From: Cellulosimicrobium cellulans
GTDB lineage: Bacteria > Actinomycetota > Actinomycetes > Actinomycetales > Cellulomonadaceae
DNA length: 64,000 nucleotides
NCBI RefSeq assembly: GCF_016907755.1
Contig: NZ_JAFBCN010000001.1
Location: forward strand, 3,720,001-3,784,000
Direction: 5' to 3'
Shown: positions 1 through 64,000 of the stretch, piece after piece
Numbering within the stretch: the stretch's first letter is position 1
How the letters are laid out: each line of letters opens with the position of its first letter
Notes under the pieces: generated by a model
What the model saw: the letters and a program-made list of their open reading frames with translations, nothing else
What the model was told of the DNA's origin: nothing
Databases searched by the model: none
Program-made: the position numbers and the translations under genes

Positions 1-1225
1 CGACGTTGCCGCGCATCCGGTCGTCTGCGCCCGGGTCGTGCAGCGTGAAGCCGTCGTCGTGCGGCACGAGGCCGGACGCGTCGTCGTGCCCGAAGAGGGA
101 CCAGAACATCATGCCCGTGACGTCGGGCTCGGCCGCGAGCGGCTCGAGCAGCTCGGGCGTCGCGGCGGTCGAGGCGTACTCGCCCGCGATGTACACCTTC
201 CCGGCGTCGGTGATGCGGGCCGCGTCCGCGCGGACGCCGCTCGCCGTCGGCGGGTAGTAGTGCACGTCGACGATGTCGACGAGCGGGGAGGCGAGCGTGT
301 CGTCGTCGATGCCGAACCGCTTGCCCGCCGCGACGAGCTGGCGCGGCGCGCGCTCGGAGATCTCGGTGGCGACGTGCCCGATCCACTCCGGCGTCATGCC
401 CTCGAGCTCGTTGCCGAGCTCCCACGCGAGGACCGTCGGGTCGTCCTTGAGCGCGAGCCCGGTGTACGGGTTCACGTGGTCCATGACGTGGTGCACGTAG
501 TCCGTGAAGTCCGCGACGACGCGCGGGTCGGAGTAGAACTCCGCGCACGGCGTGAGCGGCGTCGTCGGCGCGCACAGCCCGTACGGGGCCCCGAAGTCGC
601 GGTGCCCGCCGTGGTAGTACGCCCACTCGTCGGTGAGCGGCAGGACGAGGCGGATGCCCTTCGAGCCGGCGTAGGCGACGGCGTAGTCGATGCTCGCGAA
701 CGCGTCGGCGTTGTACCCCGCCTCCTTCGACGGGAGGATCGCGAGCGGCGTACCCGTCGACGCGAGCATGTGCGAGCGCACGACCGTCACGCCGAGGTTC
801 GAGGCCGTGTCGAGCGCGTCGCGGATGCGGAACGCCGTCGGGTAGTCGACCGTGCCGGGCGGGACGTTCTCGTCGAGGCCGAGCCAGTAGATGTTCGTCC
901 CGCTGAAGCGGAACGTCTCGCCGTCGAGGACGAGGCGCGCGCCGTCGCGCTCGACGAACGAGGTGTTGCGGCTCTCGCCGAGGGGTGCGCTCACGGCGGG
1001 GGTCTCCTTCGTCGGGGCGGCGGCGGTGCTGGTCGGGCTGCCGTCCGCGCTGCCCGCGGCGGCGCCGACGGGGACGACCGTACCCGCGAGCGCCAGCACG
1101 ACGGCGGTGGCCAGGCCGAGCGGTCGGCGCCCGGCGGGGGGTCGACGCCCGGCGTGCGGTCGGCCTCGGTGGGTGTCGGCGTTGCCTGCGCGGGGCCTCG
1201 CCGCACGCAGTCGTCGTGGGGTCAT
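1..1225 (-). CDS. Secreted GH5-type endo-beta-mannanase (3' end outside window)
   Basis: Probably a secreted endo-1,4-beta-mannosidase of the GH5 (cellulase-fold) clan. The frame is open for 408 codons from the ATG at 1225 to the window edge, so the C-terminus is missing. An AAGGAG ribosome site lies 6 nt before the ATG. The N-terminus is Arg-rich with a hydrophobic stretch (about residues 40-62), i.e. a signal peptide. Barrel motifs seen are GTNIYWLG, VVRSHMLAS, DYAVAYAGSKGIRLVL, AWELGNE with the presumed acid/base Glu at about 273, DIVDVHYYPP, and YIAGEY with the presumed nucleophile Glu at about 349. The long unpaired region before the barrel is low complexity. It is divergent from the GH26 mannanase at 1449, which supports mannan rather than cellulose as substrate. 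The exact GH5 subfamily is inferred. Confidence 0.85.
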   Translation of the reverse strand, partial: MTPRRLRAARPRAGNADTHRGRPHAGRRPPAGRRPLGLATAVVLALAGTVVPVGAAAGSADGSPTSTAAAPTKETPAVSAPLGESRNTSFVERDGARLVLDGETFRFSGTNIYWLGLDENVPPGTVDYPTAFRIRDALDTASNLGVTVVRSHMLASTGTPLAILPSKEAGYNADAFASIDYAVAYAGSKGIRLVLPLTDEWAYYHGGHRDFGAPYGLCAPTTPLTPCAEFYSDPRVVADFTDYVHHVMDHVNPYTGLALKDDPTVLAWELGNELEGMTPEWIGHVATEISERAPRQLVAAGKRFGIDDDTLASPLVDIVDVHYYPPTASGVRADAARITDAGKVYIAGEYASTAATPELLEPLAAEPDVTGMMFWSLFGHDDASGLVPHDDGFTLHDPGADDRMRGNV

Positions 1226-1340
1226 CGTCCGCTCCTTCGCGTCGGTGGCGCGCCGGCCGCCCGACGCAGGGCGACCGTAGAGCGTGGTCCACCCTCGTGT
1301 CAACGCTGTCACCGTGACATCGCTTCCACGGCCGATCCAA

Positions 1341-1353
1341 GTGTTATCAACAC
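1341..1353. promoter_or_regulatory. Candidate operator between divergent mannanase genes
   Basis: The 223-bp gap between the two divergent mannanases is the most AT-rich DNA nearby. It holds a perfect inverted repeat GTGTT-ATC-AACAC at 1341-1353. It also holds two related elements that share CAACGCT: TGTCAACGCTGTCA at 1298-1311 and TGACAACGCTAGACA at 1367-1381. Being shared by both promoters, these are good candidates for a common regulator. No regulator gene is adjacent and the factor is unknown. Confidence 0.4.
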
Positions 1354-1448
1354 ATTAAGCGGTTCATGACAACGCTAGACAGCAGCATCGGCTCGGTACT
1401 ACCGTGGCCGCTCGTCAGGCACCACTCACGCAACGGCGCGGAGGACGC

Positions 1449-2957
1449 ATGCGACACCTCATCCCCACCCAGCCCAGACCCGGGCACGCTCCCGAACCGG
1501 CACCCGGCGCGACGACGATCGCCCGCCGGAGCACCCCGCGACGCGCCCTCACGGCGCTCGCAGCGGGTCTCGCAGCGCTGCTCGTGGCCACGCTCGTCCC
1601 GACCACCCCCGTCGCGCACGCCTTCCCGGCGCGCGACAAGCAGGCGGTGATCGACTACCTGCGGTCGATCACCGGGACGTCGATCGTCTCGGGCCAGCAC
1701 AACAAGGAACCGGCCTCGGCACCCGGTCAGTACACCCAGCAGGTGCGCGACATCACCGGCCAGTACCCGGGCCTGTGGGGCGGCGACATGATGTTCCGCG
1801 GTCAGGACCAGGCGAACCGGCAGCGCGTCGTCGACCAGGCGAAGACGGAGTGGGCCAACGGATCGCTCGTCGCCCTCACGTGGCACGTCTGCTCCCCGAC
1901 CGGACCGTCGACGTGCGAGTTCGAGGGCGGTGTCAAGACGCAGATCAGCCAGAGCCAGTTCGAGCAGATCGTCACCGGCGGCACCGCGCTCAACCAGACC
2001 TGGCGCGCGCGCATGGCCGAGGTCGTGCCCTACCTGCGCCAGCTCAAGGACGCCGGCGTGCCGGTGCTGTGGCGGCCGTTCCACGAGATGAACGAGACGT
2101 GGAACTGGTGGGGCGGGCGCGCCGGGGCCAACGGCGGCGCGAAGATCTACCAGCAGATGAAGGACTACTTCGACTCCCAGGGCCTCGACAACCTCATCTG
2201 GGTCTGGAACGTCCAGGACAACCCGAACGCGAACTGGGCGAGCTACTATCCCGGCTCCTCCTACGTCGACGTGGTGAGCCTCGACGTCTGGTACAAGAAC
2301 CACCCCAGCACCTCGGACTACCAGCAGATCCAGTCCATCGCCGGGAGCAAGCCCATCGCCATCGCCGAGATGGGGAAGGTCCCGAACGACGCGCTCCTCA
2401 CGGCCCAGCCACGCTGGAGCTACTTCATGGTCTGGTCCGAGCAGCTGCGCGGGAGCAACACGGACGCCGAGGTCCAGGCGGCGTACTTCCACCCGCGCGT
2501 GCTCAACCAGGGCGAGGTGCAGCTCGGCTCCGGCGGCGGGACGCCGAACCCTGGCCCGGCTCCCGCGACCGGCGCGATCGTCGGGCTCGCCGGCAAGTGC
2601 GTCGACGTCGCCGCGTCGGGCACCGCCAACGGGACCACCGTCCAGCTCTACACGTGCGCGCCGGGCGTCGCGCAGACGTGGGAGGTGCGCGCCGACGGCA
2701 CGATCCGCAACCCGAACGCAGGCAGGTGCCTGGACGTCGCGGGCCAGGGCACGACCAACGGCACGGTGGTCCAGATCTGGGACTGCAACGGCTCGGGCGC
2801 GCAGCAGTGGGTGTACTCCGCGGCGGCGCAGTCCCTGCGCAACCCGCAGTCGAACAGGTGCCTCGACGTCACCGGCCAGTCGTCGACGAACGGGACCCGG
2901 CTCCAGGTCTGGGACTGCACGGGCACCGCCAACCAGCGCTGGACCGTGCCGTCCTGA
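1449..2957 (+). CDS. Secreted GH26 beta-mannanase with C-terminal CBM13 (ricin-B) domain
   Basis: A 502-residue extracellular endo-mannanase. The start chosen is the ATG at 1449, with GGAGG 5 nt upstream; an in-frame start 45 nt earlier lacks a ribosome site. It has a twin-Arg-rich signal peptide with a hydrophobic core around residues 32-50 and a likely AHA cleavage. The GH26 barrel spans about 55-365 and has the family's WRPFHEMNE acid/base motif (Glu at about 213) and IAIAEMG nucleophile (Glu at about 307). A Gly/Pro linker follows, then a ricin-B lectin trefoil (about 370-502) with three repeats, each with a CxDV start and QxW-type end (QTW, QQW, NQRW). CBM13 modules bind galactose, xylose or mannose units. 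With the divergent GH5 enzyme it forms an extracellular mannan-degrading pair. Confidence 0.93.
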
Positions 2958-3057
2958 CGTCCTCCGGTCCGGCTCGCCCGGTGGTCGCGAGCGCCCCCTC
3001 GCGGCCACCGGGCGAGCCTGTCCGGTGCACGGCACGCGGACGTGGAAAGGTTGCCCC

Positions 3058-5289
3058 ATGACCGGGCCAGCCGACTCCGCCACCCCGCCCCCCGTCGTCG
3101 TGCCCGCGGACGCGCTCGCCGCCGCGGCGTCCGGCCGTACGTTCGACCCGCACGCCGTGCTCGGCCCGCACCTGGCGCCCGACGCGGACGACGCGCGTGC
3201 CGTCGTGCGGGTCCTGCGCCCGCTCGCCGACGAGGTCGTCGTCGTCACGACCGACGGCGAGCACGCCGCCGCGCACGAGCAGGACGGCGTCTGGGCCGCC
3301 GTCGTCCCGGTGCACCAGGACGCCGACGGGACCCGGCACGCCCCTGACTACCGCGTCCGCGCGCGCTACGGCCACGAGGCCACCACGACCGACGACCCGT
3401 ACCGCTTCCTGCCCGCGCTCGGCGAGGTCGACCTGCACCTCCTCCGCGAGGGCCGGCACGAGGAGCTGTGGCGCGTGCTGGGCGCCAACCTGCGCACGTA
3501 CCCCAGCGCGCTCGGCGACACCACCGGCACCGCGTTCGCCGTCTGGGCGCCCAACGCGCGCGCCGTCCGCGTCATCGGCGACTTCAACGGCTGGGGCGCG
3601 ACGCACCCGATGCGTTCGCTCGGCTCGAGCGGCGTCTGGGAGCTGTTCGTCCCCGGCGTCGGCGCGGGCGCGCGGTACAAGTACGAGATCCTCGGCCCCG
3701 ACGGCTCGTGGCGCCAGAAGGCCGACCCGCTCGCCAAGGCGGCGGAGGTGCCGCCCGCGACGGCGAGCATCGTCGTCGAGTCGCAGTTCGCGTGGACCGA
3801 CGACGCGTGGCTCGCCGCGCGCGCCGCCCACGACCCGCACACGCAGCCGCTGAGCATCTACGAGGTGCACCTGGGCTCGTGGCGCCAGGGCCTGTCCTAC
3901 CGCGACCTGGCCGAGCAGCTCACCGCGTACGTCGTCGAGCAGGGCTTCACGCACGTCGAGCTCCTGCCCGTCGCCGAGCACCCGTTCGGCGGGTCGTGGG
4001 GCTACCAGGTCACCGGCTACTACGCGCCGACGTCACGGTTCGGGCACCCCGACGACTTCCGCTACCTCGTCGACCGCCTCCACGCCTCGGGCGTCGGCGT
4101 CGTCGTCGACTGGGTCCCGGCGCACTTCCCGCGCGACGAGTGGGCCCTCGCGCGTTTCGACGGCACCCCCTGCTACGAGCACGCCGACCCCCTGCGCGGG
4201 GAGCAGCCCGACTGGGGCACGTTCGTCTTCGACTTCGGGCGCAACGAGGTCCGCAACTTCCTCGTCGCCAACGCGACGTACTGGCTCGAGGAGTTCCACG
4301 TCGACGCGCTCCGCGTCGACGCCGTCGCGTCCATGCTCTACCTCGACTACTCCCGCGGCCCCGGGCAGTGGCACCCCAACGTGCACGGCGGGCGCGAGAA
4401 CCTCGAGGCCATCGCGTTCCTCCAGGAGGCCAACGCCACGGCCTACCGACGCACGCCCGGCGTCATGATGATCGCCGAGGAGTCGACCGCGTGGCCCGGC
4501 GTGACCCGTCCGACGTCGGCCGGAGGTCTCGGGTTCGGGCTCAAGTGGAACATGGGCTGGATGAACGACTCCCTGCGCTACGTCGCGGAGGAGCCCATCA
4601 ACCGGCGCTACCACCACCACGAGATCACCTTCTCGATGGTGTACGCCTACTCCGAGCAGTTCGTCCTGCCGATCAGCCACGACGAGGTCGTGCACGGCAA
4701 GGGCTCGCTCTACGGCAAGATGCCCGGCGACGACTGGCAGAAGCGCGCCGGCGTCCGCGCGTTCCTCGCCTACCAGTGGTCCCACCCCGGCAAGCAGCTC
4801 CTCTTCATGGGCAGCGAGATCGGCCAGCACACCGAGTGGAACGAGGGCCGCTCGCTCGACTGGGACGGCCTCGCGGCCGACCCCGGCCGGCAGGGCGTGC
4901 AGCGCGCCGTGCGCGACCTCAACGCCCTCTACCGCGCGACCCCCGCGCTCTGGGAGCTCGACCACGACCCCGCCGGCTTCGAGTGGCTCGACGCCGACGA
5001 CGCCGACCACAACGTCCTCGCGTACGTCCGCCGCGGGCGCGACGGGGGCGAGGTCGCCGTCGTCGTGAACTTCGCCGGCACGCCGCACGAGGGCTACCGC
5101 GTCGCGCTGCCGTCGGGCGGAGCGTGGCGCGAGGTGCTCAACACCGACGCCGAGGTGTACGGCGGGTCGGGTGTCGGCAACCTCGGCGAGGTCGAGGCGG
5201 AGCCCGTCCCGTGGAAGGGTCGTGCGCACTCCGCGACCCTGCGCCTGCCCCCGCTCGGCGCGCTGTACCTCGTCCCGTCACAGAGGTAG
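3058..5289 (+). CDS. glgB: 1,4-alpha-glucan branching enzyme
   Basis: GlgB makes alpha-1,6 branches in glycogen in the cytoplasm. The 743 residues match the usual length of actinobacterial enzymes. The start is the ATG at 3058 with GGAAAGG 7 nt before it. An N-terminal beta domain (about 1-120) is followed by CBM48 ([20 protein letters not shown]), then the GH13 barrel. Catalytic residues visible are Asp in LRVDAV (about 421), Glu in MMIAEEST (about 474) and the HDE of [11 protein letters not shown] beta C-domain ends in GALYLVPS. It stands alone, without glgE, treS or pep2 next to it, on the same strand as the mannanase but with no obvious coupling. A long inverted repeat and a 14-bp hairpin follow. 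Confidence 0.97.
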
Positions 5290-5292
5290 AGG

Positions 5293-5334
5293 TCTGCCGA
5301 CGTCGAGGCCTGGTCTGCCGACGTAGAGGTCTGG
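5293..5334. repeat. Two tandem 21-bp direct repeats after glgB
   Basis: Two head-to-tail copies of a 21-bp unit starting TCTGCCGACGT lie at 5293-5313 and 5314-5334, with two differences between them. They begin four bases after the glgB stop codon. The function is unknown; they may be a by-product of local duplication. Confidence 0.7.
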
Positions 5335-5346
5335 TCACCCTGGGTG

Positions 5347-5441
5347 GTGGGTGGGCTGGTGGCGCCGGGTCTACCATCCGCCGCTCGTTCCTCGCGGCTC
5401 CCGCCAGGCCCGCCACGACCCGGCGCCACCACCCCACCCAC
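5347..5441. repeat. Long imperfect inverted repeat (24-bp arms)
   Basis: Arms at 5347-5370 and 5418-5441 pair at 23 of 24 positions (one C-C mismatch, inner end GGCGCCGGGT) around a 47-nt loop. The element lies between convergent glgB and the thioredoxin-like gene. As RNA it would form a long stem on either strand. It may be part of a bidirectional terminator or the remnant of a small non-coding repeat. Confidence 0.6.
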
Positions 5442-5483
5442 CCGGCTTTCGTCGCACCTCCTGCGCTGCCTCCTCAGCGCGAC

Positions 5484-5514
5484 GGCGGCCGGTCACCGTG
5501 GGTGACCGGCCGCC
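5484..5514. terminator. Bidirectional hairpin terminator between glgB and the thioredoxin-like gene
   Basis: A perfect 14-bp stem, GGCGGCCGGTCACC against its complement, with a GTG loop. It lacks a T-tract, as is usual in GC-rich actinobacteria. It sits between two convergent genes, so it can serve both. Confidence 0.75.
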
Positions 5515-5522
5515 GATCGTCC

Positions 5523-5552
5523 GGGTGCGGGTGCGGGTGCGGGTGCGGGTGC
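5523..5552. repeat. Hexanucleotide tandem repeat (GGGTGC)x5
   Basis: Five exact copies of GGGTGC end one base before the stop codon of the thioredoxin-like gene. Such a run can change copy number by slippage, but here it lies outside coding sequence. Confidence 0.85.
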
Positions 5553-5553
5553 G

Positions 5554-6501
5554 TCAGTAGAGGCTGATCGCGAGGCGCTGGCGGGCCTTGCCGACGCGGG
5601 GGTCGGTGGGGCCGACGACCTCGAAGTAGTCGAGGAGGCGCACGCGGAGCTTCTCCTTGCCGTCGGCGTCGGCGCCGGGGAGGAGGTCGAGCAGGCGGCC
5701 CAGCGCGTCGTCGACGTGGCCGCCGAGGACGTCGAGGTCGGCGATGGCGAGCTGCGCGTCGACGTCCCCCGGCGCGTCCGCGGCCGCGGCGCGGACGGTG
5801 GCGAGGTCGGCGTCGCGCGTGCGCTGGAGGAGGCGGACCTGCGCGAGCCCGGCGACGGCGAGCGCGTCGCGCGGGTCCTGCTTGATCGCCTTCTCGTAGG
5901 CCGCGACGGCGGCGTCGAGGTCGTCGCGCTCGATCGCGTCGTACGCCTCCTGGTGCAGCGGCGGCAGCTCCGGCTCCGGCTCCGGGGCGGGCTCGGCGGG
6001 CACGGGCTCGCCGTCGCCGCCCTGGGACGGCGCGCGGCCGGTGACACCGTTCGCCTCGGCGGCCTGAAGGACCTGCTCGATCACCGAGCGCACCTGCTCG
6101 GCGGGAGCGGCGCCCTGGAACAGCGGCACCGGCTGGCCCTGGAGGACGGCGACGACGGTCGGGACGCCCTGCACCTGGAACGCCGCCGTGATCTGCGGAT
6201 AGGCCTGGGCGTCGACGCGGGCCAGGAGGAAGCGGCCCGCGTACTCGTCGGCGAGCGCGCCGAGGTCGGTGCCGAGCTGCGCGTTCGCCTGGTCGGTCGG
6301 GATCCAGAGCAGGACCACGACCGGGTACTGCGTCGAGTCCTGGACGAGCTGGCCGAACGTCTCGTCCGTGACGTCGACGACGTAGCCGCCTGCCGCCGGG
6401 GCGCCGCCCTCCTCCCCGGGAGGAGGGGACTGCGGCCTGGTCAGCGCGGACAGGTCGACCGCTCCGCGCACGTCGAACGCGGGCTGGGTAGGTTCGCTCA
6501 T
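5554..6501 (-). CDS. Thioredoxin-fold / TPR protein lacking the CXXC active site (CnoX/YbbN-like)
   Basis: A 315-residue cytoplasmic protein with no signal peptide. Residues about 45-155 have a thioredoxin fold: VVLLWIP in place of WCGPC, then FLLARVDAQAYPQITAAFQVQGVPTVV with the cis-Pro. Residues about 185-315 form TPR-like helices. The catalytic cysteines are absent, so it cannot act as a normal oxidoreductase. The layout matches the CnoX/YbbN group, whose known members act as holdases or co-chaperones. The start is the ATG at 6501. It lies 20 bp downstream of the lipoprotein gene on the same strand, so co-transcription is likely. The function here is inferred from the fold only. Confidence 0.82.
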   Translation of the reverse strand: MSEPTQPAFDVRGAVDLSALTRPQSPPPGEEGGAPAAGGYVVDVTDETFGQLVQDSTQYPVVVLLWIPTDQANAQLGTDLGALADEYAGRFLLARVDAQAYPQITAAFQVQGVPTVVAVLQGQPVPLFQGAAPAEQVRSVIEQVLQAAEANGVTGRAPSQGGDGEPVPAEPAPEPEPELPPLHQEAYDAIERDDLDAAVAAYEKAIKQDPRDALAVAGLAQVRLLQRTRDADLATVRAAAADAPGDVDAQLAIADLDVLGGHVDDALGRLLDLLPGADADGKEKLRVRLLDYFEVVGPTDPRVGKARQRLAISLY

Positions 6502-6521
6502 GGTCGCAATCCTACGGAGCG

Positions 6522-7559
6522 TCAGGCGTTCGCCACCGATGTCGCGACGTGCTCGTTGCCGACGACGCGGATCTTCTCGTCCGACCCGGCCGGCGGGACG
6601 TAGAGCGCGACGACGTCCTGGTACCCGACCTTGAGCACGTTCGTCGGGGTGGCCGTCCCGTACAGCGCCTTGATCGTCTCCGTGTCGGGCGGGACCTGCG
6701 CGCCCTCCTCGGCCGTCATCGACTCGAGCGACGTCATGGCACCGACGACGAGCGCACCGCCGTCCGCGGTCCGCACCGAGCGGACCGGCTCGTCGGCGTT
6801 CGGGGTGAACGCCAGCGCGTACGCGCCGGCGGCGGGCTCGAGCGCCGTGGTCCACGCCTGGGCGCGCTCGGCGAGCAGCGTCCGGAACGAGTCGTCCTCG
6901 AACGACCCGGCAAAGCCGGAGCCGGCCCCGAGGTTGAGCACGTCGGCGTACTGCGCGACGGCGTCCGTCGGCGTGACGAGGAGACTCGAGTCGTCGGGCG
7001 CGACGGCCTCGCTCCCGATGCTCGGGTCCGCGAAGCTGGGCATCGTCACGCCGGGGAGCAGCCGGACCCACCCCCAGAGCTGGTACACGTCCCGCGCGCC
7101 CGCCTGCTCGAGGACGGAGAGCCGCGGGGTCTGCAGGCTCTCGGGCTGGACGCTCACGGCGTACGACGTGCGCGGCCAGGTCTGCGTCGTCGGGATGACG
7201 ACCTGCTGGGCCTCGGTCGGCAGCTCCGTCACGAGGTCCGCGTTGCCGCGCGCGGCGGCGACGGCGAGCTGGCTCGTGCGGATCGCGAGCGCCGGGCCGG
7301 TGACGCGGGCGTCGAGCTGCGCCGGGTCGTTCGCCTCGCTCGCCGCGGCGAGCGCGGAGGCGACCGCGTCCAGCACCACGGTCTCCTGCGCCTCGGAGAG
7401 GACGGGAGGGGGCGGGTCCTGGGTGGGGTCCGGCTGCGGCGTCGGCAGGGGCGTGGAGCAGGCGGCGAGGAGGAGCGCGCCGACAAGACCGCCGGCCACC
7501 CCGGCGAGGTGACGGCGGGCGCGTCGGGCGCGGGCCGTGTCGCGGGTGGTGCTGGTCAT
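6522..7559 (-). CDS. Predicted lipoprotein of unknown function
   Basis: A 345-residue protein with a signal peptide ending in the lipobox LLAACS (Cys at about 34), so it is probably anchored on the outer face of the membrane. The mature part starts with a Pro/Asp/Gln-rich linker and then a mixed alpha/beta domain of about 290 residues. I do not recognise a catalytic motif. The start is the ATG at 7559, which overlaps the stop of the upstream membrane-protein gene as ATGA. The pair is therefore translationally coupled and probably works together. The thioredoxin-like gene follows after 20 bp. No function is assigned. Confidence 0.85.
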   Translation of the reverse strand: MTSTTRDTARARRARRHLAGVAGGLVGALLLAACSTPLPTPQPDPTQDPPPPVLSEAQETVVLDAVASALAAASEANDPAQLDARVTGPALAIRTSQLAVAAARGNADLVTELPTEAQQVVIPTTQTWPRTSYAVSVQPESLQTPRLSVLEQAGARDVYQLWGWVRLLPGVTMPSFADPSIGSEAVAPDDSSLLVTPTDAVAQYADVLNLGAGSGFAGSFEDDSFRTLLAERAQAWTTALEPAAGAYALAFTPNADEPVRSVRTADGGALVVGAMTSLESMTAEEGAQVPPDTETIKALYGTATPTNVLKVGYQDVVALYVPPAGSDEKIRVVGNEHVATSVANA

Positions 7560-8734
7560 CGGGTGCTGTCCTTCGTCTCGTCCGGGTCGCGCTGCGGGTC
7601 GGGGGCCTCGCTCGTCCCCGAGCTGCCGGGAGTGAATCCCCATGCTCGGCGCCAGGCGTCGGCACGTGTCGTCGCGCTGTCCTGGGTGGTCGGGTGGCCG
7701 TCCGCCGCGTCGACGGCCGGCTGCGCCGCGGTCTTGGGGCGCCGCTCGCCCCGCGCGACGATCGGGATCTGACCGGTGAGCCAGGCGCGCCGCGGCTTCT
7801 GCGCGCGCGTCTGCTGCTGCGCGAGGCGGTCAGACTCCTCGCGCTCGCGCAGCTCGCGCCGCGTGAGCATGCGCACCTGCGCGGTGTCGGTCGGCGCCTC
7901 GCCGCCGTTCTCGCCCGGGTCGTGCTCGCCCGCCGGCGTCTGCGGCGAGGCGGCCGGCGCGACCGTGGGGGTGGCCGACGTCGCGGTGCCACGTCCCGAC
8001 GGTCCACGGCGCTTGGGCCGCAGGCTCGCCGCGCCGATGCCGAGACCGAGGAGGATCAGCACCGCACCGCCGATGACGCCCGGCCACAGGAGCGGGGTCT
8101 CGACCTCGCGCGGCCAGGAGAGCTCGAGCGTCGGGGCGACGGCGTCCTCGCCCACGCCGGCCACGAGAAGCTGCCAGCGGCCGGGCTGGTCGGACCAGCG
8201 CAGGCTCGCCGAGCCTGCCCCCGTCGACTCCTCGAACCACATGTCCGACCCGGCGGGGTCGACGCCGACGACGGCCGTCTCGCCCTCGGCGGGTGTCTCG
8301 CCCTCAGCCGGCGTCTCGCCGTCCGCGGGGGTCTCCCCCTCGGCGGGGGACTCTCCGTCCGCAGGGGTCTCCCCCTCGGCGGGCGTCTCCTCCGCGGCGG
8401 CCGGCTCGACCGCACGCGTCGCGAGCGCGTCCCAGTCGCTGAGCCCGGTGACCACGCCGTGCGCGTCCTCCCCGACCCAGCCCGTCACGTCGACCTCGCG
8501 GCCGATCGCGAGCGTGACCTGCTGCTCGCCCGGTGCCGTGGCACGGATCGTCACGTCCTCGGCGACGAGGTCCAGGACCCCGGGCTCGGTGACGAGCAGC
8601 GTGCCGTCCCCCGTGTACGCCGTGGTCGCCACGACCGTGTCGCTGTCCCGCCAGACCGTGGCGGACGCGACGCCGAGGCCGACGGCGACGAGCCCTCCCA
8701 CGAGCAGGAGGGCGGCGATGATTCGTTGGAGCAC
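7556..8734 (-). CDS. Membrane protein with ETPAEG repeats, unknown function
   Basis: A 392-residue protein. It has a transmembrane segment or signal anchor at about 5-25 (IIAALLLVGGLVAVGLGVAS), an extracytoplasmic beta-rich domain to about 115, then an acidic repeat region. A second globular part (about 155-205) and a second membrane helix (LWPGVIGGAVLILLGLGI, about 213-232) follow, and the basic cytoplasmic tail is about 155 residues. The start is GTG at 8734 with GAAGGGA upstream. The loop between the helices is therefore outside the cell and the tail inside. It overlaps the lipoprotein gene by 4 nt. I know of no named family, and the function is unknown. Confidence 0.8.
   Translation of the reverse strand: MLQRIIAALLLVGGLVAVGLGVASATVWRDSDTVVATTAYTGDGTLLVTEPGVLDLVAEDVTIRATAPGEQQVTLAIGREVDVTGWVGEDAHGVVTGLSDWDALATRAVEPAAAEETPAEGETPADGESPAEGETPADGETPAEGETPAEGETAVVGVDPAGSDMWFEESTGAGSASLRWSDQPGRWQLLVAGVGEDAVAPTLELSWPREVETPLLWPGVIGGAVLILLGLGIGAASLRPKRRGPSGRGTATSATPTVAPAASPQTPAGEHDPGENGGEAPTDTAQVRMLTRRELREREESDRLAQQQTRAQKPRRAWLTGQIPIVARGERRPKTAAQPAVDAADGHPTTQDSATTRADAWRRAWGFTPGSSGTSEAPDPQRDPDETKDSTR
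8277..8391 (-). repeat. Imperfect 18-bp coding repeats (ETPAEG units)
   Basis: Six head-to-tail 18-bp units encode E-(T/S)-P-A-(E/D)-G in the predicted extracellular loop of the membrane protein. The DNA copies differ mostly at wobble positions, so the peptide is kept while the DNA has drifted. Confidence 0.8.
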
Positions 8735-9110
8735 CGAGCTTCCCTTCGTCGATCGACGTTCCAGAATAGGTGCGAAACCCCTCGTAGATCGACCGCGGGG
8801 AATCGTGCGCGGATCCTCACGATCCGTTCACGAGCCCCTCTCCCCACGGTCCCACGCTCGTCAGCCGGCCTTCAGGAAGGGCTCGCGCGACGCCGTCGGA
8901 CCGGTCTGCCGCGTCCCGTCGTGCCGTCCGTCCCGCAGCACTGCGACCATCGTCTCACCTGCTCCAATCCGGGTATTCAGGACAGCCCGATCCCCGTATC
9001 CTGGTCGGAGCACGGCGGGGCCGTGGCACGACCGCCGCGCCCTCCCTCCTCGCGAGGGGACGCCGCCCGGCGGCGGACGCCGCGACGAACCAGCACCGGA
9101 GGTCATCGAC
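8735..9110. other. Gene-poor divergent intergenic region with a possible 29-codon ORF
   Basis: A 376-bp gap between the divergent membrane-protein and DivIVA-like genes, which must contain both promoters. A TATCCT hexamer near 8996 is a possible -10 for the plus-strand gene. On the minus strand, 8950-8861 is a 29-codon frame starting ATG with AGGTGA 5 nt upstream and ending LKAG. I cannot show that it is translated and do not list it as a gene. No RNA gene or repeat was seen. Confidence 0.35.
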
Positions 9111-10535
9111 GTGTCCGACGAGCGCACGCTCTTCCCCATCACCATGCGCGGGTACGACCGCGTCCAGGTCGAGGCCCAGCTCGCGAAGCTGGAGAAGGCC
9201 GTGGAGGACGCGCGCTCGCGCGTCGAGGCCGCGGACGCCCGCGCCATGCAGCTCACGAGCGAGCTCTCCGACGCGCAGCGTCAGCTCCGCGAGGCGGACC
9301 GCCCCTCGTACGCCGGCCTCGGCTCCCGCATCGAGCAGCTCATGCGCTCCGCTGAGGAGCAGTCCGCGGACATCCTCTCCCAGGCCAACGCCCAGGCCGC
9401 CGACATCATGGCGCGCGCCAAGCTCTCGGCCGGCCAGGTGCGGTCCCGCGCCGAGAACGAGGTCGCCGAGCTCCTCAACAGCGCGCGGCTCGAGTCCGAG
9501 GAGATCCGCGCCACGAGCGCCTCGGAGGCCGAGGGCACGCTGATCAGCGCGCAGCGCCGCGCCGAGGAGTTCGTCGGCTCCGCCGAGCGCGAGGCCGCGC
9601 GCATCCAGAGCGCGATCGCCACCGAGGAGAGCGAGCGGCGCGCGTCCCTCGAGCGCGAGCTCGGCACCCTGCGCGCGACGGCGGAGCGCGAGACGACGGA
9701 GCTGCGCGTCACGACCGAGCGCGAGGCCGCCGAGCTGCGTGCCCGCGTCGCGGCGGAGACCGCCGCTCAGCGCGAAGCCGCCCAGCGCGAGTCCACGGAG
9801 CTCCTGGAGAACGCGCGCCGGGAGGCGCAGCGCCAGGTCGACGAGGCGCAGCGGAAGGCCACCGAGGCCGCCAACGCCGTCACGTCGGAGATGGAGGAGC
9901 TGCGCGACAAGGCCCGCACCGCGCTCGCCGACGCGGAGCTCGACGTCGTGCGCCGCCGCGAGGAGGCGGAGCGCGAGAACGCGGAGCGGCACGCCGCGGC
10001 CAAGGCCGAGACGGAGAAGCTCGTCGCCACCGCCGAGGAGCACGCGGCGGAGGCGGAGAAGCGTGTCGCGCGCGCGCTGGAGCAGGCGGAGAAGGTCCGC
10101 ACGGAGTCGGACGCGTACGTCAAGGACCTCATGTCGACGGCCCGGCGCAACGCCGACCAGATCGTCGCCGAGGCGCGCTCGTTCGCGGACCAGACGGTGA
10201 GCGACGCGAAGGCGGAGGCCGAGCAGCAGCGCAACGTGGCGCAGCGCCAGCTCGAGGACCTCACGCGCCAGCACGACTCGATCAACACCTACCTCGACGA
10301 GCTGCGCGGGCTCCTCGGCGGCGAGGCCGAGCCCGCGAAGGCTCCGGCGAAGAAGGCTGCGGTGCCTGCCGGCACGCCCGCGCAGCAGGCGCGCGCGGCG
10401 CAGCTCCTCACGGCGGAGTTCCCGGTCGTCGCGGAAGAGCCGGACCAGCAGGGCGGGTCGGGCACCTCGACGAAGCGCGGCCCCGCCGGTCAGGCTGACG
10501 TCGAGGCCGAGACCGACGCTCCTGCACCGGCCTGA
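9111..10535 (+). CDS. DivIVA-domain coiled-coil protein (Scy/FilP-like)
   Basis: A 474-residue protein. It starts with a short DivIVA-type motif (ITMRGYDRVQVEAQLAKLEKAV, about residues 11-32) and continues as an almost unbroken Ala/Glu/Arg-rich coiled coil to about residue 410. The tail is Lys/Ala- then acid-rich. The start is GTG at 9111 with GGAGG 8 nt upstream; an ATG 33 nt further in has no ribosome site. In actinobacteria such proteins (Wag31, Scy, FilP) build polar or cytoskeletal assemblies that direct wall growth. The heptad length rather than enzyme motifs drives the call. The next gene starts 3 bp after the stop, so they form an operon. Confidence 0.83.
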   Translation: MSDERTLFPITMRGYDRVQVEAQLAKLEKAVEDARSRVEAADARAMQLTSELSDAQRQLREADRPSYAGLGSRIEQLMRSAEEQSADILSQANAQAADIMARAKLSAGQVRSRAENEVAELLNSARLESEEIRATSASEAEGTLISAQRRAEEFVGSAEREAARIQSAIATEESERRASLERELGTLRATAERETTELRVTTEREAAELRARVAAETAAQREAAQRESTELLENARREAQRQVDEAQRKATEAANAVTSEMEELRDKARTALADAELDVVRRREEAERENAERHAAAKAETEKLVATAEEHAAEAEKRVARALEQAEKVRTESDAYVKDLMSTARRNADQIVAEARSFADQTVSDAKAEAEQQRNVAQRQLEDLTRQHDSINTYLDELRGLLGGEAEPAKAPAKKAAVPAGTPAQQARAAQLLTAEFPVVAEEPDQQGGSGTSTKRGPAGQADVEAETDAPAPA

Positions 10536-10538
10536 CCG

Positions 10539-10985
10539 GTGTCCTCCGCGGACCCCGCGGGCCGCACCGGGTCCGCTGCCGACGACTGGCGTCGGCAGCG
10601 GACCGAGGCCGCGGCGCACCAGCAGCGCGAGCTCGACCGCCAGCGCGCGCGGGAGAGCGCCGCGGCCCGCTCGCTCCTCGCCGAGTTCGTGGTGCGCGCC
10701 CGTGAGCGCGGCCTCGCGCCCGAGCCGCTGCGCGCCCGGTCGTTCGACGGCACGGCCACCTACCGGACCCCGCTCCAGGGCTGGTACCTGCGCCGCAACC
10801 GCAGCGTCGCGGTCGGCGAGGACGGGGAGTTCTACGTGCTCGGGGTCCCCGGCACCGTGCTGGGACGGCTGCGCGGGGTGAGCGTCGAGCCGTCGGACCC
10901 GCCGCTCGTGCTCGGCAAGGGCGGACGGGACGGCGAGTCGATCGACCTCGCGGACGCGCTCGCGCTCGTGCTCGACGGCCGCTGA
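10539..10985 (+). CDS. Conserved hypothetical protein paired with the DivIVA-like gene
   Basis: A 148-residue soluble protein of unknown function. Residues about 15-50 form a charged helix (Arg/Glu/Gln/Ala), perhaps a short coiled coil. The rest is a small alpha/beta domain with TPLQGWYLRRNRSVAVGEDGEFYVL and a Gly-rich turn. The GTG start at 10539 is 3 bp after the stop of the coiled-coil gene and has only a weak ribosome site, so translation probably relies on coupling. The helix and position suggest it may bind the DivIVA-like partner, which is inference only. Confidence 0.7.
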   Translation: MSSADPAGRTGSAADDWRRQRTEAAAHQQRELDRQRARESAAARSLLAEFVVRARERGLAPEPLRARSFDGTATYRTPLQGWYLRRNRSVAVGEDGEFYVLGVPGTVLGRLRGVSVEPSDPPLVLGKGGRDGESIDLADALALVLDGR

Positions 10986-11037
10986 CCGCCCCGGCCCGCC
11001 GACGCGCAGGCGCGTGGCCGGCCGTGGCCGGCCGGGC

Positions 11038-11826
11038 TCAGGCCGAGGCGCGGGCCAGGAGGTCGGCCAGGGCGTCCGCCACGGCGGCCGGGTCCTCGAC
11101 CGCGCTCATGTGCCCGGCGCCCGTCACCTGGACCAGCTGCGCGGCGGGTGCGGCAGCGGCCATGTGCTCGGCCTCCGCCGCGGGCGTGAGCGCGTCCTCC
11201 TCCCCCACGACCACGGCCACCGGGCCGGCGAACCCCTCGAGCACGTGGGTGCGGTCCGGCCGGGCCGCCATAGCGCGCTGCGACCACGCGACACCGTCGG
11301 GCCGCTGCCCGCGGATCCACTCCTCGAGCCGTGCCGTGAGGTGCTTGCGCGCGGCCTTGCTCGTCTCCCCGAGCATCACGCCCGGCATGCCGAGGACGGC
11401 GTCGACGGTCTGGGACCGCGCGGCCTCGTCCGCGACGCGCAGCCGGTTGGCGCGGGCCTCGTCGGTGTCAGCGGTCGACTTGGTGTCCACGAGCCCGAGC
11501 CCGGCGACCAGGCCGGGGTGCCGCTCCGCGAGAGCGAGCGCGACGTAGCCGCCCATCGACAGCCCCGCGACGACCGCGCGCGTGATCCCCGCCGCGGTGA
11601 GCGCGGCGGCGGTGGCGTCGGCCGCGGTGTCGATCGACGCCGGCTCGCCCGCCAGCGGGCTCGCGCCGAGCCCCGGGAGGTCGACGGCGACGACGGTGGG
11701 CTCGCCCGGCAGCGCGGCCGCGACGTCGGCCCACATGCGGTGGTCCAGCGGGAAGCCGTGCAGCAGCACGAGCGGTGTCCCGTACCCCTCGCGCAGCGTG
11801 AAGGTCTCGAGCGGGGCCGTCGTCAC
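11038..11826 (-). CDS. Alpha/beta hydrolase
   Basis: A 262-residue cytoplasmic alpha/beta-hydrolase of the 3-oxoadipate enol-lactonase/epoxide-hydrolase-like group. Motifs seen are the oxyanion loop LLHGFPLDHRMW (about 21-32), nucleophile elbow GLSMGG (Ser at about 93), acid region VVGEEDALTP, and His in GAGHMS near the C-terminus. The start is GTG at 11826, just behind GAGGAGG; longer frames upstream have no signal. The substrate cannot be read from the sequence. It lies 77 bp downstream of another hydrolase on the same strand. Confidence 0.85.
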   Translation of the reverse strand: MTTAPLETFTLREGYGTPLVLLHGFPLDHRMWADVAAALPGEPTVVAVDLPGLGASPLAGEPASIDTAADATAAALTAAGITRAVVAGLSMGGYVALALAERHPGLVAGLGLVDTKSTADTDEARANRLRVADEAARSQTVDAVLGMPGVMLGETSKAARKHLTARLEEWIRGQRPDGVAWSQRAMAARPDRTHVLEGFAGPVAVVVGEEDALTPAAEAEHMAAAAPAAQLVQVTGAGHMSAVEDPAAVADALADLLARASA

Positions 11827-11903
11827 GTCGTCCTCCTCAGGTCGTGCTTCCGTCGTCAGCTCTCGCTCCACCGTGCCACGGCCGCGACCGTCCCGCCCAG
11901 GTG

Positions 11904-12755
11904 TCAGTCGTCGACGCCGTCCGACCGGCTCGCCTCGTAGCTCGCCTGGTCGGAGTCGGCGGTGTCGCGCTCGGCCGTCACGGCCCCGGTCGTGTCGCCG
12001 GACCACTCGGTCGGCAGCGGCAGCGGGAACCCCGGTCGGACGTGACCGACGATCTCGTCGAGCACCCGCCGCACCGACGGCTCGCCCACCCACAGGTGCT
12101 TGGCGCCGTCGACGCCGATCACCTCCGCGTTGCGCACGCGCGCGAAGCGTCGGCGCGCCTCGTCGGGGCGCAGGTAGTCGTCGAGCTCGGGGACGAGCAC
12201 CACGAGCGGCTTGCCGAACGCGTCCCACCGGTCGAGGTCCTCGTCCGTCGCCCGGTGCAGCGGCGGCGACAGCAGGATCGCGCCCTCCACGGCCGGGTCG
12301 GTCCCGTGCTTGAGCGCGAGCTCGGTCCCGAACGACCACCCCACGAGCCAGGGGTGCGGCAGGTCGCGGAACTCGGCGAGCTCGATGGCCGCGGCGACGT
12401 CGAAGCGCTCGGCCTCACCGCCGTCGAACGAGCCCTCGCTCGTGCCACGGGGCGACGACGTCCCGCGCGTGTTGAACCGCAGCACCGCGAGGTCGGCGAG
12501 CGCGGGCAGGCGCCAGGCCGCCTTCCGGTACACGTGCGAGTCCATGTAGCCGCCGTGCGTGGGCAGCGGGTGGAGCGTCACCAGCGTCGCGACCGGGTCG
12601 CGGTCCGCGGGGAGCGCGAGCTCGCCGACGAGCGTCAGCCCGTCCGCGGTGTGCAGCTCGACGTCCTCGCGCCGCGCGGGCAGGACCGTCAGGGACCGGA
12701 TGGGGGTGGGGCCGGCCGGTGCGTCAGCCCCGGCGGGCTCGGGTGCGGTGCTCAT
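11904..12755 (-). CDS. Alpha/beta hydrolase (dienelactone hydrolase/CocE-like fold)
   Basis: A 283-residue soluble hydrolase. It begins with a Pro/Ala-rich stretch, then VATLVTLHPLPTHGG (oxyanion side), LRFNTRGTSSPRG, and the elbow VGWSFGTELALKHG. The elbow has the order G-W-S-F-G, so Ser at about 143 is the nucleophile candidate. The late acid and His regions are LVPELDDYLRP and DGAKHLWVGEP. The acidic C-terminal 40 residues are low complexity. This organisation resembles prolyl-oligopeptidase-like esterases that act on short acyl chains, but the substrate is unknown. The start ATG at 12755 is the first in frame. Confidence 0.8.
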   Translation of the reverse strand: MSTAPEPAGADAPAGPTPIRSLTVLPARREDVELHTADGLTLVGELALPADRDPVATLVTLHPLPTHGGYMDSHVYRKAAWRLPALADLAVLRFNTRGTSSPRGTSEGSFDGGEAERFDVAAAIELAEFRDLPHPWLVGWSFGTELALKHGTDPAVEGAILLSPPLHRATDEDLDRWDAFGKPLVVLVPELDDYLRPDEARRRFARVRNAEVIGVDGAKHLWVGEPSVRRVLDEIVGHVRPGFPLPLPTEWSGDTTGAVTAERDTADSDQASYEASRSDGVDD

Positions 12756-12786
12756 CGTGGTCGAGCCTAGTTCGTCCGCCGCGGAC

Positions 12787-13092
12787 CTATCGGGGCCGAC
12801 GACGCCCGCGCGCCTGCCAGCACGACGTGTGCCAGTGCCGGCGGTGGTCGAGCGCCGTCTCGGCACCGAAGAACGAGTCCTCCTGCCACGCCACGACGTG
12901 CCCCGTCCCGGGCGGGATCTCCTGGTTGCACCCCGGGCACAGGTACGTCTTGGACCCGCCGCGCACGGTCCGGACCTGCCACTCGCCGTCGGCCCCGGAC
13001 TCGCGGCGCGCGCCGCCGAGGGCACGGTCCAGGTCGAGGGGCGCGGGCTCCGCCCCCCAGGGTCGCTTGCGGGACGGTCGACGGGACGGCAT
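12787..13092 (-). CDS. Small zinc-ribbon-like protein
   Basis: A 101-residue basic protein with YLCPGCNQEIPPGTGHVV followed 23 residues later by HRRHWHTSCW. The Cys-X2-Cys plus His/Cys pattern is a plausible zinc site. The N-terminus (PSRRPSRKRP) and C-terminus (RGRRRPR) are strongly basic, which would suit nucleic-acid binding. Similar actinobacterial proteins are often labelled ATP/GTP-binding, but no P-loop is present here, so I do not use that name. The start ATG at 13092 is 31 bp upstream of the hydrolase gene's ATG side, on the same strand. Confidence 0.7.
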   Translation of the reverse strand: MPSRRPSRKRPWGAEPAPLDLDRALGGARRESGADGEWQVRTVRGGSKTYLCPGCNQEIPPGTGHVVAWQEDSFFGAETALDHRRHWHTSCWQARGRRRPR

Positions 13093-13331
13093 GCGCCCAT
13101 TCTCCCCCGGCGCCGCGCGCGGAGCGGCTGGCGTGCGGGACCGACGGACGGACGGGACTGCAGCTCCCAGCGGGTGTCCAGGCAGGACCGCTAGAGTGTC
13201 CGCGCCGGTGCTGCACCCGGCGCGCGGCCGCGAGGCAGCCCCGACCCGGGACGCCGACGACCGTCGTCGTGCAGGTGCGGCCCAGACCCGACGGCCCCGC
13301 GTCGTCCCACCGACCCGAAGGACCCCCTCTC

Positions 13332-14303
13332 GTGAAGCACCGCACCCTGCGCGGCGTCGCCGCGCTCACCCTGGGCGCCGCCCTCGTCCTCTCCGGCTGC
13401 GCCTCGGAGGGCGGCGGCTCCGGCGACGAGACGTCGTCGAGCCCGTCCGCGGCCGACGGCGCCAGCGACGCCGCGACGTCGTCGCCCGAGGACGTCGCGG
13501 CGCTCGAGGCTGTGACGGTCACCGGCGACCCCGGCGCCGAGCCGACCGTGGAGTTCGACCAGCCGTTCGAGGTCTCCGCCGCGGCCGCCATCTCGCTGAA
13601 CGACGGCGACGGCGAGGAGATCGCCAAGGGGCAGCAGATCACGATGCACACAGCGGCGTTCTCCGGAACGGACGGCTCCAAGATGGGGTCGACGTGGGAG
13701 ACGGACTCCCCCGAGCAGCTGATCATCGACGACGCGATCTTCCCGCAGCTCCTCGACGTCGTCGTCGGCAAGAAGGTCGGCACCCGCTTCCTGTTCGCCA
13801 ACCCGACGACGGACCAGACGACGGGTGAGCCGATCACCTACCTCACCATCGGTGAGGTCACCGGTGTCAAGACCATCCCGTCGCGCGCCGAGGGCGAGGC
13901 GGTCACGCCTGCCGAGGGCCTGCCGACCGTGACGCTCGACGACACCGGCAAGCCGACCATCGAGATCCCCGAGGGCTACGAGGCCCCGACCGAGCTCGTC
14001 GCGCAGACGCTCATCAAGGGCACCGGCCCGGTCGTCACCGAGGACCAGACCGTCACCGCCCACTACACGGGCATGCTGCTCGACGGCACCGTCTTCGACT
14101 CGTCGTGGGACCGCGGCGCTCCGACGAGCTTCTCGCTCCAGCAGGTGATCCCGGGCTGGACGCAGGGCCTCGCCGGGCAGACCGTCGGCAGCCAGGTGCT
14201 GCTCGTCATCCCGTCGGAGCTGGGCTACGGCGCGCAGGGCAGCGGCACGATCCCCGCGGACTCCCCGCTCGTCTTCGTCGTGGACATCCTCGACGCGCAG
14301 TGA
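13332..14303 (+). CDS. FKBP-type peptidyl-prolyl isomerase lipoprotein
   Basis: A 323-residue extracytoplasmic PPIase that helps proteins fold after export. The signal peptide ends in the lipobox VLSGCAS (Cys at about 22), then a Ser/Asp-rich linker follows. The C-terminal domain (about 225-323) is a full FKBP with the usual VTAHYTGMLLDGTVFDSSWDRG, VIPGWTQGLAG and LGYGAQGSGTIP segments. The middle part (about 75-195) looks like a second, degraded FKBP repeat with IAKGQQITMHTAAFSG and GKKVGTRFLF. The start is GTG at 13332; AAGGA lies 10 nt upstream, further than ideal. A strong hairpin follows the gene. Confidence 0.92.
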   Translation: MKHRTLRGVAALTLGAALVLSGCASEGGGSGDETSSSPSAADGASDAATSSPEDVAALEAVTVTGDPGAEPTVEFDQPFEVSAAAAISLNDGDGEEIAKGQQITMHTAAFSGTDGSKMGSTWETDSPEQLIIDDAIFPQLLDVVVGKKVGTRFLFANPTTDQTTGEPITYLTIGEVTGVKTIPSRAEGEAVTPAEGLPTVTLDDTGKPTIEIPEGYEAPTELVAQTLIKGTGPVVTEDQTVTAHYTGMLLDGTVFDSSWDRGAPTSFSLQQVIPGWTQGLAGQTVGSQVLLVIPSELGYGAQGSGTIPADSPLVFVVDILDAQ

Positions 14304-14316
14304 TCCCCGCCTGACC

Positions 14317-14357
14317 CGACGAGGGCCGCGCCCCACCACGGGGTGCGGCCCTCGTCG
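14317..14357 (+). terminator. Terminator after the FKBP gene
   Basis: A 13-bp perfect outer stem (CGACGAGGGCCGC) continues through one G-T pair into a CCCC/GGGG inner stem with an ACCAC loop. It begins 14 bases after the stop codon. Confidence 0.85.
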
Positions 14358-14439
14358 CGTCCGCGACCGGTCTGGGTCCGGGACGGGGGTCCTGGCTCGT
14401 CGGGACCCGGGACGGGCGGGACCCGCGCGTCGCGCGACG

Positions 14440-14445
14440 TACTCT
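14440..14445 (+). promoter_or_regulatory. Candidate -10 element of a leaderless promoter
   Basis: TACTCT fits the actinobacterial TANNNT -10 and ends 6 bases before the ATG at 14452. Transcription would then start at or next to that ATG. There is no ribosome site before the ATG, which fits a leaderless mRNA. Confidence 0.5.
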
Positions 14446-14451
14446 CGATCC

Positions 14452-15012
14452 ATGACGGACGCCTCCACGACCCCGGTCCCCGCCGTGCCCGACGACGCGT
14501 CGTCGCCGAGCCCCGCCGTCCCGCCCGAGCGCGAGGTGCTCACGTGGGAGACGTTCGGCGTCGCCGCGCGCGAGCTCGCCGAGCAGGTCGTGGCGAGCGG
14601 GTTCCGGCCCGAGGTCGTCGTCGCCGTCGCGCGCGGCGGCCTCCTGCCCGGCGGCGCGGTCGCGTACGCGCTCGGGACCAAGGGCGTCGGGACGCTCAAC
14701 GTCGAGTTCTACACCGACATCGGCCAGACCCTCACCGACCCGCGCGTGCTCCCGCCGCTCATGGACACGTCCGACCTGCCTGGCGCGCACGTGCTCGTGG
14801 TCGACGACGTCGCGGACTCCGGCCGTACGCTCGCCCTGGTCATGGAGATGCTCAGTACCCACGGCGCCGAGGCGCGCTCCGCGGTGCTGTACACCAAGCC
14901 GCGCACGATCATCCAGCCGGACTACTCGTGGAAGGACACCGACCTGTGGATCACGTTCCCGTGGTCGGCCGACCCGCCGGTCGAGGGCGCGCAGCCCCGG
15001 CCCGCTGACTGA
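14452..15012 (+). CDS. Phosphoribosyltransferase (xanthine/guanine PRT-like)
   Basis: A 186-residue cytoplasmic type I phosphoribosyltransferase. The PRPP loop VLVVDDVADSGRTL sits at about 121-134, with VVVAVARGGLLPGG upstream supplying the flexible-loop side. The late WITFPW motif resembles the hood residues of xanthine-guanine enzymes, so purine salvage is the best guess. The first 30 residues are Pro/Ser/Ala-rich and probably disordered. No ribosome site precedes the ATG, and a -10-like TACTCT suggests a leaderless message. Its last 62 bp overlap the end of the convergent esterase gene. Confidence 0.85.
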   Translation: MTDASTTPVPAVPDDASSPSPAVPPEREVLTWETFGVAARELAEQVVASGFRPEVVVAVARGGLLPGGAVAYALGTKGVGTLNVEFYTDIGQTLTDPRVLPPLMDTSDLPGAHVLVVDDVADSGRTLALVMEMLSTHGAEARSAVLYTKPRTIIQPDYSWKDTDLWITFPWSADPPVEGAQPRPAD

Positions 15013-16201
15013 CACCCTCCCGCGGCGGGCCCGCGGGTCGCCGGGCCTCGGCGAGGACCCAGGCAGTGAAGGCGTCCACCCCGTCGACGACCGCCTCGAA
15101 GCGGGGCGAGTGGAAGACGTCGAACGAGTGCTGCCCCCCGGGCAGCTCGGCGTAGACCACGGTGTTCGTCGCGGCGCGTCGCAGGCGCGCGACGAGGTGC
15201 CGCGCGCCCTCCACGGTGCCCCAGCCGTCCTTGGTCCCGTGGGCGACGAAGAACGGCGGCGCCTCGCCGTGGACGTACCCCTGGGGCTGGAGGACGGGCG
15301 GTGGCCCGGCCGGCTCCGCGCCGAAGTAGTGGCCGTAGTAGCCGTAGAGGAGGATCGCCCCGGAGACCGAGGTGTCGGCCTGCTCGAAGCCTGGCTGGAA
15401 CCGCGGGTCGCCCGGGGTGAGCGCGCACAGGCCGGCGAGGTTCGCGCCGGCGGAGCTGCCCGCCACGAACACTCTCGCCGGGTCGGCACCGTACTCCCCG
15501 CCGTGCTCGCGGACCCACGCGATGACCTTCTTGGCATCGATCTGGTGGTCGGGGAACGTGACCTGGGGGCGCAGCCGGTAGTTCGCGCTCACGCACACCC
15601 AGCCCCGGCTCGCGAGCCAGGTCAGCAACGGCAGCGCCTCGCGGCTCTTCTCCCCTCCGGTGAACCCGCCGCCGTGGAAGTAGACCAGCACCGGTGCGTC
15701 CTGGGGCACGTCACGGCGCCGGTAGAGATCGAGGAGGTTGCGGCGACCGGCATCGCCGTAGGCGATGTTCCTGATCCGCTCCACGTCCCGGCGCGACCGC
15801 ACGAACGGCGTCAGCAGGATCCGGGCCCAGGGACGGTGCCGCCGGAGCGGCGCGTCCACCCGTTCGCGCCAGTCCGGGCCGAGCCCCTCCGCCAGTGCCC
15901 GCCGCACCGACCGGTCGCTGCGCACGCCCCGCCACGCGACGACCACCAGTCCCGCGGCGACGACGACGGCGACTCCGGCCGTGACCCGGCCTCCCGTCGT
16001 CCCCAGGTCACCCTCGGCGGCCGCCAGGGCGGTGGACGCGACCAGGAGGTACATCGCCAGGAACGGCACCTCGTTGACCACCATGCCGAAGATCCAGCTC
16101 GCCCGCGCCAGCAGGTGGGGTCGACGAGGTGCGACGGCCGCGAAGAAGGTGCACCAGCCGACGACCACCACGACCACCACGTACCCGATCGGCCAGGTCA
16201 T
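14951..16201 (-). CDS. Membrane-anchored alpha/beta hydrolase (lipase/esterase, HSL-like)
   Basis: A 416-residue protein. Three hydrophobic helices occupy about residues 4-125 (one starts IGYVVVVVVVGW). An esterase domain of the hormone-sensitive-lipase type follows, with the oxyanion motif YFHGGGFTGG, nucleophile GSSAGANLAG, acid in HGTKDGWG and His in GGQHSFDVF. It probably hydrolyses short-chain esters at the membrane. The start is ATG at 16201 with AGGGGG nearby; a TTG 18 nt earlier is the alternative. The last about 20 codons overlap the convergent phosphoribosyltransferase gene by 62 bp, so the C-terminal tail (Pro/Arg-rich) is probably unimportant. Confidence 0.85.
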   Translation of the reverse strand: MTWPIGYVVVVVVVGWCTFFAAVAPRRPHLLARASWIFGMVVNEVPFLAMYLLVASTALAAAEGDLGTTGGRVTAGVAVVVAAGLVVVAWRGVRSDRSVRRALAEGLGPDWRERVDAPLRRHRPWARILLTPFVRSRRDVERIRNIAYGDAGRRNLLDLYRRRDVPQDAPVLVYFHGGGFTGGEKSREALPLLTWLASRGWVCVSANYRLRPQVTFPDHQIDAKKVIAWVREHGGEYGADPARVFVAGSSAGANLAGLCALTPGDPRFQPGFEQADTSVSGAILLYGYYGHYFGAEPAGPPPVLQPQGYVHGEAPPFFVAHGTKDGWGTVEGARHLVARLRRAATNTVVYAELPGGQHSFDVFHSPRFEAVVDGVDAFTAWVLAEARRPAGPPREGVSQRAGAARPRPAGRPTTGT

Positions 16202-16315
16202 CGTCGCCCCCTGTCGCAACGCTCCGTCTCGTCCCGAACGGTAGGCCCGGAGGCGGTGCGTGGCAATACGAGGCGTTCCTCCCGGTCTCCGGCCCGCGGG
16301 GTCCGGGAGCCGAAG

Positions 16316-16349
16316 GGCCCGGCACCGCAGGTTGCTGCGGTGCCGGGCC
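16316..16349 (-). terminator. Terminator of the nrd operon
   Basis: A perfect 15-bp stem, GGCCCGGCACCGCAG against its complement, with a four-base GTTG loop, located 39 bp after the nrdF stop. Confidence 0.85.
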
Positions 16350-16388
16350 TGGTCGTCGCCTCGTGGCGAGGGGTCCTGGAGACGTGTC

Positions 16389-17507
<1,119 letters not shown>

Positions 17508-19679
17508 CTACAGCATGCAGCTGACGCAACCCTCGACCTCCGTGCCCTCCAGGGCCATCTGGCGGAGGCGGATGTAGTAGAGCGTCTTGATGCCCTTGCG
17601 CCACGCGTAGATCTGCGCGCGGTTGACGTCGCGCGTCGTGACCGTGTCCTTGAAGAACAGCGTGAGGCTGAGGCCCTGGTCGACGTGCTGCGTCGCGGCG
17701 GCGTACGTGTCGATGATCTTCTCGAAGCCGATCTCGTACGCGTCCTCGTAGTACTCGAGGTTGTCGTTCGTCAGGTAGGGCGCCGGGTAGTAGACGCGCC
17801 CGATCTTGCCCTCCTTGCGGATCTCGATCTTCGACGGCACCGGGTGGATCGAGGACGTCGAGTTGTTGATGTAGGAGATCGAGCCGGTCGGCGGGACGGC
17901 CTGGAGGTTCTGGTTGTAGATCCCGTGCTCCATGACCGAGGCCTTGAGGGCCTTCCAGTCGTCCTGCGTCGGCACGTGCACGCCGGCGTCGGCGAAGAGC
18001 TGGCGCACGCGCTCGGTCTCCGGCTCCCACACCTGGTCGGTGTACTTGTCGAAGTACTCCCCCGTCGCGTACTTCGAGTCCTCGAAGCCGCCGAACGCGC
18101 GCCCGCGCTCGATCGCGAGGCGGTTCGACGCCGCGATCGCGTGGTAGGCGACCGTGTAGAAGTAGATGTTGGTGAAGTCGACGCCCTCGGTGGAGCCGTA
18201 GTGGATCCGCTCGCGCGCGAGGTAGCCGTGGAGGTTCATCTGGCCGAGGCCGATCGCGTGGCCCGCCTCGTTCGCCCGCTTGATCGACGGCACGGACTCG
18301 ATGCTCGTCTGGTCGGAGACCGCGGTGAGCGCGCGGATCGCGGTGTCGATCGTCTTGGCGAAGTCCGGCGAGTCCATCGTCTTCGCGATGTTCAGCGAGC
18401 CGAGGTTGCAGGAGATGTCGCGGCCGACGTGGTCGTACGAGAGGTCCTCGTTGAACGTCGACGGCGTCGAGACCTGGAGGATCTCCGAGCACAGGTTCGA
18501 GTGGGTGATGCGGCCCTTGATCGGGTTCGCCTTGTTCACCGTGTCCTCGAACATGATGTACGGGTAGCCGGACTCGAACTGGAGCTCGGCGATCGTCTGG
18601 AAGAAGTCGCGCGCCTTGATCTTCGTCTTGCGGATGCGCGAGTCGTCGACCATCTCGTCGTACTTCTCGGTGACCGAGATGTCGGCGAACGGCTTGCCGT
18701 AGACGCGCTCGACGTCGTACGGCGAGAAGAGGTACATGTCCTCGTTCTTCTTGGCGAGCTCGAACGTGATGTCCGGGATCACGACGCCCAGCGACAGCGT
18801 CTTGATGCGGATCTTCTCGTCCGCGTTCTCGCGCTTGGTGTCGAGGAACCGCAGGATGTCCGGGTGGTGCGCGTGCAGGTACACGGCGCCGGCGCCCTGG
18901 CGCGCGCCGAGCTGGTTCGCGTAGGAGAACGAGTCCTCGAGCAGCTTCATCACGGGGATGACGCCGGACGACTGGTTCTCGATGTGCTTGATGGGCGCGC
19001 CGTGCTCGCGGATGTTCGACAGGAGCAGCGCGACGCCGCCGCCGCGCTTGGAGAGCTGCAGCGCGGAGTTGATGCCCCGCGCGATGGACTCCATGTTGTC
19101 CTCGATGCGCAGCAGGAAGCAGGACACGGGCTCGCCGCGCTGCGCCTTGCCGACGTTGAGGAACGTCGGGGTCGCGGGCTGGAAGCGGCCCGAGATGACC
19201 TCCTCGACGATGTCGAGCGCGGCCTGCTCGTTCCCGTCCGCGAGGCCGAGCGCGACCATGCACACGCGGTCCTCGAAGCGCTCCAGGTACCGCTTCCCGT
19301 CGAACGTCTTGAGCGTGTACGACGTGTAGTACTTGAACGCGCCGAGGAACGTCTCGAACCGGAACTTCTTGGCGTACGCGAACTCGAAGAGGGACTTCAC
19401 GAACGCGCGGTCGTACTTCGCGAGGACGGCCGGGTCGTAGTACTTGTTCTCGACGAGGTAGTCGAGCTTCTCCTGGAGGTCGTGGAAGAAGACGGTGTTC
19501 TGGTTGACGTGCTGGAGGAAGTACGCGCGCGCGGCCTCGCGGTCCTTGTCGAACTGGATCTCGCCGTTCGGGCCGTAGAGGTTCAGCATCGCGTTGAGCG
19601 CGTGGTAGTCGAGCTGGGTGCTGGCCAGCGGCACCTGCTGGGGCGCGACGTCACCTGCCACTGCGCTCGCGGAGTTCAC
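17508..19679 (-). CDS. nrdE: Ribonucleoside-diphosphate reductase class Ib, large (catalytic) subunit
   Basis: NrdE reduces NDPs to dNDPs using the NrdF radical and electrons from NrdH. About 723 residues, typical for class Ib, with no N-terminal ATP cone of the class Ia type. Segments seen are [23 protein letters not shown] (active-site Cys), [36 protein letters not shown] and the C-terminal redox pair EGCVSCML. The start is GTG at 19679, which overlaps the nrdI stop as GTGA and gives coupling. A TTG at 19706 is an alternative that would add nine residues. The gene sits third in nrdH-nrdI-nrdE-nrdF, controlled by the boxes at 20570-20619. Confidence 0.95.
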
Positions 19680-20107
19680 GCCGGAATCCGTGACTGTCGT
19701 TGCCAAAATCGTCCCAATCCGTCGCGGACGCGCGCGGCGTCCTCGGCTGTTCCCAGGAGTTCGAAGGCGTACAGGTAGGGCACCTGGCACTTCGCGGAGA
19801 TGATGTCGCCGGCGATGCAGTAGGCCTCGCCGAAGTTGGTGTTGCCCGCGGCGATGACGCCACGGATCAACGACCGGTTGTGCACGTCGTTGAGGAACTT
19901 CACGACCTGGCGCGGGACGGCACCGCCCTCGTTGCCGCCCCCGTAGGTCGGGACCATGAGCACGTACGGCTCCTCGACGCGCAGGAAGCCCTCGGTCGGA
20001 CGCAGCGGGATGCGCTGGACGTCCATGCCGAGGGCCGGCAGGTCGAGCCGCTGGACGAACCGGTGCGTGTTCTCGCTGACGCTGGAGAAGTACACGAGCG
20101 ACCCCAC
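19676..20107 (-). CDS. nrdI: Flavodoxin-like NrdI, radical-cofactor maturase
   Basis: A 143-residue flavodoxin fold that supplies oxidant for assembling the dimanganese-tyrosyl radical of NrdF. Motifs are [18 protein letters not shown] (phosphate loop), [21 protein letters not shown] and [19 protein letters not shown], all characteristic of NrdI. The start is ATG at 20107, with GGTGCGTC rather than a strong ribosome site before it. It begins 81 bp after nrdH and ends overlapping nrdE by 4 bp. Confidence 0.95.
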
Positions 20108-20188
20108 GGGGACGCACCTCCGTCCTGCCCTGCTCCGCCTGCTTCCGTACGGGTTCCGAGGCGCCTCACGGCGCCCCGGTGAGGCCGG

Positions 20189-20434
20189 TCAGGCGACGAC
20201 CGGCGAGACCTTCTGCGCGAGCGCGTTGATCTGGTCGGGCCGGAACCCGGACCAGTGCTCGTCACCCGCGACGACCACGGGCGCCTGCAGGTAGCCGAGC
20301 CCGCGCACGAGCTCGAGCGCCTCGGCGTCCTGGCTGATGTCCACGACGGAGTACTCGATGCCCTTCTTGTCGAGAGCGCGGTACGTCGCGTCGCACTGAA
20401 CGCAAGCCGGCTTGCTGTAGACCGTGACGCTCAT
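20189..20434 (-). CDS. nrdH: Glutaredoxin-like NrdH, reductant for NrdE
   Basis: An 81-residue redoxin that passes electrons to NrdE. The active site is YSKPACVQCDAT (CVQC, the usual NrdH form). It also has VVDISQDAEALELVRGLGYLQAPVVV with the cis-Pro, and HWSGFRPDQI, the typical NrdH ending. Start ATG at 20434 with GAGGAG 9 nt upstream. It is the first gene of the operon and is preceded by about 135 bp of leader and NrdR-like boxes. Confidence 0.95.
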   Translation of the reverse strand: MSVTVYSKPACVQCDATYRALDKKGIEYSVVDISQDAEALELVRGLGYLQAPVVVAGDEHWSGFRPDQINALAQKVSPVVA

Positions 20435-20569
20435 GGGGTGGCTCCTCGTCTCTCGCGCTCTGCCCGGGATCGGTCCTCGGGGAGGGAGAAACATCTCTGA
20501 CCTCGAAGGACACCGGTGGAACTACGTCTGTGTGATTCACCAGAAGGCCTCCGGCCCCCTGGGTGTGCA

Positions 20570-20619
20570 ACCACTATACCTAGTGGTCGACACCGCGCCA
20601 CCGCACTAGATGTCGTGGT
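20570..20619 (-). promoter_or_regulatory. Tandem NrdR boxes and overlapping -10 of the nrd operon
   Basis: Box 1, ACCACTATACCTAGTGGT at 20570-20587, has 7-bp perfect arms. Box 2, CGCACTAGATGTCGTGGT at 20602-20619, matches it at 12 of 18 positions. The start-to-start distance is 32 bp, three helical turns, as known for NrdR pairs. On the operon strand box 1 contains TATAGT, a good -10, so repressor binding would cover the promoter. The NrdR gene itself is not in this window. Confidence 0.75.
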
Positions 20620-21158
20620 CGAACTTCACCCATCGGCGTGTGCTAGGAGCCATGGACCCATGGTCCCACCACCCTCTGACACGCCTCGGGAGGGCGTCGT
20701 CCACAGCCCGTCGTCCACCGCCCGGAGGTGTCCGGAACGGCTCGTTCCCGCGCCCCGGGACACACCGTCCACAGGGTGGGGACGACGTCGGTCCACACCC
20801 TGTGCGCCCTGCCGACGCACCCCCGGGACGCCTCTCCGCCTGCGCGCGGACGGGTCCGAGGCCCCCGGCAAAGGCGGACAATACAGACACGGAAGTCGGT
20901 GAAGTCGTCGGCGTGTCGCGCCCTCGGCGTGTCGTACGCCATGTCGGACGTCCTGTCGGACATACCCCGCGTCCGTTCGCCCGGCTTGCCGCGTTCGCCA
21001 CGTTCGCCGGGCTCGCAGGTCACCCGGAGCAGGTGATCCGCCCGCCGACGCGCGCGGTGGACGATCGGCTCGTCGGACGTCCACGACTGCGCCGAGGAGG
21101 CGGTCGAGATGCACCCAGAGCACGGACCTGAAGCCCGCAGCGACGCGGAGCGCGCAGG
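20620..21158. other. 539-bp gene-free region upstream of the antiporter, with repeated motifs
   Basis: No convincing gene is found here. The region contains TCGTCCACA (20697-20705), CCGTCCACA (20765-20773) and CGGTCCACA (20789-20797), each close to the actinobacterial DnaA box TTGTCCACA. Further right is an imperfect palindrome built from two TGTCGGAC copies (20941-20963). The 11-mer GTCGGACGTCC occurs at 20943 and again at 21072. Together with the NrdR boxes this is a regulatory stretch rather than coding DNA. Confidence 0.5.
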
Positions 21159-22643
21159 ATGAGCGCGGCTGACGCGGCCGCCGAGGGGCCGGCCGTCCCG
21201 GCCACGACCGCGCGCGCCCGCGCCAAGGTCCCGGCGAGCAGCTACATCTCGTGGATCGCCCTCGCGATGATGACGACGAGCTCGGTCGCGAGCCTGCGCG
21301 CCGCGCCCACGATGGCCGTCTACGGCCTGGCGTGCGTCTTCCTCTACCTCCTGCCGGCCGTCGTCTTCCTGCTCCCGACGTCGCTGGTCTCGGCAGAGCT
21401 GGCCTCGGGGTGGAGCGGAGGCGTCTACAAGTGGGTCTCCGAGGGCATCTCGAAGCCGATGGGCTTCCTCGCCGTGTGGTGCCAGTTCGCGATGACGATC
21501 TTCTACTACCCGAGCCTGCTCGGGTTCGTCGCGAGCACCCTCGCCTACGTGATCAACCCGAGCCTCGCGAGCAGCGGCGTGTGGACCGCCCTCGTCATCG
21601 TGGTCGTCTACTGGTCCGGCGTCTGGGTCTCCTCCCGCGGCACCAAGGGCGTCGCGGGGCTCGCGAGCGGCGGGCTCATCATCGGCACGCTCATCCCGGG
21701 CGTGATCCTCGTGACGCTCGGCGTCGTGTTCCTCGGGCAGGGCAACGCGTCCGCCGCACCGATGGACGCCGAGCACCTGCTCCCCGCGTGGGCCGGGCTG
21801 TCGAGCCTCGTGCTGATCGTCAACAACTTCCTGTCGTACTCCGGCATGGAGATGAACGCGGTGCACGTCGGGTCGCTGCGCAACCCCGCACGCGAGTTCC
21901 CGCGCTCGATCTTCCTCGCCATGGGCATGGTGCTGCTGATCTTCATCCTCCCCGCGCTCGCGATCAGCTGGGTCGTCCCGGCCGAGCAGCTCTCCCTGAC
22001 GGCGGGCATCATGCAGGCCTTCGACGCCGTGTTCGCCTACTTCGGCTCGCAGTGGCTCACCCCGATCATCGGGATCATGCTCGTCACGGCGTCCGTCGCC
22101 GGCATGCTCACCTGGTTGGCGGGCCCGTCCAAGGGCCTCCTGCTCATCTCGCGCCAGGAGGGCTACCTCCCGCCGTTCCTCCAGAAGCTCAACAAGAACG
22201 GCGTCCAGCAGAACATCCTCGTCACGCAGGGCGTCGTCACCACGGTGATCGCGCTGGGCTACGCGCTCATCCCGAGCGTGTCGAGCGCGTACTGGATCTT
22301 CTCGGTGATCACCACGCAGGTGTACCTGATCATGTACCTCCTCATGTTCGTCGCCGCCGTCCGTCTGCGCCGCCAGCAGCCCGACCACGCGCGCGGGTAC
22401 CGCGCGCCTCTGCTCGGCGCGCTGTGCGGGGTCGGCTTCGTCGCGTCGCTCGCCGCGCTGCTGGTCGGGTTCATCCCGCCGTCGCAGTTCGGGTCGGGCA
22501 GTCCTGGCTCGTACCTCGTCATCGTCGCCGGCGGGGCCCTCGGCCTGGGCCTCCTGGTCCCGTACCTGTTCTACCGGTTGCGCAAGCCGTCGTGGAGGCT
22601 CCCGGACGCGACGACGCAGGAGAAGGAGGCGAGCGCACCATGA
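21159..22643 (+). CDS. APC-family amino-acid antiporter (glutamate/GABA antiporter-like)
   Basis: A 494-residue, roughly 12-helix membrane transporter of the amino acid-polyamine-organocation family. The first helix carries IALAMMTTSSVASLRAAP, and the segments VVFLLPTSLVSAELASGWSGG and LSYSGMEMNAVHVGSLRNPAREFPRS resemble GadC-type glutamate/GABA exchangers. The C-terminus is short (ATTQEKEASAP), without the long plug of E. coli GadC. No glutamate decarboxylase gene is next to it, so the exchanged substrate is uncertain. Start ATG at 21159, with GGAG upstream. Its stop overlaps the next start as ATGA. Confidence 0.85.
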   Translation: MSAADAAAEGPAVPATTARARAKVPASSYISWIALAMMTTSSVASLRAAPTMAVYGLACVFLYLLPAVVFLLPTSLVSAELASGWSGGVYKWVSEGISKPMGFLAVWCQFAMTIFYYPSLLGFVASTLAYVINPSLASSGVWTALVIVVVYWSGVWVSSRGTKGVAGLASGGLIIGTLIPGVILVTLGVVFLGQGNASAAPMDAEHLLPAWAGLSSLVLIVNNFLSYSGMEMNAVHVGSLRNPAREFPRSIFLAMGMVLLIFILPALAISWVVPAEQLSLTAGIMQAFDAVFAYFGSQWLTPIIGIMLVTASVAGMLTWLAGPSKGLLLISRQEGYLPPFLQKLNKNGVQQNILVTQGVVTTVIALGYALIPSVSSAYWIFSVITTQVYLIMYLLMFVAAVRLRRQQPDHARGYRAPLLGALCGVGFVASLAALLVGFIPPSQFGSGSPGSYLVIVAGGALGLGLLVPYLFYRLRKPSWRLPDATTQEKEASAP

Positions 22644-23086
22644 GCGAGGTCACGGAGCGGCAGCCGCGCCGCGAGCGCCGGACCATCTACGTCGTCGCGG
22701 CCGTCGTGGTCGTCGCGCTCGTCGTCGTCGCGCTGCTCGTCCGCGGCGAGCGGCAGACGACGACGGAGGCCGAGCAGAAGGCGGAGCAGCTCCTCACCGC
22801 GCTCGCCGCCGCGGGCGCGCCGACACCGCAGGTCGACCAGGTCGTGCGGGTCCTCGGCGACGACGGCGGAGCCACGTGCGAGGACCCCGGCAGCGCGCTG
22901 AGCCGGGCGACCCTCCTGGGCCAGCTCGTCAACGGGGCCGCAGGTCCGGGCATGCGGCCCGTCGTCGCGGACAACCGCGTCGTCCAGGGACAGCTCCTCG
23001 TCATCCAGATCTACTGCCCGGACGAGCTCGCCGGGTTCCAGGACCTCGTGGACGGCCTGAAGCTCGACGACACGGTCAAGGGCTGA
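22640..23086 (+). CDS. Small single-pass membrane protein coupled to the antiporter
   Basis: A 148-residue protein with a basic N-terminus, one membrane helix (about 16-37, VVAAVVVVALVVVALLV) and an extracytoplasmic domain of about 110 residues. That domain includes a short helical, Glu-rich stalk and two Cys residues (GATCEDPG and IYCPDEL) that could form a disulphide. I do not recognise a family. The 4-bp ATGA overlap with the antiporter gene and a clear GGAGG argue that it is made in step with the antiporter, perhaps as a subunit or modulator. The function is unknown. Confidence 0.78.
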   Translation: MSEVTERQPRRERRTIYVVAAVVVVALVVVALLVRGERQTTTEAEQKAEQLLTALAAAGAPTPQVDQVVRVLGDDGGATCEDPGSALSRATLLGQLVNGAAGPGMRPVVADNRVVQGQLLVIQIYCPDELAGFQDLVDGLKLDDTVKG

Positions 23087-23126
23087 CACGGTCCGCCCCA
23101 GTCCGCGGCCGAGTCGAGGGCTGCGG

Positions 23127-24629
23127 TCAGTCCGTCGCCTGCGCGGCGACGGGCGTGGCCGACGTCGGCAGGGTGTGCGCCACCGCCGCGGCGGCCGAGG
23201 CGGCGTCGTGCACCGTGCCGCGCTCGGCCCGGTAGCGCCGCCCCATGACGACCGCCATGACGACTCCGAGCGCGCTGGTCGCGGCCATCACCCACGAGGC
23301 CGTGCCGAGGCCGGCGGCGAGCGCGTCGGCCGTCGAGGCGCCGTCGGCGGTGCGGTCCGCGACCACGGCGGCGTAGATCGAGGCGACGACCGCAGTCGCG
23401 ACGGCGGCGCCGACGTAGCGCGCCATGTTGGAGACGCCCGAGGCCGCACCGACCTCGTTCGCCGAGACGCACGCGGTGGAGGCCGAGGACGCCGGACCGT
23501 TGGACAGCCCCATGCCGACCGCGATGGCGATCAGGGGGAGGACGAAGGCGCCGTACCGCCAGTCGGCCTGGACGACCCCGACGACGCCGAACCCGACCGC
23601 GGTGAGGAGGAACCCGAGCCCCACGACCTGCCGACCGCCGATCTTCGCGGCGAACCGTGGCACGAGCGGGGCCACGATCACGAGCCCGGCCGTCGCGGGG
23701 AGCGTCGCGAGCCCCGCCTCGAGCGGGCTCAGCCCCAGCGTGGCGGGGTCCTGGAAGTAGATGCTGAGGAGGTACATGAGCCCGTTGATCGTGCCGGAGC
23801 CGATGAGGATGGCCGCGGTCGCGCCGACGAGCACGCGGTTCCGCAGGAGGGCGAGGTCGAGGAGCGGGACCGCGACCCGGCGTTCGACGACGACGAACAG
23901 CCAGCCGGCCACGACGGCGACCGCGAGGCTGCCGAGGGTCGCGAGCGAGCCCCAGCCCCAGTCGCTGCCCTTGCTCAGCGCGAGGATGAGGGGCGCGAGG
24001 GTGAGCGCGACGAGCACGGTGCCCGCGTAGTCGATCGAGCGGGAGCGGTCGGGGTCGCGCGACTCGGTCACGACCACGTACGTCAGGACGACGCAGGCCG
24101 AGGCCACGACGGCGTCGACCCAGAAGAGCCCTTGCCACCCCGTGAGGTTGACGAGCACCCCGCCGAGCAGCGGCCCCGCTGCGGCGCCGACGGCGGACGC
24201 CGCGCCCCACAACGAGACCGCCCGGAGCTGGGCGTCGCCGCTGTTGGCCACGGAGAGCAGGCTCAGCCCGCACGCCACGATGGTCGCCCCGGCCGCGCCC
24301 TGGACGAACCGCCCGGCGATGACCATGCCGCCCGACGGGGCGAGCGCGATGAGCACGCAGGACGCGACGAAGAGCAGGAGCCCGAGCTGGAACACCCGCT
24401 TGCGGCCGAACACGTCGCCCAGGGCTCCCGAGGTGACGATCACCGCGGCCCCGACGAGCGAGTAGCCGGTGACCGCCCACTGGAGGGTCGTCACGCTCGT
24501 GCCCGTGTCCTCGCTGATCGCGGGGAGCAGGATGCTGACCGCCGACGTGTTCGCGTTGACGACCAGCGTCGACAGGCACGCGGCGGCGAGCACCCCGCCC
24601 GTCCTGGCCTTGACCTCGACATCGCTCAT
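23127..24629 (-). CDS. MFS drug exporter, DHA2 (14-helix) family
   Basis: A 500-residue transporter of the EmrB/QacA type, which exports toxic compounds using the proton gradient. Features are about 14 hydrophobic segments, the N-terminal signature AISEDTGTSVTTLQWAVTGYSL, motif A LGDVFGRKRVFQLG between helices 2 and 3, and motif C-like GAASAVGAAAGPLLGGVL. The start is ATG at 24629; an in-frame GTG at 24653 is the alternative, and neither has a strong ribosome site. No regulator gene is adjacent. Substrates cannot be predicted. Confidence 0.88.
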   Translation of the reverse strand: MSDVEVKARTGGVLAAACLSTLVVNANTSAVSILLPAISEDTGTSVTTLQWAVTGYSLVGAAVIVTSGALGDVFGRKRVFQLGLLLFVASCVLIALAPSGGMVIAGRFVQGAAGATIVACGLSLLSVANSGDAQLRAVSLWGAASAVGAAAGPLLGGVLVNLTGWQGLFWVDAVVASACVVLTYVVVTESRDPDRSRSIDYAGTVLVALTLAPLILALSKGSDWGWGSLATLGSLAVAVVAGWLFVVVERRVAVPLLDLALLRNRVLVGATAAILIGSGTINGLMYLLSIYFQDPATLGLSPLEAGLATLPATAGLVIVAPLVPRFAAKIGGRQVVGLGFLLTAVGFGVVGVVQADWRYGAFVLPLIAIAVGMGLSNGPASSASTACVSANEVGAASGVSNMARYVGAAVATAVVASIYAAVVADRTADGASTADALAAGLGTASWVMAATSALGVVMAVVMGRRYRAERGTVHDAASAAAAVAHTLPTSATPVAAQATD

Positions 24630-24716
24630 GGCTGCGAGGCTAGGGAAGGTCACCCGGGTCGCGCCTCACCCCGTCCGGGCGAGACGGGAGGCCGCCCGCG
24701 CCCGCCGCGGTGCACG

Positions 24717-24753
24717 GCGAGGGCCCGCCCGGTGCGACCGGACGGGCCCTCGC
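24717..24753 (-). terminator. Terminator at the end of the sugar-utilization locus
   Basis: An 11-bp outer stem (GCGAGGGCCCG) and a 4-bp inner CCGG/CCGG stem with a TGCGA loop, lying 15 bp after the beta-glucosidase stop. Confidence 0.8.
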
Positions 24754-24768
24754 GGGTGGAGCGGTGTG

Positions 24769-26254
24769 TCAGACGGTCTCGTCGACCGTGGGGAGCGCGT
24801 TCGACGTCGCGAGCCGGCGGTACCAGTGCGCGGAGTCCTTCCACGTGCGCTCGAGCGTGTCGTAGTCGACGCGGATGATCCCGAAGCGGCGCTCGTACCC
24901 GTAGCCCCACTCGAAGTTGTCGAGCAGGGACCACGCGAAGTACCCGCGCACGTCGGCGCCCGCGTCGACCGCGGCACCGACGGCGTCGACGTGGTCGTGC
25001 AGGTACGCGACGCGACGGTCGTCGTGCACGCGGGGGGTGCCGTCGGCGTCGACGGTGACCTCGTCGTCGAACGCGGCGCCGTTCTCGGTGACCATCATCG
25101 GCTGGCCCGGGTAGGTCTTCGCGACGGACACGAGCAGCTCGGTCATGCCGGCGGGCTCGATGTTCCAGCCCATGGCGGTGTACGGGCCGGGCTGCTGGAC
25201 GAACTCCACGTCGTCGACGCCGATCCACGGGCTGTGGCTCGACGCGCCGTGGCCGTCGTTCTCGGACCGCTCGCCGTCGCCGGAGAAGTGGCGCACGCGC
25301 ACGGTCGAGTAGTAGTTGACGCCGAGGATCGACAGCGGCTGGCGCACCGTCTCGAGGTCGCCCTCCTGCACGAACGACCAGTCGCTCACGTGCGCGGTGT
25401 CGGCGAGCAGGTCGGCGGGGTACTCGCCGTCGAGCATGGGCGCGAGGAACGCGCGGTTGGCGAGCGCGTCGATCTTCCGCACCGCGTCGAGGTCCGCCTC
25501 GGACGACGGGTCGTCGGGCCGGATGACGTGCAGGTTGAGCGTGACGGACGTCTTCGCGTCCTCGCCGAGCTCGTCGCGGATCGCCTGGACGGCGAGCCCG
25601 TGCGCGAGGTTGAGGTGGTGCACGGCCGCGAGCGCCGCCGCGGGCTCGGTGCGGCCGGGCGCGTGCACGCCGGAGCCGTAGCCGAGGTAGGCGGAGCACC
25701 ACGGCTCGTTGAGCGTCGTCCAGGTGTCGATCCGGTCGCCGAGCTCGCGCGCCATGTGGCGGGCGTACTCGGCGAAGGCGTACGCGGTGTCGCGGTTGGC
25801 CCAGCCGCCGGCGTCCTCGAGCTCCTGCGGGAGGTCCCAGTGGTAGAGCGTGACGACGGGCTTGACGCCCTTCTCGAGCAGCGCGTCGACGAGGCGCGAG
25901 TAGAACGCGACGCCCTCGGGGTTGAGCGGGCCGGTGCCGCCGGGCTGGACGCGGGACCACGAGATGGAGAAGCGGTACGCGCCGAGGCCGAGGTCGGCGA
26001 TGTGCTGCACGTCCTCCTGCCACCGGTGGTAGTGGTCGTCCGCGACGTCGCCCGTGTCCCCGTTCAGGGTGCGGCCCGGGGTGTGGGAGTACGTATCCCA
26101 GACGGACGGCGTGCGGCCGCCCTCGGCGGCGGCGCCCTCGATCTGGTAGGCGGCGGTGGCGGAGCCCCAGAGGAAGTCGGTCGGGAACGTCCGGCGGCCC
26201 GACGCCGCGGGCGCGGCCTGGGCGTCGACGGGGGGCGGTGGTGTCGGTGGTCAC
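24769..26254 (-). pseudogene. GH1 beta-glucosidase, reading frame broken near the N-terminus
   Basis: About 490 residues if restored. From residue about 20 the frame encodes a full GH1 enzyme: [45 protein letters not shown] (acid/base Glu) and [12 protein letters not shown] (nucleophile Glu), ending [33 protein letters not shown]. This frame has a TGA just upstream and no ATG, GTG or TTG before 26010. A start there would delete the first strand and the QIEG substrate residues. A well-placed GTG at 26254 (GAGGA upstream) is in another frame. Removing one base from the six-G run at 26230-26235 joins the two as [12 protein letters not shown] and so on. It is either a real frameshift or a homopolymer sequencing error. 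It would cleave beta-glucosides after alpha-xylosidase trimming. Confidence 0.85.
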
Positions 26255-26361
26255 GAGGGTCCTCGCTGGTCGGTCGTCGGACGACGCGGTCCGCGACGGG
26301 TGGTCGGTGGGTGCTCGTGCGTCTCGGTGGGTGCGAGCGGGGCACGGGCCGGAGGTACAGG

Positions 26362-26401
26362 GGCGAGCATGCCATGGGAGCGCTTCCATGACATGCTCGC
26401 C
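26362..26401 (-). promoter_or_regulatory. LacI-type operator inside a 40-bp palindrome before the GH1 gene
   Basis: CATGGGAGCGCTTCCATG at 26373-26390 has the GAGCGCTT-type core of LacI/CebR-like operators. It is flanked by a perfect 10-bp inverted repeat (GGCGAGCATG at 26362, CATGCTCGCC at 26392). It lies 12 bp after the alpha-xylosidase stop and 108 bp before the beta-glucosidase start. It could be both a repressor site for the GH1 gene and a terminator stem for the upstream gene. Confidence 0.7.
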
Positions 26402-26413
26402 CAGGATACGTCC

Positions 26414-28711
26414 TCAGCCGAGGTCGATCGTCACGCTCGTCGCGCCGCGCGCCTCGGCGGTCGCCGATCCGGCCCGCACGGACCAGGCCGCGACGGCGTC
26501 GTCGGACGCGACGGAGAGGGTCGTGCCCGACCGGCGCACGCGGAACGTGGCCCCGGGTGCGCCGTCCGCCGGCGGGACGACCACGAGCTCGTCGTACCCG
26601 TCGGGCAGCTCGAACGCGTGCAGCGTGACGCCGTCGGCCCAGTCGTAGTCCGGCCGGTCGGTGCGGGCGCCGACCGGCAGGACGGTGCCCGGGCGCACGA
26701 GCACCGGGAGCGAGTCGAAACCGTGGGTCTCGGTGACCCAGCGCGGGCCGGTCACGGTCTCGCTCAGGGCGGGGCCGCCGTCGGGCTGGACGAGACGCGT
26801 CCACGTGCCCTCCGGCACGTAGTACTCGACGCGGCCGTCCGCGCGGAACACCGGCGCGACGAGGAGCGCGTCGCCCAGCAGGTACTGCGTGTCCGCGGTG
26901 AACCCCGCGCGGTCGTGCGGGAGCTCGAGCACGAGGGGTCGCATCATCGGCACGCCGTCGGTGTGCGCCTCCTCCGCCACGCGCCCGAGGTACGGCATGA
27001 GCGAGAGCTTGAGGTGCGTGAACTTGCGCGTCACGTCGACGGCCTCGTCGTCGAACGCCCACGGGACCCGGACCGAACCCGAGCCGTGCAGGCGCGAGTG
27101 CGACGACAGCAGGCCGAACGCCGTCCAGCGCTTGAACACGCCCGGGTCCGGCGTGCCCTCGAAGCCGCCCATGTCGTGGCTCCAGTAGCCGAAGCCCGAC
27201 ATCGACATCGACAGGCCGCCGCGCAGCGACTCGGCCATCGACGCGTACGTCGAGTCGCAGTCGCCGCCCCAGTGCACGGGGAACTGCTGGCCGCCCGCCG
27301 TCGCGGACCGCGCGAACAGGACCGCCTCGCCCTCGCCGCGCTTGCGCTCGAGCAGCCGGAAGACCGCCTCGTTGTAGAGCTGGGCGTAGTAGTTGTGCAT
27401 CTTGCGCGGGTCGGAGCCGTCGTGCCACGCGATGCCGTCGACGGGGATCCGCTCGCCGAAGTCGGTCTTGAAGCAGTCGACGCCCTGGTCGAGCAGGCCC
27501 TCGAGCTTGCCCACGTACCACGCGGTCGCGTCGGGGTTGGTGAAGTCCACCAGGCCCATGCCCGCCTGCCACAGGTCCCACTGCCACACGGACCCGTCCT
27601 CGCGCCTGACGAGGAAGCCCTGCTCCGCGGCCTCCGCGAAGAGGGGCGAGCGCTGCGCGACGTACGGGTTGATCCACACGCACACCTTGAGCCCGCGGTC
27701 GTGCAGGCGGCGCAGCATGCCCTCGGGGTCGGGGAACGTGCGCGGGTCCCACTCGAAGTCGACCCACTGGTACTCGCGCATCCAGAAGCAGTCGAAGTGG
27801 AACACCGACAGCGGCAGGTCGCGCTCGGCCATGCCGTCGATGAACCCGTTCACCGTCTGCTCGTCGTAGCTCGTCGTGAACGACGTCGTGAGCCACAGCC
27901 CGAACGACCACGCCGGCACGCGCGCGGGGCGGCCGGTGAGCGCGGTGTACCGGCGCAGCACGTCCTTGGGGGTCGGGCCCTGGATGACCAGGTACTCCAG
28001 CGCCTGGCCCTCGACGGAGAACTGGACGCGCGTGTTCACCTCGGACGCGACCTCGAACGAGACCTTCTCCGGGTGCTCGACGAACACGCCGTAGCCCTTG
28101 GTCGTGAGGTAGAGCGGCACGGACTTGTACGCCTGCTCGCTCGACGTGCCGCCGTCCTCGTTCCAGATGTCGACGACCTGGCCGTTCTTGACGAACGGGC
28201 CGAACCGCTCCCCCAGGCCGTAGACGAGCTCGCCCGGCTCGAGCGCGAGCTGCTCGTGCGTCCAGGCGCGGCCGTCGTCGGAGGTCACGTGCCCGACGGA
28301 CTTGGGCAGCGAGGACGTCAGCACCTCGCCGTCCGCCTCGAAGTCCACGCGCCAGCGGTCGCCCCGGTGCACGCGCACGGCGAGGTCCTTCGAGCGCAGG
28401 ACCGCGACGTCGTCGTGCACCTCGACCTCGGGCCGGAACCCGGGCTCGCCGGTCACCTGGAACGCCGGGCCGCGGCGCACCGCGCCCTGGTGGTGCTCGA
28501 CGCGCACGCGGATCACGCCGGGCGCGGGCGAGGAGTACGTCGTCGTGAGCATGGGGCGGTTGAGGGTGTCGCCGCGACCGCGGATCGTCGCCGTCGGCGC
28601 GTACACGGTGAGCGTGCCGGCCGCCTCGTCCGCGCGGACGTCGTCGACCTCGACCGCGTAGAGCGGGTGCATGCCGGGCCGGACCTGCCAGTACCCGTCG
28701 GTGAACTTCAT
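26414..28711 (-). CDS. Alpha-xylosidase, GH31 (YicI-like)
   Basis: A 765-residue cytoplasmic enzyme (no signal peptide) that removes alpha-1,6-xylosyl units from xyloglucan oligosaccharides or isoprimeverose. The catalytic region has FKTDFGERIP with the nucleophile Asp and HWGGDCDSTYASM with the acid/base Asp. Both are nearly identical to E. coli YicI, and FHFDCFWMREYQWVDFEWD lines the sugar site. A beta-sandwich N-domain and two C-terminal beta domains complete the family layout. The start is the ATG at 28711. It is 78 bp downstream of the transporter permease genes and followed by the GH1 gene, giving a coherent import-then-cleave route. Other alpha-glycoside substrates remain possible. Confidence 0.93.
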   Translation of the reverse strand: MKFTDGYWQVRPGMHPLYAVEVDDVRADEAAGTLTVYAPTATIRGRGDTLNRPMLTTTYSSPAPGVIRVRVEHHQGAVRRGPAFQVTGEPGFRPEVEVHDDVAVLRSKDLAVRVHRGDRWRVDFEADGEVLTSSLPKSVGHVTSDDGRAWTHEQLALEPGELVYGLGERFGPFVKNGQVVDIWNEDGGTSSEQAYKSVPLYLTTKGYGVFVEHPEKVSFEVASEVNTRVQFSVEGQALEYLVIQGPTPKDVLRRYTALTGRPARVPAWSFGLWLTTSFTTSYDEQTVNGFIDGMAERDLPLSVFHFDCFWMREYQWVDFEWDPRTFPDPEGMLRRLHDRGLKVCVWINPYVAQRSPLFAEAAEQGFLVRREDGSVWQWDLWQAGMGLVDFTNPDATAWYVGKLEGLLDQGVDCFKTDFGERIPVDGIAWHDGSDPRKMHNYYAQLYNEAVFRLLERKRGEGEAVLFARSATAGGQQFPVHWGGDCDSTYASMAESLRGGLSMSMSGFGYWSHDMGGFEGTPDPGVFKRWTAFGLLSSHSRLHGSGSVRVPWAFDDEAVDVTRKFTHLKLSLMPYLGRVAEEAHTDGVPMMRPLVLELPHDRAGFTADTQYLLGDALLVAPVFRADGRVEYYVPEGTWTRLVQPDGGPALSETVTGPRWVTETHGFDSLPVLVRPGTVLPVGARTDRPDYDWADGVTLHAFELPDGYDELVVVPPADGAPGATFRVRRSGTTLSVASDDAVAAWSVRAGSATAEARGATSVTIDLG

Positions 28712-28789
28712 GGGTGGTGCTTCCTTCGTCGGTGCGTATCGGAGTCTCGGGGCCGCCCCTGGGGGCGGCTCGGCATCACACGGGGAGCG

Positions 28790-29719
28790 TCACTTCACGG
28801 CGCCCGCCGTGACGCCCCGGGTGAGCGTGCGCTGGAAGATGAGGAAGAAGATCAGCGCGGGGATGAGCGAGACGAGCGCGCCCGCGTTCGTCGTCGGGGC
28901 GTCCATCATCCGGTCGCCCTGGAGCGACGCGAGGGCGATGGGGATCGTCTGGGTGTCGTTGGTCGTCAGCATGACCAGCGGGATGAAGAACTCGTTCCAC
29001 GTCCAGATGAAGAAGAAGATCATGAGGACGCCGAGCGTGGGCTTGACGATCGGGTAGACGACCTGCCACAGGATGCGCCAGCGGCCGGCGCCGTCGAGCT
29101 GGGCGGCCTCGAGCAGCGCGGGCGGGAACGTGCCGAGCACGGACGCGAGCAGGTACGTGCCGAACGCCGCCTGGATGACGGTGAAGATGATGATGATCGA
29201 CCACTGCGAGTTCGACAGGCCCACCTTCTGCGCCATGTCGAACAGCGGGTAGATGAGGGCCTCCTGCGGCAGCATGTTGGCCACGAGGAAGAGCGTGACG
29301 ATCCACAGACGGCCCTTGATGCGGCCGACGCCGATCGCGTACGCGCTCAGCAGCGACAGGAGCGTCCCGAACACGGCGACGAGCGCCGAGATGAAGACGG
29401 AGTTCCAGAGCTTCTGCGGGAAGTTCGTCCGCGTCCAGAAGTTCTGCACGCCCTCGAGGTAGAGCTCCTTCGGGATGCTCAGCGGGCCGTCCTGGGAGTA
29501 CTCCGCCGGCGACTTGAACGCGTTGAGCACCATGATGACGAACGGCGACAGCATGAGCAGGGCGACGAGGACCGCCGCGGCGAGCACGAACCAGCGACCG
29601 ACGCCGCGACGGTAGCGCTCGTCCTGGCGCGTGGCCCGCAGGGGGCGGCGGGACCCGGACGACGGCGCTGGCACCGCGGGCGTGCCGTCCGCGGTCGGGG
29701 TGGTGGTGACGGTGGACAT
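28790..29719 (-). CDS. Sugar ABC transporter permease (MalG-like, CUT1)
   Basis: A 309-residue inner-membrane permease with about six helices. The EAA loop that contacts the ATPase is LEAAQLDGAGRWRILWQVVYPIVKP, and the last helix pattern IFFFIWTWNEFFIPLV is typical of MalG-type subunits. Start ATG at 29719 shares one base with the stop of the upstream permease (TGATG), so the two are translated together. No ATP-binding subunit is encoded in the locus. Confidence 0.93.
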   Translation of the reverse strand: MSTVTTTPTADGTPAVPAPSSGSRRPLRATRQDERYRRGVGRWFVLAAAVLVALLMLSPFVIMVLNAFKSPAEYSQDGPLSIPKELYLEGVQNFWTRTNFPQKLWNSVFISALVAVFGTLLSLLSAYAIGVGRIKGRLWIVTLFLVANMLPQEALIYPLFDMAQKVGLSNSQWSIIIIFTVIQAAFGTYLLASVLGTFPPALLEAAQLDGAGRWRILWQVVYPIVKPTLGVLMIFFFIWTWNEFFIPLVMLTTNDTQTIPIALASLQGDRMMDAPTTNAGALVSLIPALIFFLIFQRTLTRGVTAGAVK

Positions 29720-30708
29720 CAGCGGCCCTCCTGCTCACGACGCTCGGCGCGGCTCTGCAGCGCGAGGATCACGACGGCGACGACGATGATGACGAGGGTC
29801 AGCACGGTCGCCACCGCGGCGCCGTAACCGACCTTCGACTTGTCGAAGAAGTTGAGGTACGAGTAGTAGCTCGGGACGAGCGTCGAGCTCTCGGGCCCGC
29901 CGCGCGTGAGCACGTAGATGGGGCCGAACACCTTGAGCGCGGCGACCGTGCACGTGAGCGTGACGACGAACGTCTCCGGGCGGATCTGCGGGATCGTGAT
30001 CGCCCCGAAGCGGCGCCACCAGCCCGCGCCGTCGAGCTCGGCCGCCTCGTAGAGCTCGGGGTCCACGCGCTGCAGCGCGGACATGAAGATGACGACGGGG
30101 TAGCCGATCTGCACCCAGATGAGCACGAGCATGACGCTCGGCAGCGCGGTCGTCGTGTCGCCGAGCCAGTTGGGCGGGTTCTCGATGCCGATCCCGCGCA
30201 GGATCACGTTGAGCGCACCGGTCTGGGAGTTGAGGATCCAGTTCCACAGCACGCCGGCGACGGCGACCGGGAGGATCTGCGGCAGGTAGTACGTGGCGCG
30301 CAGGAACGCCGCGACGCGCGGGCCGAAGCGCCGGCCGAGGTAGTCGAACAGCACGGCCGCGAGGACGAGGCCGATGAGGGTCGGCGCGACGACCATCGCG
30401 AGGATCATCGCGATCGAGTTCTGGAACGAGGTCCAGAACGCCGAGTCGTGCAGGAGGTCGGTGTAGTTGCCCAGCCCGTACCAGCGCATCGGCGCCATGC
30501 CGCCGCGCCACTTGAACAGGCTGTAGTAGACGTTCATCACGAACGGGTAGCCGATCACGACGACGAACGCCACCGCGCCGGGCAGGAGGTAGGGCAGGTA
30601 CGGGAGCCAGGCGGGCCGGCGACGGCGGCGGGGCGCCGCGGTCGCGCGCGACGCCTCGCGCGCGGGGCCGGGCCCGGCGTCGGGCACGGTGTCGGTGCGG
30701 GTGGTCAT
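29719..30708 (-). CDS. Sugar ABC transporter permease (MalF/UgpA-like, CUT1)
   Basis: A 329-residue membrane protein. It has a basic cytoplasmic N-terminus (APRRRRRPAWLPYLPYLL), about six helices and the EAA motif YEAAELDGAGWWRRFGAITIPQIRPE. It forms a heterodimeric channel with the next gene's product and takes sugar from the binding protein upstream. The start is ATG at 30708 (MTTRTD), behind AAAGA; the longer frame to 30792 lies over the intergenic gap and has no signal. Confidence 0.93.
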   Translation of the reverse strand: MTTRTDTVPDAGPGPAREASRATAAPRRRRRPAWLPYLPYLLPGAVAFVVVIGYPFVMNVYYSLFKWRGGMAPMRWYGLGNYTDLLHDSAFWTSFQNSIAMILAMVVAPTLIGLVLAAVLFDYLGRRFGPRVAAFLRATYYLPQILPVAVAGVLWNWILNSQTGALNVILRGIGIENPPNWLGDTTTALPSVMLVLIWVQIGYPVVIFMSALQRVDPELYEAAELDGAGWWRRFGAITIPQIRPETFVVTLTCTVAALKVFGPIYVLTRGGPESSTLVPSYYSYLNFFDKSKVGYGAAVATVLTLVIIVVAVVILALQSRAERREQEGR

Positions 30709-30802
30709 GACGGTCTCTTTCGCGGGAGGTCCTCGGGTGGGGGGCCGGGCCGGCCGGGGCGATCCTGGGATCGGCCCCGACCGGCCGGGCACGTGCGTCC
30801 GC

Positions 30803-32104
30803 TCAGCTGTCGAGCAGGTCCGCCTTGCCGTCCACGTACGCGGACTCGAGGCCGTCGAGCACCTCGGTCGGCGACTTCGACTGGTTGATGAGCGACTGGA
30901 GCTCGCTGACGATCACGTCGTAGTAGCCGGGCACGGGCCAGTCGGGGTAGAACGCCAGACCGTCGTCGTCGAGGATCGCCTGGAAGTTCTCGGTGAGCTG
31001 CTGCGTGCGCTCGTCCGTGATGACGGACGCGTCACCGGCGACGGGGAGGCCGCCCTTCTCCGCGAGGATGTTCTGCACCTCGGGGCGCAGCGTGATGTCG
31101 ATGAACTCCTCGGCGAGGTCGGGCGAGTCCGCGTTCGCGGGGACGACCCAGAGGTTGCCGGACGAGCCGACCTGGAGCGTGTTGCCGGGGAAGTTGAACT
31201 GGCCCCAGTCGGCGTCCATCTCCTCGACGATGCGGCCGAACCACCACGAGCCCGAGACCATCATCGGGTAGGTGCCGTTGATGAAGGAGACGCCCATGTC
31301 CTCGGCCGTGAGGGCCGCGGAGTCGGACGCGACGTAGCCGTCCTTGATCCAGGAGTCGAGCTTCTCGGTGGCCTGCGTCATCTCCGGGCCGTGGAAGTCG
31401 GGGTCGCCGTCGAAGAGCTGGTACTGGTCGACGAAGTCGCGCTCGGAGTTCGCGAGCACGAGCTCGTACCAGAGCTGGCCCATCGGGTACTCGGCACCGG
31501 CCTCGGCGAGCGGCGTCACGCCCTGGGCCTTGAACGCCTGCATGACGGTCTCGAGCTCCTCGAGCGTCGTCGGCACCTCGAGCCCGTACTGGGCGAACAT
31601 GTCCTTGTTGTAGTAGACCTGCACGAACTCGCCGTAGTTCGGGACGCCGTACCACTCGCCCGAGCCCATGAGGCCCTGGTCGTCGTAGGTCGCGGTCGTC
31701 TGGAGCGAGCCGCTGAGCTTCTCGTCCCAGCCGCGCTCGGTCGCCGCGTCGGTGAGCGGGGTCAGCAGGCCCTGCGCGGAGAGCTGGCCGGCGGTCGCGT
31801 TGCCCTTGTTGTACTCCATGACGTCGGGCACGTCGTCGCCGGTGAGCACGATCTTGGCGTTCTTCTGGATCTGCTCGAACGTCTGCTTCTCGACGACGAC
31901 GTCGACGTCGGGGTTCTCCTCCTCGAAGATCTCGATCGCCTTGGCCCATGCCTGGCCCATGGCGGAGTCCTCGTTCTCGTAGTGCCAGATCGTCAGGGTC
32001 TGGTCGTCGGACCCGCCGCTGCCGCCGGAGCTCCCGCACGCCGCGAGGGCGAGTGGGAGCGCTACCACGGCAGCGACGAGCGAGATCTTCCGGGATCGCA
32101 GCAT
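30803..32104 (-). CDS. Extracellular sugar-binding lipoprotein (CUT1)
   Basis: A 433-residue lipoprotein. The signal peptide ends in LALAACGSS (lipobox Cys at about 22). The mature protein has the family-1 solute-binding fold: LTIWHYENEDSAMGQAW, GDDVPDVMEYNKGN, FVQVYYNKDMFAQYGLEVPTT and FINGTYPMMVSGSWWFGR. Many Trp and Tyr residues line the likely oligosaccharide site. Start ATG at 32104 with GAGGAGG 9 nt upstream. It lies 71 bp after lacI and 94 bp before the permeases. With the downstream alpha-xylosidase and beta-glucosidase, a xyloglucan-derived oligosaccharide is the best-supported ligand (inference). Confidence 0.93.
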   Translation of the reverse strand: MLRSRKISLVAAVVALPLALAACGSSGGSGGSDDQTLTIWHYENEDSAMGQAWAKAIEIFEEENPDVDVVVEKQTFEQIQKNAKIVLTGDDVPDVMEYNKGNATAGQLSAQGLLTPLTDAATERGWDEKLSGSLQTTATYDDQGLMGSGEWYGVPNYGEFVQVYYNKDMFAQYGLEVPTTLEELETVMQAFKAQGVTPLAEAGAEYPMGQLWYELVLANSERDFVDQYQLFDGDPDFHGPEMTQATEKLDSWIKDGYVASDSAALTAEDMGVSFINGTYPMMVSGSWWFGRIVEEMDADWGQFNFPGNTLQVGSSGNLWVVPANADSPDLAEEFIDITLRPEVQNILAEKGGLPVAGDASVITDERTQQLTENFQAILDDDGLAFYPDWPVPGYYDVIVSELQSLINQSKSPTEVLDGLESAYVDGKADLLDS

Positions 32105-32148
32105 GTGCGTGTCCTCCTCATCGAGTTCCGGCGCTGGAGCCGGAGGGT

Positions 32149-32168
32149 GACCGGGGCGTCGCCCGGTC
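32149..32168 (-). terminator. Short hairpin after lacI
   Basis: GACCGGG pairs with CCCGGTC around a 6-base loop, 8 bp after the lacI stop. It may let lacI be transcribed at a different level from the transporter genes. A second small inverted repeat TCCGGC-N6-GCCGGA lies at 32127-32144, close to the binding-protein start. Confidence 0.5.
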
Positions 32169-32175
32169 GGTCGGG

Positions 32176-33231
32176 TCAGCGAGCCTCGGGCTCGCGGTCG
32201 TCGTCGTCCGGGGACCGGCCGGCCGCGGGGGCGACGCTGCTGCCGGTTTCGAGGACGCACGGGATGAGCACGTTCGGCGTGCTCGGACGGGAGCCGTCCA
32301 CGAGGGACAGCAGCTTCTGCACACCCAGGCGGCCGAGCTCGGCCCCGGGCGCGTGCATCGTGGTCAGCGGCGGGTTGCTCATCTCCCCGACGCCGGGCGA
32401 CGTGACGATCGACAGGATCGACATGTCCGCGGGGATCGCGACGCCGCGCTGCTGAAGCTCGGCGACGACGCCGAACGTCGCGATCTCGTTCATGGTGACG
32501 AAGGCCGTCAGACGGGGCTCGCGATCGAGAAGCGTCGCGACCGCGTCGCGGCCCGCGCGCGGGGACTCGTCGACGCGCAGCGCGACCGGCTCGAGCCCGC
32601 GGCGACGCATCGCCGCCTCGAAGCCCTCCTCGGCGCGGAACGTCGGCGCGTAGCCGTCGTCCGCCGTCGCCTGCGAGTGGTTGACGAGCGCCACGTGCCG
32701 GTGCCCCAGGTCGACGAGGTGCTGGACCGCGTCGTCCGTCGTGCGCTCGAAGTCGATGTCCACCGACGGCCGGTCCGTCACGTCGCGCGTGCGGCCGATC
32801 ATCGTGTACGGCACCCCGGCCTCGTCGAGCACGTCGACGCGGTCGTCGTCGAGCGCGACCTCCATGAGCAGGACGCCGTCCGCCATCCCCTGGCGCACGA
32901 GGTCGCGGATCTCCGAGGCCTGGGTCGTGCGGAAGGGCCACAGCACGAGGTGGTACCCGTTCTCGCGCGCCGTCTCCGCCGCGGACGAGACGAACTCGGC
33001 GACCGTGCCGCCGAGGCCCTTCTCCATCGCGGGGTAGATCAGCGCGAGCACGTGGCTGCGGCGCGACGCGAGCCCGCGGGCCATGGCGTTGGGCTGGTAG
33101 CCGAGCTCGGCCATGGCGTCCTCGATACGGCGACGCGTCTCGTCGGAGACGGGACGGGTCCCGGACAGCGCGTAGGACACCGTGCTCAGCGAGACCTGCG
33201 CGCGTCGCGCCACGTCCTGCATCGTCGCCAT
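32176..33231 (-). CDS. LacI-family transcriptional repressor of the sugar locus
   Basis: A 351-residue repressor. The N-terminal helix-turn-helix is TMQDVARRAQVSLSTVSYALSG (about 3-24), with the hinge helix region YQPNAMARGLASRR. The periplasmic-binding-protein-like effector domain runs to about 330. The start is ATG at 33231 with GGGGAG 8 nt upstream. Three 12-bp palindromes sit between the predicted promoter and this start, which points to autoregulation. It is the first gene of the locus and is probably released by an imported xyloglucan-type sugar. The C-terminal 25 residues are Asp/Arg-rich and likely disordered. Confidence 0.94.
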   Translation of the reverse strand: MATMQDVARRAQVSLSTVSYALSGTRPVSDETRRRIEDAMAELGYQPNAMARGLASRRSHVLALIYPAMEKGLGGTVAEFVSSAAETARENGYHLVLWPFRTTQASEIRDLVRQGMADGVLLMEVALDDDRVDVLDEAGVPYTMIGRTRDVTDRPSVDIDFERTTDDAVQHLVDLGHRHVALVNHSQATADDGYAPTFRAEEGFEAAMRRRGLEPVALRVDESPRAGRDAVATLLDREPRLTAFVTMNEIATFGVVAELQQRGVAIPADMSILSIVTSPGVGEMSNPPLTTMHAPGAELGRLGVQKLLSLVDGSRPSTPNVLIPCVLETGSSVAPAAGRSPDDDDREPEAR

Positions 33232-33272
33232 CGTCACCACTCCCCTGTGGTCCGGTCCGCCGCCTCGGCCGT

Positions 33273-33310
33273 CGAAGCGCTTCGTCGAAACGCATCGTCG
33301 AAGCGCTTCG
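33273..33310 (-). promoter_or_regulatory. Triple tandem LacI operators
   Basis: Three 12-bp sites repeat at exactly 13-bp intervals: CGAAGCGCTTCG at 33273, the degenerate CGAAACGCATCG at 33286, and CGAAGCGCTTCG at 33299. The outer two are perfect palindromes with the CG-centred core of LacI-family operators. They lie just downstream of the predicted -10. Confidence 0.85.
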
Positions 33311-33318
33311 TTGTTACG

Positions 33319-33348
33319 AGTATTGGATGAACAAATGACGAGAGTCAA
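33319..33348 (-). promoter_or_regulatory. Predicted promoter of the lacI/sugar locus
   Basis: On the minus strand TTGACT (33348-33343) and AATACT (33324-33319) are separated by 18 bp in the most AT-rich stretch nearby. The expected start point falls at the edge of the operator array, so bound repressor would block transcription. Confidence 0.65.
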
Positions 33349-33437
33349 GCCCGCGGAGCAAGAACGCGCTCTCTGGTTGGCGGCGCCCGAGCCGACCTGC
33401 GACGACGTCGGGGTGGATTCGAAACCCGTCGAACCGC

Positions 33438-33569
33438 CGAACCCGGGGACATGGGTGGGTTCGGTCCCCCAGATCGCCCGAGACCCCGGGTTCGCCGAGC
33501 CTCCCCGTCCGATCGAACCCGGGGTCGCCCCTCATGGGACGGGCTGGGTGAGGAGCGACCCCGGGTTCG
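33438..33569. repeat. Four alternating inverted copies of an 11-mer
   Basis: CGAACCCGGGG occurs at 33438-33448 and 33514-33524, and its complement at 33484-33494 and 33559-33569. The copies can pair as two successive stems. The second pair is the core of the nagA terminator. The rest of the 33349-33611 gap shows no gene. Confidence 0.75.
33514..33569 (-). terminator. Terminator after nagA
   Basis: A 15-bp perfect stem (CGAACCCGGGGTCGC), one mismatch, then CCTCA/TGAGG around a 14-nt loop. It lies 42 bp after the nagA stop. Confidence 0.8.
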
Positions 33570-33611
33570 GCGGGTGCGGTCGGCGGCGCGACGGGTGCGG
33601 GCGCGGGCGGG

Positions 33612-34889
33612 TCAGTGCGCGAGGTCGACCGGGTCGCCCGCGCGCAGGACCTCGCGCACGCGCAGGTCGGCGTCCGTCACGACGACGTCGGCGCGGCGGC
33701 CCGCGACGAGGCCCCCGCGGTCGTCGAGGCCGAGCACGCCCGCCGGGGTCCACGACGCCGCGCGGACGGCGTCGACCAGCGGCACGCCGGCCTCGACGGT
33801 CTCGCGCACGACGTCGAGCAGGTGGTACGTGCCGCCCGCGATGGACCCGCCCTCGGTGAGCCGCGCGACGCCGTGCGCGACGGTCACGCGCATCGGCCCG
33901 AGCTCGTAGGCGCCGTCGGCCATGCCCGCGGCGGCCATCGCGTCGGTGACGAGCGCGACGGCGTCCGGCCCGGCGACGGCGCCGTCGGCACCGACGTGCG
34001 ACCCCACGAGCTCGACGACGCTGCGGATCGTGCCGTGCGCGAGGTGCGTGCCGTCGGCCACGAGCTCGACGACCAGCTCGCCGCGCGCGGCCGCCGCGAG
34101 GCACGCCGCGACGGGGCCGGGCTCACGGTGGTGCAGGGGGCGCATGCCGTTGAACAGGTGGGTCGCGGTGAGCCGCGCGCCGGGCCGACCGGCGGCCGCG
34201 AGCGCCGCGACACCGGCCGCGATCGCTGCCTCGGTCTGCTCGGTGCTCGCGTCGGTGTGCCCGATCGACGGGAGCGCCCCGACCTCGACGAGGGTCTCGA
34301 TCACTCCCCCGGCGCCGACGACGCCCGGCACCTCGGGCGCGACCGTCATGGTCCGCAGGTACCCGCGCGCCGCGCCCGCGATCGCGCGCACGAGCTCCGG
34401 GTCGCCCTCGAGCATGTCGTGCGGGTTCTGCGCGCCGCAGCGCACCTCGGAGAGGAACGGGCCCTCGAGGTGGATGCCGACGATCTCGCCCGCGTCGGCG
34501 AGGTCCGCGAGGTTCGCGGTGCGCTCGAGCAGGACGTCGCGCGGCGCGGTGACGAGCGACGCGACGAGGCTCGTCGTGCCGTGGCGCAGGTGCTCGCGCG
34601 CGGCGACGCGCGCCTCGTCGACGCTCGTCGCGTCCGGGAAGCTCGACCCGCCGCCGCCGTGGTCGTGGACGTCGACGAGGCCCGGGAGCAGCGTCGCGCC
34701 GTCGCCCGCGGGCAGGTCGGCGTAGCCGGCGTCCGCGGCCTGCGCGCGGGTCCCGACCCACGCGACGAGCCCGTCCTGCAGGGCCACGACGCCGTCGTCG
34801 AGCACTCCCGTCGGGGTGACGACGCGACCCACGAGGACTCGCGCGGTGCCGGGCTGCTGGTCGGGACGAGGGCTGCGGGCGTCGGTCAT
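33612..34889 (-). CDS. nagA: N-acetylglucosamine-6-phosphate deacetylase
   Basis: A 425-residue cytoplasmic amidohydrolase that deacetylates GlcNAc-6-phosphate during amino-sugar use and wall recycling. The metal motif LPGLVDVHDHGGGG, the HLEGPFLS catalytic loop (Glu ligand), SIGHTDA, ATHLFNGM and the late LVTDAMAAAGM (Asp) are all present. Start ATG at 34889. It has no good ribosome site, but CAGAAT ends 6 bases upstream and could be the -10 of a leaderless message. No nagB, transporter or DasR-type site was seen beside it, so it appears to be a single-gene unit. Confidence 0.95.
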   Translation of the reverse strand: MTDARSPRPDQQPGTARVLVGRVVTPTGVLDDGVVALQDGLVAWVGTRAQAADAGYADLPAGDGATLLPGLVDVHDHGGGGSSFPDATSVDEARVAAREHLRHGTTSLVASLVTAPRDVLLERTANLADLADAGEIVGIHLEGPFLSEVRCGAQNPHDMLEGDPELVRAIAGAARGYLRTMTVAPEVPGVVGAGGVIETLVEVGALPSIGHTDASTEQTEAAIAAGVAALAAAGRPGARLTATHLFNGMRPLHHREPGPVAACLAAAARGELVVELVADGTHLAHGTIRSVVELVGSHVGADGAVAGPDAVALVTDAMAAAGMADGAYELGPMRVTVAHGVARLTEGGSIAGGTYHLLDVVRETVEAGVPLVDAVRAASWTPAGVLGLDDRGGLVAGRRADVVVTDADLRVREVLRAGDPVDLAH

Positions 34890-34969
34890 GGGCCCATTCT
34901 GGCGCACTTCGTACACCTGGCGTGCAAACTCGTGCGGCCGTGGACGCGCGGGGGTCGGGAGGCGAGACG

Positions 34970-35491
34970 TCAGCGGTCGCGCGAGGCGAGGAGCCGCTTC
35001 GCGCCGCGGCCGAGGTGCAGGGCGAAGAGCCGCTGGAACGTCGGCACCGCGAACGCGAGCGGACGCACCCACCACAGCACCGGGCGGCTGAACACGTCGA
35101 TGCTCCACCACAGGTCCCCTGCGTCGTCGCGCTCGACGGCGAAGCGCTCCTCGCCCACGAACGCGTGCCCGGGCAGGGTGCCGTACCCGAACGCGACCCG
35201 GCGCTCGGACCGCTCGACCCACACGATCTCGCACGGCTCGTGCAGCCGCAGCCGCCCGACGCCGAGCAGCGTGGTCACACGCGCACCGGGCTCGGCAACC
35301 GGAGCCTCGGTCTCGAGCCGCACGCGCGCCGCGGCGTGCACGCGCCACGTGAGGAGCTGCTCGCCGAGCCACGCGAGGTCGTCGGGCGTGCGCGGCCGGT
35401 CGGTGAGCCGACGGCGCACGTGCAGGTGGCGATACCCCGTGGGCCAGGTGTCGGTGCGGGTCGCGCCGACCTCCGGGTACGTGAACGTCAT
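34970..35491 (-). CDS. DUF1990 family protein
   Basis: A 173-residue soluble protein matching the DUF1990 pattern: FTYPEVGAT near the start, VTTLLGVGRLRLHEPCEIVWVER, FGYGTLPGHAFVGEERFAVE and RPLAFAVPTFQRLFALHLGRGAKRLL at the end. The fold is probably a START/Bet v1-like hydrophobic-ligand cup, and no reaction is known. Start ATG at 35491 overlaps the YndJ stop as ATGA. The operon TetR-YndJ-DUF1990 suggests a link to membrane or lipid stress, which is inference. Confidence 0.85.
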   Translation of the reverse strand: MTFTYPEVGATRTDTWPTGYRHLHVRRRLTDRPRTPDDLAWLGEQLLTWRVHAAARVRLETEAPVAEPGARVTTLLGVGRLRLHEPCEIVWVERSERRVAFGYGTLPGHAFVGEERFAVERDDAGDLWWSIDVFSRPVLWWVRPLAFAVPTFQRLFALHLGRGAKRLLASRDR

Positions 35492-36507
35492 GCCGCACTC
35501 CCCTCCGGGGCCCGTCCGGGCCCGTGTCTCCTGCCTTGTCCCGCGTGGCCGTGCTCCGCCTCGCCCGTGCCCTCCACCTCCTGCGGGAGCACCGGCCGGG
35601 CCGCGAGGACCCGCAGCCCGAGGAGGGTGCAGAGCACGAACCCGAGCGCGTTCGCGACGCCGTGCGTCGCCGCCATGACGTCGAGGCTCGGGTGCGCGAA
35701 CCCGAGCGCCTCGCCCGCTGCCCACCACAGCGCGAGCAGCATCGACAGCCCGACCACGACCGCACCCGTGCCGAGCAGCACCCGGGCGCCCGCCGTGCTC
35801 GCCGGGCTCCCGGGACCCGCGGGGTGCGCGTCGTCGGCCGGGTGCGCCGGACCGGTGGGCCGCGCGAGCGAGCGGACCGCCGCGGCCGCCGTCGCCCACA
35901 GGGCGAGCGTGAGCGCCCCCGCGCCGACGAGCTCGGCCACGTCGCCGACGAAGTAGCCGGCGAGCACGAGCACCGTCCCGACCGGCACGCCCCACGCGCC
36001 GGCCACCGCGAGCCGGTCGGTGACCGCGAGGTGCGCGACCGTGCCCGCCACCAGTGCCGCGCCGAACCCGGCGTAGAGCATGTGCGGGACCGTGAGCGCG
36101 AGATACGTCCCGGAGAACCCGAGGAGCCCCCACCCGGCACGCTCGGCGACCAGCGCGCTCGCTCCGACCGCCGGCATGACCAGCGCGGTCGCGGCCGCCG
36201 CGCGCGAGGCACGACCCGCCGCGGTGACCCGCCCGTCGCGGACGTCGCGCACCGTGCGCACCGCCAGACGCGCGCCGGTGCCGGCGAGCACGACGGTCGC
36301 CGCCGCGAAGACGAGCGCGAGGAGGACGGACACGGTGCCGTGCGGGAGCACGACGGCCGCGGCCCCCGCGACTCCCGCGAGGGGCCACGCCACGCTGCGC
36401 GCCGCGGGGACGACGTCGGGCCCCAGGAGCCGGAGGCCGAGCGGCAGGACCACGACCATGCCGAGGACGACCAGGCCCGAGACGAGGGCCGCGCCGGCGG
36501 GGCTCAC
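35488..36507 (-). CDS. YndJ-like polytopic membrane protein
   Basis: A 339-residue, Ala/Val/Leu-rich membrane protein with about nine to ten helices. It resembles the YndJ family (LTVPHMLYAGFGAALVAGTVAHL and AATHGVANALGFVLCTLLGLRVL). The function is unknown; it has been called a transporter without proof. Start GTG at 36507 with GGAGGTG 5 nt before it, overlapping the TetR stop as GTGA. It is coupled at its other end to the DUF1990 gene, so three proteins are made from one message. Confidence 0.8.
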   Translation of the reverse strand: MSPAGAALVSGLVVLGMVVVLPLGLRLLGPDVVPAARSVAWPLAGVAGAAAVVLPHGTVSVLLALVFAAATVVLAGTGARLAVRTVRDVRDGRVTAAGRASRAAAATALVMPAVGASALVAERAGWGLLGFSGTYLALTVPHMLYAGFGAALVAGTVAHLAVTDRLAVAGAWGVPVGTVLVLAGYFVGDVAELVGAGALTLALWATAAAAVRSLARPTGPAHPADDAHPAGPGSPASTAGARVLLGTGAVVVGLSMLLALWWAAGEALGFAHPSLDVMAATHGVANALGFVLCTLLGLRVLAARPVLPQEVEGTGEAEHGHAGQGRRHGPGRAPEGSAA

Positions 36508-37235
36508 GCGCCCACCTCCGGCTCGCCTGCGCGCTCGCGGGCCGCATCCTCCGGAGGCGACGCCCCGGGCGTTCCCGGGTGGACCGCGCGCACGAGGCGC
36601 AGCGCGTCGTCGACCACGCCGCGCGCGACGGGGAGCCGGGACAGCCGGACGAGGCTGCCGACGAGCGAGGCCCCGCCGTCGACGAGCCGGCGCGTGCGCG
36701 CGAACCCGGGCGAGGTGTCGTGGACCCAGAACAGGGTGATGCCGAGCTGGGCCAGCCACAGCAGCTCGGGGAGCTGCGGGCGCAGCCGCTCGGGGACGCG
36801 CGTCGACGTCCCGGCGACGACCTGCTCGAACAGGTCGCGCGCGAGGTCACGCGAGACGGCGGAGGCCGCGGAGAAGGGGCTCGCGTCCGAGCCCGGGCGG
36901 ATCGCGACGGACACGAACTCACCGCCGAACGCGTGGAAGGGAGCGAACGCGTCGACCGACGCCCCCCAGACGCCGCGCAGCCGGTCGGCGAGCGAGCCGC
37001 CCGCGGCGAGCACGGATGCGGCGCGCGCGGCGTGCTCGCGCTGCACCTCGAGGTAGAGCTCCTGGACGAGCGCGTCCTTGGACGGGAAGTGGTAGTAGGC
37101 GTTCCCGGTGCTCACGCCCGCCTCGGCGGCGACGGCGCGCATGGTCGTGCGCTCGTACCCGACGTCGCGCAGCATCCGGACCGCGACGTCGCGCAGGTGC
37201 GCGCGCGTGCGCTCGGACTTCGGTGTCGCGCTCAT
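36504..37235 (-). CDS. TetR-family regulator of the YndJ/DUF1990 operon
   Basis: A 243-residue repressor. Its N-terminal DNA-binding domain has RMLRDVGYERTTMRAVAAEAGVSTGNAYYHFPSKDALVQELY, the classical TetR helix-turn-helix, and a larger-than-average ligand domain follows. The start is ATG at 37235 (MSATPKS). A 22-bp perfect palindrome 11 bp upstream is the probable operator, so it should repress its own operon, and perhaps the divergent glycosidase. The ligand is unknown; the hydrophobic ligand pocket and partners hint at a lipid. Confidence 0.93.
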   Translation of the reverse strand: MSATPKSERTRAHLRDVAVRMLRDVGYERTTMRAVAAEAGVSTGNAYYHFPSKDALVQELYLEVQREHAARAASVLAAGGSLADRLRGVWGASVDAFAPFHAFGGEFVSVAIRPGSDASPFSAASAVSRDLARDLFEQVVAGTSTRVPERLRPQLPELLWLAQLGITLFWVHDTSPGFARTRRLVDGGASLVGSLVRLSRLPVARGVVDDALRLVRAVHPGTPGASPPEDAARERAGEPEVGA

Positions 37236-37246
37236 GCGACCGCGCC

Positions 37247-37268
37247 GTTTTTGAACATGTTCAAAAAC
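37247..37268. promoter_or_regulatory. TetR operator, 22-bp perfect palindrome
   Basis: The site is fully symmetric about 37257/37258: GTTTTTGAACA joined to its exact complement. Its A/T tracts are exceptional in this GC-rich DNA. It starts 12 bp upstream of the tetR ATG, in the gap shared with the divergent secreted glycosidase. Confidence 0.9.
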
Positions 37269-37420
37269 TACCACGGGGAGCAGCAGGCCCGCACGAGGGG
37301 GTCCACACCCGGCGCCTGTTGTTTTCTGTTCGCTCTTGTGGGAATCTGTGCCCGACAGCGCAGTCACGTCCCCGTGCCCTGGACCACGGGGGACCCGCTC
37401 TTCGACGACGAAGGACACGC

Positions 37421-40400
37421 ATGCGACGACCACGCTCGACGGGCGCCCTGGCGCTCGCCTCCGGCCTCCTGGCCCTCGCCCTCGCGGCCCCGGCGGTCGC
37501 GGCGACGCCGCCGACCCCTGCGGCCGCTCCGGCCACCTCCCCGGGGGCAGCGACCGACGACCCGACGACGCCCCTCGACCGGCCCGAGGTCGGGCCCGGG
37601 ACGTCCTTCGTCGACGTCCGCGAGAAGCTCGACGGCTACGCCGACCCCGACTGGTATGCGGCCAACGTCCCGGTCGTCGACCTCCCCGACGCGGACGCCG
37701 AGGCGGTCTACTACTACCGCTGGCGCGTGCTCAAGGAGCACCTGCGCTACACCGAGCCCGGCACGGGCTGGGTGCTCACGGAGTTCCTCGACTGCTGCGG
37801 CTACGCCGCGCCGTACCAGGCCATCAACGCCGCGGCGGGCCACCAGCTCGCCGAGGGCCGCTGGCTGCGCGACCAGCGCTACCTCGACGACTACGAGGAC
37901 TACTGGCTCACCGGCCCCGGCCAGATCGAGCCCGCGCAGAACCCCGAGGCGGCCGACTGGGCGCACCAGTACTCGTTCTGGGCCGTGTCCGCGATCGTCG
38001 AGCGCGCGAAGGTCACCGGGAACCTCGACCGTCTCCGCGCGCTCCAGCCCGAGCTGGAGACCTTCGTCGAGGACTGGGGGAACCAGTTCGACGCCGAGCT
38101 CGGGCTCTACTGGCAGACGCCCGAGTACGACGCCAAGGAGAGCTCGCCCGCGTCGTACGTGACCGACCGCGACTACGCCGGTCGCCACACGTTCCGGCCG
38201 TCGATCAACGCCTACCTCTACGGCGACATGCTCGCGCTCGTCGAGGTCGCGACGCTGAACGGCGACGACGCGACCGCGACGGAGTACCGCGACCGTGCCG
38301 CCGCGCTGCGCGAGGCCGTGGACACCTACCTCTGGGACGACGAGCGCGACTTCTTCTACGACGTCGTGGACTGGGAGAACCCGGACCACGAGCGGCTGCG
38401 CGACCGGCTCGACGTCGGGTTCGTGCCGTGGAAGTTCGGCCTCGCCTCGCCGGAGCAGGCGGTCGCCCTCGACCAGCTCCTCGACCCGCAGGGGTTCGCG
38501 GCGCCGTACGGCCCGACGGTGACCGAGCGCCGCTCCCCCGACTTCTGGCGCTCGTCCGACCAGGGCTGCTGCAAGTGGGACGGGCCGTCGTGGCCGTTCT
38601 CGACGTCGCTCACGCTCGACGGCGTCGCGACCGCGCTGCGCGACGACGCCGCGGGCGACCTCACGCGCGCGGACTACCTCGACCTGTTCGACACCTACGT
38701 CCGCACGCAGTTCCGCGACGGCGAGCCGTACGTCGCCGAGGCGCACCACCCCGACGAGGACCGCTGGATCTACGACGGGAACAACCACTCCGAGGACTAC
38801 CTGCACTCCAGCTACGTGGACCTCGTGCTCCAGGACCTCCTCGGCCTCCAGCCGCAGTCCGACGACTCGCTCGTGCTCGACCCGCTCGTGCCCGCCGACT
38901 GGGACTGGTTCGCCGCGGAGAACGTGCCGTACCACGGGCGCAACGTCACGGTCCTGTTCGACCGTGACGGCTCGCGCTACGGGGCCGGCGCGGGCCTGCG
39001 CGTCTACGTCGACGGCGAGCAGGTGCTGCACGCCGACACCGACGCGGTCGCCGAGGGTGCCGACCCGGTCGAGGTGCCGGTGCCGAGCGGCGACCCGCAG
39101 CGCCTCCCCCACGTGGTCAACACGTCGGCGAACCCGCTCCGGAACGCCTACCCGCGCCCCGTCGCGTCGTACACGTGGCGGTACGACGACGCGTGGCGGG
39201 TCCTCGACGGCAAGGTCTGGTACGACGAGGTGCCGCAGAACACGCGCTGGTCCAACTACTCCTCGCCGAACGCCCGCGACTGGGTAGGCGTCGAGCTCGC
39301 CGAGCCGACGACGATCGGCGACGTCCGCTTCCACGGCTACCAGGACGCCGACGCCGTCCAGCCCGCCGCCGGCTACGAGCTCGAGTACTGGGACGGCGCG
39401 GCCTGGCAGGTCGTCCCCGACCAGACGCGCGTGCCCGAGCAGCCCGTCGGCAACGGCCTCAACCGCATCACGTTCCCGCCGCTCGAGACGACGAGCTACC
39501 GCGTCACGTTCGACGCCGCGCCCGGGAAGTCCGTCGGGGTGACCGAGCTCGAGTCGTGGAGCCCCGTGTCACGGGCCGTCTCAGCGCGCGTCGAGGCCGC
39601 CGAGCCCGCCGTCGGGCGTGCCTCGCGCGTGGACGTGACCGTGTCGACGCGCGCGGACGCCGTGACGGGCGTCGAGGTCGCGCCCGATCTCCCGGCCGGC
39701 TGGACGGCCGTCGCCGTGGGCGAGGCGGGCCCGCTCGACCTCGGGGCGTGGGACCGCGCGACCCGCTCGTGGGACGTCACGCCCGGGCCCGACGCCGTCC
39801 CCGGCAGCGAGGCCCGGATCGGCGCCGTCGCGCGCTGGGGCGACGCGGGGGGCGCCGAGGAGGCGCGCGCGACCACGACCGCCCGGCTCGCGTTCGACCC
39901 CTCCTGGTACGACGACGTCGTCCTGCACGACGACTTCGACGCCGACACGACCGCGGACTGGACGACGCTGCAGCCCTCCGGCGAGGCGCTGCCCGCCCTC
40001 GCGGCCGGGGACGGGACGCTCGCCGCGACCGGCGACGCGCGCTACTGGGGGCTGTACGGGCACCGCACGGCCCGCGCGACGTCGTCGTCCGTGGTGGTCG
40101 CGGAGATCGGCGCGTTCTCCGGCGCGGGGACGCAGGAGGACTCGCTGTTCCTCGGCCTCGCGGCCGCGGACCGCACCTACGCGCTCGCATGGTTCAACCA
40201 CACGAACGTCGCATCCGGCCTCGACTACGTCGGGGGCGCGGACGGGTCGTCGCCGTACTTCGGCATCCGGGGCTACGGCCCCGGCGACCGGATCGCGCTC
40301 CAGGTGGACGGCGCGCGCGTCGACGTGTTCGCCGAGGAGGACGGCGAGTGGACCTGGTACGGCGGCACGACGACCGGCGGCGCGCTCGACACGTCCGACC

Positions 40401-40801
40401 CCGACGTGCTCGCCGGGCTCCTGCCGACGATCGGCTTCCGGGCCGACCGCGGCACCGTGAGCATCGCCTCGTTCGAGGTGCGCTCCCGGTCCGTCGGGAC
40501 GCCCGCGCCCCAGGTCGACGTCACCGCCGTCCCGCGCTGCCTCGCCGGCACGGCGTACGTCGCGGTCCGGGCGGCGTACGTCGGGACGGGCGGCGCCGGG
40601 GCGGGCGACCCGGTGGACGTCGAGCTCGTGACGCCGTTCGGGTCGCGCACGGTCACGGGCGTCGCCCCGGGCGCCAACGCCTACCAGTCGTTCTCCGCGC
40701 GCGCCACGTCGCTCGCGGCGGGCACGGCGACCGTCCGGGTGACCGACGCCGCGGGGACGGCCACCGAGCACGCGGCCCCGTTCCCGGCGACCACGTGCTG
40801 A
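37421..40801 (+). CDS. Large secreted multidomain glycosidase (MGH1-like (alpha/alpha)6 catalytic domain)
   Basis: An 1126-residue exported protein with a signal peptide at 1-28 (cleavage after AVAA). The catalytic part, about 50-500, looks like an (alpha/alpha)6 barrel of the MGH1/trehalase/GH63 type. It has HTFRPSINAYLYGDMLAL, LWDDERDFFYDVVDW, GPTVTERRSPDF and DQGCCKWDGPSWPFSTSLT. A discoidin-like domain (about 580-715) and an NEW3-like Ig domain (about 725-830) follow. Next is a laminin-G-like segment starting DDFDADTTADW (about 837-1010), then a small Cys-closed C-terminal domain (CLAGTAYVAV to ATTC). The accessory domains imply binding to insoluble polysaccharide. The exact GH family and substrate are not determined. 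Start ATG at 37421 with AAGGA upstream. Confidence 0.8.
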   Translation: MRRPRSTGALALASGLLALALAAPAVAATPPTPAAAPATSPGAATDDPTTPLDRPEVGPGTSFVDVREKLDGYADPDWYAANVPVVDLPDADAEAVYYYRWRVLKEHLRYTEPGTGWVLTEFLDCCGYAAPYQAINAAAGHQLAEGRWLRDQRYLDDYEDYWLTGPGQIEPAQNPEAADWAHQYSFWAVSAIVERAKVTGNLDRLRALQPELETFVEDWGNQFDAELGLYWQTPEYDAKESSPASYVTDRDYAGRHTFRPSINAYLYGDMLALVEVATLNGDDATATEYRDRAAALREAVDTYLWDDERDFFYDVVDWENPDHERLRDRLDVGFVPWKFGLASPEQAVALDQLLDPQGFAAPYGPTVTERRSPDFWRSSDQGCCKWDGPSWPFSTSLTLDGVATALRDDAAGDLTRADYLDLFDTYVRTQFRDGEPYVAEAHHPDEDRWIYDGNNHSEDYLHSSYVDLVLQDLLGLQPQSDDSLVLDPLVPADWDWFAAENVPYHGRNVTVLFDRDGSRYGAGAGLRVYVDGEQVLHADTDAVAEGADPVEVPVPSGDPQRLPHVVNTSANPLRNAYPRPVASYTWRYDDAWRVLDGKVWYDEVPQNTRWSNYSSPNARDWVGVELAEPTTIGDVRFHGYQDADAVQPAAGYELEYWDGAAWQVVPDQTRVPEQPVGNGLNRITFPPLETTSYRVTFDAAPGKSVGVTELESWSPVSRAVSARVEAAEPAVGRASRVDVTVSTRADAVTGVEVAPDLPAGWTAVAVGEAGPLDLGAWDRATRSWDVTPGPDAVPGSEARIGAVARWGDAGGAEEARATTTARLAFDPSWYDDVVLHDDFDADTTADWTTLQPSGEALPALAAGDGTLAATGDARYWGLYGHRTARATSSSVVVAEIGAFSGAGTQEDSLFLGLAAADRTYALAWFNHTNVASGLDYVGGADGSSPYFGIRGYGPGDRIALQVDGARVDVFAEEDGEWTWYGGTTTGGALDTSDPDVLAGLLPTIGFRADRGTVSIASFEVRSRSVGTPAPQVDVTAVPRCLAGTAYVAVRAAYVGTGGAGAGDPVDVELVTPFGSRTVTGVAPGANAYQSFSARATSLAAGTATVRVTDAAGTATEHAAPFPATTC

Positions 40802-40825
40802 TCGGTCGGCCGAGCCCACGGCCCT

Positions 40826-40897
40826 GACCCGCACGACCAGGCGGTCGTGGCCCTTCCCCGCTGCGGGACGGGCCACGACCGCCTGGTCGTGCGGGTC
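40826..40897. terminator. Very long bidirectional terminator hairpin
   Basis: A perfect 28-bp stem (40826-40853 with 40870-40897), whose 16-nt loop can itself form CCCGC/GCGGG. It lies between the convergent glycosidase and nucS genes. Confidence 0.9.
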
Positions 40898-40926
40898 GGC
40901 GGCTCTCGCGCGAGAAGACCCGCGCG

Positions 40927-41622
40927 TCAGAAGAGGCGGGAGTCCACGTCGTCCACGCCGCGCATCGCGTCGTAGTCGAGCACGAGGCAGCCGATCCCCC
41001 GGTCGGTCGCGAGCACGCGCGCCTGGGGCTTGATCTCCTGCGCGGCGAACACGCCGCGCACGGGTGCCAGGAGCGGGTCCCGGTTGAGCAGCTCGAGGTA
41101 GCGCGTGAGCTGCTCGACCCCGTCGATGTCGCCCCGGCGCTTGATCTCGACGGCGACCGTCGCGCCGCTCGCGTCCTTGGCGAGGATGTCCACGGGGCCG
41201 ATCGCGGTCGGGTACTCGCGGCGCACGAGCGTGTGGCCCGAGCCGAGCAGCTCGATCTGCGCGGCGAGCATCTCCTGGAGGTGCGCCTCGACGCCGTCCT
41301 TGACGAGGCCCGGGTCGATGCCGAGCTCGTGGGAGCTGTCGTGCTGGACCTCATGGAGCTCGATCTCGAGGCGGTCGTCGCTCTTGGCGTGCTGCACGGC
41401 CCAGACCTCGGTCACGCCGCGCTCGCGCGCCTCCTCGGACGGCTCGCGCACCGCGAGCGTGCACGGGGGGCTCATCCAGTTGAGCGGCTTGTACGACCCG
41501 CCGTCGGAGTGCAGCAGCACGCTCCCGTCGGCCTTGACGATGAGCACGCGCGTCGCGAGCGGCAGGTGCGCCGAGAGACGGCCGGTGTAGCGGGCGGAGC
41601 AGCGGGCGACGACGAGACGCAC
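40927..41622 (-). CDS. nucS: Mismatch-specific endonuclease NucS (EndoMS)
   Basis: A 231-residue nuclease that cuts both strands at mismatches, the actinobacterial substitute for MutS/MutL repair. The N-terminal DNA-binding domain is followed by a RecB-like nuclease core with [30 protein letters not shown] (Asp, Glu-X-Lys). The C-terminus ends DDVDSRLF; the terminal RLF is the known sliding-clamp-binding motif. The GTG start at 41622 lies 9 nt after GGAGG. Its place shortly after the atp operon and DUF2550 gene matches mycobacterial order. Confidence 0.95.
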
Positions 41623-41686
41623 GGGGCAGGTCCTCCGGGTCGGTGGTAGGCGGTCCGGGACGTGGCGTCAGCCCACGGGCGACGCC

Positions 41687-42103
41687 TCAGACGACGACGT
41701 CGCGCCGGCCGGGGGGCGCGGCCTCCAGCCACGAGGCGAGTCCCTCGTACGCGGCGCGCGACATCGTGAGCTCGAAGTCCTGGCCGTGGTAGCGGCACCG
41801 GACGAGGTAGGTGTCGGGGCCGTCTCCGACGAACGGCTCGCGGCCCGCGATGACGAGGTCGTAGCGCGACCACGTCCGGGCGGGGCGGATCGACACCGAC
41901 CACAGCCGCCACCAGTCGATGCGGCCGACGCCGTAGTGCGCGATGCCCGCGACCCAGGGCGCGCCGGCAGCGCCCGCGCGGCGCGCGCCGCACTCGAACG
42001 AGCCGACGCGGTGGGACAGGGCCCGCAGACGCCACGCCCCCAGCCCGATCGCGAGAAGGACGAGGACGAGCAGTCCGATCGCGAGCCAGGCCAGGGGCGT
42101 CAT
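41687..42103 (-). CDS. DUF2550 family membrane protein
   Basis: A 138-residue protein with one N-terminal membrane helix (about 3-24, LAWLAIGLLVLVLLAIGLGAW) and a cytoplasmic or surface domain containing FECGARR, WWRLWSVSIRPARTWSRYDL and DTYLVRCRYHGQDFELTMSRAAYEGLASWLEAAPP. This is the DUF2550 pattern regularly found next to atpC in actinobacteria. The function is unknown; no catalytic residues are evident. The start is ATG at 42103, 13 bp after the atpC stop, so it is probably the last gene of the ATP synthase transcript. Confidence 0.88.
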   Translation of the reverse strand: MTPLAWLAIGLLVLVLLAIGLGAWRLRALSHRVGSFECGARRAGAAGAPWVAGIAHYGVGRIDWWRLWSVSIRPARTWSRYDLVIAGREPFVGDGPDTYLVRCRYHGQDFELTMSRAAYEGLASWLEAAPPGRRDVVV

Positions 42104-42116
42104 GGTCGTGCGAGGG

Positions 42117-42383
42117 TCAGCGGGCCGGTACGGACTCGACCGAGTCCGCGACGATCGTGACCTGGTTGGAGTCGACGGAGAGGAACCCTCCGCTGACGTG
42201 CACGTCGAGGGTCTCGCCCTCGGCGACGATGCGCACCGAGCCCTCGCGCAGCACGGAGAGCAGGGGAGAGTGGTCCGCGAGGATGCCGATCTCACCGTCT
42301 GCCGCAGGGGCCGTGACCCGCTGCGCGCGGCCTGACCAGATCTTGCGGTCCGCCGCCACGAGGTCGACGTTCAGCTGTGCCAC
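42117..42383 (-). CDS. atpC: ATP synthase F1 epsilon subunit
   Basis: An 88-residue epsilon subunit, shorter than the roughly 135 residues of E. coli. It keeps the N-terminal beta-barrel (LNVDLVAADRKIWSGRAQRVTAPAADGEIGILADHSPLLSVL) but not the C-terminal two-helix hairpin that inhibits rotation in other bacteria. The truncated form is usual in some actinobacteria. Start ATG at 42383. It is separated from atpD by 133 bp with a strong hairpin, unlike the tight spacing elsewhere in the operon. Confidence 0.94.
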   Translation of the reverse strand: MAQLNVDLVAADRKIWSGRAQRVTAPAADGEIGILADHSPLLSVLREGSVRIVAEGETLDVHVSGGFLSVDSNQVTIVADSVESVPAR

Positions 42384-42473
42384 GGGAACTCCTTCATGGG
42401 CGGTTCAAGCCCGGCGTGGTGTCCGGGACGACGCCCGGCCCGCATGACGCGGACCGGGTCCGGGTGCGACGCC

Positions 42474-42505
42474 CGCGGGGCCGGGCCGAGCGGCCCGGCC
42501 CCGCG
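42474..42505 (-). terminator. GC-rich hairpin between atpD and atpC
   Basis: CGCGGGGCCGGGCC (42474-42487) pairs perfectly with 42492-42505 around a GAGC loop. It begins 11 bp after the atpD stop. It would attenuate transcription into atpC or stabilise the upstream mRNA. Confidence 0.75.
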
Positions 42506-42516
42506 TGTGCGTCGGA

Positions 42517-44986
<2,470 letters not shown>

Positions 44987-44988
44987 CG

Positions 44989-46620
44989 TCAGGCCCTCTT
45001 CTGCCGGACGATCTGCTCCTGCTCGATCTCCGTCTCGGCCTCGTCCTCGGTGTCCCCACCGACGAGCGGCGTGCCGTCGCCCGTGAGGAAGCCGGAGCGG
45101 AACACGTCGACCGCCGAGGAGAGCTGGGCCTCGGTCTCGTCCGACAGCTTGCCGGTCTCCGCGATCGTCGACAGGACGTCCGTGTTGCGGCGCAGGTGGT
45201 CGAGCAGCTCGGACTCGAAGCGACGCACGTCCTCGACCGGGACGTCGTCGATCTTGCCCTTGGTGCCGGCCCAGATCGACGCGACCTGGTCCTCGACCGG
45301 GTACGGCGAGTACTGGCCCTGCTTGAGCAGCTCCATGAGGGCCGCGCCGCGCTTCAGCTGGCCGCGAGAGGCCGCGTCGAGGTCGGACGCGAACATCGCG
45401 AACGCCTCGAGCGAACGGAACTGCGCGAGCTCGAGCTTCAGCGTGCCGGAGACCTGCTTCATCGCCTTGACCTGTGCGGCACCACCGACGCGGGACACCG
45501 AGATGCCGACGTCGACGGCAGGGCGCTGGTCGGCGTTGAACAGGTCCGACTGGAGGAAGATCTGGCCGTCGGTGATGGAGATGACGTTCGTCGGGATGTA
45601 CGCCGAGACGTCGTTCCCCTTGGTCTCGATGACCGGCAGGCCCGTCATCGAGCCGGCGCCGAGCTCGTCCGAGAGCTTCGCGCAACGCTCGAGCAGGCGG
45701 GAGTGCAGGTAGAAGACGTCACCGGGGTACGCCTCGCGGCCCGGCGGGCGGCGCAGCAGGAGCGACACGGCACGGTAGGCCTCGGCCTGCTTCGACAGGT
45801 CGTCGAACACGATGAGGACGTGCTTGCCGCCGTACATCCAGTGCTGGCCGATGGCCGAGCCGGTGTACGGGGCGAGGTACTTGAAGCCCGCCGGGTCGGA
45901 CGCGGGGGCCGCGACGATGGTCGTGTACTCGAGCGCGCCCGCCTCCTCGAGCGCGCCGCGCACGGCCGCGATCGTGGAGCCCTTCTGGCCGATGGCGACG
46001 TAGATGCAGCGGACCTGCTTCTCGGGGTCGCCCGACTCCCAGTTGGCCTTCTGGTTGATGATCGTGTCGATCGCGATCGCCGTCTTGCCCGTCTGGCGGT
46101 CACCGATGATCAGCTGGCGCTGGCCGCGGCCGATCGGGATCATCGAGTCGATCGCCTTGAGACCGGTCTGCAGCGGCTCGTGGACCGACTTGCGGTCCAT
46201 GACGCCGGGCGCCTGGAGCTCGAGGGCGCGACGGCCCTCGGTGGCGACCTCGCCCAGGCCGTCGATCGGGTTGCCCAGCGGGTCGACGACGCGACCGAGG
46301 TAGCCGTCGCCGACGGCGACGGAGAGGACCTCGCCCGTCCGGCGGACCTCCTGGCCCTCCTCGATGCCGGTGAACTCGCCGAGGACGACGACACCGATCT
46401 CGCGGACGTCGAGGGTGAGGGCGAGACCCAGGGTCCCGTCCTCGAAGCGCAGCAGCTCGTTGGCCATCGCGCCCGGCAGACCCTCGACCTGGGCGATGCC
46501 GTCGGCGGCCAGGGTGACCCGGCCCACCTCCTCGGACACGGCGCCCTCGGGCTCGTAGGACTTCACGAAGCTGTCCAGAGCGGCCCGGATCTCCTCCGGC
46601 CGGATCGTCAGCTCAGCCAT
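44989..46620 (-). CDS. atpA: ATP synthase F1 alpha subunit
   Basis: A 543-residue regulatory nucleotide-binding subunit of F1. Features are the P-loop [31 protein letters not shown], the arginine-finger region [30 protein letters not shown], and a long acidic C-terminus ([16 protein letters not shown]) typical of actinobacteria. Start ATG at 46620 behind AGGAGA. Confidence 0.98.
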
Positions 46621-46729
46621 TGCTCTTCTCCTGTCGTGGCCGCACCTCGTGGTTCGGGTGCGGTCGAACGTTTGTCGGTTGTGCGGCCGGTGGCCGGCAG
46701 GACGGTCGTCGGTCGGAAGGGTCGGCTCG

Positions 46730-47544
46730 TCAGCTCACGAGGCGTCGGCGCGCGTCGGCGAGCCGGGAGAGCACGGTGGAGTCCACGACGTCGGCGCCCA
46801 CCTGGACGCGCAGCCCGCCCAGCACGGCCGGGTCCACCGTCACGTTGAGCTGCACGGCGCGCCCGTACGCGCGCTCGAGCAGTCCCGCGAGGCGGTCGAG
46901 CTGCGCCTGCGTGAGCACCGTGCCCGACGTGACCGAGGCGACGAGGCGCTGGCGACGCTCGGCCGCGATCTCCCCGATCCAGCCCAGCGTCGGGACGAAC
47001 CGGCGACCGCGCAGCGCGCGCGTCGCGTGGACGGCGAGCACCTCGGTGACGCGGTCGACCTTGCCGTCGAGGAGCGCGTGCACGAACGCCGCGCGCCGCT
47101 CGGGAGCGGTCGTGTCGTCGGAGAGGACCTGCCGCGCCTCGCGCTGCCCGACGAGCGCGCGCGAGGTCCGGAACAGCTCGTCCTCGACCTTCTCCAGCGC
47201 ACCGCGGGCCTCGGCCGACGCGAGGACCGCGTCCAGGCCCAGTCGCTCGGTCGCGTCCGCGAGGTCGCCCTCGCGGGTCCAGCGGGACCGGACCAGGCCG
47301 GACACGAGGTCCACGACCCGACCGTCGAAGCCCGACGCGAGGACCGCGGACACGAGGGCCGCCTTGTCCGCGCCGGACCGCGACGGGTCAGCGAGCGAGC
47401 GCCGCAGCGGCGCCGACTCGTCGAGCGCCGCGGTGACCGCGAAGAGCTGCTCACCCAGCGCGAGCGCGCCCTCGCCCGCCGAGCGCAGGACCGGCTCGAA
47501 CCGGTCCCGCGCCTGCGTGAGGGACTCGCCGCTCGTTCCGCGCA

Positions 47545-47545
<1 letters not shown>
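46730..47545 (-). CDS. atpH: ATP synthase delta subunit
   Basis: A 271-residue delta subunit, longer than the roughly 180 residues of E. coli because of an extended N-terminal helical part, as in other actinobacteria. The canonical C-terminal region is [57 protein letters not shown] (mostly visible in order). It connects F1 to the peripheral stalk. Start ATG at 47545 shares one base with the atpF stop. The 109-bp gap to atpA contains a 7-bp CCGCACC/GGTGCGG stem. Confidence 0.95.
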
Positions 47546-48482
<937 letters not shown>

Positions 48483-49340
48483 TCAGTGCTCCTCCTCGAG
48501 CGACATGTTGATGTACACGGCGGCGAGGAGCGCGAAGATGTAGGCCTGCAGGAAGGCCACGAGGATCTCGAACAGCGTGATCGCGAAACCGCCGGCGAAC
48601 GTCAGGACGCCGAACGCCTTCATGGCGGGGACCGCCTCGAAGACGAAGTACTGCGTCGCCGCGAAGCAGAGCACGAGCATGATGTGCCCGGCGATCATGT
48701 TGGCCGCGAGTCGGATCGCCAGCGAGGCGGGCCGGATGATGAGGATCTGCAGGAGCTCGATCGGCGTCACGATCAGGTAGATCGGCGCCGGCACCCCCGG
48801 GGGGAAGAGACTGTTCTTCAGGTAGCCGCCGAGGCCGTGCTTCTTGATGCCGACCGCCCAGTAGGCGACGAACACCCAGAGGGCGAGCACGATCGGCAGG
48901 CCGATGCGCGAGGTCCCCGCCAGGTTGAGGCCCGGGATGACGCTCGTGATGTTGAACGCGAGGACGGAGAAGAAGATCGTCGCGATCATCGGGACGAAGC
49001 GCTTGGCGTTCTCCTTCCCCATGATCTCCTCGACGATCTGCACCCGCACGAAGTCGATGAGCATCTCGAGGGCGTTCTGGAGCCGACCGGGCACGAGCCG
49101 CGCGCGGCGCGCACCGGCGACGAAGATCGCCAGCAGGACGATCGTCGCGACGATGCGGATGATCCAGATCCGGTCGATCTGGAAGATCGTGTCCTCGAAG
49201 AGGATGGCCGGAGGGAAGAAGTCGGCGATCGACGGCGCGTGGAAGCCACTCTCGCCCTCGGAAGCAGCGAGGAGCACGGGGGTCGCAAGCGTGGACAGGG
49301 TGGACTCCCAATGGTCGTGTGGTCCCGGCAGCCAGCACAT
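48483..49340 (-). CDS. atpB: ATP synthase Fo a subunit
   Basis: About 285 residues, with six membrane helices. It includes the essential Arg in SLAIRLAANMIAGHIMLVL and the polar helix ITLFEILVAFLQAYIFALLAAVYINMSLEEEH. The start is uncertain. ATG at 49340 is used here, ATG at 49373 is possible, and CTG at 49298 (giving LSTLATPVLLAA) is the only one with a nearby ribosome-site-like GGGAG. The N-terminal residues before ATPVLLAA look unlike the family. Another uncertain element is a TAGGCT hexamer at 49386-49391, which could be the -10 of an operon promoter. Confidence 0.93.
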   Translation of the reverse strand: MCWLPGPHDHWESTLSTLATPVLLAASEGESGFHAPSIADFFPPAILFEDTIFQIDRIWIIRIVATIVLLAIFVAGARRARLVPGRLQNALEMLIDFVRVQIVEEIMGKENAKRFVPMIATIFFSVLAFNITSVIPGLNLAGTSRIGLPIVLALWVFVAYWAVGIKKHGLGGYLKNSLFPPGVPAPIYLIVTPIELLQILIIRPASLAIRLAANMIAGHIMLVLCFAATQYFVFEAVPAMKAFGVLTFAGGFAITLFEILVAFLQAYIFALLAAVYINMSLEEEH

Positions 49341-49504
49341 TGTTGTGGGCACGCCGTCGGACCTGGCCGTCATGGATTCGCCAGTAGCCTAACGCATGGA
49401 TCGGCATGGTCCCGCCGATCCTGGCCTGCTTGTGACTTTTTGCTCATGCGAGCGGGACGCGGTTCCTGGTAGTACGACGCGGCCGCCCCGCACGGAGCTC
49501 CAGG

Positions 49505-50041
49505 TCAGCGTTCGGCAGGTTCCACGTAGGGGATCCGGCCGCGGCTCACGGCCCGGTAGTCGAGGACGGCGGAACCGATCACGCCGACGAGCAGGACGCC
49601 CGCGAACACCCACCGGTCGTAGAAGTCCATGCCGCGCAGCACCACGAGGACCGCGATGAGCACGACCATCTTCGCGAGCCAGCTCCCCATGACCACGGCC
49701 GCGGTGGTCGTCGGGCTCGCGTCGACGGTCCGCAGCATGACCCACACGGTGGTCGCGGAGAAGACCAGGGCCACGCCCACGCCGAGCAGGGCGCCCCAGA
49801 CCCCCGGGAGCCCTGACACCAGCGCCCCGATCGCGACCCCGAGGACGGTGAGCGCGCCCAGGAGCACGAGGACGTCCCGCAGCGCCCTGCGGAACACGAC
49901 GCGCACGGCCTGCCCCTGCGACCCGAGCGTAGGTTCGGCAGCCGTGCCGCCGGCGTGCTCGTCGGCACCCTCGGCGGACGGACGGGCGACTTCTGACCCC
50001 GCGTCGTCCGGGCGTGCGGGCTCGGGCTGGCTGGTCGTCAT
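49505..50041 (-). CDS. atpI: ATP synthase protein I-like membrane protein
   Basis: A 178-residue protein. The first 55 residues are hydrophilic (Pro/Glu/Ala), then four hydrophobic segments follow, with GVGVALVFSATTVWVMLRTVDASP and VVMGSWLAKMVVLIAVLVVLRGMDFYDRWVFAGVLLVGVIGSAVLDYRAVSRGRIPYV seen in order. This resembles the small membrane protein encoded just before atpB in actinobacteria (often called AtpI, thought to help c-ring assembly). The ATG overlaps the wecA stop as ATGA. The role is inferred from position and hydrophobicity. Confidence 0.75.
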   Translation of the reverse strand: MTTSQPEPARPDDAGSEVARPSAEGADEHAGGTAAEPTLGSQGQAVRVVFRRALRDVLVLLGALTVLGVAIGALVSGLPGVWGALLGVGVALVFSATTVWVMLRTVDASPTTTAAVVMGSWLAKMVVLIAVLVVLRGMDFYDRWVFAGVLLVGVIGSAVLDYRAVSRGRIPYVEPAER

Positions 50042-51291
50042 CTCAGGGCTTCCTTCGGCGGGGTGGGGACGGCGGGCGCCGAGGGGGCGGCCGTCTCGGG
50101 CGGGACGTCGTCGGAGGTGGTCGCGAGCGGCACGGACGCGGTGGAGGTCGCGGCGTCGTCGTCGAGGAACCGGCCGCGCGTGCGCAGCGGGCCGAGCGTG
50201 AGGACGGCGGAGACCAGGACGGCGCCGGCGAGGCCGACGGCCACGCCGTGCCAGTGCCACTGGACGAGCGCGACCGCGGCGAACGCGAACACGGCCGTCC
50301 AGACGTAGAGGATGAGGACGGCGCGCCGGTGCGAGTGCCCGATCGCGAGCATCCGGTGGTGCAGGTGCATGCGGTCCGGGTGGAACGGCGACTTCCCGCG
50401 CGCGACCCGGCGCACGACCGCCATGCCCATGTCGAGCAGGGGCAGGAGGATCACCGCGAGCGGCAGCAGGATCGGGATGAACGCCGGGATCTGCTGGGCG
50501 CCGGAGAGCGCGTCGGTCTCGATCTTGCCGGTCACGACGATGGCCGCGGCGGACATGACGAGCCCGAGGACCATCGAGCCCGAGTCCCCCATGAAGATGC
50601 GCGCGGGATGGAAGTTGTGCGGCAGGAAGCCGACGCAGACGCCCACGAGCGCGGCGATCACGAGGGTCGCGAGGCTCGAGTAGTCGTCGGCGCTCGCCTT
50701 CTGCGTGAGCACGTACGAGTAGACGAAGAACGCCGTGCCGCCGATCGCGACGAGCCCGGCGGCGAGCCCGTCCAGGCCGTCGACGAAGTTGACCGCGTTC
50801 ATCGCGACGACCACCACGAGGATCGTCGCGGCGAGCTGGAGGCGCGAGGACCAGATGAGCTGCTGGTCGCCGATCCCGAGGGGAAGGCGGTACAGGACGA
50901 CGCCCTGCGTCGCCATCAGCCCGGCCGCGAGCACCTGGCCCGCGAGCTTCGTCATCCAGTCGAGGTCCCAGATGTCGTCGGCGATCCCGAGCAGGCAGAC
51001 GATCGCCGCCCCGCCCACGATCCCCCAGATCCTCGGGTCGGCCACGAGCCGGCCCGCGACCTCGCCCACGAACACGCTCTCGAGGAACGGCATCTGCGAC
51101 GCGAAGACCACCGCCACCACGAGGCCCAGCAGCATGGCGAGCCCGCCGAGCCGGGGGGTCGGGATCGTGTGGACGTCGCGGTCGCGCACGGCGGTGATCG
51201 CGCCGGTGCGCAGCGCGACCCAGCGCGCGAAGGGCGTCGTGAGGAACGTCACCACGGCGGCGACGAGCATCACGAGCAGGTAGACCCTCAC
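50038..51291 (-). CDS. wecA: Polyprenyl-phosphate GlcNAc-1-phosphate transferase (WecA/MraY family)
   Basis: A 417-residue membrane enzyme that links GlcNAc-1-phosphate to undecaprenyl or decaprenyl phosphate for cell-wall polymer synthesis. It has about eleven helices. Active-site motifs are LGIADDIWDLDWMTK (DDxxD), AVNFVDGLDGLAAGLVAI, GFLPHNFHPARIFMGDSGSM and HPDRMHLHHRML (the His cluster of the WecA branch). The C-terminal 50 residues (TSTASVPLATTSD and so on) are hydrophilic and variable. Start GTG at 51291 overlaps the tsaC stop as GTGA. The position between tsaC and atpI matches rfe of mycobacteria. Confidence 0.94.
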   Translation of the reverse strand: MRVYLLVMLVAAVVTFLTTPFARWVALRTGAITAVRDRDVHTIPTPRLGGLAMLLGLVVAVVFASQMPFLESVFVGEVAGRLVADPRIWGIVGGAAIVCLLGIADDIWDLDWMTKLAGQVLAAGLMATQGVVLYRLPLGIGDQQLIWSSRLQLAATILVVVVAMNAVNFVDGLDGLAAGLVAIGGTAFFVYSYVLTQKASADDYSSLATLVIAALVGVCVGFLPHNFHPARIFMGDSGSMVLGLVMSAAAIVVTGKIETDALSGAQQIPAFIPILLPLAVILLPLLDMGMAVVRRVARGKSPFHPDRMHLHHRMLAIGHSHRRAVLILYVWTAVFAFAAVALVQWHWHGVAVGLAGAVLVSAVLTLGPLRTRGRFLDDDAATSTASVPLATTSDDVPPETAAPSAPAVPTPPKEALR

Positions 51292-52016
51292 CCGCCGTTC
51301 GCCTCCGGCTCCCCGGCGTCGTCGGAGGTGGGAGCGTCGGAGGTCGCGGCGGCGGGCGGGTCGTCCGGCGCGTCGTCGGGGCCGGCGACGTCCGCGACCT
51401 CACGGAGCCGGTCGAGCGTGACCGCACCCTGGCGCACGACGCGCAGCGTGTCCGAGGTCGCGTCGACGATGGTCGACGCCACCCCGCCGGGCGCCGTCCC
51501 CCCGTCGAGGTAGACCGCCACCGGGTCCCCGAGCTGCTCCCGCGCGTCCTCGACGTCGAGGGCCGCGGGTCTGCCGGTCGCGTTCGCCGAGGACACCGCG
51601 AGCGGGCCCGTGCGGCGCAGGAGCGCGAGCGCGGCCGGGTGGTCGGGCATGCGCAGCGCGACGGTCCCGTGCGTCTCCCCCAGGTCCCACGCGAGCGAGG
51701 GCTGGGCGCGCAGGATGATCGTGAAGCCGCCGGGCCAGAAGGCCTCGACGAGGCGGCGCGCGGCGTCGGGCACGTCCGTGGCGAGGCCGTCGAGCGTGCG
51801 CGCGTCCGGCACGAGCACGGGCGGGGGCATCTGCCGGCCCCGGCCCTTGGCCGCGAGGAGCGCGGCGACGGCCTCCGCGTCGAAGGCGTCGGCGCCGATG
51901 CCGTAGACGGTGTCGGTGGGCAGCACGACGAGGCCACCGCGGGAGATCGCGTTGACCGCCTCGTCGATGCCGGCGCCCCAGGTGTTCGGGTCGGTCACGG
52001 GGTGGACGGAGCTCAC
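51288..52016 (-). CDS. tsaC: Threonylcarbamoyl-AMP synthase (Sua5/TsaC/YwlC)
   Basis: A 242-residue enzyme making threonylcarbamoyl-AMP for the t6A37 modification of ANN-decoding tRNAs. The YrdC core is clear: GGLVVLPTDTVYGIGADAF, LLAAKGRGRQMPPPVLV, FWPGGFTIILRA and LAVSSANATGRPAA. The last 40 residues (Asp/Ala/Pro-rich) are an extension without the Sua5 domain. Start GTG at 52016, with GGATGG upstream, overlaps the prmC stop by 4 bp. Confidence 0.94.
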   Translation of the reverse strand: MSSVHPVTDPNTWGAGIDEAVNAISRGGLVVLPTDTVYGIGADAFDAEAVAALLAAKGRGRQMPPPVLVPDARTLDGLATDVPDAARRLVEAFWPGGFTIILRAQPSLAWDLGETHGTVALRMPDHPAALALLRRTGPLAVSSANATGRPAALDVEDAREQLGDPVAVYLDGGTAPGGVASTIVDATSDTLRVVRQGAVTLDRLREVADVAGPDDAPDDPPAAATSDAPTSDDAGEPEANGG

Positions 52017-53002
52017 GGGTCCATCCTTCCACGCCCACGGGCGGGCTCCGGGTCGTCGGCGGGCTCCGGCCCTGATCGCCGGGCCACGACCATGCGGTCG
52101 CGTCCCGTGAGGTCGGCGACGGTGCGGACGTCGACGAACGCGCCGGTCGCCGCGACCATGTCCCGCGCGGCCTCCGCCTGGACCTCGGCGTGCTCCATGA
52201 CGTAGAGACCGCCGGGGCGCAGGAGCCGCGCGGCCGCGGTGGTGATCCCCCGCGGCACCTCGAGACCGTCCGGCCCGAGGCCGTAGAGCGCCACGCCGGG
52301 GTCGTGGTCGGCCACCTCGGGGTCGCGCGGGACGGCACCGGGGGGCACGTACGGCGGGTTGGACACGACGACGTCGACCGTGCCGTCGAGACCGCCGTCG
52401 TCGACGCCCCCGGCGAGCGCCGTGCGGGCGTCGCCCCGCACCAGGTGCACGACGGCGCCGCCCGCCTCGCGCGCGGCGGTCACGTTCCGCTCCGCCCAGG
52501 CGTGGGCGGACGCGTCGAGCTCGACCGCGTGCACGTCGGTCCCGGCGACCTCCGTCGCGACGGCGAGCGCGATCGCCCCCGAGCCGGTGCACAGGTCGAC
52601 GACGGTCGCGCGTCCTGCTCCGGCCACGACCGCCCGGGCCTCGTCGACGGCGACCTGCGCGACCTGCTCGGTCTCGGGCCGCGGGACGAAGACACCCGGC
52701 CCGACGGCGAGCTCGAGGTGCCGGAACGGCGCGGTGCCCACCAGGTGCTGGAGCGGCACGCGTTGCGCGCGCCGGGTGACGAGCTCGGTGAGGGCCGGCA
52801 CGACGTCGTCCGGGACGGGCGTGCCGAGGATAGCGCGACGCGCCACGTCGCTCCGGGGCACCGTGAGGGCGTGGGCGAGCAGGAGCTCGGCGTCCGCGCG
52901 CGCCGAGGGCACCCCGGTGGCGTCCAGGACGGCCGTCGCCCAGCGCAGCCAGGCGGAGGTGGGGGCGTCCGACGGCGGGGTCGGACCGACCGGCTCAGGC
53001 AT
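52013..53002 (-). CDS. prmC: Peptide-chain release-factor glutamine methyltransferase
   Basis: A 329-residue SAM-dependent enzyme that methylates the Gln of the GGQ motif in release factors, here encoded just upstream as prfA. Features are the N-terminal helical domain ([11 protein letters not shown]), [19 protein letters not shown] loop [30 protein letters not shown] and catalytic VVSNPPYVP. Start ATG at 53002 overlaps prfA by 8 bp. Confidence 0.95.
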
Positions 53003-54098
53003 CGGCGGCGCTCGCGAGGCGCGCGGCCTCGTCGGCCTCGACCGCGGAGCGCACGACCGGGTCGAGGTCGCCGTCGAGCACCTGGTCGAGGTTGTACGCC
53101 TTGTAGCCGGTGCGGTGGTCCGCGATGCGGTTCTCCGGGAAGTTGTACGTGCGGATGCGCTCGGAGCGGTCCACGGTCCGGACCTGGGAGCGGCGCAGGT
53201 CGGCGGCCTCCGCGGCCGCGGCCTCCTGCTGGGCGGCGAGCAGGCGCGCGCGCAGCACGCGCATGGCCTGCTCGCGGTTCTGGAGCTGGGACTTCTCGTT
53301 CTGCATCGACACGACGATGCCCGTGGGCAGGTGGGTGATGCGCACGGCGGAGTCGGTCGTGTTGACGGACTGCCCGCCGGGCCCCGACGAGCGGTACACG
53401 TCGATGCGCAGGTCGTTGGGGTCGATCTCGACCTCGCCCGCGTCCTCCACCTCGGGGAAGACGAGCACGCCGGCCGCGGAGGTGTGGATCCGGCCCTGCG
53501 ACTCGGTCACCGGCACGCGCTGGACGCGGTGCACGCCGCCCTCGTACTTGAGGTTCGCCCAGACGCCGTCGGCGGGGTCGGTCGGCGTGCTGCGCGCCTT
53601 GACCGCGACCTGGACGTCCTTGAAGCCGCCGAGGTCGGAGTCGGTCGACTCGAGGACCTCGGTCTTCCAGCCGCGGCGCTCCGCGTACCGCAGGTACATG
53701 CGCAGCAGGTCCCCGGCGAACAGCGCCGACTCCTCGCCCCCCTCACCGGCCTTGATCTCGAGGATGACGTCGCGGCCGTCGTCCGGGTCGCGCGGGACGA
53801 GCACGCGGCGCAGGCGCTCGCGCGTCTCCTCCTCGGCGGCGCGCAGGCCGGGGAGCTCCGCGGCGAACGCGTCGCCGTCCTCGCCGCCCAGGGCTGCGAG
53901 CTCGGCGGCCGCCTCCGCGTCGCCGCTCGCCTCCCGCCACGCGCGGTACGCGCCGACGACCTGGTTCAGCTCGGCGTAGCGCCGCCCGAGCGTGCGCGCG
54001 CGACCCGCGTCGGCGTGGACGGCGGGGTCGGCGAGCTGGGCCTCGATGTCGGCATGCTCGGCCAGCAGCGGCTGGACGGCGGCGAACGACTCGGTCAC
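52995..54098 (-). CDS. prfA: Peptide chain release factor 1
   Basis: A 367-residue factor that ends translation at UAA and UAG. The codon-reading tripeptide region is present near [12 protein letters not shown], and the peptidyl-hydrolysis loop [17 protein letters not shown] carries GGQ. The first 100 residues are the helical domain 1. Start GTG at 54098 lies behind GAGGAG; longer frames reach into the rpmE terminator and are unlikely. Upstream lies the strong hairpin of rpmE, so a promoter must be inside this gap. Confidence 0.97.
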
Positions 54099-54186
54099 GG
54101 ACGGCTCCTCGGTGACGGGCGGGTCGCGGTCGTCGGCACGGGGCACGACCGCGCGAGGATCGGGAGGATCGCTCGGGCAAAGCAAC

Positions 54187-54253
54187 AGCGCCGGTGGTCC
54201 GAGCTCGCCGACTGCCCCTGGAGAGGTTGTCGGGCTCGGACCACCGGCGCTGC
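54187..54253 (-). terminator. Terminator of rpmE
   Basis: A 19-bp perfect outer stem (54187-54205 with 54235-54253), then a three-base bulge and a CCGAC/GTCGG inner stem. The outer stem begins 7 bp after the rpmE stop. Confidence 0.9.
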
Positions 54254-54260
54254 GGTGTCG

Positions 54261-54479
54261 CTACTTGTCGGCGGCCTTCTTGCCGTAGCGGGCCTCGAAG
54301 CGGGCCACGCGGCCACCGGTGTCGAGGATCTTCTGCTTGCCCGTGTAGAACGGGTGGCAGGCGCTGCACACGTCGGAGCTGATCTTGCCCGACGTCTCGG
54401 TGCTGCGCGTCACGAAGGTGTTCCCACAGGTGCAGGTCACCTCGGTGAGGACGTACTCGGGGTGGATACCAGACTTCAC
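54261..54479 (-). CDS. rpmE: 50S ribosomal protein L31 (zinc-binding form)
   Basis: A 72-residue ribosomal protein. The four zinc Cys are in TCTCGNTF and [15 protein letters not shown], so this is the zinc-containing C+ paralogue rather than the zinc-free form used in starvation. Start GTG at 54479 lies 6 nt after AAGGAG. It is between rho and prfA, as in most actinobacteria, and has its own strong terminator. Confidence 0.97.
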
Positions 54480-54588
54480 GGTTTTCTCCTTGGGGTGACG
54501 TCTCCGGGTCAGGTGCGGCGACCGCACCTGTGAACCGGCGACAGGCGGCCTGACGGACGCAGGCCGACGAACCATTGTGCCAGAACGC

Positions 54589-54622
54589 GCGGGCGCCCCG
54601 GGAACTTCCCGGGGCCGCCCGC
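54589..54622 (-). terminator. Hairpin after rho
   Basis: The GCGGGC/GCCCGC outer stem and CCCCGGG/CCCGGGG inner stem are separated by a small internal loop, with an AACTT loop. It lies 23 bp after the rho stop. Confidence 0.75.
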
Positions 54623-54645
54623 CGTCGGCTCCTGCCGGACGACCG

Positions 54646-56808
54646 TCAGATCGTGCGGCCGACGTTGTCGTCGTCCGCGAGACCACCGGGCGTCGTCTTC
54701 TGGACGTGGAGCAGGAACTCGACGTTCGTCTGCGTCTTCTTGAGCTGGCCGAGCAGCAGCTCGATCGCCTGCTGCTGGTCGAGCGCGCCCATGACGCGAC
54801 GGAGCTTGTAGACGATCTTCAGCTCGTCCTGCGACAGGAGGATCTCCTCGCGGCGCGTGCCGGACGCGTTGACGTCCACGGCCGGGAAGATGCGCTTGTC
54901 GGCGAGGTTCCGGGAGAGCCGCAGCTCCATGTTCCCCGTGCCCTTGAACTCCTCGAAGATGACCTCGTCCATCTTCGAGCCCGTCTCGACGAGCGCCGAG
55001 GCGAGGATCGTCAGCGAGCCGCCGTTCTCGATGTTGCGGGCCGCGCCGAAGAAGCGCTTGGGCGGGTAGAGCGCGGACGCGTCCACACCACCGGACAGGA
55101 TGCGGCCCGAGGCCGGGGCCGCGAGGTTGTACGCGCGCGACAGGCGGGTGAGCGAGTCGAGGAGCACGACGACGTCCTGGCCGAGCTCGACCAGGCGCTT
55201 CGCGCGCTCGATCGCGAGCTCTGCGACGATCGTGTGGTCGGACGCGGGGCGGTCGAACGTCGAGGCGATGACCTCGCCCTTCACCGTCCGCTCCATGTCC
55301 GTGACCTCTTCGGGCCGCTCGTCCACGAGCACCACCATGAGGTGGACCTCGGGGTTGTTGGCCGTGATCGCGTTGGCGATCTGCTGCATGATGATCGTCT
55401 TGCCGGCCTTGGGCGGCGCGACGATGAGGCCGCGCTGGCCCTTGCCGATCGGCGCGACGATGTCGATCACGCGCGGCGTCAGACGCGTCGCCTCGGTGTT
55501 CTCCAGGCGCAGGCGGTCCTGCGGGTACAGGGGCGTGAGCTTGGTGAACTCGGGGCGCTGGCGCGCCTCGTCGGGCGACATGCCGTTGACGGTGTCCAGG
55601 CGCACGAGCGCGTTGAACTTCTGGCGCGCCGTGTTGCCCTGGTTCTCGCCCTCGCGCGGCTGGCGCACGGCGCCCGTGACCGCGTCGCCGCGGCGCAGAC
55701 CGGCCTTCTTCACCTGGCCGAGCGAGACGTAGACGTCGTTCTGGCCCGGCAGGTACCCGCTCGTGCGCACGAACGCGTAGTTGTCCAGGATGTCGAGGAT
55801 GCCCGCGACGGGGAGCAGGACGTCGTCCTCGCTGACCTCGATGTCGTCGAGGCCCGCGACGTCCGGTCCCTGGCGGTTGCGGCCACGCTTGCGGTCGCGC
55901 TCACGGCCACGGTCACGACCCCGGCGACGGCGGCCGCCGCGCTCGTCGTCCAGCAGCTGGCGGTCGTCGCGGCGGTCGGACTGGCGCTCGCCGCGGACCT
56001 GCTGGTTGGCCTGCTGGCCACCCTGCTGGTCACGCTGACGCTCGCCGCCCTGCTGGTCACGCTGACGCTCGCCGCCCTGCTGGTCGCGCTGACGGTCGGC
56101 GCGCGACGCGTCACCGTCGCCCTCGCCGGTCCGGGGGGCGCCGGCGCCGCGGCCCGCGCGACGCGAGCCCCGCTCGCCCGTGACGAGGCCGACCGCCGCG
56201 GCGGCGCGCGCGGCGCGCTCGTCGGCGGACTCGTTCGAGGCGTCGCGCGTGCGCACGCCCTGCTCGCCGAGCGCCTCGGCGACCGCGGCAGCGGCCTCCG
56301 AGCGGGAGTCGCGACGACCGTCACGCCGCTCGGCACGCGGCTCCCCGCGCTGTTCCGTCCGCTGCTCGTCGGAGCGCACCGGCAGGTCGAGCACCGGAGC
56401 GGCGGTGCGCTCCTCGCGGCTCGCGGCCGACGGCGCGTCCTGGCGCGCCGGCGCCGCCGAGTCGGTGGTGCCCGTCGGGCTCGCGGCGGGCCGCTCGGCG
56501 CGGCGGCTGCGGCCGCGCCCGGAGGCGGCAGGCGCCTCGCTCGTCTCACGGCCCGCGGCGCTCGCCCCGTCCGTGTCGCGCCGCGGCGCGGCGGGGCGCT
56601 CGGAGGCGCCCTGCTCGCCGGTGCGGGCGCGGATGACGTCCACAAGATCGCCCTTGCGCATCTTGGACGTGCCCTTGACCCCGAGCTGCGAGGCGAGAGC
56701 CTGCAGCTCCGGGAGGCGCAGCGTGGAGAGCGCGCCGGTCCGGGCGTTCCCGCCGGCAGCGGCCGAACCGGTCGCGCTGCTCGTGGCGGTGTCGATGGTG
56801 TCTGTCAC
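54646..56808 (-). CDS. rho: Transcription termination factor Rho with actinobacterial N-terminal insertion
   Basis: A 720-residue RNA-dependent helicase that ends transcription. A Rho_N-like domain ([32 protein letters not shown], about 29-60) is followed by roughly 230 disordered, Arg/Asp/Gly/Gln-rich residues, then the RNA-binding S1-like domain and the ATPase. The ATPase has Walker [18 protein letters not shown], Walker [18 protein letters not shown]-loop and R-loop regions. E. coli Rho (419 residues) lacks the insertion. Start GTG at 56808, with GAAGGA 6 nt upstream. The leader upstream is about 240 nt, which fits autoregulation by attenuation, but no motif proves it. Confidence 0.97.
56021..56096 (-). 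repeat. 27-bp tandem repeats inside rho
   Basis: Two full and one nearly full copies of a 27-bp unit encode QRDQQGGER in the disordered insertion of Rho. The near-identity of the DNA suggests recent duplication and possible copy-number variation between strains. Confidence 0.85.
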
Positions 56809-57047
56809 GAAGGACCCTTCCCCCTCGTTTGCGCCCGCCGCTCAGAGGGCGGGCCGCGGGTGGTCGACGCCCGGCCGTGACGGCCGGTGCGTAGGTGTCG
56901 CCACGCGTCAGTGGTACGACGACGTCATCTGACGCGGGGCTGGATTGCCTTCTCTCGGACTGCTCGGTCGCAGCACACCCGGTGGGTGAGAGCGCGCTCT
57001 GCGTGCGGATGTACTGGTGCGAGAGCGTGACCGAAGGCTGACAATCA

Positions 57048-57075
57048 TCCTAGCACCGGCGCACCCGAGGTCAGA
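57048..57075 (-). promoter_or_regulatory. Predicted rho promoter
   Basis: Minus-strand TAGGAT (57053-57048) as -10 and CTGACC (57075-57070) as -35 are 16 bp apart, at the end of thrB. It would give a leader of about 230 nt before the rho start. The 262-bp gap shows no gene. Confidence 0.45.
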
Positions 57076-57997
57076 GCCGGTCGGCCACGACGCCGCGCGT
57101 GTCGACGTCGAGGCGGTGCACCGCCCAATCGGCGGTCCCTCCGACGAGCGTGTCCGCGAGGTGCGCGACCTCCTCCAGGCCGTCCGCCGTCGACAGCACG
57201 AGCACCGTCGGACCGGCGCCCGAGACGGTCGCGGCGAGTCCGCGGTCCCGCAGCGCCTGGACGAGCTCGAACGACGACGGCATGACGTCGGCCCGGTACG
57301 CCTGGTGCAGCCGGTCGTCCGTCGCGTCGAGCAGCAGGTCGGGCCGCCGGGTGAGCGCCTCGACGAGGAGGGCGGCGCGCCCGGCGTTGAAGGCGGCGTC
57401 GGCGTGCGGCACGTGCGCCGGGAGCACGCCTCGCGCCCGGCTGGTCGCGAGGCGGGCGGAGGGCACCAGCACCGTGGCCCGGACGTCGTCGTGCACGTCG
57501 AGCCGCACCGCGCGGGGGCCCCCGGCGTGCCCGGCGTCCCACGCGACGGTGGCGCCGCCCAGGAGCGCGGGCGCCGCGTTGTCAGGGTGCCCTTCGATCG
57601 CCGTCGCGAGGCCGAGGACCACGTCGTCGTCGAGGACCGACGGGTCGGCGACGAGCGCCCGCGCCGCCACGATGCCCGCGACGACGGCGGCCGCCGAGGA
57701 GCCGAGGCCCCGCCCGTGCGGGACGCGGTTGACGCAGGTCAGGTGGATCCCGGTCTGCGGGGCGCCGGCCACGTCGAGGGCGGCCCGCAGCGCCCGCACG
57801 ACGAGGTGCGTCTCGTCGCCCGGCACCTCGCCGGCGCCCTCTCCCTCGACGTCGACGACCACGTCGTCGCTCGCGAGCGCCCGCACCTCGAGCACGTCGT
57901 GGAGCGCGAGCGCGAGGCCCAGCGCGTCGAAGCCGGGGCCGAGGTTGGCGCTCGTCGCCGGGACGCGCACCCGCACGTGGTCCGCGCCGAGCTGCAT
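57071..57997 (-). CDS. thrB: Homoserine kinase
   Basis: A 308-residue GHMP kinase that phosphorylates homoserine in threonine synthesis. Motifs are RVPATSANLGPGFDALGLAL (N-terminal), the ATP loop HGRGLGSSAAAVVAGI, and the late VSGAGPTVLVLS. Start ATG at 57997 shares one base with the thrC stop, making hom-thrC-thrB one coupled operon. Confidence 0.97.
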   Translation of the reverse strand: MQLGADHVRVRVPATSANLGPGFDALGLALALHDVLEVRALASDDVVVDVEGEGAGEVPGDETHLVVRALRAALDVAGAPQTGIHLTCVNRVPHGRGLGSSAAAVVAGIVAARALVADPSVLDDDVVLGLATAIEGHPDNAAPALLGGATVAWDAGHAGGPRAVRLDVHDDVRATVLVPSARLATSRARGVLPAHVPHADAAFNAGRAALLVEALTRRPDLLLDATDDRLHQAYRADVMPSSFELVQALRDRGLAATVSGAGPTVLVLSTADGLEEVAHLADTLVGGTADWAVHRLDVDTRGVVADRL

Positions 57998-59112
57998 CAG
58001 TCGAGCCCGAGGGCGTCGGCGATGGACACGACGTCGGCGCTCACGCGCGTCGGGGTGACCTCGCTGCCGTCGAGCGTGCGCAGCGCCCACTGCGGGTCCT
58101 TGAGCCCGTGGCCCGTGACCGTGACGACGATGCGCGCGCCCGCGGGGACGAGCCCGCGCTCCGCGCGCGACAGGATCCCGGCGACGCCGGCGGCCGACGC
58201 GGGCTCGACGAACACGCCGACCTCGCTCGACAGGACCCGGTGGGCCGCGAGGATCTGCTCGTCCGTGACGGCCTCGATGACGCCGCTCGACTCGTCGCGC
58301 GCCGCCTCGGCGAGCTCCCACGAGGCGGGGTTGCCGATGCGGATCGCGGTCGCGATCGTCTCCGGCTCGGTGATCGGGTGGCCCGCGACGATCGGCGCGG
58401 CGCCCGCCGCCTGGAAGCCCCACATCTGCGGGACGTGCGTGGACACTGCCGGCAGGCCCTCCCCCGCGTGGCCGGGGGCGCCCTGGCCGGCGTACTCCCG
58501 GAAGCCCTTCCAGTACGCCGTGATGTTCCCCGCGTTGCCGACGGGCAGCGCGTGGATGTCGGGCGCGTCGCCCAGCGCGTCGACGATCTCGAACGCGCCG
58601 GTCTTCTGGCCCTCGATGCGGTCAGGGTTCACGGAGTTGACGAGCTCGACCGGGTAGGCGTCGGCGAGCTTGCGCGCGGCGACGAGGCAGTCGTCGAAGT
58701 TGCCGTCGACCTGGAGCAGGCGCGCGCCGTGCGCGATCGCCTGGCTGAGCTTGCCCATCGCGATCTTGCCGTCCGGGACGAGCACGGCGCACGTCATCCC
58801 GGCACGCACCGCGTACGCGGCCGCCGAGGCGGACGTGTTGCCCGTCGACGCGCACACGACCGCCTGCGCGCCGCGCCCCGCGGCGGCGGAGATCGCCGTC
58901 GTCATGCCGCGGTCCTTGAACGACCCCGTGGGGTTCATGCCCTCGACCTTGACGAAGACCTGCGCGCCCGTGCGCGCGGAGAGCGCCGGTGCCTCCACGA
59001 GCGGCGTGCCGCCCTCGCCGAGCGTGACGATCCGCTCGGCGACGTGCGCGGGCAGACGCTCACGATACTCGGCGATGATGCCTTGCCACTGGTGGGCCAT
59101 CTGGTGGGCCAT
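57997..59112 (-). CDS. thrC: Threonine synthase
   Basis: A 371-residue PLP enzyme converting phosphohomoserine to threonine. The PLP lysine is in [12 protein letters not shown], with [13 protein letters not shown] and GHGLKDP also typical. It is the short, cyanobacterial/actinobacterial type. The N-terminus reads MAHQMAHQ from a 12-bp exact duplication, so either of two ATGs (59112 or 59100) can start it. The first overlaps the hom stop by one base. Confidence 0.96.
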
Positions 59113-60452
59113 CAGGCTCCCTCGACTCTCAGGACGGACGTGATCGTGCGGACGGGCTCGAGCTCGGCGACCGCCGCGACGGTCGCGGACAGCGCCGACT
59201 CCGGCGCCGCGTGCGTGGTGATGACGAGCTCGGCGACCCCGGGCTCCGCGACGTCCGCCCCGCCCTGCGCCGCGGGCTGGCGGACGGCCTCGATGGAGAC
59301 GTCGTGCTCGGCGAGGGCGTGCGCGACCTGCGCGAGCACGCCCGGGCGGTCGTCGACGTCGAGGCGAACCTGGTAGCGGGTCACGGCCGCGCTCGCGGGA
59401 AGGATCGCGAGCTCGGCGTACGTGGACTCCTGCGGCCCCTTGCCCCCGAGCACGCGGTGGCGCGCGGCCGAGACGACGTCGCCCAGGACGGCCGACGCCG
59501 TGGGCGCGCCGCCGGCACCCCGCCCGTAGAACATCAGCTCGCCCGCGGACTCCGCCTCGACGAACACCGCGTTGAACGACCCGCGGACGTTCGCGAGGGG
59601 GTGCGACGTGGGCACGAGCGCCGGGTGCACGCGCACCGAGACGCCGGCCGGCGCGCCTGCCGAGGTGCCGTCACGCAGCTCCGCGATGGCGAGGAGCTTG
59701 ATGACGTGGCCGGTCTGCGCGGCCCAGGCGACGTCGTCGGCCGTGACGGACATGATGCCCTCGCGCGCGACGTCGTCCAGCGAGACGCGGGTGTGGAACG
59801 CGAGGCTCGCGAGGATCGCGGCCTTGGCCGCGGCGTCGTAGCCCTCGACGTCGGCCGTCGGGTCGGCCTCCGCGTAGCCGAGGTCCTGCGCCTCCTTCAC
59901 GGCCTCCTCGAGGTCCATGCCTGTGGTGGCCATCTGGTCGAGGACGTAGTTGGTCGTGCCGTTGACGATGCCGAGCACGCGGCGCACGCGGTCGCCCGCG
60001 AGCGACTCGCGCACCGGGCGCACGATGGGGATCGCGCCCGCCACCGCGGCCTCGAAGTAGATGTCGACCCCGGCCGCGTCCGCAGCCTTGTAGAGCGTCG
60101 GCCCGTCCTCGGCGAGCAGGGCCTTGTTCGCCGTGACGACGGCGGCGCCCGCGTCGATCGCGCGCAGCAGCAGCGACCGCGCCGGCTCCGTGCCGCCCAT
60201 GACCTCCACGACGATGTCCGCGCGCGCGACGAGGGCCTCCGCGTCCTCGGTCAGCAGCGACCGGTCGACCGACGAGGCGCGCGGCGCGGCGGCGTTCCGC
60301 ACCGCGATCCCGACGAGCTCGAGACGCGCACCCACGCGCGAGGCGAGGTCGTCGGCCTGCTCCGTCAGCAGCCGCGCGACCTGGGTGCCGACGACGCCGC
60401 ACCCCAGCAGGGCGACGCGCAGGGGCGGGTGGGACTCGGCGGCAGGGGGCAC
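59112..60452 (-). CDS. hom: Homoserine dehydrogenase with ACT domain
   Basis: A 446-residue enzyme reducing aspartate semialdehyde to homoserine. The NAD(P) loop [48 protein letters not shown] and [14 protein letters not shown] are present. The C-terminal ACT domain ([30 protein letters not shown]) should make it threonine-sensitive. Start GTG at 60452 with GAGGAAGG upstream. The upstream gap (60453-60630) has an inverted repeat around CCGGTAACCGGT and a weak TATCCT -10 (60574-60569). lysA, often next door, is absent here. Confidence 0.97.
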
Positions 60453-60630
60453 GACGGACCTTCCTCGGGGACGGGCGGGGCGCGCTCCCAGGTCCGCGGA
60501 CCGGTAACCGGTGACGGGTACCGGGCCGTCGCGCGGGGCGACGGGTCGGGCGAGGGAACGGCAGCGACAGGATACGTGGCCGCTCCTCGGCCGGGCGCCG
60601 TGCGACCACGTGTCGGACCGCCGAAGGAGG

Positions 60631-61941
60631 TCAGCCCTCGGGGTCCCGGTCGACGCGCTCCGCGAGCGCCTGGGCCCGGCCCTCGGCGCGCGCCCGTTCC
60701 AGCGCTTCCTCGAGCTCGGTCGCGGTGAGCGCGGTCGCGCCCTGCGCCGTGGCGCGCACCTCCGGGGCGGGGCCCGCCACCGGGCTCGTCGAGACTGCGA
60801 CAGAGGCCGAGGTCCCGGTCGCGGTCGCCGAGCCGGCCGCTCGCAGACCGCCCGGGGCGTCCCCCGCGCGCCGACGACGGAGCGCGGCGACGAGCGCCGG
60901 GCCACGCAGCGCGACGAGCAGCGCCAGCCCGACGAGCACGAGAGCGGCCCAGGGGACCGCCCAGGTCTGCGCCGCGCCGTCGTCGCTCGCCGTCGCGCCG
61001 CCGCCGATCCCGACAGCGGTGGCGGTCACGTCCACGGTGGCGTCGGCGCGGCCGAGGGGTCGTACCCCGGTGACGGCGACCTCGCGCTCGAGCGCGGAGC
61101 CGGGGAGCAGCTCCGGCAGCTCCCCGTCGCTCGCGGTGGTGGCCGCCCAGCCGAACGGTCCCGTCACGGCGACGGACTCGGCGGGCACGACGCGCGCGTT
61201 CCCGGTGTTGGTCAGGGTGTACCGCACGGTCGCCGACGAGGTGCCGAACGGGTTCGCGACGTCGTGGTGGACCACCTCCACGTCGCTCACCTCGACCGCC
61301 GGGGCGAGCGCACCCTCGACGCGCGCGTGCACGCGCAGCGCGAGGCGCCGGTCGAGCGCCACCGTGGACGCCGACGCCTGCTGGACGAGGGAGGTGATGA
61401 CGCCGGCCGAGTGGTCTCCGGGCGACGCGTCGGCAGGCACGGCGATGGTGAACGGGACGTCGATCGACTGGCCGGGGTCGACGGTGATCGAGCCGGACCC
61501 GAGCGTGATCCACGCGCCGAGGTCCGTCGAGCGCTCCGCCGCGGGGAGCAGGTCGAGCTGGCCCGACGTCGTCGTGAACGCGTCGGCGGCGTAGGTGCGC
61601 AGCTCCAGGCGCTGCGCGGAGCGGTTCGTCACGACGACCGTGTCGGTGATCGTGTCGCCGGGCCGGACGGCGTAGGAGAAGTTGGGCCGGTCGGTGCCGT
61701 GGTCGTTGTCGGCGGGCAGGAGGCCCCAGCTGAGGTCGCCCGTGGTGTCCCCCGCGAGGGTGGACACCACGGGCGCCGAAGGCGCCGTGGGCACCGCGCC
61801 GCCCGCCCGCGCCGTCCCCGCAGGGACGAGCGCGAGCAGGACGGCGAGCGTGCCGGTGAGCACGGCGACGAGCACGGCGACGAGCGCCGCCGCGCCCCGA
61901 GCGGGGCGGTGCGTACGGACGGGGGCGGCGGCGCGGTTCAT
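60631..61941 (-). CDS. WxL-interacting surface protein (DUF916-like)
   Basis: A 436-residue protein with a signal peptide (about 1-45), a DUF916-type beta domain (PNFSYAVRPGDTITDTVVVTNRSAQRLELRTYAADAF, about 85-200) and a second Ig-like part (about 200-320). One membrane helix (about 325-345, VPWAALVLVGLALLVAL) precedes a cytoplasmic Arg/Ala-rich tail. In Firmicutes such proteins are peptidoglycan-bound partners of WxL proteins. Start ATG at 61941, 8 bp after the neighbouring gene's stop, so the two are in one operon. The pairing with an HtaA/WxL-like protein is unusual. Confidence 0.82.
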   Translation of the reverse strand: MNRAAAPVRTHRPARGAAALVAVLVAVLTGTLAVLLALVPAGTARAGGAVPTAPSAPVVSTLAGDTTGDLSWGLLPADNDHGTDRPNFSYAVRPGDTITDTVVVTNRSAQRLELRTYAADAFTTTSGQLDLLPAAERSTDLGAWITLGSGSITVDPGQSIDVPFTIAVPADASPGDHSAGVITSLVQQASASTVALDRRLALRVHARVEGALAPAVEVSDVEVVHHDVANPFGTSSATVRYTLTNTGNARVVPAESVAVTGPFGWAATTASDGELPELLPGSALEREVAVTGVRPLGRADATVDVTATAVGIGGGATASDDGAAQTWAVPWAALVLVGLALLVALRGPALVAALRRRRAGDAPGGLRAAGSATATGTSASVAVSTSPVAGPAPEVRATAQGATALTATELEEALERARAEGRAQALAERVDRDPEG

Positions 61942-61949
61942 CGGTCCGG

Positions 61950-63332
61950 TCAGCCCACCGCGGTGAGCGTCAGGACGCCGGTGTAGTCCCCGGCCCCCGT
62001 GTCGAGCGGCAGGCGCAGGTCGATCGCGGCCTCGGCCTGGACCGAGCCCTTCGGGTGGCCGGCGGGGGCCGACGCGAGCGTCGACGACGCCTTGAGGCCC
62101 TCGCCCTCGCCCGCGACGACGACGCGCCCGTTGCCCGCGCCCACCGTGTTGTCCCCGGCGAGCGCCGGGCCCCAGCCGAGGTGCTTGCCGGAGAAGGTCT
62201 TGGCGCCCGACGCGAAGTCGCTCACGGACCCGTTGATCGCCCACGCGGGCTGGCCCGCGCGGGTGTCGGTGATCGTCACCTTCGGCAGCACGCCGCTCGC
62301 GACGAACGAGCCGTCGCGCACGGTCGCGGTGCCGAGGCTCACGGCCGGGGTGCCCCCCTCGATCGTCCAGACGAACTCGCCCGGCTCCTCGGGCTCGTCG
62401 ACCTCGGGCACGGTCACGTCGATCGGCACGTCGCCCTCGCCCGGCTCCCCGGGCTCGCCCGGACCACCCGGGTCGACGGGGCCGGCGTCGACCGTGTAGG
62501 TGACGTCGATCGGCAGGGCCGGCTTGAGGTCCTGCATGCCGCCGCAGCCGGTCGAGTAGAAGTGCGGGCGGACGCTGCCCGGCAGGGTGGTGACGAACTC
62601 GGGCGCCCAGGAGCCCCACCAGCCCGTCGCGGTGCCCGACGCGACGCAGTTGCGCGTCTGCGGCGAGCTGTCGGCGGGGTCGACCTCGATGCCCTGGAAG
62701 TCGGGCGTGATGCGGACCGTGTCGGCATCGACGACGTCGACCGAGCCCGGGGAGAACGTCACGAGGTCGAGGCGTCCGTAGCTCTGCTCGTCGACGGGGT
62801 TGCCGGACATGTCGATCCCCGCGCCGAGCGTGAACTCTGCGCTGAAGGACCCGGAGCCGTCCGCCTCGACGACGAGCTGCGGGTTCGCGTAGATCTCGTC
62901 GGGCGCGCCGAACTGGGCCGGGTAGGCGTTGACCGTGTAGCTGCCGGACCAGGCGAGCGCGAGCTCGTGCGTGTCCGCGTCGTAGGTCCCGGAGCCCTCG
63001 GTGAACTTCACGGCGTTGGGGGTCTTGCCCGCGTGCTCGGCCGGGAAGGACGTTGCCGGGACGGGGTCGACGACGTACTCCGACTGCGTCCCGCCGGAGA
63101 CGCTCCCGACGAGCTGGGCGGCGTCGCCCGTGAGGTCCTTGTACGTCCAGGGCCCGAAGATGCCCTTCTGCGCGTAGCCGTTGAGGCCCCACACGAAGGA
63201 GGCCCCCTCGACCGTCTGCTCGGCCGCCTGCGCGGGCGCGGCGACCCAGACCGTGCCGAGGCCGATCGCGGCGACGGCGGCGCCGGCGACCAGCCGGTGC
63301 GTGGGTCGCGTCCGGTGTCTGTGCGTGTGCAT
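61950..63332 (-). CDS. Secreted HtaA-like/WxL-like surface protein
   Basis: A 460-residue exported protein with a signal peptide ending APAQAA (about 36). The N-terminal half (about 40-235) resembles the HtaA heme-binding domain family: ASFVWGLNGYAQKGIFGPW, GSGTYDADTHELALAWSGS and NPQLVVEADGSGSFSAEFTLG. Two Cys (RNCVAS and STGCGG) could form a disulphide. A Pro/Gly/Glu linker (GEPGEPGEGD) leads to a C-terminal beta domain (about 320-460) with FVWTIEGG, LGWGPAL and the last residues TGVLTLTAVG, like WxL domains. Heme binding and WxL wall attachment are inferred from pattern only. It is translated with the DUF916 gene. Confidence 0.72.
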   Translation of the reverse strand: MHTHRHRTRPTHRLVAGAAVAAIGLGTVWVAAPAQAAEQTVEGASFVWGLNGYAQKGIFGPWTYKDLTGDAAQLVGSVSGGTQSEYVVDPVPATSFPAEHAGKTPNAVKFTEGSGTYDADTHELALAWSGSYTVNAYPAQFGAPDEIYANPQLVVEADGSGSFSAEFTLGAGIDMSGNPVDEQSYGRLDLVTFSPGSVDVVDADTVRITPDFQGIEVDPADSSPQTRNCVASGTATGWWGSWAPEFVTTLPGSVRPHFYSTGCGGMQDLKPALPIDVTYTVDAGPVDPGGPGEPGEPGEGDVPIDVTVPEVDEPEEPGEFVWTIEGGTPAVSLGTATVRDGSFVASGVLPKVTITDTRAGQPAWAINGSVSDFASGAKTFSGKHLGWGPALAGDNTVGAGNGRVVVAGEGEGLKASSTLASAPAGHPKGSVQAEAAIDLRLPLDTGAGDYTGVLTLTAVG

Positions 63333-63442
63333 GATGTCCTCTCGTGCCGGCGGTGCCGGCTCCTGTGCTCCGTGAGTGGTGCTCTCGTGAGTGGTGGGTG
63401 CGCGCGCTGCCCGCGTGCGCGATGCCGGGCGAACCGGCGCGA

Positions 63443-63493
63443 CCGCCCTGCCGTCGGGTCCGGGTGCCAGCCCGGGGCCCGACGGCGGGGCGG
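63443..63493 (-). terminator. Terminator after the edge gene
   Basis: A 16-bp outer stem with one G-T pair and a CCGGG/CCCGG inner stem, starting 4 bp after the stop of the gene at the right edge. It separates that gene from the HtaA-like operon. Confidence 0.85.
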
Positions 63494-63497
63494 ACCT

Positions 63498-64000
63498 CTA
63501 TCCCCGGAAGGGCAGGACGAGCCAGCCCTTCCGGAACCCGACGACCGTGCCCGCGGAGGCGAGCAGCAGCCCGGTGGTCATGAGCGCGAGCCGTTGTGAC
63601 GGGTCGCGCAGGGCGTCCGCGAGGTCGGGGACGAGCCCGGTGCGCGCGGCGCCGATCGTGGCGGCGGGGGTCGCGAGGAACGCGACGGGCGCCGCCGTGT
63701 CCGTCGGGGGTCCGAGCGAGGACGTCGCCCGAGAGGCAGCCGCCCCGCTCCCCGCCCCCGCTCCGGGCCCGGTGCGGACGCCCGGGGGCGTGAGCACGGG
63801 GTTGGACACCGTCCCCGCCGGCGGCGTCGCCTCGCCGCCCGGCTGCTGCGGGACGGGTGCGTCGGCGTCGTAGCTCACGTACAGCGGCGCCGCGACCTTC
63901 GCCCAGTCACGCTGACCGCCCGAGGTGTACCAGTACGCGGCCTGCCCCGTCCGCACCTGGAACTGCACGAAGCTCGTGGGGAAGGCACCCCAGTGGGCGG
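63498..64000 (-). CDS. C-terminal part of a membrane-anchored surface protein (5' end outside window)
   Basis: About 167 codons are visible and the frame is open to the window edge (AHWGAFPTSFVQFQV precedes the first internal start), so the gene begins beyond 64000. The order is a beta-type segment with GQAAYWYTSGGQRDWAKVAAPLYVSYDAD, a Pro/Gly/Thr-rich stalk of about 60 residues, and one membrane helix (LALMTTGLLLASAGTVVGF) with a short KGWLVLPFRG tail. It is probably a wall-spanning surface protein of the same cluster. I cannot name its N-terminal domains. Confidence 0.7.
   Translation of the reverse strand, partial: AHWGAFPTSFVQFQVRTGQAAYWYTSGGQRDWAKVAAPLYVSYDADAPVPQQPGGEATPPAGTVSNPVLTPPGVRTGPGAGAGSGAAASRATSSLGPPTDTAAPVAFLATPAATIGAARTGLVPDLADALRDPSQRLALMTTGLLLASAGTVVGFRKGWLVLPFRG

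Follow-up and report, generated by a model that had tools for sequence, protein, structure and literature searches.

The best described relatives of this locus are corynebacterial heme-uptake systems and Firmicute WxL clusters. The Corynebacterium HtaA/HtaB-HmuTUV systems combine HmuTUV with HtaA-superfamily surface proteins, as does the locus described here. According to PMC12494546, the HmuTUV/HtaA system of C. diphtheriae is iron-controlled, HtaA and HtaB are presumed to be anchored by C-terminal membrane helices, and an axial Tyr is present in the first helix (Tyr49/Tyr129); the present protein P1 would differ in its anchoring and lacks the axial Tyr. For the C. diphtheriae hemoglobin receptor HbpA, neither a WxL-like domain nor a WxLIP partner is described in the available portions of its sources. 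The Dietzia DtHtaA/DtHtaB-HmuTUV system (PMC8027190) likewise has heme ABC genes with two adjoining HtaA-like genes, and this operon type is partly known from DtHtaA. That protein is located in the mycomembrane and its vesicles (PMC8027190), unlike the WxLIP-held P1 proposed here. Removal of hmuUV in Dietzia reduced growth on heme by only 16%, which counts against our main reading. Firmicute WxL clusters (PMC10599100; PDB 9i25, 9i1y) place a WxL-type domain beside a membrane-spanning WxLIP with two Ig-like domains, and the same arrangement is found here. They contain two WxL proteins, whereas one WxL-like protein was found in locus L005; their WxLIPs have DUF3324 as second domain (PMC10599100), whereas the DUF916 protein here is NEW3-like. 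The putative heme-receptor cargo, the missing second W-x-L motif, and the Arg-rich stretch and long tail behind the helix of the DUF916 protein are further differences from the Firmicute systems.

The window is a 64,000-nucleotide stretch of the Cellulosimicrobium cellulans genome. The features below use its numbering, which is continued past its end.

60631-61941, minus strand: DUF916 protein of WxLIP type, 436 aa, with two Ig-like domains, a transmembrane helix and a tail
60865-60951, minus strand: helix of the DUF916 protein (residues 331-359), hydrophobic, then an Arg-rich stretch
61069-61233, minus strand: PF10633 NEW3-like stretch of the DUF916 protein (residues 237-291)
61399-61704, minus strand: PF06030 WxLIP_PGBD stretch of the DUF916 protein (residues 80-181)
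61950-63332, minus strand: P1, 460 aa, secreted, with an HbpA/HtaA-type N-terminal and a WxL-like C-terminal domain
61953-62375, minus strand: WxL-like domain at the C-terminal end of P1 (residues 320-460), in which residues 364-366 form the first motif, W-A-I, and the second is missing
62490-63218, minus strand: P1 N-terminal domain, spanning residues 39-281, a member of the HtaA/CR superfamily with a fold most like that of HbpA
63222-63332, minus strand: signal peptide of P1, identified by eye from the sequence as residues 1-37 with APAQAA at its end
63498-64883, minus strand: HtaA-like protein 2, with 63498-64000 inside the window and its start at 64883 beyond
64880-66277, minus strand: surface protein, beyond the window, upstream of HtaA-like protein 2
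66274-67095, minus strand: HmuV-type ATPase (hmuV), beyond the window
67092-68231, minus strand: FecCD permease, beyond the window
68228-69388, minus strand: HmuT-type binding protein (hmuT), beyond the window
69466-69484: DtxR-box-like site upstream of hmuT, beyond the window

The genes form a seven-gene run on the minus strand (hmuT, permease, hmuV, surface protein, HtaA-like protein 2, P1, DUF916 protein), of which P1 and the DUF916 protein are the last two. The initial annotation placed these two ORFs correctly, 8 bases apart, and its suggestion to look for heme ABC genes past 64000 was borne out by hmuT, the permease and hmuV just upstream in the same run. The heme ligands His and Tyr are present in HmuT, and HmuV scores as a member of its family. 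Chance ORFs of GC-rich DNA were ruled out, since the searches found 215 proteins related to P1 and 77 related to the DUF916 protein. A 165-base gap precedes P1 and could hold a separate promoter, a point against the main reading. One terminator-like site was found in positions 4400-13700 of locus L005, where 0.7 are expected. No DtxR-box-like site at a threshold of at least 14 was found in three Dietzia loci, which counts against the main reading.

The N-terminal domain of P1 had been annotated as HtaA-type. Its superfamily membership stands by profile and fold, but P1 itself stays under the cut-off of PF04213 (HtaA; 19.9 bits vs 24), its fold is nearer to HbpA, and the axial Tyr is absent. 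PF04213 was matched at E <= 1 by 36 of the 55 proteins in alignment A2, which includes P1 (best 1.6e-5). Comparison with the CR-domain profile gave 87.5% (E 3.6e-6) when the CR rows excluded L076, 94.4% with 24 CR rows including the HtaA-2-type L076, and 95.0% with 14 first-round rows. Fold comparison showed a CR/HtaA fold, and among the 50 fold matches listed, the closest solved fold is HbpA (PDB 9bcj, 9bch), with 17-18% identity over the aligned parts. The profile of A2 matched 9bch weakly (E 0.096), and PDB sequence searches with P1 alone, with one HtaA domain and with HtaA-like protein 2 gave no useful match. The axial-Tyr position of CR domains corresponds to Gly57 in P1, as placed by eye from the common W-G start, a position that the profile alignments do not reach; all 119 rows have Gly there, which counts against the main reading. 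Any heme ligand in this HbpA-like domain family has to be different from the known one. Tyr53, Tyr132, Tyr137 and His257 are invariant in the same number of rows (119/119) and could form an alternative heme site.

HtaA-like protein 2, which had been noted as an adjoining membrane-anchored surface protein, proved to belong to a family homologous to the P1 N-terminal domain by profile comparison; its membrane segment was read by eye. It has no Pfam match of its own. Against the CR profile it gave 81.7% (E 1.1e-5) with CR rows excluding L076, 97.5% with 24 CR rows including L076, and 87.9% with 14 first-round rows.

The C-terminal domain of P1 is, from its sequence relationships, a divergent WxL-like domain. 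The earlier WxL-like assignment is supported by profile comparison, although P1 has no match to PF13731 (WxL) and the second motif is missing. The lack of a PF13731 match, like the low PF04213 score, counts against the main reading. PF13731 was matched at E <= 1 by 16 of the 55 A2 proteins (best 2.5e-4); across the genome at E <= 10 there were four weak matches, none at P1. With hhalign, the C-domain profile matched eight actinobacterial proteins that are above the PF13731 cut-off (97.2%, E 4.5e-11), and five column shuffles gave 0.0-0.5%. In a further control, the N-domain rows matched WxL at 0.8% when trimmed, and at 59.9% when they extended into the C-domain. Trp is absent from the last 14 residues in 26 of 26 actinobacterial rows, 9 of them above the Pfam cut-off; this absence of the second W-x-L motif is a point against the main reading. 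The 50 fold matches listed for P1 do not include the WxL chain of 9i25, and the PDB search with C-domain profiles A1 and A4 gave no sequence match to it. Both negatives weigh against the main reading; the fold listing by itself is not decisive. No sortase signal appeared when the last 60 residues of P1 were scanned for motifs, and the idea that P1 carries one was rejected.

The gene directly downstream of P1 encodes the DUF916 partner, as initially annotated. It exceeds the PF06030 (DUF916/WxLIP_PGBD) cut-off (37.9 vs 27.3 bits) and has a WxLIP fold, for which the best solved match is the E. faecium WxLIP bound to WxL. Two Ig-like domains are arranged as in WxLIP. DUF3324 (HBD) gave no match at E <= 1 as the second domain; the NEW3 stretch is found there instead. 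A C-terminal transmembrane helix was identified, and all 44 rows of alignment A3 carry a hydrophobic segment.

Profile, fold and neighbourhood tests agree in supporting the combination of an HtaA-superfamily domain, a WxL-like domain and a WxLIP-type partner. With a probability of about 0.72, P1 is a receptor for heme or a hemoprotein, displayed by the WxL/WxLIP pair and not by sortase, that feeds HmuTUV in an iron-regulated operon. The pair would form the outermost part of this operon of Cellulosimicrobium. Secreted P1 would capture heme or a heme-bearing protein with its HbpA/HtaA-type domain, and the membrane-anchored WxLIP-type protein would hold its WxL-like domain, probably through strand completion of the kind modelled for the WxL/WxLIP pairs of Firmicutes. 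The receptor would thereby sit in the cell wall above HtaA-like protein 2, which might hand heme to HmuT and the permease.

The distribution in relatives bears on this reading. The WxL-like domain and the WxLIP gene are both present in 17 and both absent in 18 of 35 named loci; ten of these loci are shorter than requested (L055, L072, L074, L076-L079, L081, L082 and L084; L077 ends at P1), and all were counted. The P1 proteins that carry the C-domain cluster together (support 90/84), and the co-occurrence reflects few evolutionary events, a point against the main reading. Of 42 WxL-like domains, five lack a WxLIP gene on their own strand within 5 kb, and one of these five lies in this genome; this, too, counts against the main reading. 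In sister loci, the P1-type C-domain is joined to full HtaA domains. In the Dietzia loci L080-L082, the same N-terminal domain was found with a GYAQKG motif, and neither a WxL-like domain nor a WxLIP gene was found.

P1 might instead be a hemoprotein receptor that binds no heme, with HbpA-like docking of a heme-bearing protein and CR-type proteins taking the released heme. This is a serious possibility but somewhat doubtful: Dietzia DtHtaA, the same protein type by synteny, bound heme in vitro (PMC8027190), and the four invariant residues could make another heme site. A wall-display module of general use in actinobacteria, with nothing heme-specific in its presence here, seems unlikely as the alternative, and would be compatible with the main reading. 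The WxL-like domain occurs in 24 of 396 sampled actinobacterial genomes, and the C-domain is also found on a purple-acid-phosphatase-type protein (L020; PF16656 and PF00149 above cut-off), on a repeat protein (L017) and alone (L033), with a WxLIP gene adjoining each. Against it, three kinds of HtaA-superfamily domain (canonical CR, HbpA-like and HtaA-2-like) are each fused to the C-domain. It is quite improbable that the C-domain is a spacer or dimerising Ig-like domain without anchoring function, the DUF916 protein having a separate role. The homology to Pfam WxL argues against this, as does the WxLIP gene, a frequent neighbour found in none of the loci without the C-domain; moreover, P1 relatives exchange the C-domain for S-layer-homology or Ig-repeat C-termini.

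The WxL-like receptor C-terminus and the adjoining membrane-protein gene suggest sortase-free surface display of heme receptors. Literature searches found no paper uniting WxL display with heme receptors, and the main reading joins two fields that stood apart in these searches, WxL display (Firmicutes, mostly host adhesion) and corynebacterial CR-type heme scavenging. It gives WxLIP a testable job for which cargo and pathway are readable from the genes. It also shows the HbpA-like domain family spread across non-corynebacterial actinobacteria. Tentatively, and at slightly less than even odds, actinobacterial WxL/WxLIP may be a sortase-free strand-completion device, like a pilin with a membrane-tethered chaperone, that keeps receptors for heme or hemoproteins in the wall, with the three HtaA-superfamily kinds plugged in and WxLIP fixed in its own membrane. 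This would suggest the direction in which the WxLIP membrane helix points, and would contradict the published idea that this helix enters host membranes. As a separate observation, this genome's protein with three HtaA domains bears an LPXTG-type signal (18.5 bits vs cut-off 15.9).

The locus combines two known kinds of system in a new way: WxL/WxLIP display and heme uptake of the HtaA/HbpA type. The initial annotation had described an HtaA-type protein with a WxL-like domain (P1) coupled to a DUF916 partner, and this finding was judged real and well read; both ORFs were found at the coordinates listed here. The host genome is one contig of 4.79 Mb, and the window corresponds to G000:C1:3720001-3784000. 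P1 and the DUF916 protein, which is of the WxL-interacting (WxLIP) type, are the last two genes of a seven-gene run. Beyond the window end, coordinates are those of L005, a stretch that spans that end, plus 55999.

Genes of the run, in order of transcription
68228-69388, - strand: HmuT, first gene, beyond the window
67092-68231, - strand: permease (FecCD), beyond the window
66274-67095, - strand: HmuV, beyond the window
64880-66277 (L005 8881-10278), - strand: surface protein, beyond the window
63498-64883, - strand: HtaA-like protein 2, crossing the window end
61950-63332, - strand: P1, sixth gene
60631-61941, - strand: DUF916 protein, seventh and last gene

The first five genes, from HmuT to HtaA-like protein 2, overlap by 4 bases at all four junctions. 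The gap from HtaA-like protein 2 to P1 is 165 bases, and that from P1 to the DUF916 gene is 8 bases. The closest to P1 among the database matches listed is a Cellulosimicrobium protein (98%). No Pfam family was found for the surface protein downstream of hmuV. A relative of it is present in most related heme operons; by eye, its domain also occurs inside the fused receptors of sister loci L010, L012, and L013, and in a 1489-aa HtaA protein of the host.

The ABC transporter encoded upstream of P1 belongs to the heme type. Its binding protein aligns with C. glutamicum HmuT (PDB 5az3) at E 8e-71, and a His and a Tyr-x-Arg are retained there, spaced as are His141, Tyr240, and Arg242, the residues named for HmuT in the available text of PMC4926363. 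HmuV scores 297.6 bits against a heme ABC ATPase model of NCBIfam (cut-off 261), and the permease belongs to the FecCD family; thus, the check for heme ABC genes past position 64000 was positive. Before hmuT lies a site with 15/19 matches to a DtxR-box consensus. None of 20 simulated sequences of L005 composition contained such a site scoring at least 14/19. Among 35 related loci, 29 have at least one site scoring at least 14; the six without one include all three Dietzia loci. A heme oxygenase gene (203 bits) is located elsewhere in the host genome. For P1, we infer contact with the WxLIP-type protein, location at the wall, iron control, and the ligand.

The WxL-like domain proposed for P1 was upheld by profile homology to WxL proteins, but not by a direct Pfam match: the Pfam search of P1 gave no WxL match. 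In an alignment of 55 proteins (P1 plus 54 of the 120 database relatives listed), 16 match PF13731 at E <= 1, the best at 2.5e-4. A profile of 76 C-terminal domains, compared with eight proteins from actinobacteria that score above the PF13731 cut-off, gave 97.2% (E 4.5e-11, 125 columns); column-shuffle controls (n=5) gave 0.0-0.5%. The same profile picked up all 14 WxL-locus ORFs offered (nine over the PF13731 cut-off, five under) at E <= 1.1e-4, and the single P1 domain sequence matches the over-cut-off WxL protein of L039 at E 1.3e-8. The first WxL motif in P1 reads W-A-I, and a tryptophan stands at this position in 25 of 26 rows of the actinobacterial alignment. For the second W-x-L motif, no tryptophan was found in the last 14 residues of any row (0/26, nine over-cut-off Pfam rows included). 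Because Pfam gives no match, the profile matches, and the second-motif tryptophan is absent, the domain is classified from its sequence as divergent WxL-like, and not assigned to the Pfam WxL family.

The 35 named loci come from scanning genome contigs for the P1 family; they include Cellulosimicrobium, Lentzea, Actinokineospora, Actinosynnema, Microbacterium, Cellulomonas, Nocardioides, Aeromicrobium, and Dietzia. HmuT occurs in 30; the remaining five (L072, L074, L079, L081, and L082) end early on that side. The WxL-like domain and a WxLIP gene are both present in 17 loci and both absent in 18, although these are not 35 independent events, because the domain-bearing P1 proteins form one group in the tree (support 90/84). 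Three of the 17 have the domain on a protein other than P1. Relatives that lack it bear different modules, for instance Big_3_5 repeats or S-layer-homology domains. In some Cellulomonas loci (L061-L063), a weak, short DUF916 match starts at the extreme end of the P1 gene; this is perhaps a one-domain WxLIP.

In a wider set of 20 loci, the host's second pair included, 19 have a WxLIP gene close to the domain; the sole miss, L016, ends 254 bases past the domain. Across a phylum sample, the domain occurs in 24 of 396 genomes. In the 35 stretches scanned, 37 of 42 domains are accompanied by a WxLIP gene on the same strand no more than 5 kb away, directly downstream (<=250 bases) in 29 cases. The five misses include L111 (contig edge), L116, which has a DUF916-type gene slightly more than 5 kb off, and the host's third WxL-like protein (L086 5299-6033; G000:C1:1414511-1415023). 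The second pair (G000:C1:2135432-2137240) consists of a stand-alone 213-aa WxL-like protein (L033 9313-9954) and then a DUF916 protein (about 10000-11248), resembling a small WxL plus WxLIP. By eye, the next gene looks like release factor 2.

The C-terminal domain of P1 is also found in other combinations. Seven sister-locus proteins (L010, L011, L012, L018, L065, L066, and L078) join it to an over-cut-off HtaA domain (56.3-71.5 bits) and retain the S-F-x-x-Y motif. In L013, L014, and L021, it is joined to a domain resembling HtaA-like protein 2, in which the Pfam search finds no HtaA. A purple-acid-phosphatase-type protein fused to a WxL-like domain (L020 1498-3456) adjoins a WxLIP gene, and in other genomes of the genus (L017 724-2028, and L015) the domain is on a repeat protein with a WxLIP gene downstream.

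A Dietzia locus (L080) has the same gene order and a P1-type domain, but lacks WxLIP; L081 and L082 show as much of this order as they contain. According to the available text of PMC8027190, Dietzia ORF1247 (DtHtaB) and ORF1248 (DtHtaA) are neighbours of a heme ABC transporter. DtHtaA bound heme and could acquire it from three of the four hemoproteins tried; when iron was limiting, its level in membrane vesicles increased more than 50-fold. Growth on free heme fell by 76.4% when DtHtaA was removed and by 16% when hmuUV was removed (PMC8027190). Given the gene order and the P1-type domain of L080, DtHtaA is probably a relative. In P1, Gly57 occupies, as placed by eye, the position of the axial heme-ligand Tyr, and the reported heme binding by DtHtaA weakens the idea that this residue excludes heme binding. 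A literature search for 'HtaA domain' together with 'WxL' found nothing, and one for WxL with DUF916 in Actinobacteria returned, in the records as retrieved, work on honeybee bacteria alone. Judged by titles and abstract beginnings, no work among those listed links WxL display to heme receptors.

The heme locus is accessory in the genus, since its hmuT was found at E <= 1e-80 in only 4 of 17 Cellulosimicrobium genomes. Of these, three have P1, and G008 carries the HtaA/WxL-like fusion of L011. The host's 1489-aa protein (L006 4906-9375) has three over-cut-off HtaA domains, Ig-like repeats, and an LPXTG-type anchor, so that this host would also display heme domains by the sortase route. A DtxR-box-like site (14/19) lies directly before its gene.
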